Below are positions 1 through 42,558 of a stretch of 42,558 nucleotides of DNA, in pieces; positions within the stretch are counted from its first letter, which is position 1, and every line of letters begins with the position of its first letter. The stretch spans positions 1-42,558 of IMG/VR virus record IMGVR_UViG_3300017991_000182; one strand, 5' to 3'. Under the pieces are notes generated by a model. The model had not been told where the DNA came from, did no database searches, and was given only the letters and a program-made list of their open reading frames with translations. A program made the position numbers and the translations under genes. This DNA comes from a virus.

Positions 1-154
1 AGACCTCAGCATCACCAGAGACCCAAGCATTACCGTAGACCCAAGCATCACCAGAGACCTCAGCATTACCGAAGACCCAAGCATCACCGGAGACCCTAGC
101 ATTACCGTAGACCTCAGCATCACCGAAGACCCAAGCATCACCGGAGACCCTAGC
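1..154 (-). repeat. 18-bp tandem repeat array, left arm (about 8.5 units)
   Basis: Each 18-bp unit encodes six residues, read on the - strand as (S/F/Y)-G-(D/N)-A-(W/E/R)-V. Units differ only at a few codon positions (TCC/TCT/TTC/TAC, GAT/AAT, TGG/GAG/AGG), while GCT and GTC are constant. The array continues at 42253-42558. Near-identical units explain why an assembly would break here and allow unit gain and loss by slippage or recombination. Confidence 0.92.
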
Positions 155-322
155 AAAGCCTTTTCTCGTAGAGAGAGATTCAATCCATCCTCCAACAGTT
201 CCAGCTTTAATCTGTCCTACAGCTTTATTTTCGAATGTTTTGACGCATTTTATCCTGAACAGTTTTGTAGTGCCATCTTTAGCAATTTTACTTTCTTTTG
301 TAAGTTCGAATTTTTCGTTCAT
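1..322 (-). CDS. Hexapeptide-repeat (beta-helix) protein, N-terminal part; runs off the window start
   Basis: I read this from the sequence: ATG at 322 behind GGTGA with a 7-nt gap, open to position 1. About 56 residues carry a GTVGGWIES motif (residues 41-49) and are followed by six-residue units of the form (S/F/Y)G(D/N)A(W/E/R)V. A GGWIE head followed by G-D/N-A hexapeptides is a layout I recall from phage proteins expected to fold as a left-handed beta-helix; that assignment rests on memory and motif. The C-terminus lies at the other end of the window (42132-42558) in the same repeat frame, so this is one gene cut by the contig ends. It is the first gene after the 447-467 promoter, with a leader of about 100 nt. 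Function unknown; a trimeric fibre or a decoy surface are possibilities. Confidence 0.8.
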   Translation of the reverse strand, partial: MNEKFELTKESKIAKDGTTKLFRIKCVKTFENKAVGQIKAGTVGGWIESLSTRKGFARVSGDAWVFGDAEVYGNARVSGDAWVFGNAEVSGDAWVYGNAWVSGDAEV

Positions 323-425
323 AGTGTTTTCACCAGGATTTCTGTTTTGAGAGATTAATTTTTTCGAAGGAGATTTAGAGAAGCCCTTTATCACTTCACA
401 CCTTCATCGATGCTCTCGAATGCGT
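323..425 (-). other. Non-coding leader of the repeat-protein operon
   Basis: This lies between the expected start of transcription (about 25 nt beyond the TATA element at 447-455) and the ATG at 322. It holds only trivial ORFs of three codons and no gene. A leader near 100 nt is long beside the leaderless-type start at 4359, so post-transcriptional control is possible, but I see no convincing strong hairpin. Confidence 0.4.
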
Positions 426-446
426 ATTTTATGTTCGCATAAGTTG

Positions 447-467
447 TTTATATACCTTGTGTTCACA
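447..467 (-). promoter_or_regulatory. TATA promoter of the leftward replication operon
   Basis: On the - strand this reads TGTGAACACAAGG directly followed by TATATAAA. It has an archaeal TATA box with a purine-rich BRE-like upstream part. The same 21-nt element, with two changes, occurs at 33824-33844. It sits immediately after two T8 tracts that would end the preceding leftward operon. It should drive the repeat-protein gene and, across the window ends, the genes from 42124 downward. Confidence 0.65.
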
Positions 468-506
468 AAAAAAATATTTGTTACCACAATCCAAAGACAA
501 AAAAAA
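467..506 (-). terminator. Double poly-T terminator of the left accessory operon
   Basis: On the - strand two runs of eight T (506-499 and 474-467) follow within about 55 nt of the stop codon at 519. Oligo-T tracts are the usual intrinsic termination signal of archaeal RNA polymerase. The second tract abuts the 447-467 promoter. Confidence 0.6.
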
Positions 507-518
507 TGCGGTGAGGGA

Positions 519-704
519 TCAGGGCTTCCCCTTCGCAATGGTAAGTAACTGGTCAAGTTCATCTTCCAGGATAGCTATATCGTGCTGGTATTTCTGCAGC
601 CGTTTCTCGTGGAACCTGACTTTTTTCCTGGCAGTCAATCGCTTCCGCAGGAGTTTTTTGATCTCTTCTGCTCGGCCACCGTAGTTATACTTCACGAAAG
701 CCAT
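519..704 (-). CDS. Small basic coiled-coil protein
   Basis: 61 residues from ATG 704 (MAFVKYNYGG), almost wholly helical and rich in Lys/Arg, then an acidic heptad-like end (ILEDELDQLL). An upstream in-frame ATG at 713 would add three residues. I prefer 704 because a GAGG lies nine bases upstream, whereas at 713 it touches the codon. The start lies inside the end of the preceding gene, so translation is probably coupled. Last gene of the left operon. The predominantly basic helix suggests nucleic acid or coat binding, but no family is recognised. Confidence 0.55.
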   Translation of the reverse strand: MAFVKYNYGGRAEEIKKLLRKRLTARKKVRFHEKRLQKYQHDIAILEDELDQLLTIAKGKP

Positions 705-897
705 CGTATTCATCCTCGCCTTTTGTCCAGTAGCTTGTGTGTTTTGCACTTGGTGTTCCTGCAGGGTGTTGTTTACGGTGTTTGTTACAGTCTTTTTTGT
801 CTTTGCACATGCTTATTCCGTAGTGTGTTTTCAAGTCGCATACTGGTATGTATCTTTGGCAGTACACGCATTTCTTTTTGTACTTTGCCTTCGTCAA
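685..897 (-). CDS. Small Cys/His zinc-finger-like protein
   Basis: 70 residues. CVYCQRYIPVCDLKTHYG then MCKDKKDC and KHRKQH give Cys-x2-Cys and His/Cys clusters that could bind one or two zinc ions, possibly as a C2H2-like finger. The only possible start is TTG at 897, since an in-frame stop directly precedes it; GAGGCGAG upstream can serve as a Shine-Dalgarno site. The 3' end overlaps the next gene by 20 bases. Role unknown; small zinc-finger proteins in viral accessory operons often bind nucleic acid. Confidence 0.55.
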   Translation of the reverse strand: MTKAKYKKKCVYCQRYIPVCDLKTHYGISMCKDKKDCNKHRKQHPAGTPSAKHTSYWTKGEDEYDGFREV

Positions 898-937
898 TTA
901 TCTCGCCTCTCTTTTTTTTGGGGTCTTGTTGTGTTCT

Positions 938-1075
938 TTACTGTTTGCCTTCCAGTAGTTCAATGATGCTGTTGAGTTGGGCGATGATTACTGCGATTGG
1001 TATGCCGATGATTGTTAGGCATAGTATGACGCAGATTATTGCCGCTCCGATTTTTGTAGCTGTGTGTTTTCCCAT
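938..1075 (-). CDS. Small membrane protein
   Basis: 45 residues from ATG 1075. MGKHTATKIG precedes a strongly hydrophobic helix (IICVILCLTIIGIPIAVIIA), then a short amphipathic tail ending EGKQ. Its GGAGG lies inside the last codons of the ATPase gene upstream, a strong site with good spacing and typical coupling. A single-span mini-protein of this kind could act at the host membrane (exclusion, lysis control), but nothing in the sequence decides this. Confidence 0.6.
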   Translation of the reverse strand: MGKHTATKIGAAIICVILCLTIIGIPIAVIIAQLNSIIELLEGKQ

Positions 1076-1080
1076 TTTCT

Positions 1081-2118
1081 TTATTCCTCCGTTGTTAGTT
1101 GTGCAAGTGTAACATCTGTTTCTCGCCGCACTTCTGCACTAATTAATTTTTTGATGTTAAAGAACGTCCGTCGGCTCTTACCTGTCAAATCTTGAAACTT
1201 CTTCACCTGTTCTTTGACTGTCTTCGAGTCCAAGGTTTGGAAGTACGCTGCTTTCAACTCGTCTTCTTTCGTGGTTGCCTTGAAGAGTTCTTCAGCGCTG
1301 TCAGGATTGTTCTTTACGAATGCTATTGCTTTGCGCATGGTTCTGAAGTTGAAGTCTTTGGTTGCTCTGTTTGTGTGAGATTTCAGGAGTTGTATGACTT
1401 CGTTCTTCTGGTCGTTGGTTGTGTCGTCATCGTTATTGATGAACTGTTCACATATCTTCAGCTTTTGTTTGTATGATAGGTTGAACTCGTAGCTGATGGT
1501 TCTTGACAGCATTGCTCTCATGCTTAGATCTTTTGCTTTTGGTATGCTGTTGCAGAGTATGATTACCTTTGCGCGGATCACAAAAGCTCTGGGTGCTTCT
1601 AGGTGTTTACTGCTGCTATTATAATGGACGATACGTTGCCCGTCAACGTCCCACAATGCTGCTTTAAGGATGCTGAGGCTGACTTGGTTGTTGAACACAC
1701 CTTCTATATCATCCAAGATGAGAACGTCCTTGTCACGGCCTTTATACAGGAATTCATAAAGAGCCAGGGGCGTGGTGTACCCGTTCTGGTACTCCCACGC
1801 TCCAGGCTTGAGGTTAGACTTGATGGATTGAATTGTCATACAGGTCTTGCCGACTCCACCTTCACCAAGGAGTACAAGACCTTTATAATCGTTTCCTTTT
1901 ATGAGGACGTTGAGTAGTTTTTTAGGAATTTCAAATTCCGGAATGTGAATGTGTCCTTTTTTCGCGGTATTCTTCCATTCAGCTAAGTTCTTTTGTTGTT
2001 CTTCAACTTTAGCAGTGTCCAGAGTGTTAGGCTTTAAGTTTATGCTTATCTCCGCATTTCGCAGTGTGCTTTTTAGTTCTTTGGTGTTTACTTCTGCTTG
2101 ACCGATGACTTCCATCAT
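1081..2118 (-). CDS. P-loop (AAA+-like) ATPase
   Basis: 345 residues from the first of two adjacent ATGs (2118), placed nine bases after GGAGG; a longer reading from 2139 would put that site inside the gene. The Walker A is GEGGVGKT and the Walker B VLILDDIEG, followed by a possible sensor segment VIILCNSIP. The C-terminal 60 residues (TGKSRRTFFNIKKLISAEV) resemble a helix-turn-helix. This fits an AAA+ ATPase acting on DNA, such as a helicase loader, partition or transposition-type ATPase; which one cannot be said. It is the only sizeable enzyme in the left operon, and the genes on both sides are translationally coupled to it. Confidence 0.72.
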   Translation of the reverse strand: MMEVIGQAEVNTKELKSTLRNAEISINLKPNTLDTAKVEEQQKNLAEWKNTAKKGHIHIPEFEIPKKLLNVLIKGNDYKGLVLLGEGGVGKTCMTIQSIKSNLKPGAWEYQNGYTTPLALYEFLYKGRDKDVLILDDIEGVFNNQVSLSILKAALWDVDGQRIVHYNSSSKHLEAPRAFVIRAKVIILCNSIPKAKDLSMRAMLSRTISYEFNLSYKQKLKICEQFINNDDDTTNDQKNEVIQLLKSHTNRATKDFNFRTMRKAIAFVKNNPDSAEELFKATTKEDELKAAYFQTLDSKTVKEQVKKFQDLTGKSRRTFFNIKKLISAEVRRETDVTLAQLTTEE

Positions 2119-2122
2119 TTTT

Positions 2123-2401
2123 TCAGTCCTCCTCATCAATCTCTAGCGTTCTTATTTCTGTTGTCCAATCACAGCCTGTTCCGTCATCTTCAATGTAATA
2201 ACTCCAGATGGCTAGAGCTTCTTTTCTTACGTCGTCCCTGATTAGGTAATTTTCGTTTTGAAAGTCTCGGTCTAAGTTTCCTTTAAAGCAGTTTCTTGCT
2301 TTTTCTTCGCTGCTGAATGCTTCGAGTATGCTTTCGCTTGTTAGGTTGCTGAATTGTGCTACTATCCATACTTTCATTGTTTTTGGGTTTGGTTTTGTCA
2401 T
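2123..2401 (-). CDS. Hypothetical acidic protein
   Basis: 92 residues starting MTKPNPKTMKVWIVAQ. ATG 2401 overlaps the stop of the preceding gene (ATGA), with GGTGG five bases upstream. A beta-strand start (VWIVAQF) and helix (SSEEKARNCF) recall small phage proteins with an incoming-argument-like fold, but no family is recognised. It ends in an acidic stretch (EIDEED) four bases before the ATPase start, so the two products are probably made together. Confidence 0.6.
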   Translation of the reverse strand: MTKPNPKTMKVWIVAQFSNLTSESILEAFSSEEKARNCFKGNLDRDFQNENYLIRDDVRKEALAIWSYYIEDDGTGCDWTTEIRTLEIDEED

Positions 2402-2607
2402 TCGTTCCACCTTTGGTTTATTGCTTCCTCTTGTTCCGTTGCGTACTGTTCGAATTTGTTTATTATATCTTCTGGGCCGCTGTTTTCTCCGATTATTTGT
2501 CTGAACTTGTCAGCCCAAGGAAGAGTTATTCCTTTGTGCTGGCATTCTCCTTCTCTGTGAAACTCACAGTCTGGACAGTCACCAAAGCTTATGGGGCATG
2601 GTTTCAT
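2398..2607 (-). CDS. Small cysteine-rich, probably zinc-binding protein
   Basis: 69 residues from ATG 2607 (MKPCPISFGDCPDCEFHREGEC), with Cys4-like spacing in the first 25 residues and an acidic helical C-terminus (YATEQEEAINQRW). A GTG nine bases upstream is an alternative start, but GGTG sits six bases before the ATG. The ATG overlaps the stop of the upstream coiled-coil gene. Function unknown; the metal site is inferred from the Cys/His pattern. Confidence 0.58.
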   Translation of the reverse strand: MKPCPISFGDCPDCEFHREGECQHKGITLPWADKFRQIIGENSGPEDIINKFEQYATEQEEAINQRWNE

Positions 2608-2759
2608 TGTACGCACCCGTCACGTAACACCCATTCCAACATGTCTATTTGAATCTCTAAATTTCTTACTGTGTGTTGAAAGTCTGGTTTGTCTTGTAGT
2701 TTTAGGTGTTGTTCTTTCAAGTTTCTGATTTCTCTTTTGATTTCGAGTTCGGTTTTCAT
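2604..2759 (-). CDS. Small coiled-coil protein
   Basis: 51 residues read directly from the sequence, almost all helical: MKTELEIKREIRNLKEQHLKL with heptad-like Leu/Ile spacing, then VRNLEIQIDMLEWVL. GAGG lies seven bases before ATG 2759. Its stop overlaps the start of the next gene (ATGA). Likely a small dimeric helper of a neighbouring protein; no family recognised. Confidence 0.55.
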   Translation of the reverse strand: MKTELEIKREIRNLKEQHLKLQDKPDFQHTVRNLEIQIDMLEWVLRDGCVQ

Positions 2760-2776
2760 GTTGTCGCCTCTTTTTT

Positions 2777-3181
2777 TCATTCGTTGCTTATTCTGTTTGC
2801 CAGAATAAAAATAAAGTGGTGCGTTTCTACTTTTAATGGGTAGTCGTTAAGCACTGATATTGTGGCAGCGTATTGCGTTTCGTCTTTGGTTATTTTGAGC
2901 AGTTCCAACAAGAAAGACAGGTATTCAATGCTGTATTTGCTCTTGTTTTCTGTGGTTAGTGCTTTTTCGTTTGGCGTGTAGTTTAATTCTGGTGCTTTGC
3001 TTTCATTAAATCCTTCATATCCGGCCATACATTCTTGCATTTCGTACGTTTTTGGTATTATCATACATACGTTTGCCGGGTCCATCATTCCTCTCCTTTC
3101 GGCTTCTGGGATGATTTCAGTTTCTGGTTTTGTTTCTCTGAATATTTTTTTTAGTTGTGTTATTGTTTTGTTTTTTTCCAT
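2777..3181 (-). CDS. Hypothetical protein, first gene of an accessory sub-operon
   Basis: 134 residues. An excellent GGAGGA lies upstream of ATG 3181. The N-terminal half is polar and charged; the C-terminal half (SIEYLSFLLELLKITKDETQ... FIFILANRI) looks alpha-helical and globular with no membrane span. I recognise no motif. The preceding 330 bp hold a candidate operator with two CGGATTA copies, so this gene may be the regulated lead gene of the run 3181 to 519. Confidence 0.6.
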   Translation of the reverse strand: MEKNKTITQLKKIFRETKPETEIIPEAERRGMMDPANVCMIIPKTYEMQECMAGYEGFNESKAPELNYTPNEKALTTENKSKYSIEYLSFLLELLKITKDETQYAATISVLNDYPLKVETHHFIFILANRISNE

Positions 3182-3249
3182 CTTTCCTGTCCTCCTTATT
3201 CATTCGTGCTTTTATCTTTGATACTTTCCAGGTGGTGAAATTGGGGTTT

Positions 3250-3307
3250 GAAAGGGGTTTCTCCTTTCGTTTGTTACTCTTTAGCAAGTACGGATTAGTG
3301 CGGATTA
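3250..3307 (-). promoter_or_regulatory. Candidate control region: hairpin plus CGGATTA direct repeat
   Basis: CGGATTA occurs at 3291-3297 and 3301-3307, exactly ten bases apart, one helical turn, which suits a dimeric repressor or activator. Just inside it GAAAGG and CCTTTC form a short stem (3250-3268). Both lie 70-125 bases upstream of the gene starting at 3181, with a weak TATA-like TATACGATA beyond. Regulation is inferred from spacing alone. Confidence 0.4.
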
Positions 3308-3514
3308 TCGTATACTAACAACACAACAAACCACACTACACAAGCACAAGCCCCACAACACCCACACACACACTACCACACACAAGTACTAAAACACATT
3401 ATTTACACAACTATAGACACACACCTTTTTTGATTTCAACTTGAGTATTTAAATGAAGGGTTCTGAGTGTGTGTGTTGGTTGTGTACTTTTTGTGTGTGT
3501 GTACTGTTCGGTGG
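3308..3514. other. Non-coding A/C-rich then G/T-rich stretch, possible origin or control region
   Basis: About 3316-3425 is nearly free of G on the + strand (repeated CACAC, CAACA). After an AT-rich centre (3425-3460) the composition flips to GT-rich (GTGTGTGT at 3467-3475 and 3492-3501). No ORF with a ribosome-binding site is present. Such a composition switch around an AT-rich core is compatible with an origin or other melted region, but simple low-complexity drift could also explain it. Confidence 0.3.
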
Positions 3515-3754
3515 TTAATAGTGTGTGTTGGTGTATCTGTTTAGATCGGCTGCGGTTCTTACCTCTGGGTGTTGTGCGTATTTGCTTAGATACTCGTGGT
3601 CGATGGGTCTTAATACCCCTGCTTTGTTCCCTTCTTGGTATAGTTGTATTGCGTGGGCGGGGTTTTTAGCAGAATCTAGTAATACCACTAGTCCGTTTGG
3701 GTTTGTGCTGTGGTTTCTTACTATTTCACTGACTGAACCTATATGACTTACCAT
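3515..3754 (-). CDS. Hypothetical protein
   Basis: 79 residues (MVSHIGSVSEIVRNHSTNPN), starting at ATG 3754 behind GGAGGT with seven spacer bases. Segments such as GLVVLLDSAKNPAHAIQLY and YLSKYAQHPEVRTAADLNRY suggest a small alpha/beta fold. The start region (GGAGGT, A-rich spacer, ATGGTAAGT) closely matches that of the 59-residue gene at 4045, so the two translation starts may share origin. No family recognised. Confidence 0.55.
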   Translation of the reverse strand: MVSHIGSVSEIVRNHSTNPNGLVVLLDSAKNPAHAIQLYQEGNKAGVLRPIDHEYLSKYAQHPEVRTAADLNRYTNTHY

Positions 3755-3779
3755 TTTTGTACCTCCGTTTGTTTTGGTC

Positions 3780-3863
3780 TTAACTAAACTGCAATAAAAA
3801 AATAAACATTGTTGTAATGAGGCAAGCCCACCCGATTACTTCAAGCTCCTTTTTGGTACTCAT
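3780..3863 (-). CDS. Possible 27-residue membrane mini-protein
   Basis: ATG 3863 lies two bases after the stop of the preceding gene. It encodes MSTKKELEV followed by a hydrophobic stretch (IGWACLITTMFIFLLQF). No own ribosome-binding site is visible, so it would depend on coupling. A charged N-terminus plus one span is what a real micro-protein looks like, but an ORF this short can arise by chance. Confidence 0.35.
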   Translation of the reverse strand: MSTKKELEVIGWACLITTMFIFLLQFS

Positions 3864-3865
3864 TT

Positions 3866-4045
3866 TTAGTACACTTTATCAATACCTAAGTATTCGTGTA
3901 TGTTGGGGTGTGTTTTTGTTGTAATCACTCCTTCTGTGACTGCTTCGCGTACTATGTTGGTTACTTGCTTTAAGCATTTGAAGGTTGCGTTTTTAATTTC
4001 TTTTAGGTCTTGGTTGTATGCTGTGTGTTCTTTGTTACTTACCAT
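3866..4045 (-). CDS. Small hypothetical protein, first gene of the left operon
   Basis: 59 residues: MVSNKEHTAYNQDLKEIKNA followed by helical segments and an end YLGIDKVY. GGAGGT lies eight bases before ATG 4045, and a TATA box lies about 57 bases upstream. Predicted soluble and mostly helical; it could be a small regulator, but no helix-turn-helix can be named. Confidence 0.58.
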   Translation of the reverse strand: MVSNKEHTAYNQDLKEIKNATFKCLKQVTNIVREAVTEGVITTKTHPNIHEYLGIDKVY

Positions 4046-4100
4046 TTGTATAACCTCCGTAGTTACTTACTTACTATCATACATAGATATAAGCATACCT

Positions 4101-4114
4101 ACTATATAAACCTT
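4101..4114 (-). promoter_or_regulatory. TATA promoter of the left accessory operon
   Basis: On the - strand this reads AAAGGTTTATATAG, a BRE-like purine run joined to a TATA box. Transcription would start near 4080, giving a leader of about 35 nt with a Shine-Dalgarno site for the gene at 4045. It diverges from the + strand promoter at 4325. Confidence 0.6.
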
Positions 4115-4324
4115 TCGGTCACATCTCTTACAAAACACACACCAACAAACCACCAAACAAGGACAAAAGCAAAAAAACAAACCACAACACTTAAATACAA
4201 GCACCAAAGCACAAAAACATGACACGGGGTAGTAGTAACAAAACCAACACCGAAAACATAAGAGCACTGTCTGAATATTTTTGTGGTGGTTTTAGGGGGT
4301 ATATACTGGTGTTGAATGGAAATG
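4115..4324. other. Divergent intergenic region, G-poor on the + strand
   Basis: About 4130-4220 is again an A/C tract almost without G, followed by mixed sequence and a GTATATACT element at 4299. An ORF of about 50 codons from near 4219 reads through the TATA box at 4325 and has no ribosome-binding site, so I do not call it. Together with 3308-3514 this is the most origin-like part of the window, on composition and divergent transcription only. Confidence 0.3.
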
Positions 4325-4332
4325 TTTATATA
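4325..4332 (+). promoter_or_regulatory. TATA promoter for the rightward operon, leaderless type
   Basis: TTTATATA is centred about 30 bases before ATG 4359, and no Shine-Dalgarno sequence separates them, so the mRNA should start at or within a few bases of the ATG. A second TATA-like GTATATACTTA (4340-4350) lies at the same kind of distance from an in-frame ATG at 4371, so two leaderless starts are possible. Confidence 0.6.
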
Positions 4333-4358
4333 GTAGTGAGTATATACTTATTCGTAAG

Positions 4359-4877
4359 ATGGAAACGCCAATGACAATCCTAATCGACACTCGAGAGCAA
4401 ATTCCACTCTGGCACGGATCTGAAGATTTTCCTGCAGTCAAACAAAAACTTGATGTCGGAGACTACACCACCACTTTACTCCTTGGACGAGTACATGCAG
4501 AACGAAAAAACCCTAATGACTTGTACGGCAGCATCATACAAGGACACGAAAGGTTTCGTAACGAACTGTTACGGGCGCAGAGAACAAATGTCAAACTAGT
4601 CGTGTTCGTCGAATGCACCGCAGAAGAGTTCTTTGCGAAAACCTGGGACGTGCGGCAAAAGCTTAAATGCCCAAGCAAAACCCTTAGAAAGATTCTGGCA
4701 ACCATGACCAAAAAGTACAAGTTCGAGATTGTGTGGTGCACTGGCAGACCGCAAATGCGCAAGTTAATGTTTGAATGGTTCAAAAAACACGAAAAAACAA
4801 TAAATGGAAGTGAAACCGATGATACTAAACAAACACTTGATAGTGAACAGCAAAGGACAATGCCGCTTGAGAAATGA
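4359..4877 (+). CDS. ERCC4-type (XPF/MUS81 family) nuclease
   Basis: 172 residues. The metal-dependent ERCC4 active site is clear: DTREQ (10-14), VGDY (33-36) and HAERKNPNDLYGS (47-58), corresponding to the D...GDY...ERK...D pattern that cuts branched or flapped DNA in XPF, MUS81 and archaeal Hef. Only the nuclease domain is present; no helicase or HhH2 domain follows. The last 25 residues are polar. Alternative start at Met5 (4371). As the first rightward gene with a leaderless promoter it is likely early and may process recombination or replication intermediates before packaging. Confidence 0.88.
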   Translation: METPMTILIDTREQIPLWHGSEDFPAVKQKLDVGDYTTTLLLGRVHAERKNPNDLYGSIIQGHERFRNELLRAQRTNVKLVVFVECTAEEFFAKTWDVRQKLKCPSKTLRKILATMTKKYKFEIVWCTGRPQMRKLMFEWFKKHEKTINGSETDDTKQTLDSEQQRTMPLEK

Positions 4878-5133
4878 CGAGCCAAACCTAGACTGGAACG
4901 AAATAGCAATAAAACTCAACATGAGCATACCAGACGCCTTGTTTGAAAAGCCAAGGTTACAAGCAACAATCGCAATACCTGAAACAGCTGCGAACACAGA
5001 ACCTTTGAGTGCTGAAGTCATAGATAACTGCGAAAAAGCTATGCGCGAAGCCACAGGAATGCTCGTAAAGGTCGAACTAGTACGAAAAAATGAACCCTCA
5101 ACTGACAATACCCCAACTGACCAAAATCTTTAA
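4819..5133 (+). CDS. Hypothetical protein
   Basis: 104 residues from ATG 4819 (MILNKHLIVNSKGQCRLRND); an in-frame ATG at 4804 would add five residues. It overlaps the nuclease gene by about 60 bases in another frame, so translation is probably coupled. The segment LDWNEIAIKLNMSIPDALFEKPRLQATIAIPE looks like one strand-rich small domain. No family recognised; the context suggests an early nucleic acid-related role. Confidence 0.6.
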   Translation: MILNKHLIVNSKGQCRLRNDEPNLDWNEIAIKLNMSIPDALFEKPRLQATIAIPETAANTEPLSAEVIDNCEKAMREATGMLVKVELVRKNEPSTDNTPTDQNL

Positions 5134-5257
5134 TGCAATAGATAGAGCGTTACGGAATGGGAAATCTAGAGTTAAAATAGGTGATGATTCTATCACTTTG
5201 GTTTCAGATACTTACATGATGGAAAATGGCAAAACTGCAGGAAATCAAACGGAGTAA
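5090..5257 (+). CDS. Small hypothetical protein
   Basis: 55 residues: MNPQLTIPQLTKIFNAIDRA, then a basic turn (RNGKSRVKIGDDSITLVSDTY). ATG 5090 lies in the end of the preceding gene and the stop lies inside the next one, so it fits a chain of overlapping genes. No clear Shine-Dalgarno site. Function unknown. Confidence 0.45.
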   Translation: MNPQLTIPQLTKIFNAIDRALRNGKSRVKIGDDSITLVSDTYMMENGKTAGNQTE

Positions 5258-5399
5258 TGGGAGCGTTGTTCATCACGTAACCCTTCCCAAATCTTTGGTT
5301 GAGGAGGTTGAGTGGGAGAAGGGTGACGAAATTGACTTTTGCACTGATGAAAACGCTGAAAACGGCAAAAAAACTATTATAATGGAAAAAGTGAGCTGA
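5226..5399 (+). CDS. AbrB/SpoVT-like small DNA-binding protein
   Basis: 57 residues: MAKLQEIKRSNGSVVHHVTL, then PKSLVEEVEWEKGDEIDF and a terminal strand KTIIMEKVS. The pattern of an N-terminal strand, LPKSLVEEVEW-KGDEI and a closing strand is that of swapped-hairpin AbrB-type domains, common in archaea as dimeric regulators or antitoxins. No toxin gene is adjacent, which favours a regulator of the early or late operon. Ends three bases before the small-terminase start. Confidence 0.65.
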   Translation: MAKLQEIKRSNGSVVHHVTLPKSLVEEVEWEKGDEIDFCTDENAENGKKTIIMEKVS

Positions 5400-5401
5400 A
5401 A

Positions 5402-5830
5402 ATGGACGTAATCGATAAAGACGAGTTTGAAAACATCGAAGTTCCAAAAAAGAAAGAGAGTGACGTTCCTGAAGACATGACTGAGGAAAAATTCAGACGG
5501 TTATTGGATTGTATGAACAAGCCTGCAGAGGAAATGAAACAGTCAGCTATCAGAATTAAAATCTTCCTGGACGTACAGATCAAGAAAGACATGGAGACTA
5601 AGGGATTCTTGACGGACTTTACCAGGCGTTGGATGAAAGACTACAATGACTTATTAAAAGAGCTGCAGAAGGCTTTGTATGGTGATAAGAGCACGAACTT
5701 GCACTTGCATGCGGTCAGCCACTCGACCATAGCTAGTAAGATGCGCAAGCACAAAAAGTGTAAAACCACAGAACATCTCGAGAATTCTGTAAATTTACAC
5801 TCTGGAGAAAATGGAAACGATCGGTCCTAA
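5402..5830 (+). CDS. terS: Probable small terminase subunit
   Basis: 142 residues. Called mainly by position: it overlaps the large terminase start by 20 bases, where TerS usually sits. The product is helical (TEEKFRRLLDCMNKPAEEMK; TRRWMKDYNDLLKELQKAL) with a His/Lys-rich tail, consistent with an oligomer-forming DNA-recognition subunit, but no helix-turn-helix stands out. TerS would bind the viral genome and start packaging together with TerL. Confidence 0.6.
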   Translation: MDVIDKDEFENIEVPKKKESDVPEDMTEEKFRRLLDCMNKPAEEMKQSAIRIKIFLDVQIKKDMETKGFLTDFTRRWMKDYNDLLKELQKALYGDKSTNLHLHAVSHSTIASKMRKHKKCKTTEHLENSVNLHSGENGNDRS

Positions 5831-7460
5831 AACCCTAATTCCTGCAGTAGAAGGCGTTAATCAACAAATGATAGACACCACCCTACAAAAATTTCGGTTG
5901 TGGGATGACGTCATTTCACGCCTGGACCAGAAGAATGAGGAGGATCAGGCTAAGTTCTATAATGCTCTGGACGACCCTACCATTTACGCTTATGCTTTCT
6001 TGAGAAACAATCAAGGGGTCCCTTTCAAGCTGTACCCGTACCAGGACATGATCCTGAACGACAACCATAAGCGTATTATTTTCTGCGCGGCGAACCAGAT
6101 TGGAAAGTCAGTGGCGTTGTGTGTAAAAGCACTCACTTTTGCTGTTAAAAACCCTGGAACAACCACGCTCATGGTTAGTAAGACGTTGCCGCAGAGCAAA
6201 GACTTGCTGCGCCAAATCAAAGATTTATTGACTACTAGCGTTTTAGATTACAAAATCAGCATTGGCGACACAGCAACAAAGACCGAGATTTACTTTCGTC
6301 ATTTCGAAGAATACACAGAATACGATAAAGATTTGGACAAAACTTTTACAAAAGTGCGTGAGTTAAAGCAAAGTAGGATTATTTGCGTTCCAGCTACAGA
6401 AGCAGCGCTAGGCTACCCTGTAGATTTAATGCTCATAGATGAACTGGCTTTTTATGAAGACGGAGAATACTTCTACAAACAGATCGCGCAGCCTCGTACT
6501 TATACTACTAAAGGGCAAATCATTGTGTTTAGCAATCCTAACGGGCAACAAGGAATCTTCTGGGAGTTGTGGAACAGCCCTCGCTTTCACAGATACAAAT
6601 TCGACTTTTTGGACTGTCCAACCAATACACAAGAGGAGTTCGACGAGTTATGTGTTGACCTGACCAGAGAACAGGTAGATTCGACGTTGATGGCTAACTT
6701 CACCAGTCCAGAAGGAGGTTTTATCTCTTTGGAGGAGCGTAAGGCCATACAAGACGATAGATTGAACGAAGTTCCGCCAAATCTTACAGAACCAGTATAT
6801 ATCTTCTTTGATTGGGCGAAAGCCAAAGACAGAACCATCAGGGGCGTTGGAGTTCCAACAGAAGACAAAAAAGGGGTTTACGTTCACCAACTCAAAGAAT
6901 ACCCTCAAGGAACTGATTACGATGAAATAATAGAAGAACTCGTAGAATTCATAATTCAGCGCGGCCCGCAAAGCGTAGCTATGGTCGGATGGGACAATAC
7001 TGGCGTTGGACGTGGCATCGAGGATTTTATCAAGCGCATCAAAAAATATGGGGTTATGTGCAATCCTGTTGAGTTCAGCTTGGAGAATAAGAGCGCTATC
7101 TACGTCAATTTCAAGCTTTTGGTCGAGCAAACGGTCAAAGGCCATAACAGACTGAACATTCCTCGAATTCCGGAGTGTGACAAGCAGTTGAGCAAGTTAC
7201 GCTTCAAAAAATCAACTCGCGGTCATTGGATGGTGCATCACGAGAAAGAAACTGACAGGGATGATTATCCTGACTGTATTGCTGGATTGTGCAGTTTGAT
7301 TATTCAACCGGAAAACGCTCCAGTGTCAATAAGTATTATTAGTGACGGAAGCGAAGGAAAGAATAAGAAAGTTGTTGAAAGTGATGTTGAAAGGTGCGAG
7401 TGCGGCAACATTTTAGATCCTTGGGACGCGCACTGTAGCAACTGTCAGAAAGAAATATGA
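5811..7460 (+). CDS. terL: Terminase large subunit with C-terminal zinc ribbon
   Basis: 549 residues, a normal TerL length. ATPase domain: Walker A AANQIGKS (93-100), Walker B LMLIDELAF (about 206-214) and coupling motif FSNPNG. Nuclease domain of RNase H fold: FFDWAKAKDRT, VGWDNTG and DDYPDCIAG provide the acidic residues. It drives DNA into the prohead and cuts the concatemer. Unusually, the last 22 residues form a Cys4 zinc ribbon (Cys529, Cys531, Cys542, Cys545: CECG then CSNCQ), possibly for binding the portal or DNA. Confidence 0.93.
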   Translation: METIGPKTLIPAVEGVNQQMIDTTLQKFRLWDDVISRLDQKNEEDQAKFYNALDDPTIYAYAFLRNNQGVPFKLYPYQDMILNDNHKRIIFCAANQIGKSVALCVKALTFAVKNPGTTTLMVSKTLPQSKDLLRQIKDLLTTSVLDYKISIGDTATKTEIYFRHFEEYTEYDKDLDKTFTKVRELKQSRIICVPATEAALGYPVDLMLIDELAFYEDGEYFYKQIAQPRTYTTKGQIIVFSNPNGQQGIFWELWNSPRFHRYKFDFLDCPTNTQEEFDELCVDLTREQVDSTLMANFTSPEGGFISLEERKAIQDDRLNEVPPNLTEPVYIFFDWAKAKDRTIRGVGVPTEDKKGVYVHQLKEYPQGTDYDEIIEELVEFIIQRGPQSVAMVGWDNTGVGRGIEDFIKRIKKYGVMCNPVEFSLENKSAIYVNFKLLVEQTVKGHNRLNIPRIPECDKQLSKLRFKKSTRGHWMVHHEKETDRDDYPDCIAGLCSLIIQPENAPVSISIISDGSEGKNKKVVESDVERCECGNILDPWDAHCSNCQKEI

Positions 7461-7475
7461 AAAGGTGATGTAACG

Positions 7476-7994
7476 ATGAGTGATAAAGGATTTAGAGACG
7501 GACAAAAAGAAAAACTGATGAAAGAAATTCAAAAAACGATGACTCCCGCAGAAGCAGCCAGGATAAAAGAACAGAGAGAGTTCGACAGCATAGAAGAAGG
7601 CACGTTCAGCTACGAACTAGCTCTTCACTTGGATCAGCTTCGCCAAGCAATGCGTGATGAGCAAGGACAAATCGACAAAATGCTTCATAACATATCCTTG
7701 TTGAACAATAGCATTGCCAGGTGTGAAGATGAGATCAGAACAGGCGATATTAAGCAAAAGCTTGATAACGACCTGGTGATGAACAAAAAAGAATTGTTGA
7801 CTCACATAGCGCATGAGAAATGGCTGAAACTCAATGAGGTCCGAGCAATAGCCAGGGCAGTTCAAAAGATTAGAGGTTACGTCGGTCACAAGGATGTCGG
7901 TGGAAAAATGATTATGACCAAAGAACAATATGCTGACTACGTTGTCGACGTGAGAAAAGGTCTTGAGGAGCGAGGACATGATATTTTCGACTAA
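7476..7994 (+). CDS. Coiled-coil protein between terminase and portal
   Basis: 172 residues, helical through most of its length (LDQLRQAMRDEQGQIDKMLH, then a second helix pair) with a basic end. GGTGAT sits upstream of ATG 7476. No family recognised. Its place between TerL and portal suggests an assembly or packaging accessory, but position is the only evidence. Confidence 0.6.
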   Translation: MSDKGFRDGQKEKLMKEIQKTMTPAEAARIKEQREFDSIEEGTFSYELALHLDQLRQAMRDEQGQIDKMLHNISLLNNSIARCEDEIRTGDIKQKLDNDLVMNKKELLTHIAHEKWLKLNEVRAIARAVQKIRGYVGHKDVGGKMIMTKEQYADYVVDVRKGLEERGHDIFD

Positions 7995-8310
7995 GCGAGA
8001 TCCAAACACTTGCTCAGTCAAACCAGGGTCTTCGCTTCACTCTTGGCACGAAAAAACCAAAAAGTATATAAATGACAAGAGGTATATACTTAAATTAGGC
8101 TTTGCAGCCTTGCTTGCCAAGTATGGAGTTATGGCCAAGGTGAAGACAATTCTTTCCTTGGTCTTCAACATTGTTGGAACTGGAGTGGTAATCTGGTACT
8201 GCTTCAACTTCAAAAATTTTGTGTCTTACGGGCTGATGTCCGCATTACTGATTTATTATTTCAATCTTATAGTCGATAAGATTAAACAACCTTACAAAAA
8301 AGAGGAGTAA
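7978..8310 (+). CDS. Two-span membrane protein
   Basis: 110 residues from ATG 7978 behind GAGGAGCGAGG, overlapping the preceding gene by 17 bases. After a basic N-terminal third come two hydrophobic segments (LVFNIVGTGVVIWYCFNF and YGLMSALLIYYFNLIV) and a Lys-rich tail. A shorter product from Met52 (8131) is possible because a TATA-like element lies at 8064. A membrane protein directly before the portal gene is unusual; it might be holin-like or remodel the host membrane. Confidence 0.55.
   Translation: MIFSTKRDPNTCSVKPGSSLHSWHEKTKKYINDKRYILKLGFAALLAKYGVMAKVKTILSLVFNIVGTGVVIWYCFNFKNFVSYGLMSALLIYYFNLIVDKIKQPYKKEE
8064..8092 (+). promoter_or_regulatory. Possible internal late promoter
   Basis: GTATATAAA (8064-8072) followed by GTATATACTTA (8082-8092), a motif also at 4340. 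Transcription from here would begin near 8095 and include the portal and capsid genes. It lies inside a coding sequence, so chance AT-richness is the alternative. Confidence 0.35.
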
Positions 8311-8320
8311 ACGAAACACC

Positions 8321-9775
8321 ATGGTTTTACCGCTAAGTGAGTTTTTCACTTCAGGTTCACAAACATGCCCAGCTCGGCGTCCATTATTCACTAGCATACC
8401 AAATTCTTGGAATTTTCAAAGTGTGGATAGGCTGTCTAGGATTGGTGGTGATTTCAAAAACTTCTGGAGGATGTTTCGGGAAAGCCCTGAACTCGTCGCT
8501 ACAATAAGCATTCCTATTACTGATGTTCTTGGTGATCGTCCTACGTGGGTTGCTCCTGACGGAAGCGCGCTTGGAAGGAATAAGTTGATGGATGCGCGTA
8601 AGTTTTGGAGAAATAACAGGGGAAAAGAAACTTTGAAAGCCGCACTGTTCGATGCGTTTCTCACGGGTGATTTTTACATTTGGAAAGGATTTCCTCAAAC
8701 GAGCCAGGTCTTGAAAGCAGTCAAGGAAGTAGTTGAAAAGAATAAATACGCGCTCCAAAGATTTCAGCTTAAAGAACTGATGGTAAAGTCTGCTCAAGAC
8801 GAAGACTTGAAAAAGCCTAAAAAGATAGATTACGTCGCGGCAGCCACAGTCAAAATCATTCATGATGAGTTTGAGATTAAAGGTTATGAACAAAGCACCA
8901 ATGGGAAAATCGCTCGGTTCTTACCAGATGAAATAGTGCATTGGCGTTACTTGACGTTGAACGGCAGCGTGAAGGGATTCAGTCCTGTAGAAGCGTTGAC
9001 TGCAGAGATATTTTTGATCCAGCTCGTGAAAAGAAACATGACAAGCCTTATGAGAAATGGTGGCAGTCCGGACAAAATGTTCATCTTGCCTAAAGAGATA
9101 GCTAACAGTCGCAATCACGAATACTTGATTTCTCAGCTCAGAAAGTATAAGAAGGTTGACAACTGGCATGGCAACCTGGTATTCACGGGTGATGTCGACG
9201 TGAAAGACCTTCAGGGAACAGCAAAAGATCTCGAATACAAAGATCTCGCGCTCTACATAACATCAAACATTGCATTCATATACAGCATTCCAATCACAAG
9301 AATACCCTATCTTATTGGATCAAGCGCATCCAAAGGAGATAGTGGCGGGTTGAGTGAGGCAGGATATTGGAATTTCATAAGTTCAATACAGGATGATCTT
9401 GAAGACTTACTGAATAGTCAAGTGTTTGAGAGTCTTGGCTGGCACATAAAATTCCAGAGGAAGTACAAGCAGGATGAAGTCAGGGAAGCTCAAACTCGAA
9501 GCATGAACGCAGATACCATAACAAAATACCAATCAATACTTTCAAAGGCCAAGAAGAAACTCACATCAAAGAAAACTCTTGAGCTGTTGGACTTCGCGCA
9601 GGAAGACATTGAAGATTTTTCTCCTGAAGACTTGGAACTTATGAATGATAGCATGAACCAAAACATGCTTGGTAAGGGTGAGTTGAATTCGGAACAGGAT
9701 AAGCTGGCTAAGAACCAAACCAAGCGTAATGTTGCCAATCAAAAAGGTAGTAAAGAAGCTGTATCGCAAGCTTAA
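8321..9775 (+). CDS. Portal protein
   Basis: 484 residues. Size, position (after TerL, before protease/capsid) and the pattern match HK97-family portals: N-terminal SIPITDVLGDRPTW, a wing segment with LFDAFLTGDFYIWKGF, DEIVHWRYLTLNGSVKGFSP and the stem/clip region FIYSIPITRIPYL. The C-terminal 60 residues are charged and low in complexity (AQEDIEDFSPEDLELMNDSM), typical of portal crowns. It would form the dodecameric DNA channel at one capsid vertex. Confidence 0.87.
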   Translation: MVLPLSEFFTSGSQTCPARRPLFTSIPNSWNFQSVDRLSRIGGDFKNFWRMFRESPELVATISIPITDVLGDRPTWVAPDGSALGRNKLMDARKFWRNNRGKETLKAALFDAFLTGDFYIWKGFPQTSQVLKAVKEVVEKNKYALQRFQLKELMVKSAQDEDLKKPKKIDYVAAATVKIIHDEFEIKGYEQSTNGKIARFLPDEIVHWRYLTLNGSVKGFSPVEALTAEIFLIQLVKRNMTSLMRNGGSPDKMFILPKEIANSRNHEYLISQLRKYKKVDNWHGNLVFTGDVDVKDLQGTAKDLEYKDLALYITSNIAFIYSIPITRIPYLIGSSASKGDSGGLSEAGYWNFISSIQDDLEDLLNSQVFESLGWHIKFQRKYKQDEVREAQTRSMNADTITKYQSILSKAKKKLTSKKTLELLDFAQEDIEDFSPEDLELMNDSMNQNMLGKGELNSEQDKLAKNQTKRNVANQKGSKEAVSQA

Positions 9776-9793
9776 AAAAGACGTGGTGGTATC

Positions 9794-9829
9794 ATGCCTT
9801 GTGGAACGAAAAGCAAAAGAAGAAAATGA
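9794..9829 (+). CDS. Possible 11-codon basic leader peptide before the capsid fusion gene
   Basis: ATG 9794 encodes MPCGTKSKRRK and its TGA overlaps the ATG of the protease-capsid gene at 9826. GGTGGT sits upstream, whereas no good ribosome-binding site precedes 9826. This suggests that ribosomes load here and re-initiate at 9826. A basic peptide this short may only be a translation device. Confidence 0.4.
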   Translation: MPCGTKSKRRK

Positions 9830-11946
9830 AAGGAAAAGAACTCAGTAAAAGACCGTGCATCAGCGCGCTCAAATACAAAGAAGATACTGATACTTATGTT
9901 GGTCTGGTAGCCACGAGCCATCCCGATAGAGTAGGCGATATTCTTTCAACAAACGCCCTAACCCAAATCAAGGATTTCATCAATAGTAAAGAGGCTGGTG
10001 GCCCACAAGGATCATACAGAAGTTTGAGTGTAGCCCACGATTGGATACACGAACAAGACCCTACGAAAGACGAAGCAGCAATGATGCGCCCCAACGCAAC
10101 AATAGTAGACCTGGAAGGCGGTCATAAAGGTGTGGAAGTCGAGTTCCAACTCAACAAGTTTTACAAAGGCGATATGACGCCAGAAGAGATAAAATTTAGA
10201 ATAGATAACGGATCTTTCGCGGGATTAAGTATCGAATACGATACTGACGAAGAGCATTCCAAAACAGTGCAGCACAACGGCGAATCTTATAGGTTTATCG
10301 ACGAGCTTACACAGTTTGGAGGGGCAGGATTAGCTAGAGCAAGAATGATAGCGAATCCGATGGCCGTAGTATATAAAGAAATAGAATCGAAAGCCAAGGA
10401 GGTCAATAAAATGACAGACGAACCAAATAAACAGGATGGAAATCCTGAAGCTGCTGCTCCAGAGGACAAAGCTAAAGAGCTGGCAGATAAGGAGAAGGAA
10501 CTTGCCGAGCGAGAAAAAAAGCTTGCTGACAAGGAAAAAGCTCTTGATGAAGATAAGTCCAAGAAGGACGAAGAAGATAAGAAAGCGCAGGAACTTGAAG
10601 ATAAAGAGAAACTGCTTCAGGAAAAAGAGATCGCTATGAAGATCGCTGAAGGAGTGAACAACAAGCTCAGTGTCAAAGAAATCATGGAATCCAAAGAGTT
10701 CAAGGATGAAGTGAGAAAAGCTATCAAGATCGATACAAAGGTTTTGAAGACAAAAGAAGGTGAACAGGGAATGGACAAGATAACCCTCTCAGTAAAAGAG
10801 ATAAATGCTTCTCTTGACTCCAAGGACTTTGATGTTCTGCGGTACAAGGAAGCATCTAGCAACTACTTCGAAGCTAATAAGGAAGCTATCGAAGAGAAGT
10901 TTACAACGACAGGTATTCCACTGAATACCACGCTGAAGGTTAAGTGTGTTGGTACGAAATTGAAAGTGGTCGGTAGACTGCAGACAAAAGACACTCTCGA
11001 CACAACGACTAATACGTCAACGTACACTCAGAACATTTCAGAGTTTGCAGACGTTTACCTTCCTGGACTGATCGAGACATTCAACGACCAAAATATTCTG
11101 TTCGGAAAGCTTCAGAAAAAGGAGCACTTGATGGGTGGAGATAAGTATGGTTGGAGGATCAAAACATCTCAGAGAACAACTATGAGTGTTGATCCTGACG
11201 ATAATTCAGTTGTGAAAACACCTGTTAGCAAGCTGAAACTCCAGACGCCAATCAAAGAATACCGACCAGGTATTAGCGTGTCAGATTACACACTCCATCA
11301 TTCTCGTGGAACAATGGGTGATCTGTTCGCAGTCGAGGTTGAAGCAACAATGCGTGACCTGATGAGGGATATCAACAATGACTTGTTCACAGAACAGGCT
11401 GACGGTGATGGAACAAAGATTCTTGGTCTTGAAGCAGTTGCTGACAGCGCAGGTAACAATACACTGTACGGACTTACAAGGTCTTCTGCTAACAGACTAG
11501 CTCCTGATTCAGCAACAGACACGTACACTGCAGTTGGTGGAGCACTGACCACAGCGAACATCAGGCTTGCTGCTAGGAAACCAGAACTTGACGGTGCAAT
11601 GAGAGGAAATCTTAGAATCATCGTGAACCCGGTCCAGAGAGACAAGCTGTTCGAGCTAAAAGAAAGTGCTCGAAGGTTCAACACAGACGCACCAGTGATA
11701 GGATTCAACGCAGAAGGAAATCTGATAGTTGATGGCATTCCTATGTGGGTCGATTCAAGTTGTCAGGTAGATGCTTGGTTCGTTGTGGATCTTGATAGCT
11801 ACTACGTCGTAGTTAGCAGAGCGCCACAACTTATAGGTCTGGCAAAGGTCGGAGCTGCAAAAGAAGCATACATAAGCCTTTACTTTGCGGTTGTGTATGA
11901 AAATCCAAGAAGGATTTACATGTTGGACACTCTGACATCAACCTAA
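9826..11946 (+). CDS. Prohead protease - scaffold - major capsid protein fusion (HK97 type)
   Basis: 706 residues from ATG 9826; an upstream in-frame TTG at 9799 has weak support. Residues 20-180 resemble HK97-type prohead protease, with likely catalytic His71 (SVAHDW) and Ser135 (FAGLSIEYD). Residues 196-300 are a highly charged coiled coil (repeats of KEKELAEREKKLADKEKAL) like a scaffolding delta domain. From about residue 316 the HK97-fold capsid protein follows (TLKVKCVGTKLKVVGRLQT ... IVNPVQRDKLFEL). Internal ribosome-binding sites at 10396 and 10756 precede in-frame ATGs, so free scaffold-capsid and free capsid may be made in excess over the protease. Followed by poly-T tracts. Confidence 0.85.
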   Translation: MKGKELSKRPCISALKYKEDTDTYVGLVATSHPDRVGDILSTNALTQIKDFINSKEAGGPQGSYRSLSVAHDWIHEQDPTKDEAAMMRPNATIVDLEGGHKGVEVEFQLNKFYKGDMTPEEIKFRIDNGSFAGLSIEYDTDEEHSKTVQHNGESYRFIDELTQFGGAGLARARMIANPMAVVYKEIESKAKEVNKMTDEPNKQDGNPEAAAPEDKAKELADKEKELAEREKKLADKEKALDEDKSKKDEEDKKAQELEDKEKLLQEKEIAMKIAEGVNNKLSVKEIMESKEFKDEVRKAIKIDTKVLKTKEGEQGMDKITLSVKEINASLDSKDFDVLRYKEASSNYFEANKEAIEEKFTTTGIPLNTTLKVKCVGTKLKVVGRLQTKDTLDTTTNTSTYTQNISEFADVYLPGLIETFNDQNILFGKLQKKEHLMGGDKYGWRIKTSQRTTMSVDPDDNSVVKTPVSKLKLQTPIKEYRPGISVSDYTLHHSRGTMGDLFAVEVEATMRDLMRDINNDLFTEQADGDGTKILGLEAVADSAGNNTLYGLTRSSANRLAPDSATDTYTAVGGALTTANIRLAARKPELDGAMRGNLRIIVNPVQRDKLFELKESARRFNTDAPVIGFNAEGNLIVDGIPMWVDSSCQVDAWFVVDLDSYYVVVSRAPQLIGLAKVGAAKEAYISLYFAVVYENPRRIYMLDTLTST
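10396..10413 (+). promoter_or_regulatory. Internal ribosome-binding site and in-frame start (scaffold-capsid)
   Basis: AAGGAGGT lies seven bases before ATG 10411, residue 196 of the fusion protein (MTDEPNKQ). It is one of the best Shine-Dalgarno sites in the window and falls exactly at the junction between protease and scaffold domains. Confidence 0.65.
10756..10773 (+). promoter_or_regulatory. Second internal ribosome-binding site and in-frame start (capsid)
   Basis: GAAGGTGA lies seven bases before ATG 10771, residue 316 (MDKITLSVKEINAS), near the expected boundary of scaffold and mature capsid protein. Weaker than the site at 10396. Proteolytic cleavage near this boundary is the usual alternative. 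Confidence 0.45.
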
Positions 11947-11953
11947 ATTCCTT

Positions 11954-11976
11954 AAATTTTTTTTTCCTTTTTTGAT
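11954..11976 (+). terminator. Poly-T terminator after the capsid gene
   Basis: T9 (11957-11965) and T6 (11968-11973) follow within 30 bases of the capsid stop codon, with no strong hairpin. This fits archaeal termination and would lower transcription of the genes behind the capsid gene. The rest of the gap carries AAGGAGG for the next gene. Confidence 0.5.
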
Positions 11977-12013
11977 TTGACATAATCTAAAAAAAAATAA
12001 GGAGGTCATTATC

Positions 12014-12292
12014 ATGACAGCAGTAACATATTCAGATGGAACAGAAAGAGATCAGAGCTTAACAAATGAGGCATCAGAAGTTCTGTGGATTAGTCCAGCG
12101 ACAATGGACTCAAATAATACGGTTACACCGCCCGCGCGCACAGGAAAGACTATAAGGGTTATTTCTTGTTGGGATAACACTACGGGCGATGCAGTGACAG
12201 CATCAGTTGCAGCAGGAGTCGTAACAATAGATGCTGCGGGCGGTACAACCGACCACTCGTATTTGTTGAAGTTTTGTTACATAGATACTTGA
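12014..12292 (+). CDS. Decoration-like structural protein, paralogue 1 (divergent)
   Basis: 92 residues (MTAVTYSDGTERDQSLTNEA), with GGAGGT before the ATG. All-beta and Thr/Val/Ala rich. The end (VTASVAAGVVTIDAAGGTTD) aligns by eye with the terminal strands of the next three products, so I treat it as the most divergent of four tandem copies. Small beta proteins just after the capsid gene are usually capsid decoration or head-stabilising proteins. Confidence 0.6.
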   Translation: MTAVTYSDGTERDQSLTNEASEVLWISPATMDSNNTVTPPARTGKTIRVISCWDNTTGDAVTASVAAGVVTIDAAGGTTDHSYLLKFCYIDT

Positions 12293-12304
12293 GGTGTGTG
12301 AAAA

Positions 12305-12625
12305 ATGACAGCAGATATCACTAGCGATATCTTTGTGTATGAACAGGAAGACATGCCCAACAGATCGGCGGACAGTCCGTTCGAGTACAAAGAAATAATG
12401 GTAGAAACTCCAGCCACTGCTGACGACGGAGACGTTTTCGACATAACGCTGGCAAACTACGGTATAACTAATGTGAAAAGCATCACGGGTTATACTCACT
12501 CTACTAGCAACAGCGTGATAATTGTCGAAGACCCTACAACTGTGGTGAGCGCAGGAGTTCTCACAGTAACTATTGGTGGAAGCACCGATAACAAAATGCG
12601 GGTGTTCGTGATTGGAGGTTACTGA
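12305..12625 (+). CDS. Decoration-like structural protein, paralogue 2
   Basis: 106 residues starting MTADITSDIFVYE. The core (DITLANYGITNVKSITGYTH, then SNSVIIVEDPTTVV and VTIGGSTDNKMRVFVIGGY) repeats in the two following genes with the same spacing. The repeated turn H-(S/T)-T-x-NSVI is diagnostic. Probably a virion surface protein, by position and fold type; no sequence family recognised. Confidence 0.65.
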   Translation: MTADITSDIFVYEQEDMPNRSADSPFEYKEIMVETPATADDGDVFDITLANYGITNVKSITGYTHSTSNSVIIVEDPTTVVSAGVLTVTIGGSTDNKMRVFVIGGY

Positions 12626-12627
12626 AA

Positions 12628-12951
12628 ATGACAGCAGCGGCCGGAAATTCAACAATCACACCTGATGTTGGAGAGATAGGAAAAGGACGAAACCAGGAAA
12701 AGATCAGGCGAGTTAAGAGCTTGATTATAGAGACTGAGAACACCGCTGATGCGGCGAACACAATCGCTATAACCCTGGCCGATTATGGAATTACAACAGT
12801 TCAAGGATTCCAAAGTTGGGTTCACACTACCGACAACAGCGTGATAGCCACTGAAGCTAACACGTCAGTTGTAAGTGACGGAGTCTTAACTCTGACCATT
12901 GCAGCAGGAACTGACGACGACAAAAGGGTAATCCAAGTGTTCTACACTTAG
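12628..12951 (+). CDS. Decoration-like structural protein, paralogue 3
   Basis: 107 residues (MTAAAGNSTITPDVGEIGKG). Shares with its neighbours ITLADYGITTVQGFQSWVHT, DNSVIATEANTSVVSDGVLT and the closing DDDKRVIQVFYT. Two bases separate it from the previous stop. The N-terminal 30 residues differ from the other copies, so the conserved part is probably the fold and the N-terminal arm gives specificity. Confidence 0.65.
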   Translation: MTAAAGNSTITPDVGEIGKGRNQEKIRRVKSLIIETENTADAANTIAITLADYGITTVQGFQSWVHTTDNSVIATEANTSVVSDGVLTLTIAAGTDDDKRVIQVFYT

Positions 12952-12967
12952 AGGAGGAAGGCAAAAA

Positions 12968-13300
12968 ATGACAGCAGCAGATGTAAGCGCAATCAAGAAT
13001 GGTGTGTACCACCACTTTGCCGAAGCCTTCAATGCTAAGGATAGCGGAAAGCCTAGGTTCAAAGTAGGGTACATCACAACACCTGACACGGCAGACAACG
13101 CAGATACTGTTACCATCGACTTTTACAAGGAGTTCGGTATCAAAAGACTGATGGGAATCAGAGGGTTCACGCACTCTACAAAGAATAGCGTGATCACGAT
13201 TGAAGCACCTACAACTTCAGTCGTTGGAACTGAGGTCGCCATAGTTATTGGTGGCAGCACAGCGAACAAGAAGCGGTGTTTCGTGCTGTACGGACTGTGA
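12968..13300 (+). CDS. Decoration-like structural protein, paralogue 4
   Basis: 110 residues (MTAADVSAIKNGVYHHFAEA), with GAGGAGG upstream of the ATG. Conserved part: DTVTIDFYKEFGIKRLMGIR, FTHSTKNSVITIEAPTTSVV and STANKKRCFVLYGL. It differs from copies 2 and 3 by a longer helical N-terminus and a strand-breaking insertion (FYKEFGIK). Possibly a specialised copy, for example at vertices or the connector, but this is inference. Confidence 0.63.
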   Translation: MTAADVSAIKNGVYHHFAEAFNAKDSGKPRFKVGYITTPDTADNADTVTIDFYKEFGIKRLMGIRGFTHSTKNSVITIEAPTTSVVGTEVAIVIGGSTANKKRCFVLYGL

Positions 13301-13311
13301 GGTAAAGCAAG

Positions 13312-13713
13312 ATGGTATACGTAGCAGTAGAAGATATTGGACCTTACAAGAAAGGACAACAAGTTCCTGATGCTCAAGCTTCAGTTTGGATTGGAATGTA
13401 TAAGTTCCCGCCTGTGAAGCTTTTAGCAGAAGGAGAAGAGCTTCCTAAAGAGGAACTTGGAACTCCTGAAGAAGAGCCGAAAGCAGAAGAGCCAAAATCT
13501 GAAGAGCCAAAACTCGATGCGAAAGCAGCAAGCGAAGATTTCGAGAAGGAACTCGGAAGTATCAAGGGCATCGGAGTTAATACAGTTAGCGATATACTGA
13601 AGGTTTTTCCTGCTAAGGAATTGCTGGTAAGCGCCATTGAGAAAGGTAATGATTTGCCTTTCAGAAATGATGTCGCTGAAGCTCTGAAGAAAAAGTTCGG
13701 CAAGTCCGAATAA
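13312..13713 (+). CDS. Structural-module protein with a helix-hairpin-helix end
   Basis: 133 residues in three parts: a small N-terminal beta segment (MVYVAVEDIGPYKKGQQVPD), a linker of repeated EEPK units, and a C-terminal helix-hairpin-helix (IKGIGVNTVSDILKVFPAKE), a fold that usually grips DNA backbone. A DNA-binding knob on a flexible linker between capsid and tail genes suggests a link between virion shell and genome end. No named family. Confidence 0.6.
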   Translation: MVYVAVEDIGPYKKGQQVPDAQASVWIGMYKFPPVKLLAEGEELPKEELGTPEEEPKAEEPKSEEPKLDAKAASEDFEKELGSIKGIGVNTVSDILKVFPAKELLVSAIEKGNDLPFRNDVAEALKKKFGKSE

Positions 13714-13732
13714 TTTTTTTTTAACTTTTTTT
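13714..13732 (+). terminator. Poly-T terminator
   Basis: T9 (13714-13722) and T7 (13726-13732) follow the stop codon directly. Together with the tracts after the capsid and tail-tube genes this divides the long + strand unit into blocks. Confidence 0.5.
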
Positions 13733-13762
13733 CCAATATTTAATCGAGAGGTTCAGAAAAAG

Positions 13763-14065
13763 ATGACACGACAAAAATCAAACAAAGGAACTGTAGGTAC
13801 TGATCTTGAATTGCACATGGAGCCTGGTTCTCAAAAGAAAGCGTGGGAGGTTGTTGTCAATGCGCCTCTCGCAGATGATGATGCTACCTTAGTTATTTAT
13901 AAAGATAGTGTGGCGGTGAGCAACGAGTTGTTCAATGGGTATATGGCTGATAGGGATAGTAATGGTGCTGTTCCTATTTTGGATCGTAAGGAAGCAACGT
14001 CTAAGCTTATCGTGCGGGTTACTGGTGGTTCTGGGGACTTGTTCGCTATGGTTATATATGATTGA
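13763..14065 (+). CDS. Small structural-module protein
   Basis: 100 residues (MTRQKSNKGTVGTDLELHME). Beta-rich with short aspartate turns (APLADDDATLVIYKD; GGSGDLFAMVIYD), resembling a single jelly-roll or Ig-like unit. GAGAGG lies upstream. It begins the block that continues into the exported proteins; perhaps a minor head or fibre-base protein. Confidence 0.5.
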   Translation: MTRQKSNKGTVGTDLELHMEPGSQKKAWEVVVNAPLADDDATLVIYKDSVAVSNELFNGYMADRDSNGAVPILDRKEATSKLIVRVTGGSGDLFAMVIYD

Positions 14066-14078
14066 GGGGTTTGTAAGA

Positions 14079-15056
14079 ATGAACAAAAAAATGATGATGC
14101 TATTGGTCGTTCTGGCTATTGTTTTGTGTGATGTGGTGTTTGGGTTGGATGTTACTGTGAGTGATGCTACGTCTGAATTTAATGATTTGTTGGTTGATGG
14201 GACGGCAGAATTTAATGATGCGGTTACGATTAATAGTAATTTGACTGTTGTTGGTGATGTTATAGTCGCTAATGTTACCGAATTAGATGTTAATGGTAGT
14301 GTAATTCCCGGTTTAGACGATACATTTGATTTAGGCACGGCACTCTTAACATGGGATACTGCTTATATCAATAATATCGTATTTGGTAATTCGAGTGCAG
14401 CAATACTCGATAGTCCTACGCAGAGTTATTTGAGGGTTGGTGATGCTGGAACAACAAGTCATAGTCTTGTGACAAACGATGATTTATTCGTTAGTGGAAT
14501 TTTAGAAGTTGATGGCCAATTATGGGTTGATACATCATCTGTTTTTGCGGGTAATCGTAGAATTGGTGATAATTTCATTGATTATTATGGAAGTAGCAAT
14601 GATGCAGGTTTTTTATATAGTAACACACAAACTCTAGATTCACTGTTGTTAGGTTTAAGTTCTGATAGTAACGGTTTTTTAATTACTGAAGTAGGAGATA
14701 TCGCAACAGACTTCGCTAAGCCTTACAAAATAAATCCGACAGTGTTCATACAATCAGCAAACGCTACAGATACTGATGAATTTATGAGTCTTGAACATGA
14801 CCAAACAGATGCACGAGCAGTAGCAGGTCAGGGTGACATGAGACTTTCAGCAGCGGAAACAGTGAATGTAGATACAAACTTCACAATGGGCGATGATAGT
14901 AATTACCTATTATATGAAGAATGGGTTAATGGGACGCATGTTGTTCTTGAAAGTTATCAAGATTTGCCTATAATACTGAACACTTACAGTCCTGATGGTA
15001 CCGCTTATGCTTGCTCAGTGAATAACACCGGAAGTTTTGTTTGTGAGACGAGATAA
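14079..15056 (+). CDS. Secreted beta-rich fibre-like protein
   Basis: 325 residues from ATG 14079 behind GAGGGG; the frame is open further upstream but without a site. The N-terminus is a signal peptide (MNKKMMMLLVVLAIVLCDVV, cleavage likely after FG). The body has repeating short strands (EFNDLLVDGTAEFNDAVTIN, LTVVGDVIVANVTELDVNG), then a region like tail-fibre heads (GTALLTWDTAYINNIVFGNS), known from phage fibres that trimerise. Several N-x-S/T sequons. An adhesin-like protein exported by the Sec route, not a typical cytoplasmically assembled fibre. Confidence 0.6.
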   Translation: MNKKMMMLLVVLAIVLCDVVFGLDVTVSDATSEFNDLLVDGTAEFNDAVTINSNLTVVGDVIVANVTELDVNGSVIPGLDDTFDLGTALLTWDTAYINNIVFGNSSAAILDSPTQSYLRVGDAGTTSHSLVTNDDLFVSGILEVDGQLWVDTSSVFAGNRRIGDNFIDYYGSSNDAGFLYSNTQTLDSLLLGLSSDSNGFLITEVGDIATDFAKPYKINPTVFIQSANATDTDEFMSLEHDQTDARAVAGQGDMRLSAAETVNVDTNFTMGDDSNYLLYEEWVNGTHVVLESYQDLPIILNTYSPDGTAYACSVNNTGSFVCETR

Positions 15057-15059
15057 AAA

Positions 15060-17570
15060 ATGGCCAAGTTTTACAGAAAATGGTTTAAAGTTGGTGCAGG
15101 AGCAGCTATCAGTGTGGTTTCTATAGTCACACTGTTTGCGTTTTTGATATCTTACTATGGATTTGAGATAACAGGCACCGATGATATATGCAAAGGCACA
15201 CTTGACGACCCATGCATGTCATTTGTAAACGTAACAAACCCTACGAAGTATAATGTCGATATGTATAACCAAGACGAAGTCGAACTTGTGTTCAGCCCTG
15301 CGGTTCCCGACTACAAAATCTTTCGTAAGGATGGACGATGTTCAGGTAAGGAAGGCAGTTCTTGTTGTTCCCCTGATGGTATTTGTTTGAAAGGATGGAA
15401 GTTCACAGATTTTACTCCGGCAACAAGACCTTTAGAGGATAAAGTTTATGTTCAAAGATTCCCTGCTTATAGCACCACACAATTCTTAGTATGGGGATTG
15501 AAAGAAAATCCTACCGATAGAGTCAAATGGGATTTTAGTATTGATGCTGCGGGATTAAACAATGGTTATTTAGATCCAGTATGGGAGTACGGTAATGATG
15601 GTACTGGTAATCTTATGGGTCACTGGAAATTTAATGGAAATGCAATAGATAGTTCACAGTATGGAAATGATGGAACAGTTACTGGTGCAAGTATAGTTTC
15701 GGGAATTCACAGTTTAGCATATGATTTTGATGGAGTGAATGATAATATTATTGTAGGTGGCACACCTTTGCAAAATGCAAGCGGTACTATATCTGCTTGG
15801 ATTAAACCCGGAACACAAAGTGATACTGGTTTTGTTGTGTATGGTATTGGTTCTGGTACTAATAGATATTATTTAAGGCTCTCAGCGGCAAATAGTATTC
15901 AATTCATTAGAGGTGATTTGACACCTGCTGTTACTTATACACTTCCTTCAATCGATACATGTTATCATATTGTTGGAACATGGAACAGTACAGGCACTAT
16001 TAATATTTATGTGGATGGTGTTTTACGAGACACCAATACATGGACAGGTGGTGGTGGAGATACAGGATTCAATATTGGTATGGCAAGCAGTGTCAATTAT
16101 TTCAACGGAACAATAGACGAAATTAGAGTATATAATATTACATTAACTGCCTCGGAAATTAGAGAATTGTATAATGAAACTAAAGTTAGTCATTCAAACA
16201 GGGTTTATGGTGCTCAAGAAGAAGCACAAATAGATTCAGATAATTTATTCCTTCATTACAAACTTGATGGTGATGTCACTGACGCTACTGGAATCAGCGG
16301 CACGGGTTCAATAATCGGTAATGGTGCATTCGTGCCTTCAAAATTTGGACTTGGTGTAAAACAAACAAGTACTGTTTCCAGTGGGATAAACACTACATAT
16401 ATAGATACTGATTTGCCTACAACATTAAGCATGTGGTATTATACTGATGAAGATGGAACATTTAATAGATTGTTTCAAACTAATAGTAGATTCGAAAGTT
16501 ATATAAATAATGGCAAAGAAATAACATTCAGAACAAATAATGGTACACATGTAGATAATCAGGGTACAACAAATGATTGTAATAAAATAGGAAATTGGGT
16601 GCATATAGTTTTTGCATTGAATAGTACACACAAACAAATATATTGTAATGGCGTAATCGATTTAGATAGTGATTCGTATGGTGCTATTGCAAATACAGTC
16701 GGAAATGTTTATATAGGTTCACGGTCAGACGGTTCAGCAGTAATCAATGCTACATTTGACGACATTAGAATTTACAATGGTACGATGCTTTCAGCATCAC
16801 AAGTGAGACAACTTTATAATGAAACAAAAACATCTCATGCTACAAGATTATATGGAGCACAAGAAGAAGCAAATGTAGCAGAAGATAATCTTGTCGGTCA
16901 TTGGAAGTTTAATGGTGATTTTACCGATAGTAAAAACGGTTATGATGGGAGTAATGTGGGGGCTAGTTTCACAACTGGGAGGTTTGGTCTTTCTGCTGAG
17001 TTTGAAAGCACTGATAGGAGTGTAGTAGCTCACAATTCTAATTTGAATGTTTATCAGAATTTGACTATATCTTATTGGTTTAAACATAAAGGTTTTTCAT
17101 CTAAGAAATATAGGGGTTTAATGGTTAAAAGAACAAGCAACAGCCAAACACCTTATAATGTTCTTTTTTATAATGATGACTTAACTAGTATGCGTCCATG
17201 TTTTAATCATTATAGTAATATTGATGGTTGGGCTCTTAGTTGTAGTGATAGTGTTTCTTATTTCCCACCTAATGAATGGCATCATGTTGTAATAGTAAGA
17301 GATGATAATATTGGAGATGTGATTTATTATTATGACGGTGTTGATAAAAACGCTCCGGCAACTACTTACACTGCTGGAAGTATATATAGTCTTAACACTC
17401 AAAATTTATTAATTGGAAATGACCAAGCATTAAATATAGGTCCGGAAGGACAAATTGATGATTTACGTTTGTATAACGTGTCTTTTACACCTGCTCAAGT
17501 AAGACAGTTGTATAATGAAACACTTACTTCACACCCAAAAAGAATTTATGGAAGTCCAGAGATGATATAA
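15060..17570 (+). CDS. Membrane-anchored protein with three LamG/concanavalin-like domains
   Basis: 836 residues. A signal-anchor (AAISVVSIVTLFAFLISYY, about 14-32) is followed by a Cys-containing head and three LamG-type modules of 180-210 residues, each beginning GHWKFNG or similar and ending D(E/D)(I/L)R(V/I/L)YN, then RxLYNETxxSHxxRxYG. Such jelly-roll domains bind carbohydrates or proteins and are frequent in archaeal surface proteins. The gene is AT-richer than the head genes. With its exported neighbours it may act at the host envelope, for receptor recognition, exclusion or attachment. Confidence 0.75.
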   Translation: MAKFYRKWFKVGAGAAISVVSIVTLFAFLISYYGFEITGTDDICKGTLDDPCMSFVNVTNPTKYNVDMYNQDEVELVFSPAVPDYKIFRKDGRCSGKEGSSCCSPDGICLKGWKFTDFTPATRPLEDKVYVQRFPAYSTTQFLVWGLKENPTDRVKWDFSIDAAGLNNGYLDPVWEYGNDGTGNLMGHWKFNGNAIDSSQYGNDGTVTGASIVSGIHSLAYDFDGVNDNIIVGGTPLQNASGTISAWIKPGTQSDTGFVVYGIGSGTNRYYLRLSAANSIQFIRGDLTPAVTYTLPSIDTCYHIVGTWNSTGTINIYVDGVLRDTNTWTGGGGDTGFNIGMASSVNYFNGTIDEIRVYNITLTASEIRELYNETKVSHSNRVYGAQEEAQIDSDNLFLHYKLDGDVTDATGISGTGSIIGNGAFVPSKFGLGVKQTSTVSSGINTTYIDTDLPTTLSMWYYTDEDGTFNRLFQTNSRFESYINNGKEITFRTNNGTHVDNQGTTNDCNKIGNWVHIVFALNSTHKQIYCNGVIDLDSDSYGAIANTVGNVYIGSRSDGSAVINATFDDIRIYNGTMLSASQVRQLYNETKTSHATRLYGAQEEANVAEDNLVGHWKFNGDFTDSKNGYDGSNVGASFTTGRFGLSAEFESTDRSVVAHNSNLNVYQNLTISYWFKHKGFSSKKYRGLMVKRTSNSQTPYNVLFYNDDLTSMRPCFNHYSNIDGWALSCSDSVSYFPPNEWHHVVIVRDDNIGDVIYYYDGVDKNAPATTYTAGSIYSLNTQNLLIGNDQALNIGPEGQIDDLRLYNVSFTPAQVRQLYNETLTSHPKRIYGSPEMI

Positions 17571-17571
17571 T

Positions 17572-17850
17572 ATGAAGAAACTAATTATACTGTTAATAGT
17601 GATTATTTGTTTATCCTTATTAGTTTGCGGTGCTACTTTTGAAGCTACACAGGATTTAACAAAGCTTGAAAAAAGAAGTTCAACACAAATAGGTAACTCA
17701 TTCACAATACATGGAAGGTTAATAGTTAATGGCGAAGACACCATGAAAGAAAAATTTCCAAACCCGTGTTGTTACCCTTTAACAGAAAAAACATCCATTA
17801 ACAACCCAAAAAACTGCACGTGCGCATACAGCATGAAAACAACAAAATGA
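17572..17850 (+). CDS. Small secreted Cys-containing protein
   Basis: 92 residues: a signal peptide (MKKLIILLIVIICLSLLVCG, possibly a lipoprotein-like Cys at the end), a short coiled segment, and four cysteines near the C-terminus (PCCYP ... CTCAY) that may form disulfides. No ribosome-binding site; the ATG is one base after the previous stop. Unknown function; probably works with the LamG protein. Confidence 0.5.
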   Translation: MKKLIILLIVIICLSLLVCGATFEATQDLTKLEKRSSTQIGNSFTIHGRLIVNGEDTMKEKFPNPCCYPLTEKTSINNPKNCTCAYSMKTTK

Positions 17851-18740
17851 AACAAGCCATAACTTATTTAGTAATCATAATCCTAATGTGCAGCATAGCT
17901 TCAGCCACCGTAATAATCGAGCCAAACGTAAACTTCAACCCATCAAACTCGAATGTATATTTCAGATCATCAGAACAATTCAACAGCACAACCATAACTG
18001 TCAACCAAGAAAACCTCACAGTAGACAACATCACATACAAAGCAAACTCAACCAACCAAATAATACTAAACATATCTCTAAATTCCACCCTAAAAAAATT
18101 CGTGAACACAAACAACACAATAAGTGCAAGCATAGAATTCTACAATTTATCTTTAGACACACCTTACAACGACGTTCTAAACTACACATCAAACATAGTA
18201 CTATACGCCAACGCCAACAATTATAACACAAGCATTGGACCATCTCAAGAAACAAGAATAGGAGATTTTCCAAGTCCAGGAACATTACAAATATACCCAA
18301 AAGGAACATACACTAACAGCTTATGGATGTTAGATTTTGGATTAGTCGGAGGAGGAATTCCCGACTACAACACCACAGTTTGCGGAAGCCTTCCAGGAGG
18401 AACAGTCACTATAATGAACAGTAACAAAAAAGGAAATTACGCTTTAAGTTACAACTCACAAAAAGGCAGCGCAGGAAGTGCAGAATCCAGAAGACTAAGC
18501 ATAAGCAAGTTCCCGCGTAGAATATACTCAAATACTTATAGAGTTTTCTTTTGGATCAACGGAACCACAACAGAAAATACTGTAACAGAAGTAGATTTAA
18601 ACCTAACTTCGATAATTAACAGGACAAGTTCAAGTATGGTTCAAGATATTGATACGTACAGATTATACAGAATTAGCAGGTACGGCGGAATTCACAACGA
18701 TACTGGATTGTGTTATGAACAACCTATAATAGTAAACTAA
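17847..18740 (+). CDS. Secreted sequon-rich protein
   Basis: 297 residues from ATG 17847, overlapping the previous stop (ATGA). Signal peptide MKQAITYLVIIILMCSIASA, then beta-rich sequence with many N-x-S/T sites (NLTVDNITYKANST; NISLNST). The first 130 codons favour A and C strongly, unlike the T/G-rich LamG gene before it, which hints at separate origin. A surface-glycoprotein-like product; no family recognised. Confidence 0.55.
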   Translation: MKQAITYLVIIILMCSIASATVIIEPNVNFNPSNSNVYFRSSEQFNSTTITVNQENLTVDNITYKANSTNQIILNISLNSTLKKFVNTNNTISASIEFYNLSLDTPYNDVLNYTSNIVLYANANNYNTSIGPSQETRIGDFPSPGTLQIYPKGTYTNSLWMLDFGLVGGGIPDYNTTVCGSLPGGTVTIMNSNKKGNYALSYNSQKGSAGSAESRRLSISKFPRRIYSNTYRVFFWINGTTTENTVTEVDLNLTSIINRTSSSMVQDIDTYRLYRISRYGGIHNDTGLCYEQPIIVN

Positions 18741-18743
18741 AAA

Positions 18744-18983
18744 ATGGCCGAAAGAAGATTTAGCATAGAAAGAGAACTTGGTGAGATGCACAGCACTATG
18801 AAGAACATAAAAGAAGATGTGTCTTTAGTGAAAAAAACCTTATCAGGTAATGGGCATCCAGGACTTGTTAGGGATGTGAATCAAATGCAAGGAGCTGTCA
18901 AAGCCCTTAAATGGGTAATAGGAATAGCACTGCCATCATTGTCTTTGGCCGTGACGATAATGTCGATTAGGGGGTGTTCTTAA
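18744..18983 (+). CDS. XhlA-like coiled-coil membrane protein (possible holin accessory)
   Basis: 79 residues: an N-terminal amphipathic helix (SIERELGEMHSTMKNIKEDV), a glycine break (GNGHPG), a second helix and one C-terminal membrane span (WVIGIALPSLSLAVTIMSI). This plan is that of XhlA/hemolysin-type proteins that help phage holins, and of some tail-associated anchors. Placed between the exported proteins and the connector gene. Function by architecture only. Confidence 0.5.
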   Translation: MAERRFSIERELGEMHSTMKNIKEDVSLVKKTLSGNGHPGLVRDVNQMQGAVKALKWVIGIALPSLSLAVTIMSIRGCS

Positions 18984-20110
18984 TGACTGCTTACGCTACA
19001 ACGACAGAATTTGCGAATATTCTTGGTATAGTTAAGAGAATTCCTGATTGGGATGTGGGGGACAGCCCAACGAAAGAAGAAGTTGGGACTGGCGACGGAA
19101 GTACTTTGATTTTCTATTTGGATCAGAAGAACATCCTGGCTGATAGTTATACGTTGTATTATGGGGCTACTGAAGCTACAGCAGTCGCGTTCACAGAAAC
19201 AACCCATTACTCTTTGGATAAAGAAACAGGAAAGATAACTCTCACAACCAGTGGAAGAACTGTTCTTAGCACCGATAACATTTATGCTGAGTATAAATAC
19301 TTAAATATTGGAATGACTGATGCTTACTTACAGACAGTGCTTGAACGAGCTAAAAAAGAAGTTGATAGTACGCTCAACACAATTTTTACTGATGGAACAG
19401 CTAAAAACCCTAGTTATCCTGTGGTCGTTCTTGAGAGTCAGGAGAGTCAGGGGTTGACTCAGCAGAGGTATTGGAGCAAGAAACGTCCTTTGATTGACGT
19501 GAGTTCTTCTTTGGCTGATGCTTTGACTGCTAGTGGAACTACAGCTGGACTGGCTAGCGGGGATGGTAGTAAATTTCCTAGTAGTGGGAGTGTGGTGGTA
19601 GAGGAAGAAATTATTGATTACACTGGTGTCAGCACCGATACTCTTACAGGACTTACTCGCGGAAGTGATGGCAGTACCGCTGCAGCACACGCAGCAGAGA
19701 AAGAAGTTCATTCGACAATAGTTCAGATCAGCGGAACTCGAGAAGGAACTATTCCTACTTGGTTCGTTCAAGAATGGAAAAAGAAAGTGTTTGTCGGTGA
19801 CTTAGGAGAAACGTTTTTATACTGGCGAGGATTACAAGACGGTGAAAACATTGCAGAGAATATTTTGTTACCTGAGATTGGTATTGCTAACCGTTTCAAA
19901 ATAAGGTACTTGTACGGGTTTGACACAATCCCTGCGGATATCGTAAGGCTTAATCTTTTGCTGGCGAAACGTCAGTTAATTCAAGATAATATCGGTAAGA
20001 GCATGATTGCTGGACGGGACGAGTTCAATCCAGAAATGTTCAACGCCGACCAAACAGAAATCGCGCGTATCGTGGATGCTTATAGGCAGAACGCGATGGG
20101 CAACACGTAA
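18983..20110 (+). CDS. Probable head-tail connector/adaptor protein
   Basis: 375 residues from ATG 18983, overlapping the previous stop; a TTG nine bases earlier is less likely. Helical N-terminus and C-terminus (DIVRLNLLLAKRQLIQDNIG) of the gp6-like adaptor kind, with an inserted beta unit (VVVEEEIIDYTGVSTDTLTG, then RGSDGSTAAAHAAEKEVHS) that recurs in many phage virion proteins. Position after the head genes supports a ring protein joining portal and tail. Longer than most adaptors because of the insert. Confidence 0.62.
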   Translation: MTAYATTTEFANILGIVKRIPDWDVGDSPTKEEVGTGDGSTLIFYLDQKNILADSYTLYYGATEATAVAFTETTHYSLDKETGKITLTTSGRTVLSTDNIYAEYKYLNIGMTDAYLQTVLERAKKEVDSTLNTIFTDGTAKNPSYPVVVLESQESQGLTQQRYWSKKRPLIDVSSSLADALTASGTTAGLASGDGSKFPSSGSVVVEEEIIDYTGVSTDTLTGLTRGSDGSTAAAHAAEKEVHSTIVQISGTREGTIPTWFVQEWKKKVFVGDLGETFLYWRGLQDGENIAENILLPEIGIANRFKIRYLYGFDTIPADIVRLNLLLAKRQLIQDNIGKSMIAGRDEFNPEMFNADQTEIARIVDAYRQNAMGNT

Positions 20111-20137
20111 GTAAAATTCATCCGAGGATGAAAACCT

Positions 20138-20656
20138 ATGACGGCAGACAGAGTAGATTACACGAACTTATTTTCAGAGAGTTGGAACAACATATACCAA
20201 CTGATTAAAGACACTTCCAATGTTCCGGACCCGATTTCTTCTTCCGGACAATACCGCAAATGGGTGTACTCAAGAGAACCAGACGTGAAAGCATCAGACT
20301 TCGGAGGCTACCCTTTTATCATAGTCTACCCTTCAGAATTCGACCAAGAACAAGAAGGCAGCAGCCATGACGGTAAATCTAAGTTTTTGAGTTGGCCTAT
20401 AGAGATTGAAGTAGTCACTAGCGATAGAGGTTATGGTTGTAAGGATGGCTTGGGTCAGTCGCACTTGGACACGATCAGCAACAGTATTGTTCAGACGTTG
20501 AATGATGTTACGAACCGAGCATTGTTGAGGCGTAATGGGTTGTACTTTGTAAATCCTAAGAGTGGCGGTCAAAGCCAAGATCCACTAGCCAAAGAATTGG
20601 TGTATCGTAGAAGCTTCATGCTAGCTCTTAGAGGTAAGATGCAGGTGAGCCGATAA
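20138..20656 (+). CDS. Probable head-closure or tail-terminator protein
   Basis: 172 residues (MTADRVDYTNLFSESWNNIY). The plan of an N-terminal helix, central sheet (YPFIIVYPSEF; WPIEIEVVTSDRGYG) and helix pair (LDTISNSIVQTLNDVTNRAL) resembles tail-terminator proteins (lambda gpU/HK97 gp10 region). Order in the module supports this; sequence identity to a family cannot be claimed. Confidence 0.55.
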   Translation: MTADRVDYTNLFSESWNNIYQLIKDTSNVPDPISSSGQYRKWVYSREPDVKASDFGGYPFIIVYPSEFDQEQEGSSHDGKSKFLSWPIEIEVVTSDRGYGCKDGLGQSHLDTISNSIVQTLNDVTNRALLRRNGLYFVNPKSGGQSQDPLAKELVYRRSFMLALRGKMQVSR

Positions 20657-20657
20657 A

Positions 20658-21167
20658 ATGGGCGTTGTGCTCAGAATAAACAGCGTAGGGAGCGCGCAAA
20701 CAGCCATAAACACGCTCAAAAGAGTAGGTAAGAACATGCCTGAAATGCCTCCAAAAGTAATGATGCGCTGGGGCAAAATCTTGGAAAGAGACATGAAGAG
20801 TGCCGCTCGCGCTGCAGGAATCAAACCATTCACAGGCACACTATACGAAAAAGGCATCGAGTACAGACAAAGACCAAGAGGAAAAGTAGGAATGCTGTTC
20901 ATCCGCCAGTACGGAGTCATGCTCGACAGTATGAAAACACACCTGGTCAGCGTTAACAGAAGAAGATCAAGACTCTTAGCTTGGGCGGAACAAGCCCAAA
21001 AAGGAAGCATATCATCAAGAGCAAGACTTGTGAAAGGCGGAAAACTTAAAAAATTCCCAATCGTTGTCAGAGCACACCCGTTCATACGCGCTGGATGGGG
21101 AAGGGCTAGGAGGAAACTCAGGCCGATGCTCGTTCAATACACTGAACAAACACTCAAAGGAGGATGA
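20658..21167 (+). CDS. HK97 gp10-like tail completion protein
   Basis: 169 residues, basic. It shows the usual pattern of HK97-gp10-like proteins: an N-terminal helix (MPPKVMMRWGKILERDMKSA) with a core PFTGTLYEKGIEYR and a C-terminal PFIRAGWGRARRKLRPMLVQ (typically P-F-(I/L)-R-P-A-W). It would cap the tail tube at the head side. Confidence 0.65.
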   Translation: MGVVLRINSVGSAQTAINTLKRVGKNMPEMPPKVMMRWGKILERDMKSAARAAGIKPFTGTLYEKGIEYRQRPRGKVGMLFIRQYGVMLDSMKTHLVSVNRRRSRLLAWAEQAQKGSISSRARLVKGGKLKKFPIVVRAHPFIRAGWGRARRKLRPMLVQYTEQTLKGG

Positions 21168-21394
21168 AGAAATTGAAAGTCGTCACGAACAAAAGTAAAG
21201 ATCCAAGAAAGTTCAGAGATAAGAAATTAGGAAGAGATGTGATATTACAACCCGGAGAGAGCACGTTCACGAGTTCTCCTCCCAAACCGAACAGCATCTT
21301 CAAAGTAGAAGATGAAACGAACAGAGAAAAGCCAAAGGCCAGAGCTGCAATAGTTGGCGTGAAAAAAATAAGAAAGGAGGATGATTCGGAATGA
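21164..21394 (+). CDS. Small basic tail-module protein
   Basis: 76 residues (MKKLKVVTNKSKDPRKFRDK), very basic with a short beta segment (RDVILQPGESTFTSS) resembling the small proteins that precede tail tube genes. ATG 21164 overlaps the previous stop and sits in GGAGGATG. Its own end overlaps the tail-tube gene start. Function unknown. Confidence 0.55.
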   Translation: MKKLKVVTNKSKDPRKFRDKKLGRDVILQPGESTFTSSPPKPNSIFKVEDETNREKPKARAAIVGVKKIRKEDDSE

Positions 21395-22002
21395 CAGCAG
21401 ATACTATTGATGATGCTTGGATGGAGACATGTCTCGTCGGTATTTCCATAATTGACGGGAGTGATGTCCAGTTCGCAAGCCTCACGGAAACAATCGATTT
21501 CGACATTGGAGAAAAGGATATTGAGGGCATACCGTTAGTGAATGGTGGCAGAGTGACTAAGTTCAACCCCGAAGGTGACACGACGCTAACGTTCGAAGCG
21601 TATCCTGTCGAAGCAGGAACTGACACCGGGACTACTGGTAAAGGTTTTTTTGACTTGATGCACAGTCAGGACGCGAGTGTTCCTATTAGGGTATCAAACG
21701 ATCACGAAAGAGACAAGTATAGAGTACTGGTTCTTTGGACGAATGACAGCACGGCAACAACAGCTCAGAGCACAACTGCTCAGAACGCTTCGGCATTGAG
21801 AATAGGTGTTGCAGAAGGAATGTTCACCAGTGTCAAGCCCAGCTTTACCGACGGAGTGTTGAAATTCACCATCACGTACAAATGCGCAGCATTTGATAAA
21901 AGTGCGAACAATAATGTAATGGTGGAATCTTGCGCTGGAAGCACAGCATCAGATGTTCTTCCAGCAGTTGCGGCGTACACTTCAGCCAACAAGTTCGGCT
22001 AA
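21391..22002 (+). CDS. Major tail tube protein
   Basis: 203 residues (MTADTIDDAWMETCLVGISI). Beta-rich body with TETIDFDIGEKDIEGIPLVN and DGVLKFTITYKCAAFDKSAN, the right size and position (before chaperones and tape measure) for a siphovirus tail tube subunit. The gene is followed at once by a hairpin plus T7, as expected for one of the most abundant products. Confidence 0.75.
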   Translation: MTADTIDDAWMETCLVGISIIDGSDVQFASLTETIDFDIGEKDIEGIPLVNGGRVTKFNPEGDTTLTFEAYPVEAGTDTGTTGKGFFDLMHSQDASVPIRVSNDHERDKYRVLVLWTNDSTATTAQSTTAQNASALRIGVAEGMFTSVKPSFTDGVLKFTITYKCAAFDKSANNNVMVESCAGSTASDVLPAVAAYTSANKFG

Positions 22003-22028
22003 AGAAAAATCGTTTCTTTAATTTTTTT
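22001..22028 (+). terminator. Hairpin and poly-T terminator after the tail-tube gene
   Basis: AAAGAAA (22001-22007) pairs with TTTCTTT (22013-22019) around a five-base loop, followed by seven T (22022-22028). The stem starts in the stop codon. Termination may rest mainly on the T run. Confidence 0.6.
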
Positions 22029-22046
22029 ATTGTTGAAGGTGAAAAA

Positions 22047-22397
22047 ATGGATGAAGAGAAAAAAACGAATGAAGAGAAACAGACCAACCCCGCGCACAAA
22101 ATACTGAACAAGTTGCGGCGCAACAGCGAAGACTTGAGAATCAAAAGAGTCCCGAAACCAACGCTGAAAGCGTTCAAAGAACTTGCCGACTCTGAGTTTT
22201 GCGGAGATTACGGGATGACTTTGAAATGGCTCGTCGACGACATCATCAGTGCGGATGCTAAGATGATGATTGCAAAGTTGAACGAGCACCACCAGAGAAT
22301 TTCCTCTTTAGAACAGGCTTTGAGTAACGCGCAACCAGAAGAAGACACGGGAGTTAAACGAATGACAGATGGAAGTCTGCGGAAGGTAAGAAAATGA
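22047..22397 (+). CDS. Tail-module protein with an RHH-like helical segment
   Basis: 116 residues from ATG 22047 behind GAAGGTGA; the frame is open 39 codons upstream but those overlap the tail-tube gene. A charged N-terminus is followed by PKPTLKAFKELADSEFCGDY and GMTLKWLVDDII, which recalls small archaeal and phage proteins with a ribbon-helix-helix-like core (FKELA-EF-DYGMTLK), then a coiled coil. Regulator or chaperone cannot be decided. Overlaps the next gene by four bases. Confidence 0.5.
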   Translation: MDEEKKTNEEKQTNPAHKILNKLRRNSEDLRIKRVPKPTLKAFKELADSEFCGDYGMTLKWLVDDIISADAKMMIAKLNEHHQRISSLEQALSNAQPEEDTGVKRMTDGSLRKVRK

Positions 22398-22789
22398 CTG
22401 AAGAGACACATAACCAAATAGCAGAGCTGAAAAAGCTCAGTGCAAAGAAGAGATTGTTTAAAATACCGAAAGAACCGAAAGAAGGTCAAGAACGAGCTGA
22501 GATTTACATCACGCCATTATCTTTGGACGATATGGAAATCATGGAAGGTATCAAAGATGACGCTCCTATCGGAGAGATGGTAAACCAGACGAAAAAACTT
22601 ATTGCTCACTGCTTGGGAGTTGAAGTTAGTCATATCAAAACTTTATCCTTTGAGTTTTTGAATGACATTATGGATGCTATCGAAGAACTGAACAACATGC
22701 AAGAAAAGGACAGAAACAAGATTGCGAAAGTCAAAGCTTTTATCAAGCAGAAGAAAGATGCATCAGCAGCTCAACCATCTCAAGAATAA
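22394..22789 (+). CDS. Probable tail assembly chaperone (G-like)
   Basis: 131 residues (MTEETHNQIAELKKLSAKKR), with the central AEIYITPLSLDDMEIMEGIK typical of tail assembly chaperones that coat the tape measure. The next ORF overlaps its end in the +1 frame, as in the G/GT pairs of lambda-like phages, which normally use a frameshift. Position just before the tape measure supports the call. Confidence 0.6.
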   Translation: MTEETHNQIAELKKLSAKKRLFKIPKEPKEGQERAEIYITPLSLDDMEIMEGIKDDAPIGEMVNQTKKLIAHCLGVEVSHIKTLSFEFLNDIMDAIEELNNMQEKDRNKIAKVKAFIKQKKDASAAQPSQE

Positions 22790-23048
22790 AATTCTTGGAC
22801 GGGAAAAAAAGACTTCGTTACTGACTGATATTATTGATTTGGCGCGCGAGCTTCACTGCCTTCCCGATATTATCGGGAGGGATTATGAGGTTCTTGACAA
22901 GAATGGAGATATCATTTACACGATTCGTCAGAAACCTATGAAAGTAAAACAATTAAACGTATTGTTTGACAAGTTATGCGAGTTGAGAAAAAGAGATAAA
23001 GATAACGTGCCAAACGTGAAGTCAGTGGGAAAAAGAGGCGGGAGATAA
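22758..23048 (+). CDS. Second tail chaperone ORF (T-like), overlapping the first
   Basis: 96 residues from ATG 22758, 32 bases inside the preceding ORF and in its +1 frame. Helical and basic (LLTDIIDLARELHCLPDIIG; KVKQLNVLFDKLCELRKRDK). It may be made alone, since the ATG has only a weak purine run upstream, or as a fusion to the first chaperone by a +1 (or -2) shift within 22722-22787. No classical slippery heptamer is seen in the overlap. Confidence 0.55.
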   Translation: MHQQLNHLKNKILGREKKTSLLTDIIDLARELHCLPDIIGRDYEVLDKNGDIIYTIRQKPMKVKQLNVLFDKLCELRKRDKDNVPNVKSVGKRGGR

Positions 23049-23053
23049 ATAAA

Positions 23054-24325
23054 ATGGGAACGTTCCTAGAGAGAGTCGTCGTGATGGTTCAAGGAGTGGC
23101 CAAGAATTTTGCTAATACTATGAGATCCGCTAGTCAGAGAGTTCAAGAGTACAGGCAGAATTTAAACAAAACTAAAAGAGCTATGAGGGGGTTCAAAATA
23201 GAAATGCTTGGCATCATGTTCTTTGGTCAGATGATGCAGCGTACTTTCTTAGGACTTCTCAATCCTGTTATGGAAGCGTTTGGAGTATTTGATTTGTTCA
23301 GAGAGATGCTTTTGATATTATTCTTGCCAGTCATGGAAATGTTATTCCCTATTTTGATGAAAGTGTTTGATTTTTTCACAAACTTACCAGAACCAGTTAA
23401 GAAATTCATAGGTGTCTTCACCATTATAGGAGCAGTGCTAGGCACGGTGCTTTCACTTTTTGGACAGTTAAGTCTTGGTCTTGGATCATTAGGTGTTGCG
23501 TTTCCTTCTTTAGCTACTATTGCGGGCACTGCTTGGAAAGCTATCGTCGGTATTTTTTCTACAGTCGGAGCAGTAATCACAGCGATCATTATTGGTATGG
23601 TAATCGCATGGAAAGAAAATTTTATGGGTATGAAAGATACTGTGAAGAACTTAATCAATAGCGTTAAATTGATGTTTATGGGTTTGTGGAATATGATAAA
23701 AGGAATATTTAATCTTATTAAAGCATTATTCACTGGAGATGTTGATGGAATGATTTTGGCATTTCAACAATTATTGGAAGGTTTCAAACAGTTTATGACT
23801 GGTATAGTTCTTTCTATTGCTAATGCTATCATGGCAGTTATGACTGGCGCTATAAGGTTTGTTAAACTTATTTTTGATTCTGTTTGGAATATAGGGACGT
23901 CCATAGGTGATAAGTTAGCTAATGCATTTAAGACGGCAAAAACTAAAGTCAGGAATGCGATATCTAACATGTTACCTGATTGGCTTAGAGATATTTTTGA
24001 AAAAGGTTTAAGTCTTGAAAGTAAGATTAAAAGCAAGCTTGGCGGTGGTTTGTTGAGTGGCGTCAAAAGTGCTGCAAGTCATTTGTTGGGTGTTGGTAAT
24101 AAGTTTGATGATTTTATTGTTCGTCCTGGTCAAGCACCGATGGCTATTAATCCTAATGATACTGTTATTGGGTTTAAAGGTCAACCTCCCAATATGGGGG
24201 GTAAAGGCGTTGTTTTGAACCAAACACTGAATATTAACGTGGCGAATCAGGATTTGATAAGGCGAGAAATAGATAATGCCAACAGAAGAACTGTTAATGA
24301 ACTGAGAAGGATCGTGAAATCATGA
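23054..24325 (+). CDS. Tail tape measure protein (short)
   Basis: 423 residues. N-terminal coiled region, then several hydrophobic stretches (LILFLPVMEMLFPILM; IGVFTIIGAVLGTVLSLFGQ; GAVITAIIIGMVIAW) and a Gly-rich and basic C-terminus, typical of tape measure proteins. With the usual scale near 0.15 nm per residue it predicts a tail of about 60 nm. No peptidase or lytic domain is visible. Confidence 0.78.
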   Translation: MGTFLERVVVMVQGVAKNFANTMRSASQRVQEYRQNLNKTKRAMRGFKIEMLGIMFFGQMMQRTFLGLLNPVMEAFGVFDLFREMLLILFLPVMEMLFPILMKVFDFFTNLPEPVKKFIGVFTIIGAVLGTVLSLFGQLSLGLGSLGVAFPSLATIAGTAWKAIVGIFSTVGAVITAIIIGMVIAWKENFMGMKDTVKNLINSVKLMFMGLWNMIKGIFNLIKALFTGDVDGMILAFQQLLEGFKQFMTGIVLSIANAIMAVMTGAIRFVKLIFDSVWNIGTSIGDKLANAFKTAKTKVRNAISNMLPDWLRDIFEKGLSLESKIKSKLGGGLLSGVKSAASHLLGVGNKFDDFIVRPGQAPMAINPNDTVIGFKGQPPNMGGKGVVLNQTLNINVANQDLIRREIDNANRRTVNELRRIVKS

Positions 24326-24702
24326 CGGCCGACAACATAATTTTAGATAAAGGAGGAACTAACCAAATAACTATTTACACTATTCTTGTTGAAGAAATAA
24401 TAAACAAGAAGATAACTGAGATTGACCCTCCTCAGAGCAGTGCTAATTGGAGTTCTGGACCGAAAACTTCAAAGCTTGTCGACTTGCTAAGAACTAATGA
24501 ACGATTTGCAGTTACCGGACTCATTAACAAAAGCGATAAGTCCAAAATGAAAAACATCATTAATACTGGTGGTGTTTTGGTCATGGAGTGGGAAGATGAA
24601 GATTTCAACGTCAACTTAGATAAGGAAACAATCACTACCGACGACAGGGAAGACGATCATAAACAAGTGCAGTTCACATGTGTCGTGGGTGAGGATATAT
24701 GA
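24322..24702 (+). CDS. Tail-tip protein
   Basis: 126 residues (MTADNIILDKGGTNQITIYT). Alternating strands (ERFAVTGLINKSDKSKMKNI; GGVLVMEWEDEDFNVNLDKE) like the small distal-tail proteins that follow tape measure genes. It overlaps the preceding stop (ATGA) and also the start of the large secreted protein. Role by position. Confidence 0.55.
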   Translation: MTADNIILDKGGTNQITIYTILVEEIINKKITEIDPPQSSANWSSGPKTSKLVDLLRTNERFAVTGLINKSDKSKMKNIINTGGVLVMEWEDEDFNVNLDKETITTDDREDDHKQVQFTCVVGEDI

Positions 24703-27700
24703 AGAAAATATTATTCTCTTCTGGAATGTTGCTCGTAATACTTATGTCTTCTATTTATGTTATGTTACCTAGTACTGTTAAGTTTGTTGTTGAAGATACT
24801 CGCTCAAGAATATACGTGTACGAAGATGACTCTTGGGTGTTGGGAGCCACAGAATATGTGTACTTGTATGATGGCACTACTAAGATGAGAGCCAAAGAAA
24901 GAACTGTGTTCTACAAAGAATACGATGAGAAAGTCAGAGTTACAAGAACATCTCGCTGGAAAGATAACATAGTAACAACCCACATTTATATCTTCAATAC
25001 TTCTTCTACTGACGTGGAAATGATTCCTATGGAGAGCAAATTCATCTGTGAGAACTGCCAGGGAAAAATAATTCATTTTGAATACAGAGATATAGATTAT
25101 GATGGAATCACCAGAGAAGCTTTCAGTCCTGAGAGTTTAGGTCATAACATGGTTGTTGAATGGGAAGATGGTTATGATTGGGCTAAGTTGTACCAACAAA
25201 AAATAGCTAGTGACAAACTTATCGTGCGTTACCGTCCTGATGATTCAGTCAACATTTACGAAGTTCGAATGTACGATCCAACACCCGACCAGATGAACGT
25301 CAGCTTAAATTACCCATCCGACTCATCCTCGATACCTGCTTGGAATATAGTTTTCAATTACACTCCGTCTATCGATGCCGCAGTAACTTTATTGAACTGC
25401 AGTCTTTATGGAAACTTCACAGGGTCATGGGCTGAGAACCAAAGCAATACTTCAGCGATAACTTCTGGAAGTGTGAATTCATTTCCTAATTTGTTGAACT
25501 TGTCAAACTATGATTACGAATGGAATGCTCAATGCTGTGGGAGCTCACTTGACGAAACAATATTCTCATACGATTTTCAGACGACAAACTGGACTGAAAC
25601 TCATACAGGACATGGTAGCGGAAGAGACGTCGTGTACGGAGCATCATCACTCTACACAGATCTTGATTGTTCGTATAGTTGGTGTGGACAACAAGATAGT
25701 GTGATGACTGCAGATCATGACATTAAAGCGATAGGTGTTGACGTGAATTACAGTATCAAAGCAGTGTTCTCAGGAGATTTTTCTCAAGATGATGCTCCTG
25801 GTGGTAGCGACGGATTCTGGGGATATATTAGATTAGGTAATGGCACTTCCGCAGCAGATGTGACGCTGAAAAGTTTCAATCCTGGACAGACAACGCCAGT
25901 TACAGATACGAGTATTTGGCTGTTCGAATTCGATTATGCTAATGAAAACGTGACATTGTACGATGATGGCGTTGAGGTTGGCGAGTTTGACATTAGTGGA
26001 GTCAGTAATTCTTGGCATCCAATTTTCGAAATCGAAAAGGAGACGACTGTCGACCAAGGAGATCACGAGCAAAGAGTTACCTTGTCTTTGGCTAACTCGA
26101 CTTATTTTGCGAGTACAACCACGTGTGAATTCGCATCAGCTAATTTCACTTTTTCAGCATCTACTGATCCTGACGCTTCTAATGTTGCGATAATTCCTTC
26201 TGTTCCTACGCCTTCTCAAGACTTGACGTGTTCTTATGGTTTTACTAATAGCACAGGTGGAAATGGAAACGATAATAGTAATGTTTCTTGGTTCATAAAC
26301 GGCTTTGAATTTGTTTTTGGAGAGGGTCTTCCTCCTTTTTATTGCTACCAAGAGAGTGCGAATGAAACTAATCAATCAGGAACAGATGGGAGTTGTTCGC
26401 AGATTTACGATGGTTTTGTGAACTCGTCTAATGGTTTTGGAAATCAAAGTTGTATATCTTCAGGTTTATTTGAAAATACTTTTGATGGAAACTCTGGTAC
26501 TTCGATAAATGTAGATTGTGGGGGTCCAGGAATATGTAATACTGCTGGCGGGTGTCAGGTAGTTCATATAGTAAATTATACTATTCCTGCATTCACGTCG
26601 AGCGCTATAGTTCAATATTATGTTCCATTTGTTCAGCCTAGAAACGTCACGGTTTTTAGCGATTGTTTATCTGGCAACACTCTCGATTTAAAATATACCG
26701 CAGACGGATGGGATGAGCGCTATAGGGTTGAATGTATGAATCAATCATCTGGGTCTTATGTTGTGATGGAGGATTACACTTCTAGTTTTATTTTTACTAT
26801 TTTTTATGAAGAGGGAGTTTTTTGGAATATATCAACAGTTACAAATGAATCTATCTTACCGTCTGAAAATACGACTGAAGGCGATATTATTGTTTGTCAG
26901 GTTGAACCTTGCGATGATGTTTTGTGTGGGTCGAAAGTTAATTCTAGCAGTGTGACTGTTGGTGCCGAACCTGATGTTAACACAGCTACTCCGGAGAACA
27001 TATCTGTAGAGTTAGGAAGCATAGTTAACTTACGAGCAAATAGTTCTGACTCGATGGTATGTATTGACGTGTCTCATCCTGATTTTGGTGTGAATGTTTC
27101 TTGTGGCGCTTCTCCTTTGGATTATGCTTTGAACATTTCTTATTTTGTTGATATCACATTCAATGATTCGAAAACTTCGACCAACTTGACTTATACTGGA
27201 AGTGAAAACATTACTCTTGACACGGTGAACATGCACCAGTTCGCAGAAGTTATTAATTTCACGATGTTGCTTTCTGGATTTGAAGATGGTGGTAGTAGTC
27301 CTCAGAATGTGAGCGTGTACGTGAATGATACGTTGAGTAATGATGTTGGTGATTTGGTTTTGACGACGACAACAGTGAATCAGTTCAATGATTCATCTAC
27401 AGAGAAGAATTTGACTTTCCAGGTTTCTGGAACTGAAACTGTATACGTGAAGATTCAGAAGAATATCAACGTCACTAGTGCTAATTTAACGATTGAAGGT
27501 TTCGAAAATGGTGGTGTGTGCACACAGAACGATCCTGCAGTTGCTACTGGTTGTGGTGATAGCTCTGATGGTAATGCGTGGAGCACGACCAATTATGTTT
27601 ATTTGAATTATAAATGGCCTGAAGGGGTGAACAAAACAGCTACTAACTGGACGCTGAAGCACGGCACAGATCCTATGCAAAATAATTCTTTAGATGCTGG

Positions 27701-28901
27701 CTGTTCTGCAATTACTGGAACTCTTCTAAGACTCAGGATGTATTCTGAATATGATTATGTTGATGGAGGATTAGATCCTGCTGAGAGTTACGGTCAGTGC
27801 AGCGATGGTAGTACTTGGACGACAATAACTGACATCCAGAATTATGGAGTGAACACAATAACTTATGATGACGACGATGATTATAGCGAACTCACTTACG
27901 ATGGTGATTTCAGCACGTACTCGTTGTGGATTGAGGACGCTAGCGATGGGAGTGTAGATCAGTGGAGTAGAGGGGTTAGCATTTTGAATGATGCCATACT
28001 TTACGATAGCGCAATAAATTGGTTTTTCGACGATACGTACCCGAATAACACGTATATGGAAGTCGGAACTATTGATGGTACGAGAGAGTGGAATTTCACA
28101 GGAACGTTCGACGGGACGAACACAACTGACGACTTCTCTACCGTGCTTAATAATTATTTGAGTACATGTACTGCGGATGATGCTGGATTCTGCACAGTGC
28201 CTTTCTATTTTGGAAGTGACAGAAGAGGAATAATGGGAGTTAAGAACATAAGCATTCAGTACCAGAGCGGTAGTGCAACCTCATCAATAAATGTTGATTT
28301 GGGCTTGGTGAGAAATTTCTTAGGTAACAGCTCTGGTTTTGTTGACGTACCTATTGTTTTCGAGAGTGCCACACAGGGAATCATACAAGTGTCGAACATA
28401 AACTTATCTTATCGTGGAGGGAACAGAACTTATAACGTCACTCAGCACAACACATCGTACACTGAGAACTTCACATCCGAACTCACGTATTATTATAGCG
28501 ATTGGGATTACGAATTACCCGTTGGGTTCTTCCAGTTCAGTCCAAGAAATGTGACTTCTCAAGATGTTGCTCCTTACGGCCAGGATGATAACGCACCGAT
28601 CTTGAACTTTACAGCTCAGAATTATGGTGGAGTCGCAGCCAATCTCACGATGAAGGTGAACGAGACTGAACCTGCCAGTTGCGTGAATTTAAGTTTCTCT
28701 CAGACCAACTCTTCAGACGACAAGACTATCCTGGTTCCTGGAAGTTGGCATGTTATATTTGGAGAATACACAACAGGACAATCACAGAGTATATGGATGT
28801 GGGCAGATTATAACTGCAACTACACTTCTTGGAGGTTGTGGCAGCCAGACTTAGATGTCGGTGCTTGTTGTAATACTTGCGACATTTGCGACACTCCATG
28901 A
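24699..28901 (+). CDS. Giant secreted sequon-rich protein within the tail module
   Basis: 1400 residues. An N-terminal signal peptide or anchor (MKKILFSSGMLLVILMSSIY) and a body of beta-sandwich-like repeats, with roughly 60 N-x-S/T sequons by eye count, disulfide-type Cys pairs and a Cys-rich end (ACCNTCDICDTP). Segments such as NVTSANLTIEGFENGG are typical of archaeal S-layer-associated proteins. It lies between tape-measure-linked and hub genes, where one expects tail tip or fibre genes, so it may be the receptor-binding protein. An exported, probably glycosylated one would be odd for a virus assembled in the cytoplasm. Confidence 0.65.
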   Translation: MKKILFSSGMLLVILMSSIYVMLPSTVKFVVEDTRSRIYVYEDDSWVLGATEYVYLYDGTTKMRAKERTVFYKEYDEKVRVTRTSRWKDNIVTTHIYIFNTSSTDVEMIPMESKFICENCQGKIIHFEYRDIDYDGITREAFSPESLGHNMVVEWEDGYDWAKLYQQKIASDKLIVRYRPDDSVNIYEVRMYDPTPDQMNVSLNYPSDSSSIPAWNIVFNYTPSIDAAVTLLNCSLYGNFTGSWAENQSNTSAITSGSVNSFPNLLNLSNYDYEWNAQCCGSSLDETIFSYDFQTTNWTETHTGHGSGRDVVYGASSLYTDLDCSYSWCGQQDSVMTADHDIKAIGVDVNYSIKAVFSGDFSQDDAPGGSDGFWGYIRLGNGTSAADVTLKSFNPGQTTPVTDTSIWLFEFDYANENVTLYDDGVEVGEFDISGVSNSWHPIFEIEKETTVDQGDHEQRVTLSLANSTYFASTTTCEFASANFTFSASTDPDASNVAIIPSVPTPSQDLTCSYGFTNSTGGNGNDNSNVSWFINGFEFVFGEGLPPFYCYQESANETNQSGTDGSCSQIYDGFVNSSNGFGNQSCISSGLFENTFDGNSGTSINVDCGGPGICNTAGGCQVVHIVNYTIPAFTSSAIVQYYVPFVQPRNVTVFSDCLSGNTLDLKYTADGWDERYRVECMNQSSGSYVVMEDYTSSFIFTIFYEEGVFWNISTVTNESILPSENTTEGDIIVCQVEPCDDVLCGSKVNSSSVTVGAEPDVNTATPENISVELGSIVNLRANSSDSMVCIDVSHPDFGVNVSCGASPLDYALNISYFVDITFNDSKTSTNLTYTGSENITLDTVNMHQFAEVINFTMLLSGFEDGGSSPQNVSVYVNDTLSNDVGDLVLTTTTVNQFNDSSTEKNLTFQVSGTETVYVKIQKNINVTSANLTIEGFENGGVCTQNDPAVATGCGDSSDGNAWSTTNYVYLNYKWPEGVNKTATNWTLKHGTDPMQNNSLDAGCSAITGTLLRLRMYSEYDYVDGGLDPAESYGQCSDGSTWTTITDIQNYGVNTITYDDDDDYSELTYDGDFSTYSLWIEDASDGSVDQWSRGVSILNDAILYDSAINWFFDDTYPNNTYMEVGTIDGTREWNFTGTFDGTNTTDDFSTVLNNYLSTCTADDAGFCTVPFYFGSDRRGIMGVKNISIQYQSGSATSSINVDLGLVRNFLGNSSGFVDVPIVFESATQGIIQVSNINLSYRGGNRTYNVTQHNTSYTENFTSELTYYYSDWDYELPVGFFQFSPRNVTSQDVAPYGQDDNAPILNFTAQNYGGVAANLTMKVNETEPASCVNLSFSQTNSSDDKTILVPGSWHVIFGEYTTGQSQSIWMWADYNCNYTSWRLWQPDLDVGACCNTCDICDTP

Positions 28902-28908
28902 CGATAAA

Positions 28909-30387
28909 ATGGCAGCTACGAATTTCAAAAAGATAAAGCCTAACGTATGGATTCCTCCTATATACACGGCTAATTATAAAATAACAGTTGAGCGTAGCGA
29001 CGGCACTGTAGATGACATAACTGACGAAATAATCAATTTAGTCGTTGAAGATGGAGTCACTGAAGGTATTGGAACTTTCGAGTTCGAACTGCCAAACCCA
29101 AATGAGACTTACACTACTGCTTGGACGGGCAACGAAATTTTCAGGTATTACAAAGACTATGCTCCAACAGCCACGACATTAAGATTCAGAGGCAGGATAG
29201 AAAAACCAAGCAAGATAGCTAATAATGTTAAAGTCACTGGTAGAAGTGAATCATTGTTCGTTGTAGAAAGAACTGTCACCAAAAAATTCTCTGATACTGA
29301 TACCGCAGTTATACTTTTGGATTTGTTCAACACGTATGGTGATAGCAGATATACTCTCACAAGCATTCCTGCAACTAGCGGAACTCAAATCAGTGTTGAT
29401 TGGGTTGATAAACCATTTTGGGATGCAGTCATAGAATTGTGTTTCGCATCGAATTATGACTGTATAATCTATCCTGACCTGACAGTGCAATTTTTTGCTA
29501 TTGGAAGCATCAACAATGAGACTGATGCTATCGTGTTTGATCTGAACTTGTTTGAGGTTGGTGATTTCGCTCCGGACCTGCAGTTTGTCAGGAATCAGGT
29601 CAGGGTTTATGGTGGTGTGATTGAAGGATCTCAGATTATCTACACAGCCAACGATACTACGTCTCAGACAGCCAATGGTATTAGGAGGCGTAACATATCA
29701 GATGATACCATAACTACGTTCCAGCAAGCTGTAGACCTTGGAAATGCAACGCTGGCGGAGGAGAAGAACCCTCCTCAAGTTGGAGAGATTAAAGCAGTTC
29801 TTCTGGCAACAATCCAAGCAGGAGAGAACATTAGGATTAGCGCGCCTTTTGATGGTCTTGATCTGGATTTTTATAGGTGTTTGATATGGAAAGATGAGAT
29901 TAGTCAGGATATGTTGTCTACGACTGTCACGATCAACAAGCAGCCTAAGAGAATAAGTAATGTGTTCAAGGACAGAATAAATAGGGAAAGTAGAACTCAA
30001 AGCACTACGAGCAATCCGGAAGATTTAGATTTTGCAAAGACTGAGACGTACTCGACAGATGTGGGAACCCATAGCAATACGGAGATTGTGAATAGTGTTT
30101 TGAAGAAAGCGGTTGCTGGAAGTCTTGGAACGTGGACGAGTCCGTCTAGTGAGACTCCTGATGGGAATGACGTGTCGTCTATTGTGCTTTTGGCTGCGGG
30201 TACTAATACGCCTGGAGCAACGTTCAAAGTTAGTTTGAATGGTGGTGATACCTTCGAAACTGTTACGTTGGACACGCTTACAACTTTGTCTTCTACGGTG
30301 GGTAGTGAGATTCAGGTAAAAATTGAATTGGATGATGATGATACTCAGATTAGTTCTTACACCATCCAGTTCAACACGAGTACTTAG
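28909..30387 (+). CDS. Probable baseplate hub protein
   Basis: 492 residues from ATG 28909 (MAATNFKKIKPNVWIPPIYT), 7 bases after the previous stop; the upstream frame is open but overlaps the secreted gene. The pattern YKITVERSDGTVDDITDEII, then FEFELPNPNE, GRIEKPSKI and a body with WDAVIELCFASNYDCIIYPD resembles gp27/gpD-like hub proteins. The C-terminal 90 residues form a carbohydrate-binding-like beta domain. Last gene of the + strand unit. Confidence 0.63.
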   Translation: MAATNFKKIKPNVWIPPIYTANYKITVERSDGTVDDITDEIINLVVEDGVTEGIGTFEFELPNPNETYTTAWTGNEIFRYYKDYAPTATTLRFRGRIEKPSKIANNVKVTGRSESLFVVERTVTKKFSDTDTAVILLDLFNTYGDSRYTLTSIPATSGTQISVDWVDKPFWDAVIELCFASNYDCIIYPDLTVQFFAIGSINNETDAIVFDLNLFEVGDFAPDLQFVRNQVRVYGGVIEGSQIIYTANDTTSQTANGIRRRNISDDTITTFQQAVDLGNATLAEEKNPPQVGEIKAVLLATIQAGENIRISAPFDGLDLDFYRCLIWKDEISQDMLSTTVTINKQPKRISNVFKDRINRESRTQSTTSNPEDLDFAKTETYSTDVGTHSNTEIVNSVLKKAVAGSLGTWTSPSSETPDGNDVSSIVLLAAGTNTPGATFKVSLNGGDTFETVTLDTLTTLSSTVGSEIQVKIELDDDDTQISSYTIQFNTST

Positions 30388-30432
30388 TGCAAGTGCAGCA
30401 TAGGTTTTTTATTGCACTTTTGCACTTTTTTT
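30386..30432 (+). terminator. Terminator at the end of the late operon
   Basis: AGTGCAA (30386-30392) pairs with TTGCACT (30412-30418) and seven T follow at 30426-30432. It overlaps the last codons of the convergent gene at 30409, so the two transcription units end against each other here. Confidence 0.65.
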
Positions 30433-30684
30433 CTTCATGGCTGACAGGATGAAATCCAGAAGTAATGCTCCCGCTGCTGCTCCTACGACGCTTGGTTCCA
30501 TGCCGTACTCGCTCATTCCGAATAGGATGGCTAATTGCATGACTCCTACTCTGATGATTGTTTCGCCTAGCTTCGCCCATTCGAATGCTGTGACTTTTTT
30601 GTCTGCGAGGGCGTTTTCTGCCCATCCAAGTACTGATCTTGCGACTGGTACTACCAGTCCGGTTATTATAGCTGTTATTTCCAT
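30409..30684 (-). CDS. Holin-like membrane protein
   Basis: 91 residues. Two hydrophobic segments (ITAIITGLVVPVARSVLGWA and SVVGAAAGALLLDFILSAM) flank a middle helix (VGVMQLAILFGM), with a Lys-rich C-terminus (KKKSAKVQ); this is the plan of small holins. GGAGGT lies upstream of ATG 30684. The neighbour at 31180 looks like a Cys-His hydrolase, which suggests a lysis or egress pair. Confidence 0.6.
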   Translation of the reverse strand: MEITAIITGLVVPVARSVLGWAENALADKKVTAFEWAKLGETIIRVGVMQLAILFGMSEYGMEPSVVGAAAGALLLDFILSAMKKKSAKVQ

Positions 30685-30724
30685 TGTGTTATACCTCCAT
30701 TAGTTTTTACTCCAAAGTGTCCAT

Positions 30725-31180
30725 CTATACGATAAATAAGTATGGCTTGATAGTTTTTTTCGGCGAGAACACTCTATTGCTTTGAGGCTCAACATACATC
30801 AAATTATCATTCTCATCTATAAAAAAACAAAAAGCATGTTTATAATCAAGCTCTCCTTCGACAGTCATAATATCTGCCCAAACCATTCCAACAGTGCAAC
30901 CAGGAAGAAGCTTCTTCATCATTCCGACGAAAGCCCAGCTGAAATCATCACAATCCCTATCTTCTGGAACGTACGTCATTTCGCTAAAGCGATTCATTTT
31001 GAAAATAGGCATGATTTCAGCTTCGTCATACACTCTATATGTTCTGTCTGCCAAGTGAATATCAGCATTAGAATTTTCTTTTTTGAGTATGATTCGTACT
31101 TTGTTTCCTGTCAAGTGCTTGATTGTTGTTGGCTGTTTTGGAAGTCTGATCCATTGGAATACTAAATTTCCTATCCTCAT
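30725..31180 (-). CDS. Papain/transglutaminase-like protein, candidate endolysin
   Basis: 151 residues from ATG 31180 (MRIGNLVFQWIRLPKQ), the ATGA overlap with the gene before; longer readings from 31258 lack a site. EDRDCDDFSWAF supplies Cys77, DYKHAFCFF supplies His115, and YVEPQSN supplies an acid/amide (Glu131). This Cys-His-Asp/Glu order is that of transglutaminase/papain-like folds, used by pseudomurein endoisopeptidases of methanogen viruses. The fold assignment is by motif only. It may cut the host envelope, or could be an unrelated cysteine protease. Confidence 0.55.
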   Translation of the reverse strand: MRIGNLVFQWIRLPKQPTTIKHLTGNKVRIILKKENSNADIHLADRTYRVYDEAEIMPIFKMNRFSEMTYVPEDRDCDDFSWAFVGMMKKLLPGCTVGMVWADIMTVEGELDYKHAFCFFIDENDNLMYVEPQSNRVFSPKKTIKPYLFIV

Positions 31181-31464
31181 TTTACGTTCACCCCAGTAGA
31201 ATCCTCGTGCAGGTCTCCAGTTTCTACACGACCATCTTTGTAATATATTTTTGAGCAAGCTTTAATGTAATCCACCATTTCTTCGTCGGTAGTCCACGCA
31301 TCTTTGTGCATTACGCTGCCGAAAGGGTAAATGTACTGTTGTAAGTCGGTGGGACTGTAAACGTTCCCATCAGTTCCAAGAAGGAAAAATCTCATTGGTT
31401 CGCGCTCCACGTCTCTAAATCCCATTTCTGCTTCGATCTTTATGATTTGTCTTGCTAAACTCAT
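31177..31464 (-). CDS. Hypothetical protein
   Basis: 95 residues from ATG 31464 (MSLARQIIKIEAEMGF), with GGAGGA upstream and an overlap with the preceding stop (ATGA). Contains FFLLGTDGNVYSPTDLQQYI and a helical mid-part (DEEMVDYIKACSKIYYKDGR). No family recognised. In the middle of the lysis-like cluster. Confidence 0.5.
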   Translation of the reverse strand: MSLARQIIKIEAEMGFRDVEREPMRFFLLGTDGNVYSPTDLQQYIYPFGSVMHKDAWTTDEEMVDYIKACSKIYYKDGRVETGDLHEDSTGVNVK

Positions 31465-31754
31465 TTTCTTCCTCCTTGGTCTTTCACGAGTTGGTTCGCT
31501 CTGTCGAGAGCTGATTGTCTGTCCCACTTTTCAATACCTGTCTCTCTTTGTACTATTGTTTTCTTTATTCTTATATCTATCGGTACTATGACTTCTCTTG
31601 GTGGTGGGTATTGTTTGACTGGTATGTGGATTACTTTCACTGGCGTGGGTTTGCTATTTTGTTCTGCTTGCCAAGCGAAAAAGATTGCGTTGAACAATCC
31701 GAGACACATAATCATTAGAATCCCGAATACAATGGCTGTTTTTTTACCGTCCAT
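31461..31754 (-). CDS. Single-span membrane protein
   Basis: 97 residues from ATG 31754 (MDGKKTAIVFGILMIMCLGL), with the N-terminal span reaching to FNAIFFAW, then a Pro/Val rich extracellular-like segment (PTPVKVIHIPVKQYPPPREV) and a charged tail. GGTGGA lies upstream. Near the holin-like and hydrolase-like genes; it could act in lysis in the manner of a spanin, but the host's envelope is unknown. Confidence 0.5.
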   Translation of the reverse strand: MDGKKTAIVFGILMIMCLGLFNAIFFAWQAEQNSKPTPVKVIHIPVKQYPPPREVIVPIDIRIKKTIVQRETGIEKWDRQSALDRANQLVKDQGGRK

Positions 31755-32004
31755 TTCTTTCCACCATTTCCACCAAGTAATCAATATAATTGCACGACGG
31801 AAGTTTAGTGACTTCACTTAAAATACCTTCTGTTTGTAGAGGACAGTATTGTTTTGGTCTGCAACAATAAGTATTTGTCGCGAACGGCAGTTGTTGTCTG
31901 CCAGTATATCCTAGTGCGACTCTTTCAAGACAGTTTTTCACATCTGGATCGGTTTTTCTATCTTTGAGAGCTTCTTCAACTGATTCGGTTATTGTAAGTG
32001 TCAT
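31744..32004 (-). CDS. Cys-rich small protein
   Basis: 86 residues (MTLTITESVEEALKDRKTDP). Six cysteines: VKNCLERV, YCCRPKQYCPL and SCNYID; the spacing suggests a metal or disulfide site. AGAGGT upstream of ATG 32004. Function unknown. Confidence 0.5.
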   Translation of the reverse strand: MTLTITESVEEALKDRKTDPDVKNCLERVALGYTGRQQLPFATNTYCCRPKQYCPLQTEGILSEVTKLPSCNYIDYLVEMVERNGR

Positions 32005-32015
32005 GTTTGTACCTC

Positions 32016-32225
32016 TTATTTTTTAGATAGATCGTCTATGGTGCTCATTATTTTTTGATAAAGCACCCCATCGATGCCTATTAATCTGCGATGCGATCCC
32101 CACGCGGTATCTATCAATGTTTTAATGTCATCTAAGTGAAGGTAAACGCCTTGTTTCATTTCATCCGGCTGAAGCGTAGCCACATGTCCACTTTCGAGTA
32201 CGTGTACTTTGTTATTTTCAGTCAT
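32016..32225 (-). CDS. Small hypothetical protein
   Basis: 69 residues (MTENNKVHVLESGHVATLQP), with GGTGG upstream of ATG 32225 and the ATGA overlap with the stop of the previous gene. Short strands then helix (HLDDIKTLIDTAWGSHRRLI). Unknown. Confidence 0.5.
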   Translation of the reverse strand: MTENNKVHVLESGHVATLQPDEMKQGVYLHLDDIKTLIDTAWGSHRRLIGIDGVLYQKIMSTIDDLSKK

Positions 32226-32395
32226 TCTTCCACCAGATTACATCCTTTCCCTTTTTTATTCTTAATCAACTTCACTATCTCTTCATAATGTCCTTTTCTT
32301 CGGACTTCTTTTATTATGAGCTTGTTCATCTGACTAACGCACCAATCGCATAGTCTGATGCGTTTTTCTAAAAGAATTAAGTAAAAAGATTTCAT
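32222..32395 (-). CDS. Small basic hypothetical protein
   Basis: 57 residues read directly: MKSFYLILLEKRIRLCDWCV, then basic helices (IIKEVRRKGHYEEIVKLIKN). GGGAGG upstream, ATGA overlaps on both sides. A Cys-x2-Cys (CDWC) and later Cys could hold a metal. Unknown function; overlaps show it is expressed with its neighbours. Confidence 0.5.
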   Translation of the reverse strand: MKSFYLILLEKRIRLCDWCVSQMNKLIIKEVRRKGHYEEIVKLIKNKKGKGCNLVEE

Positions 32396-32658
32396 TGTTG
32401 CCTCCCAAGATTCACTGCAAAAACTTTAGTGTGTCCGACGAATGTATGTTCTTTTATCAAACCTTTGTATTTGAGCTTCAGTATCAAGTTGTGCACTGTT
32501 GTTTTCTTGCTTTTCAGCATTGTGGCAACGTCTGATGCGCTCATAGGTTTTCTCATCATTGTTAGGAACACGTTTACTTCGGCAGGAGTCATTCCGTTCT
32601 GCAGAGTGAACTCTAATCCCGGGAGTAATTCTTGTCCGGGAAAAGATGGTTCGGTCAT
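32392..32658 (-). CDS. Winged-helix DNA-binding protein
   Basis: 88 residues. MTPAEVNVFLTMMRKPMSAS, then DVATMLKSKKTTVHNLILKLKYKGLIKE is a clear winged-helix domain of the TrmB/MarR-like kind, ending in the wing (THVFVGHTKVFAVN-like). It probably controls viral or host transcription. The ATG overlaps the stop of the ssDNA-binding candidate upstream, so it is made early with the replication proteins. Confidence 0.7.
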   Translation of the reverse strand: MTEPSFPGQELLPGLEFTLQNGMTPAEVNVFLTMMRKPMSASDVATMLKSKKTTVHNLILKLKYKGLIKEHTFVGHTKVFAVNLGRQQ

Positions 32659-33431
32659 TTCTGTAACTCCGCGAGTTGTTTGTTGAGCTGTTCCATTCCT
32701 TGGTCGTAGCCTTCTTTGGTTAGCGCTCCTTCTTTGTGGAGTTTTTCAAGGTTTGCCATTCTGTCGTTGATGGCGAGGATTTCGTCAGCTTTTTCTTTTT
32801 GATCTGCGGGTGCTTCTTCAGTTTTTGCAGCTACCTCTTCGTGCTTGACTTCTTTTTTCACGTCTTGTGGTTTGTTGGCTTCTGCTTTTTCATCGGCTTT
32901 CTTGTTTTCTTCCAAGGTGATTTCTGGACCTTCGTACTTGCCGATGTCTTTGATGGTGCTCATCTTGATTGGATCTTCGCCTTCAACCTTTTTCTCGTAG
33001 TCGTCTACGTTGACTTCACACCATTTACCGATGAATTCTTTTGGTTTGAGTGGTTCGTCTGCGTTGAATTCCCAGCCGAGTGCTTTGAATATTTTTGTTA
33101 TGGCGCTGTTTGGAGTGACTGCTGTTCTTTTTTCTCCGCTTTTTTGGTCTTTGTAGATGTGGTACACAAAATTTCCTAGTGTGACGTCCATCATTTTCTT
33201 TGCTTGGCCTTCGACTTCGACTTCTTGTTGTACTGGGCTGACTGGTTTGCCGTTTTCGTCTGCTTTGTAGATGGCGAATTCCATTATGATCTGGTTTCCG
33301 TATTTGCCTTCTACTAGTGTGCCATCTCGTTCGAATGGTTTTACGTCGATGAGTTTGGCTGGGTAGTAGCCTTTTTTGATGTGTGGTTTTGGTCCGAAGT
33401 TGCTTGTTTGGTTGCTTACTGGTAGTTCCAT
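32655..33431 (-). CDS. Probable ssDNA-binding (OB-fold-like) protein with SHOCT-like tail
   Basis: 258 residues, GGAGGA upstream. The first 150 residues (HIKKGYYPAKLIDVKPFERD; YGNQIIMEFAIYKADENGKP; FIGKWCEVNVDDYEKK) resemble phage ssDNA-binding proteins with an OB-like core. An acidic linker follows, then a SHOCT-like C-terminal module (MANLEKLHKEGALTKEGYDQ). Role in replication is inferred. Has its own promoter at 33484. Confidence 0.6.
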   Translation of the reverse strand: MELPVSNQTSNFGPKPHIKKGYYPAKLIDVKPFERDGTLVEGKYGNQIIMEFAIYKADENGKPVSPVQQEVEVEGQAKKMMDVTLGNFVYHIYKDQKSGEKRTAVTPNSAITKIFKALGWEFNADEPLKPKEFIGKWCEVNVDDYEKKVEGEDPIKMSTIKDIGKYEGPEITLEENKKADEKAEANKPQDVKKEVKHEEVAAKTEEAPADQKEKADEILAINDRMANLEKLHKEGALTKEGYDQGMEQLNKQLAELQK

Positions 33432-33483
33432 TGTGTTTTCCTCCTTGGTTTTGTGTTTTTTTAAAATTTTTCTCCCTTATGAG

Positions 33484-33496
33484 AGTATATACTTTT
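33484..33496 (-). promoter_or_regulatory. TATA promoter for the ssDNA-binding gene operon
   Basis: On the - strand AAAAAAGTATATAC lies about 55 bases before ATG 33431; transcription would start about 25 nt downstream, leaving a short leader with GGAGGA. It contains the palindrome GTATATAC also seen at 4299, 4340 and 8082. Confidence 0.6.
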
Positions 33497-33504
33497 TTGA
33501 GTTT

Positions 33505-33802
33505 GAATGGGGAAGGTGCACCCTCCCCTGAATCCCTAGAGATTCTTTGGTGTGGTTTGCTGTGTTCTTGAATCTTCGTCGTCTTCTTCGTTTTGTCGTG
33601 TGTGTTCTCTTCAGCCGTTTTTCCAACAGCGACTTATTTTGCGCGCGCCGTTGGAGATTCCCTCAACCACAAGGTAAATCAGCCATTGGTGCTGGGGGTG
33701 TTCGTCCCCCCATCAAAGGATCGTGAAGCTGGCACGACCAGAAATCAAAGGGGGTATTTTTTGGTCGTACCGGCTCGGACTTTTTGGCTTGAAGTTGCCT
33801 TT
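33505..33802 (-). ncRNA. Candidate structured non-coding RNA
   Basis: No gene is found here, but on the - strand five stems follow each other: 33775-33763 with 33739-33727 (12 of 13 pairs, one of them U-G), a G/C stem at 33712-33693, 33654-33646 with 33631-33623 (9 pairs), 33545-33530 and the near-palindrome 33528-33509. Three stems contain a G-U pair only when transcribed leftward; on the other strand these would be A-C mismatches, so RNA from the - strand is favoured. A TATA element at 33824 predicts the 5' end near 33800, and the next promoter begins at 33496. About 290 nt; function unknown. Confidence 0.6.
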
Positions 33803-33820
33803 CTATAAGTATACACTCAC

Positions 33821-35050
33821 TCATTTATATATCTTGTGTTTACAGTTTATAGGAATGTTATCAATTCCGAGTGAAGACAAAAACTCATGCACGTACTTAC
33901 AAGTCAACGTATAATTCTTCTGAGACAGCCTATACTCAATATCCTCATCCTTCACAGGATCACCCATACGAACATTCCAATCACGCAACAACTCTGCAGC
34001 CTGGTCAGGATGAACCCGCTTCAACTCATTGGCCAGGATAAACATAGCTCTTTGGTACCCGTCTCCTGCTTCAGAAAAGTTATCACTTAATATCAATTTG
34101 ATACAATCACGCAACTCAACCTCATCCCTCTGAGGTAACCAAGCATTCAAAGAACGCTCCTTCCTCTTGATTTTAGCACTTTTACGCTTCGTGTCCATAT
34201 CCGTTATGAAATCCTCAACTAATTCCTGGACGTGATCAGGTCTGCTAAGTTTGATCCTCCCAACCTTTGGATAGATCCTGTTCTTGGCATTACACACGTA
34301 AGGAATGAAGCTCAAGTCTTTATAGCTGTACCCGAGGAATGTCTTGTAACCTGCCTTATTCCGGCTCAGTTCGCTCCTAATCAAGTGTTTGCTTTTGATA
34401 AGGTCAGTGTCGAATTCCCTGATTTCTAAGTCCCAGCAGCTTATAATGCGTTCTCTGAGCCATTCTATGAACTTCTTCACAAGCCTGGAACGATACTTGA
34501 ACTTCTCCATCAGTTGCTTCTGCAGAAACATGTCCAATTCCTTGAAACAACCAAAATCAAAATATACGTGTACGTGCAAACTTTTGTTCCCAGAGTAATA
34601 ATACAACGGCTTGAACCCTTTACTCTCCAAAATCCGTCCTATAATGCGAGTAGCCTCGTAATTCTTCTCATAACAGTCAGGACAAGCATTAACTGCCAGC
34701 AATTTCTCTTTTTTACGCCTTAAACAGTCTTCACACTGATAATCACTCTCAACAACAACCTCATTCTCCAGAGTACTCCGGTGAATATCATAAGCTGGCT
34801 GCACCTGATAAGAAGTCTGCCTATACTCATTCGTCGTGAACTCAACAAGAGGACCAGGAAACTTCACCCACTTCGTCCAAGCACCACTCACCACATCCCT
34901 CATGGCTATCTGCAGAGATCCACTACTCAACCTATCAAGCTTGCTCAAATGTTCGTATCTGTCCTGGATTATGCTGAGTCCAAGATTGATATCACCCATG
35001 ATATATTCCCATCCTACAGGATCAGTCCAAGGCTGTGCTATCATACTCAT
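33821..35050 (-). CDS. Archaeal-type primase (PriS-like)
   Basis: 409 residues from ATG 35050, overlapping the stop of the preceding gene (ATGA), with GGGGTG upstream. Motif II appears as YYSGNKSLHVHVYF (about 150-163), motif III as HLIRSELSRNKAGYKTFLG (about 222-240), and a Cys-x2-Cys pair (CEDC and CPDC near 105 and 125) is a zinc site. These match the catalytic subunit of archaeo-eukaryotic primase. The usual DxD of motif I seems to read ESD. It would make RNA primers with the MCM-like helicase; no PriL is seen. Confidence 0.75.
   Translation of the reverse strand: MSMIAQPWTDPVGWEYIMGDINLGLSIIQDRYEHLSKLDRLSSGSLQIAMRDVVSGAWTKWVKFPGPLVEFTTNEYRQTSYQVQPAYDIHRSTLENEVVVESDYQCEDCLRRKKEKLLAVNACPDCYEKNYEATRIIGRILESKGFKPLYYYSGNKSLHVHVYFDFGCFKELDMFLQKQLMEKFKYRSRLVKKFIEWLRERIISCWDLEIREFDTDLIKSKHLIRSELSRNKAGYKTFLGYSYKDLSFIPYVCNAKNRIYPKVGRIKLSRPDHVQELVEDFITDMDTKRKSAKIKRKERSLNAWLPQRDEVELRDCIKLILSDNFSEAGDGYQRAMFILANELKRVHPDQAAELLRDWNVRMGDPVKDEDIEYRLSQKNYTLTCKYVHEFLSSLGIDNIPINCKHKIYK
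33824..33844 (-). promoter_or_regulatory. TATA promoter of the candidate ncRNA
   Basis: On the - strand TGTAAACACAAGA is followed by TATATAAA, the same 21-nt element as at 447-467 except for two transitions. It lies over the last codons of the primase gene and predicts a start near 33800, exactly where the structured region begins. Confidence 0.6.
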
Positions 35051-35454
35051 TTTGACACCCCGAACACATCCTTGATCCTTACTGTTGACTTTTGAGGAAC
35101 CAATTCCCAATTAAGAACTCTCCACAACATTTGTCTTCCGCACTTGACGACAAAGATATACTTGGCTACTTTACCTATAGCATCAGCCTTACTCTTCAGA
35201 ACAAAATGATTGTCGAGATTGATGAAAAACCTTCCCAAATGAAAGCTGTTCACGTCGTGATGAGGAATTTTTCCTTTCGATTTTCTACAATGATTGCTAT
35301 TGTAGTATCTGTTGAACAAATTACAACTCTTCACTTCCCACAACACGTTTTTGGTTTCGAAATCTACAAAGTCAAGATGGCTCTTCTGTCCTCTGAACCA
35401 TTTCCTCATACGTTCTTCAGTTTCGTACCCTGCATTGTTTATTTCGTGCGGCAT
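35047..35454 (-). CDS. Probable PD-(D/E)xK nuclease, Hjc/VRR-like
   Basis: 135 residues. GYETEERMRKWFRGQ, then LDFVDFETKNVLWEVKSC shows an acidic residue, D-x-x-x-..., E-x-K (WEVKS), the pattern of PD-(D/E)xK nucleases such as archaeal Holliday junction resolvases. It sits between helicase and primase, fitting replication or recombination. Overlaps the helicase end by 16 bases. Confidence 0.6.
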   Translation of the reverse strand: MPHEINNAGYETEERMRKWFRGQKSHLDFVDFETKNVLWEVKSCNLFNRYYNSNHCRKSKGKIPHHDVNSFHLGRFFINLDNHFVLKSKADAIGKVAKYIFVVKCGRQMLWRVLNWELVPQKSTVRIKDVFGVSK

Positions 35455-37511
35455 TTTCCCATGTGGTGCGGCCTTATAATTCCAGCATCATCTGTTATCA
35501 CGTCGTGATGTAACAAAATACTCATCGTCTCAATATACTCGTGACGCTTCAAGAATTTCAAGGCCATCTCTTTCACTTCATTTCTTGGAAGCTCTTTTTT
35601 CTTATTGTTGATTTTCCAGTAGAGAACCTGACAATTTTCAGGCAAGTAGAATATTCTATCGTGAACAGGCAAGTTTCTAACCATGTCAACATCTATCCAA
35701 GATTTGATTATGTTTTTCCACACAAGTTCTAACATCTCATAGTCTTTCTCTGTTGCTTTGAACCCCATATCTTTATCGACTAAACACCTGGTCTTGACTA
35801 TACCATCTATCAAGCATTCTATGTGGTGCATGTGACGCGCATCGTAATGTCTTTTCAAGTCTTCATTCATTAACACGTTCGCACTATCCTTCACAGCTTC
35901 CACTCTATCCATATCATACTCACATTTAAACGTGTGAAGGTAGTCCAATATGCTAACCCAATCATTATCATCAATAGTGTATTCGTACTCTTTCAAATCA
36001 ACATCCTTACTACGTCTGATAAGATCAACATGCTCTTTAGGTTGGTAATAAATAAGCCACCTACTCAAGAAACTCTCATCCAAAGACCTAACCAAATCAG
36101 TCATAGAATTCAAGCCCCTTATAGGATTTGTCGTCGCAATAATCCTAGATGTCATGTTCACACTTATCCTGCTAACTCCACTTCCAGCTTCTCTTTTTTG
36201 GTGTTCGAGCAAGTCATTCATCACAGCAACACCTTCTTCCCTGTTGTCTCTGTCAGCTCCTCCTCGCGTGTTCATCATGCAACGCAAGAACTCATCACAA
36301 TAAGAGAATCTATTGCTCTCTGCCAAATAACCAAGACGAGCAGGGTTGTATTTGAAGCTAGGAATCAAATGTTTTAACGTGCTGCTGCTCCCGCTGAATA
36401 TATCTCGGGTTTCCTGGCTGCGCTCGTGCAAACTGTTCAGCATCAAACTCTTACCACTATGTTTTTCTCCTACGATCATCAAGTGCATCGGATAATTATT
36501 AAACAGCCCGACAGGCGAGTGAGTCAGCCAAGACCATACCAGCCACTTAAACCATTTCGGTTGTTTCAGTAAATATTGTTTCCTTCCTTTCTTCACAGTG
36601 AATGGGAGATCAAACAAGTTCTTCCTTGATACTTTCAAAAATCCAAGTCTGGCTCTGAACTCGTTATGATTCTCAAATTTTATGATTCTGTTTCTGCAGT
36701 TCTGCGCGAATAGTATAGGTAGTTGAGTTGGCAACCGCGCAGTCTCAGTGAGCATTTTCTTATCTTCGCAATGCGTCACGACGCCAGTAATTACGTAATC
36801 ACCTATCAATAATTTTTCCAAAGAGAACATCATCAGCTCTTGATCCTTCTCAGTAACTATACGGTACACGTAGAATTCCTGGTCGATGCTCTTTATGACA
36901 TTATAATCTTTTTTGCTGAAGCCTTCGCCGAACAAGAATATTTTTTTGAATGCTGGACTTCCGGTTTCATCTTTTTTCTTGCTCTCCGTCAAGTGCGCTA
37001 TGTATATTTTTTGGGGATGTTCGTAAATCTCAGCAACGACTTTTCCATGAATTATTTTCTCTCTGGAAATATAGAATTTTATCATGTCAGTTCTTTTGTA
37101 TACTCCGTTGGTCAGCTTTTTCAGTTGGGTATAATTGTATGCTTGGTGGATAGCTACTATTCCTTCTTGACCTCTTCCGACATGAGCGTACTTATCTATG
37201 ATCTCTTTTTCAACTCTGTCTTCCTCGTCAGTGTAAAGGCTTATTTGTTTAGTGTTCTCGTGAATATCTATTTCTTCATCGATGAACTTCGCATCACCTT
37301 CTTCAACTCCATTCTTCACTAAGTAGTCTTTTATTTTTTTCAAACCATCAACCAATCTTACTCTTCTTTCTTCGTTGGTCACGTCAGGCAAGTCAGAACA
37401 CATTAATGCAATATCTGTTTCTATTCTGCTCCAGATCGTGAAGCCACCGAAACGTGTCTTGATGGCATCCATGATTACAGTTCTGATGCTGCTGCTTGAT
37501 ACTTCAGTCAT
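35439..37511 (-). CDS. MCM-like replicative helicase (AAA+)
   Basis: 690 residues, typical of MCM. Walker A GEKHSGKS (near 350), Walker B FSYCDEFLR (near 405), sensor 1 RIIATTNP (near 458) and arginine finger ESFLSRW (near 480) are in the MCM order, and the N-terminal 320 residues look like the MCM-type OB/N domain. It unwinds DNA at the viral fork. Overlaps both neighbours; GGAGA upstream of ATG 37511. Confidence 0.82.
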   Translation of the reverse strand: MTEVSSSSIRTVIMDAIKTRFGGFTIWSRIETDIALMCSDLPDVTNEERRVRLVDGLKKIKDYLVKNGVEEGDAKFIDEEIDIHENTKQISLYTDEEDRVEKEIIDKYAHVGRGQEGIVAIHQAYNYTQLKKLTNGVYKRTDMIKFYISREKIIHGKVVAEIYEHPQKIYIAHLTESKKKDETGSPAFKKIFLFGEGFSKKDYNVIKSIDQEFYVYRIVTEKDQELMMFSLEKLLIGDYVITGVVTHCEDKKMLTETARLPTQLPILFAQNCRNRIIKFENHNEFRARLGFLKVSRKNLFDLPFTVKKGRKQYLLKQPKWFKWLVWSWLTHSPVGLFNNYPMHLMIVGEKHSGKSLMLNSLHERSQETRDIFSGSSSTLKHLIPSFKYNPARLGYLAESNRFSYCDEFLRCMMNTRGGADRDNREEGVAVMNDLLEHQKREAGSGVSRISVNMTSRIIATTNPIRGLNSMTDLVRSLDESFLSRWLIYYQPKEHVDLIRRSKDVDLKEYEYTIDDNDWVSILDYLHTFKCEYDMDRVEAVKDSANVLMNEDLKRHYDARHMHHIECLIDGIVKTRCLVDKDMGFKATEKDYEMLELVWKNIIKSWIDVDMVRNLPVHDRIFYLPENCQVLYWKINNKKKELPRNEVKEMALKFLKRHEYIETMSILLHHDVITDDAGIIRPHHMGKCRTK

Positions 37512-38190
37512 TCTTTGGTTCTCCTGGTTTTCTGACGGTGGCTTGTACTACTTTTGCGTTCACATCAAATCTGTTGACGATTTTGCCGACTAAGAAGTAA
37601 TTCTTGTCCATTATGTTTTTGGACACGTACAAGGGGTGTTGTATGCTTCCTTTCTCTCCGTATTCCTTTTGAATTCCGATAGTGATGTTGAACATGAGTA
37701 TATTGAAGAATTCTCTGTAGGCGGTGTCGTTTTGTATGCCTGTTAGGAACATGTCGCGCAATATTCTCAGTTCTTTGCTGCTCGTGTGAGCTTCTGACAT
37801 TTTCCTTATTTCTTCGTCTGGAGGGAAAGGTTTTCCGTGTTGTGCTTCGTTCAAGTTTAAAATGAAGTGTTTGTACCAATCAAATAGTGCATCATCGAAA
37901 GCCTTATTGAATATGATTAAGGTATTGTTGTACCAGTACGGAGGTATCTTTTTCTGGATGTGCTTTCCAAAAACAGCTTTCGCAAGCCAGATTGCGGGAG
38001 TTATGAAATATCCTTTGACGACGTAATGAATCCAGGTGAAGTGTTTAACGTGGTCGGAGAACGATTCTGGTTGGCCGTTTGAGTAGATGTGCCAGGGCAT
38101 TTGATTCTCGTTCTTGCTGAATTTTTCCACTCGCTTTGCGTAATTCTTTTTCGCCCTCATGTTGAGTTTCAATCGTCTTAACCATTCCAT
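37504..38190 (-). CDS. Hypothetical protein upstream of the helicase
   Basis: 228 residues from ATG 38190 (MEWLRRLKLNMRAKKNYA), with GGTGA upstream. Mostly helical, basic, with an amphipathic or partly buried stretch (FITPAIWLAKAVFGKHIQKK) and a conserved-looking segment PPYWYNNTLIIFNKAFDDAL. No family recognised. The last bases overlap the helicase start, so it may be a replication partner, such as a helicase anchor. Confidence 0.5.
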   Translation of the reverse strand: MEWLRRLKLNMRAKKNYAKRVEKFSKNENQMPWHIYSNGQPESFSDHVKHFTWIHYVVKGYFITPAIWLAKAVFGKHIQKKIPPYWYNNTLIIFNKAFDDALFDWYKHFILNLNEAQHGKPFPPDEEIRKMSEAHTSSKELRILRDMFLTGIQNDTAYREFFNILMFNITIGIQKEYGEKGSIQHPLYVSKNIMDKNYFLVGKIVNRFDVNAKVVQATVRKPGEPKND

Positions 38191-38590
38191 TTGTTTCACC
38201 CCTGAAAAGTTTGTTGTGTATTTCTTGTACTTGTCGATACAGTTGTTGTGCCTCTGGGTTGAACCTACTGTTCCAACTGCTTTCTTTCCTGTCAACTTCG
38301 AACAGGATGTCTAGGAATCCAACAATGAAAAGTGATGCGAGTAAAATTGTTAATCCTACCATTTGGATAGTTATGGTTGGTTTGATGTTGAGCCAGTTTA
38401 AGATCATTAGAAGGACTGCGTATTCTCCGATCATGCTCATTATTATTTGTGGGTGGCTTTTTCCCCTAGTGAGAAGTCTTCGCATGAAGAAGTATTTTTG
38501 GAACGTGCCGTTGGCGTTTCTGTATTTGTTCCAGACTTTTGTGTCTACTTCTTTGAAGTTGTCTGTGATTTCCCAGATTTTCCAGGTCAT
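38045..38590 (-). CDS. Membrane protein overlapping the next gene
   Basis: 181 residues from ATG 38590 (MTWKIWEITDNFKEVDTK), with GGTG upstream. Two spans (SMIGEYAVLLMILNWL and IQMVGLTILLASLFIVGFLD) and a long cytoplasmic helix. Its last 146 bases overlap the next gene in another frame, which is unusual at this length; both frames look coding by residue content. Function unknown; perhaps anchors replication at the membrane. Confidence 0.5.
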   Translation of the reverse strand: MTWKIWEITDNFKEVDTKVWNKYRNANGTFQKYFFMRRLLTRGKSHPQIIMSMIGEYAVLLMILNWLNIKPTITIQMVGLTILLASLFIVGFLDILFEVDRKESSWNSRFNPEAQQLYRQVQEIHNKLFRGETNGMVKTIETQHEGEKELRKASGKIQQERESNALAHLLKRPTRIVLRPR

Positions 38591-38874
38591 TTTTTGCACC
38601 TGTCGAGGCTGATGTTGATTTCTCGCTCTAGGAGTGATCTGCTGATGAAAGTGTATCTTTTGTACCAGTTCCATCCGTCTTGGATTGTTGTGGTGTTAGA
38701 TAGTAGTGGGTGGACGACGTATCCTATTGCGAGTCCTTGTTCTATTCTGTCTTCTACTTGGTCTGCCACGCAATCTACGTCTATGTCCGGGTTTGAGAAT
38801 GCTGTTGCTCCTAATACTGCTCCAAAAATGAAGGATAGGAATGCGATGAGAATGATTATTTCTTCGTCTTTCAT
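38587..38874 (-). CDS. Single-span membrane protein
   Basis: 95 residues: MKDEEIIILIAFLSFIFGAV, an N-terminal span, then an acidic segment with ERRxxx-like charge and Cys residues (DIDVDCVADQVEDRIEQG; SLDRCKK). ATGA overlaps on both sides. Together with the gene after it this gives two adjacent membrane proteins in the replication operon. Confidence 0.55.
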   Translation of the reverse strand: MKDEEIIILIAFLSFIFGAVLGATAFSNPDIDVDCVADQVEDRIEQGLAIGYVVHPLLSNTTTIQDGWNWYKRYTFISRSLLEREINISLDRCKK

Positions 38875-39188
38875 GTTCGCTTCCGTCCTTTTATTGCTTG
38901 GATTTCTTCTTTTGTTCGTGGTTGGTCTATTCTAGTGAGTTCTCGTGCTGCCATGACGCTTTCGATTAGTTTGACTGTGCCGAATGGTCCGGTCATAACG
39001 TAATTGTAGTTTGTGGTTTTGGTGAGTTCGAAGTGTTGTCCTGATGCTATGAAGAAATGGTATTTGCAGAATTTTCTTTGCAGGATTGTTGGTTCGTTTT
39101 CGTTTTGTGGTGGTAGGTCTATTTCTATTCCGCAGGGCATTGTGGCTTTAGCTTTGCAGCTAGGCCAGTCACAAATGTCGGCAGTCAT
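38871..39188 (-). CDS. Small zinc-binding protein
   Basis: 105 residues starting MTADICDWPSCKAKATMPCG; the Cys-x4-Cys, Cys, and FCKYH pattern looks like a zinc site. The end is helical and basic. Role unknown; co-translated with its neighbours through ATGA overlaps. Confidence 0.55.
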   Translation of the reverse strand: MTADICDWPSCKAKATMPCGIEIDLPPQNENEPTILQRKFCKYHFFIASGQHFELTKTTNYNYVMTGPFGTVKLIESVMAARELTRIDQPRTKEEIQAIKGRKRT

Positions 39189-39439
39189 TCTGTTGTGCCT
39201 GTGGGTTCTGCGAATCCAAAGTTCTTAAGAACTTTTGTGATTCTAACTCTGTAGTCAGTGCCTTTTTCTAGAATGTCATTTGTGTGGATGAACACGACGT
39301 AATTTTGTACTTTGCCGAATGGATCGCCTTTATCTCCGAATTCTTCGACGGTAATTTCTAGTTCGTCTCCCGGTCGTACTGGTGTTGTTGGTCGTTCATT
39401 GTAATCTTCATGTTTTTTGTTTAGTTGCATTTCTGCCAT
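39185..39439 (-). CDS. TRAM-domain protein
   Basis: 84 residues. VRPGDELEITVEEFGDKGDP, then FGKVQNYVVFIHTNDILEKG and DYRVRITKVLKNFGFAE match the archaeal TRAM domain, a small OB-like RNA-binding fold with RNA-chaperone or cold-shock-like roles. The match is complete in length. Viral TRAM proteins are rarely reported; it might protect viral RNA or help translation, perhaps in connection with the candidate ncRNA. Confidence 0.75.
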   Translation of the reverse strand: MAEMQLNKKHEDYNERPTTPVRPGDELEITVEEFGDKGDPFGKVQNYVVFIHTNDILEKGTDYRVRITKVLKNFGFAEPTGTTE

Positions 39440-39713
39440 TACTTATCACCTTTTTCAAGTTGAGTACTGGTTTGTTCGTGTTGAACGGGCAGTCTGTGTA
39501 GTCGTGCCTATCGTAGACTCTGAGTATACACTCGTGTTGTTGTCCACTTTCGTCACTTCCTAGTTTGGTGTCGAGTCTTTTTTTGTATATTCTGCAGAGT
39601 GTCTTTCCGCTCTTGAGAAAAACCAGGTGCTTACATGGTTTGTACGTGAACGTGCCGTCAAGATTTCTTAGTTTCAGTACACAGCACTGTCCACATCTCA
39701 AGCATACAGTCAT
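39408..39713 (-). CDS. CxxCxxCC (YkgJ-like) metal-binding protein
   Basis: 101 residues. MTVCLRCGQCCVLKL, CKHLVFL, CRIYKKR and DCPFN fit the YkgJ/UPF0153 zinc- or iron-chelating family (Cys-x2-Cys-x2-Cys-Cys then Cys-x-H and Cys-x-IY). The family's biochemical role is unclear. GAGGT upstream of ATG 39713. The end overlaps the TRAM gene by 32 bases. Confidence 0.68.
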   Translation of the reverse strand: MTVCLRCGQCCVLKLRNLDGTFTYKPCKHLVFLKSGKTLCRIYKKRLDTKLGSDESGQQHECILRVYDRHDYTDCPFNTNKPVLNLKKVISNGRNATKQKT

Positions 39714-39734
39714 TGGTTTTTACCTCGTCCGAAA

Positions 39735-39764
39735 AAAATATGAAGAAAAAAAATTTTTATAGTT
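39735..39764 (-). promoter_or_regulatory. Poly-T tracts with TATA-like sequence before the YkgJ-like gene
   Basis: On the - strand ACTATAAAAA is followed by T8 and T7 tracts within the 43-bp gap after the gene ending at 39757. This may end upstream transcription, and the TATA-like part could start a new transcript for the gene at 39713. I cannot decide between the two. Confidence 0.35.
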
Positions 39765-39981
39765 TGACTTCGATGGCTGCTTGCGCGTACTTTCTGCATT
39801 GTGCTGCGTTATCGATCTTTTTCTTGAACTCGTCTGGTTTGTTGAAGTCGCCGTAGACTTTCATTGCTCCGCCTTTTGCTGGTGTGCCAATTTCTAGGCT
39901 ATCTGGTGCGTCGTTCACGTTTTTGTTGATGTGAACGAATGGTGCGACAGTCTTGGCGTGTTCTACATCTCCTTCAGTCAT
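39757..39981 (-). CDS. Small hypothetical protein
   Basis: 74 residues (MTEGDVEHAKTVAPFVHINK), with a helical end (KKIDNAAQCRKYAQAAIEVK). GGTG upstream and the ATGA overlap with the preceding gene. No family recognised. Confidence 0.5.
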   Translation of the reverse strand: MTEGDVEHAKTVAPFVHINKNVNDAPDSLEIGTPAKGGAMKVYGDFNKPDEFKKKIDNAAQCRKYAQAAIEVKL

Positions 39982-40391
39982 TCTGCTGCACCTTCTGATA
40001 GTTCTGGTTCTGTAGAATCACTCCCGTCTTCTTCTTCAGGAGTTGGTTCTGCAGGAACTTCAGGTAATGACTCTTCAGCAGGAGCTGGCTCGCCGTTCTT
40101 ATCCTTAACATTCTGGATGATGCCATCAATCTTCTCCAACAAGTTGAACTCTAACTTATTGCTCTTGCCGAGCTTGTTATACTCAAAGATTCGCGCTTGG
40201 ATTTCTTTCGCGACGGTTCTTTCCTGATCCAGCACTGCATCTCGGGTCTTCTTCTCTTTTTCAGAAGCTTCTTTTCTAGCGTCCTTCTGTGCTTTGTACG
40301 CTTCTTTCTTTGCCTTATATTCTTCCTTTGCTTTCTTCATCTCTTCAGCAGTCATAACTGCTGGAGTTTCAGTTTCGTTTTCTTCACTCAT
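39978..40391 (-). CDS. Charged coiled-coil protein
   Basis: 137 residues: acidic N-terminus, a long Lys/Glu/Ala helix (EEMKKAKEEYKAKKEAYKAQ and onward), and a Pro/Glu-rich acidic end. Such proteins may hold other replication proteins or bind nucleic acid through the basic helix. No family. ATG 40391 lies in the end of the preceding gene. Confidence 0.5.
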   Translation of the reverse strand: MSEENETETPAVMTAEEMKKAKEEYKAKKEAYKAQKDARKEASEKEKKTRDAVLDQERTVAKEIQARIFEYNKLGKSNKLEFNLLEKIDGIIQNVKDKNGEPAPAEESLPEVPAEPTPEEEDGSDSTEPELSEGAAE

Positions 40392-41280
40392 TTTCTTCGT
40401 CCTCCTTGAATTCTGTTGCGAAATTCTGCAACTGTTCTTTATCTACATCTTCCTGCGCTCTGATCTGCTCGAACTTATCTAAATCAATGAGCTTCTCAAC
40501 ATTGTGCTTCACTAAAGAGTGTAACACTTCTGGCTTTAGAGCGTCAACCTCCCATGAAGTATTCCCGTGTTCTTCAAAATACCATTTTGCTCTGGGATCT
40601 GTTATTTTCGCAGGATTTGGAGGGGGATTGTACTTTTTGATTTGAGCTTGGGTCAAACCTATGGGTTTAACTGTTGGAAAAACTCCAAACTCTTCTAGCC
40701 TGTCCTGAATGTCTCTTATCATGTCAAGTCCAGAAGGATCGTGATCTCCAAGATATAGAATGTACAAGTCTTTACCTAATCGTTCCTGGTGTTTCAGTCT
40801 TTTGTATGCGTCGTGCATCGCACTGCAACTGCTGTATCCTCTGTTGACCATCAAGTGTATGTGGTAGTGGTGTGTGATTCTTTTCAGCACTCCGCTCAGA
40901 GCGTCTTTTTCAACCCATAATTCAATGTACACTTCTTGGTTTACTTGTCTGTTTAGTCGGTATTGTGAGATTGTATCTTCTATGGCGTTGCTTTTTCCAG
41001 AGACGTAGTATGGTATGTGTGGTACTCTTATTCTGTCTTCTATTGCGTTCCAGTCTACAACTCCTGCCATTCTTCCTTTGACTAGGAGTGTGCTGAGTTT
41101 TGCGTATTCGCTGACTTTGTTCGGGATTAAGTCTCTGCTGACGAGCTGATAGTATAACTGTCTGAGTGTGAGCCTGTATCCTTGGCTTGCGTATTCTTTG
41201 ATTATTTCGTTGATGAGTATGAGCTTTTGTTGGTTTGCTTTGCTAAGGTGGAGTTTTTCTCTGAATGCTTGCTTTGCCAT
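40384..41280 (-). CDS. Orphan topoisomerase VI A / Spo11-like protein (Mini-A-like)
   Basis: 298 residues from ATG 41280 (MAKQAFREKLHLSK), with GGTAA upstream. LRQLYYQLVS near residue 40 matches the catalytic tyrosine motif (RxxYY) of the winged-helix 5Y-CAP domain; VEKDALSG near 120 and GDHDPSGLD near 178 are the Toprim Glu and Asp-x-Asp. The length is short compared with TopoVI A, and no GHKL ATPase B subunit is found in the window, so it resembles the orphan Mini-A group. It may cut or relax DNA during replication, or make breaks without ATP. Confidence 0.75.
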   Translation of the reverse strand: MAKQAFREKLHLSKANQQKLILINEIIKEYASQGYRLTLRQLYYQLVSRDLIPNKVSEYAKLSTLLVKGRMAGVVDWNAIEDRIRVPHIPYYVSGKSNAIEDTISQYRLNRQVNQEVYIELWVEKDALSGVLKRITHHYHIHLMVNRGYSSCSAMHDAYKRLKHQERLGKDLYILYLGDHDPSGLDMIRDIQDRLEEFGVFPTVKPIGLTQAQIKKYNPPPNPAKITDPRAKWYFEEHGNTSWEVDALKPEVLHSLVKHNVEKLIDLDKFEQIRAQEDVDKEQLQNFATEFKEDEENE

Positions 41281-41300
41281 GTGTATTACCTCTCTTCGGT

Positions 41301-41519
41301 TTACTTGCCTGTGTGTGGGCATGTGTCGCCCAAGCAGTTATGCTGATTGAAACTATTCTCTAAGCTTTCTACTTTTTTGGTGAGTTCGTAATTCTCTTTG
41401 GCTAGGTTGTCTATTATTTTCTCTTGATCCATGACACGTTTTAGCAAATCTTTTATTTGTTGATCTAAGGCTAAGAATGCTGTTGCGACACCATCATTGC
41501 CAGTTTTTGAAGTGCTCAT
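41301..41519 (-). CDS. Small coiled-coil protein
   Basis: 72 residues: STSKTGNDGVATAFLALDQQ, then a long helix with heptads (LLKRVMDQEKIIDNLAKENY) and a C-terminal CLGDTCPH. Overlaps the preceding stop (ATGA). Possibly a partner of the Mini-A-like protein directly downstream; no family recognised. Confidence 0.5.
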   Translation of the reverse strand: MSTSKTGNDGVATAFLALDQQIKDLLKRVMDQEKIIDNLAKENYELTKKVESLENSFNQHNCLGDTCPHTGK

Positions 41520-41710
41520 CCTTTTCTCGCCTCTGGAAATTTATAAATGAACACGGCAAGCTCGTCCACTAATTCTTGGCTCACCCCAAGAATCTCAGCA
41601 GCCTTAGCTAGTGATTGAACTCCAGAAAGGTAAAGTCCAAGTTGTAAGAGGTAATATCCTTGGAGTTCTGCGTTGTCTTGCCATTGCGTGTTGAATTCTT
41701 TATCATTCAT
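41516..41710 (-). CDS. Small helical protein with HTH-like segment
   Basis: 64 residues. SLAKAAEILGVSQELVDELA reads like a helix-turn-helix, preceded by a hydrophobic helix (YYLLQLGLYLSGV). Small viral regulator possible. Overlap with the next start (ATGA). Confidence 0.48.
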   Translation of the reverse strand: MNDKEFNTQWQDNAELQGYYLLQLGLYLSGVQSLAKAAEILGVSQELVDELAVFIYKFPEARKG

Positions 41711-41927
41711 TCTTTTTACACCTGTAAACTTGATAGTATTTTTGTCCGTGTATCAGTCCAAGGAACATACGGTATTGGCTTGAATTCATCAATGGTATTT
41801 CTGTTACGTACGTCATGGAAGATAATTTCCTTTCAACATTCACGAAGTCGCCTAAGTCGTTTAGCCATTCGAGTTTCAAATCCTCGCAGTCATCTTCTGG
41901 AAGTTTTAACATTTCTATTTTAGCCAT
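41703..41927 (-). CDS. Hypothetical protein
   Basis: 74 residues from ATG 41927 (MAKIEMLKLPEDDCEDLKLE) behind AAGGTGAT; the longer GTG reading from 41936 is less likely. Contains beta-like YVTEIPLMNSSQYRMFLGLI. Unknown. Confidence 0.5.
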   Translation of the reverse strand: MAKIEMLKLPEDDCEDLKLEWLNDLGDFVNVERKLSSMTYVTEIPLMNSSQYRMFLGLIHGQKYYQVYRCKKNE

Positions 41928-41932
41928 TAGTA

Positions 41933-42124
41933 TCACCTTTTTCCTTGGATTTGTGAGAATTGTATTTCAACTTCTTTTCTGAGGATTGCAAAAACTTTTC
42001 TGACTTTGGCCTTGAATTCTTCTTCGTTCTCGAACTCGATAGGTTCTTCCAACACTTCAAGAGTTATCTTGTCGTAATTGCGTGAAGGGGCCAGGCCTAT
42101 GTTTACTTTTCTTGTTTGAGTCAT
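41933..42124 (-). CDS. Small protein, possible nucleic-acid-binding family
   Basis: 63 residues (MTQTRKVNIGLAPSRNYDKI), GGGTGA upstream, seven bases after the repeat-protein stop. The N-terminal VNIGLAPSRNYDKITLEVLE resembles a small beta-fold unit I have seen in phage DNA-metabolism operons, but I cannot name the family. It begins the chain of coupled replication genes. Confidence 0.45.
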   Translation of the reverse strand: MTQTRKVNIGLAPSRNYDKITLEVLEEPIEFENEEEFKAKVRKVFAILRKEVEIQFSQIQGKR

Positions 42125-42131
42125 TAATCAT

Positions 42132-42558
42132 TCACCCTTTTTTGTTTTTTTTTAACTGTTCAACTTCTTCTTTATACTCTTTTTCTTTTTTCTTCCACAG
42201 TTCAACTTGCCAATCGAACTCGAACGAAAACATATTGCAAAACACACAATCTATTTTGACATTACCGTAGACCCTAGCATCACCGGAGACCCTAGCATTA
42301 CCGAAGACCCTAGCATTACCGTAGACCTCAGCATCACCGGAGACCTCAGCATCACCAGAGACCCAAGCATTACCGAAGACCCAAGCATTACCGAAGACCC
42401 TAGCATTACCGTAGACCTCAGCATTACCGAAGACCCAAGCATCACCGGAGACCTCAGCATCACCAGAGACCCAAGCATTACCGAAGACCCTAGCATTACC
42501 GAAGACCCTAGCATTACCGAAGACCCAAGCATCACCGGAGACCTCAGCATCACCGGAG
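42132..42558 (-). CDS. Hexapeptide-repeat protein, C-terminal part; runs off the window end
   Basis: Same gene as 1-322. Reading on the - strand in the repeat frame, 16 full units (S/F/Y)G(D/N)A(W/E/R)V and a degenerate last one (YGNVKI) are followed by about 40 residues (DCVFCNMFSFEFDWQVELWK and a Lys/Glu-rich helix) to TGA at 42132. The helix could mediate trimer or membrane contact. A product of at least 25 repeat units is implied. The other reading of this stretch (a Met-Leu-rich frame) has no start or plausible composition. Confidence 0.8.
   Translation of the reverse strand, partial: SGDAEVSGDAWVFGNARVFGNARVFGNAWVSGDAEVSGDAWVFGNAEVYGNARVFGNAWVFGNAWVSGDAEVSGDAEVYGNARVFGNARVSGDARVYGNVKIDCVFCNMFSFEFDWQVELWKKKEKEYKEEVEQLKKNKKG
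42253..42558 (-). repeat. 18-bp tandem repeat array, right arm (17 units)
   Basis: Continues the array of 1-154. Units combine three variable positions (S/F/Y, D/N, W/E/R) so that S goes with D and F/Y with N in all 17 units here; a single F-D unit occurs in the left arm. Joined end to start the frame would be off by two bases unless the shared AG is counted once, so the contig ends overlap by two bases or the repeat is collapsed. Confidence 0.9.

Follow-up and report, generated by a model that had tools for sequence, protein, structure and literature searches.

A folded RNA lies in the leftward replication operon of this virus, upstream of a gene for a protein resembling single-stranded DNA-binding proteins (SSB-like), and we give about an even chance to its being the ~370-nt 5' leader of the viral SSB-like operon. 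This reading draws on a strand-specific hairpin cluster far above shuffled sequence, on an upstream promoter unit (P1) conserved in relatives ahead of the same gene, and on the lack of a leftward terminator together with the SSB-like fold of the downstream product. Transcription would start near 33800 at P1 and head leftward; the transcript would cross five hairpins and then an A-rich unpaired tract, and would read through into the SSB-like gene. The leader would set SSB output in cis, most likely because a protein binds, or the RNA refolds, close to the ribosome-binding site, in the way that T4 gp32 acts on its own mRNA. Should it prove to control that gene, an archaeal virus would offer a counterpart of the gene 32 circuit of T4.

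The window (the whole stretch of DNA analysed, 42,558 bases) is the record of a single virus, with the tailed-virus genes for a terminase large subunit, a portal and a LamG-domain structural protein. The region of interest lies within the replication operon, which runs leftward in the order AAA+ helicase-like gene, primase, gap (33432-33820), 258-aa gene and winged-helix gene. A close relative of the operon lies on a contig (L010) binned as Candidatus Pacearchaeota, and the host is therefore probably a DPANN archaeon. RNA-based control is essentially unexplored in viruses of these archaea, and a literature phrase search gave almost nothing on the viruses themselves. The coordinates of the features are collected in Table 1.

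Table 1. Features of the leftward replication operon and of the structured RNA within it.
Feature	Position	Strand	Details
AAA+ helicase-like gene	35439-37511	leftward	class judged from P-loop GEKHSGKS; no family match
Primase	33821-35065	-	archaeo-eukaryotic PriS-type; motif YYSGNKSLHVHVYFD (SGNKSLHVHV); stop overlaps P1
P1 (promoter)	33809-33831	-	TATA box 33831-33824 TATATAAA; palindrome 33816-33809 GTGTATAC; predicted start ~33800
Extra segment	33493-33808	-	between two palindrome copies; unique to this virus; forms the body of the structured RNA
Possible closed domain	33609-33794	-	long-range stem 33794-33790/33613-33609 around H1-H3, folding probability 0.73
H1	33726-33776	-	10 bp + 4 bp, probabilities 0.99 and 0.93
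H2	33693-33712	-	6 bp, probability 0.89
H3	33622-33655	-	10 bp, one G-U; an alternative fold of 33623-33689 competes
H4	33530-33545	-	GAATC/GATTC; 5' arm alternatively pairs with 33570-33574
H5	33509-33528	-	8 bp, one G-U, probability 0.98
Second palindrome	33485-33492	-	GTATATAC, then AAAAATTTT; 61 nt ahead of the SSB-like start codon
A-rich unpaired tract	33432-33480	-	contains AAAAATTTTAAA and the ribosome-binding site GGAGG (33444-33440)
SSB-like gene	32655-33431	-	258 aa; OB fold by model
Winged-helix regulator	32392-32658	-	same operon; Pfam TrmB 7.2e-6, above cut-off

The identity of the downstream product was approached through structure prediction. An AlphaFold model of the 258-aa protein, built from six sequences and of modest confidence (pLDDT 61), combines a beta domain resembling an OB fold with a helical tail. 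Compared with the PDB, its best match is PrgE of plasmid pCF10 (8s4s; VIA-align Z 8.5, also 8.1), a protein solved also in its DNA-bound form. Foldseek returned many SSB and RPA matches, with PDB E-values of 2e-3 at best, and DUF669 and phage proteins annotated as SSB are among the matches in BFVD. On these model comparisons, an SSB-like OB-fold replication protein is a sound working label rather than a proven identity. The gene that follows it, in an order shared with L002, L003, L010 and L012, encodes the winged-helix protein, a candidate reader of the palindrome described below. On the other side of the gap, the primase profile matches cellular DPANN primases, two of which were scanned and both hit Pfam DNA_primase_S/_lrg; a structure model of the viral primase was too poor for use. 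After its ESDY motif, this primase carries a CxxC...CxxC zinc-ribbon-like insertion not present in the relatives it was aligned with. In L010 (2928-5072), the primase is broken at the SGNKSIH motif by an intein-like insert, within a 714-aa frame.

All five hairpins of the original prediction were confirmed on the leftward strand at 33505-33800, where no gene is supported, and the G-U pairs it assigned to three of the stems in leftward RNA are indeed there, one each in H1, H3 and H5. When the five best non-overlapping hairpins were summed and compared with dinucleotide shuffles, the leftward strand scored 102 against 70 ± 7.5 (z 4.3), a value equalled by none of 150 shuffles; the rightward strand was unremarkable (z 1.5). 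Over both strands of the record the cluster ranks first of 572 windows, with the window phase set to this stretch, and on a finer, unaligned grid of 2284 windows it comes second to fourth, and its raw score is the highest in the 42.6-kb record. A single stretch, 7862-8157 on the minus strand, exceeds it in hairpin z.

Fold energy gave a weaker signal in the same direction. Against dinucleotide shuffles, one of the checks named in the original prediction, leftward z-scores were -2.5 to -3.2 (304-296 nt), reaching -4.0 when both promoter palindromes were included and -3.34 for a 193-nt core picked afterwards (0 of 200 shuffles as good); the rightward strand gave -1.1 to -1.7. In absolute terms the two strands have equally low fold energies, because the G/T-rich rightward sequence pairs easily, and they differ only against shuffles. 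A scan by 150-nt windows did not single out the region, which came merely 15th and 30th of 566. The A-richness of the unpaired bases was dropped as evidence, as shuffles reach the same value. Pseudoknots lie outside the predictions of the folding programs used. Taken with the hairpin cluster, these comparisons show that the leftward structure exceeds what composition gives.

The promoter ahead of this structure was examined in eight records that share the gene order, namely seven virus contigs (L002, L003, L006, L007, L012, L082 and L086) and L010; L011, a near-duplicate of L012, was counted with it. The TATA element predicted upstream of the hairpins is real and overlaps the last primase codon. 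Seven of the eight relatives likewise have a TATA box overlapping the primase stop or lying just after it, and in six (L002, L003, L006, L007, L010 and L012) the palindrome AGTATATACT follows a few bases on. L082 keeps the TATA box and lacks the palindrome; in L086 the TATA box instead lies near the SSB start, behind an apparent short coding stretch. With one mismatch allowed, the palindrome occurs nine times in the whole record against 1.1 expected, and the same TATA spacing recurs at several copies, for example at 4340 and 8082. This conservation, together with the palindrome excess and the repeated spacing, argues from sequence that P1 truly belongs to a class of viral promoters. A composite 'palindrome plus A-run' motif was rejected in L007, L010 and L012, where copies appear by eye inside coding sequence.

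Other copies of the palindrome mark further sites. Two GTATATAC palindromes stand 41 bases apart at 4299-4348, the second of them 12 bases ahead of the first rightward gene, which is probably a control point between the leftward and rightward operons. In L003 (5242-5316), a tRNA-Met (CAT) gene ends the replication operon and is directly followed by a GTATATAC palindrome. The stretch at 7862-8345, between virion genes, is hairpin-rich and carries a TATA plus GTATATAC promoter at 8065-8089, before a small membrane-protein frame (8133-8310); the 296-nt minus-strand window from 7862 has the top hairpin z of the record (4.76). It shares the promoter type with the structured RNA but surrounds the membrane-protein frame, and we did not group the two.

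Comparison of the primase-to-SSB gaps suggests how the structured segment arose. The gap measures 68 nt in L012, 75 in L002, 78 in L003, 103 in L010 and 389 in this virus. In the short-gap relatives it holds one unit, comprising the TATA box at the primase stop, the palindrome, a short A/T-rich leader and the ribosome-binding site, with the single palindrome 58-80 nt ahead of the start codon, the place taken here by the second palindrome. P1 occupies the ancestral primase-stop position, and the SSB start is as far from the second palindrome as in the ancestral arrangement; on the simplest reading of the sequences, therefore, ~324 nt were inserted between the halves of one promoter, splitting the ancestral promoter/leader at the palindrome. 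The four short-leader relatives have none of the structure, which is thus not essential to the operon. Leaders are lengthened also in L006, L007 and L082 (148-253 nt; ~150 nt in L006 and L082). Only the distal promoter was found in L006 and L082, with no proximal promoter seen in their long leaders, so in these two the mRNA would be expected to begin far upstream, and transcription through the long leader would be the parsimonious account. The family offers natural short- and long-leader forms of one operon to compare.

The original prediction took the structure for an independent ncRNA between two promoters. Its leftward orientation, the structured RNA and the conserved upstream promoter all stand; independence and an end at a second promoter find no support. 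The supposed second promoter after the last stem proved to be only the shared palindrome, with no TATA box found 12-17 nt upstream of it, and no terminator-like site (leftward U-run) that could define a 3' end before the SSB-like gene was found in 32000-36000. P1 does provide a promoter on the structured strand, although in the relatives it drives the SSB-like gene. We still regard as unlikely, and no worse than that, a ~290-nt RNA transcribed from P1, ended or processed before 33490 and acting in trans, while the second palindrome separately drives the SSB-like gene. The structure does lie between two promoter-like elements, the highest raw hairpin score of the record falls exactly there, and the GTATATAC element at 33485-33492 could act as a weak TATA box for a separate short transcript, which counts against a leader. 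L007 has a TATA box and palindrome at 4150-4175, a moderately structured stretch and then TATATAAA ~60 nt before the SSB start, which may be a second promoter, giving an order of promoter, structure and promoter there. Set against this, H5 is followed by no U-run, the second element lacks its TATA box, and a homologous RNA is absent from L007 and from all other relative records searched. That the RNA is freestanding, ~290 nt long, of a class outside Rfam in a DPANN-archaeal virus and targets replication or the host in trans also seems doubtful; such an RNA, if real, would count as a new viral ncRNA.

Two of the roles proposed earlier for such an RNA, packaging and host mimicry, found no support. 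GOLLD, ROOL and the phi29 pRNA are structured non-coding stretches in viral genomes, and in this the present RNA resembles them. It is, however, shorter than GOLLD and ROOL, has no Rfam match and is more probably a leader than a separate transcript. Packaging finds no backing in Rfam or in the terminase of this virus, which is T4-like and unlike the phi29-type motor. As for host mimicry, the region matches no tRNA and nothing similar occurs in the host-type genomes sampled.

Searches for homologues bear on a further alternative, that a neutral or decaying insert, horizontally acquired or mobile, split the promoter and that its hairpins are now functionless. At the gathering score Rfam gave no match, the best sub-threshold score being 17 bits against a 50-bit cut-off, and the permissive hits (rli61 at 17 bits, SAH and ALIL) are at chance level; ARAGORN and tRNA/tmRNA searches of the region found no tRNA, and an Rfam scan of the relatives found only a tRNA. 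A blastn search of 261 DPANN genomes with the insert as query returned only chance matches of 17-42 nt, many of them to the low-complexity GAAGAAGACGACGAAG stretch. With a covariance model built from the single sequence there were no hits in the eight relatives' records or in 119 DPANN genomes, and scores on the L006 and L007 leaders were at chance level even with filters off; its second hit within the record (21978-22061, 16 bits), with most of the model deleted, was put down to chance. A gapped H1 pattern run over all IMG/VR produced 27 hits, close to what chance was estimated to give, and in no case did the match reach into the remaining RNA; an alignment of the leaders of this virus, L006, L007 and L082 revealed no convincing shared structure. 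Across the relatives, IMG/VR and the sampled DPANN genomes, blastn, nhmmer, the pattern scan and the covariance model thus yielded no homologue, and at present this is one orphan structure whose role is plausible but unproven. That no search found a homologue, that the insert occurs in this virus alone and that palindrome copies flank it in a duplication-like manner would all suit a neutral insert. Strong strand-specific hairpins with G-U pairs are nonetheless unexpected for debris, and beyond the promoter palindrome the ends carry no terminal inverted repeats. Nor does it behave as a mobile element or MITE: it is single-copy in the record and was not found in the 261 DPANN genomes. We consider a functionless insert rather improbable.

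That the segment acts as DNA, for instance as a replication origin or as a primase loading site beside the primase gene, is very unlikely: its setting in a replication operon between the primase and SSB-like genes and its inverted repeats and palindromes would fit, but the strand asymmetry and G-U pairs point to RNA, folds with DNA parameters are less unusual (z -2.1 and -0.9), there are no iterons, and relatives with the same operon lack it. A small protein gene, for example the 53-aa frame at 33663-33824 whose ATG overlaps the primase stop codon, is scarcely credible, as it has no ribosome-binding site, Pfam match or counterpart in the relatives and would traverse H1 and H2.

A leader of the SSB-like operon can be set beside known systems. 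In T4 gene 32, the SSB nucleates on a folded element, spreads across an unstructured tract and blocks translation (PMC535899). The same anatomy is found here, with a folded part (33509-33794) followed by the unpaired A/U-rich tract with its GGAGG, and the control of SSB output may possibly be autogenous by analogy. The gene 32 operators of T4 and RB69 differ in sequence, and the pseudoknot is reportedly missing from phage RB49 (PMC535899); the leader of this viral SSB-like gene likewise varies among relatives. It differs from T4 gene 32 in size and form (~370 nt and five hairpins, against roughly 70 nt and one pseudoknot), and also in belonging to an archaeal virus, in having an OB fold by prediction alone and in that autogenous binding is only proposed. 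We therefore treat the resemblance as a lead, not as membership. Archaeal and bacterial ribosomal-protein leader RNAs (PMC7247131) similarly place a structured leader before the gene of a nucleic-acid-binding protein; those leaders were found through conservation across many genomes, unlike the present RNA with no homologue.

Two other folded stretches of the record were noted. The strongest fold-energy signal lies at 12900-13100 on the minus strand (z -7.5 in a 150-nt window, -3.95 over 201 nt), antisense to a rightward frame (12968-13300) whose sense strand is ordinary, and is probably a coding-sequence inverted repeat. Near the right end, at 42181-42480 on the minus strand, two adjoining 150-nt windows fold well (z about -3.1 and -3.2).
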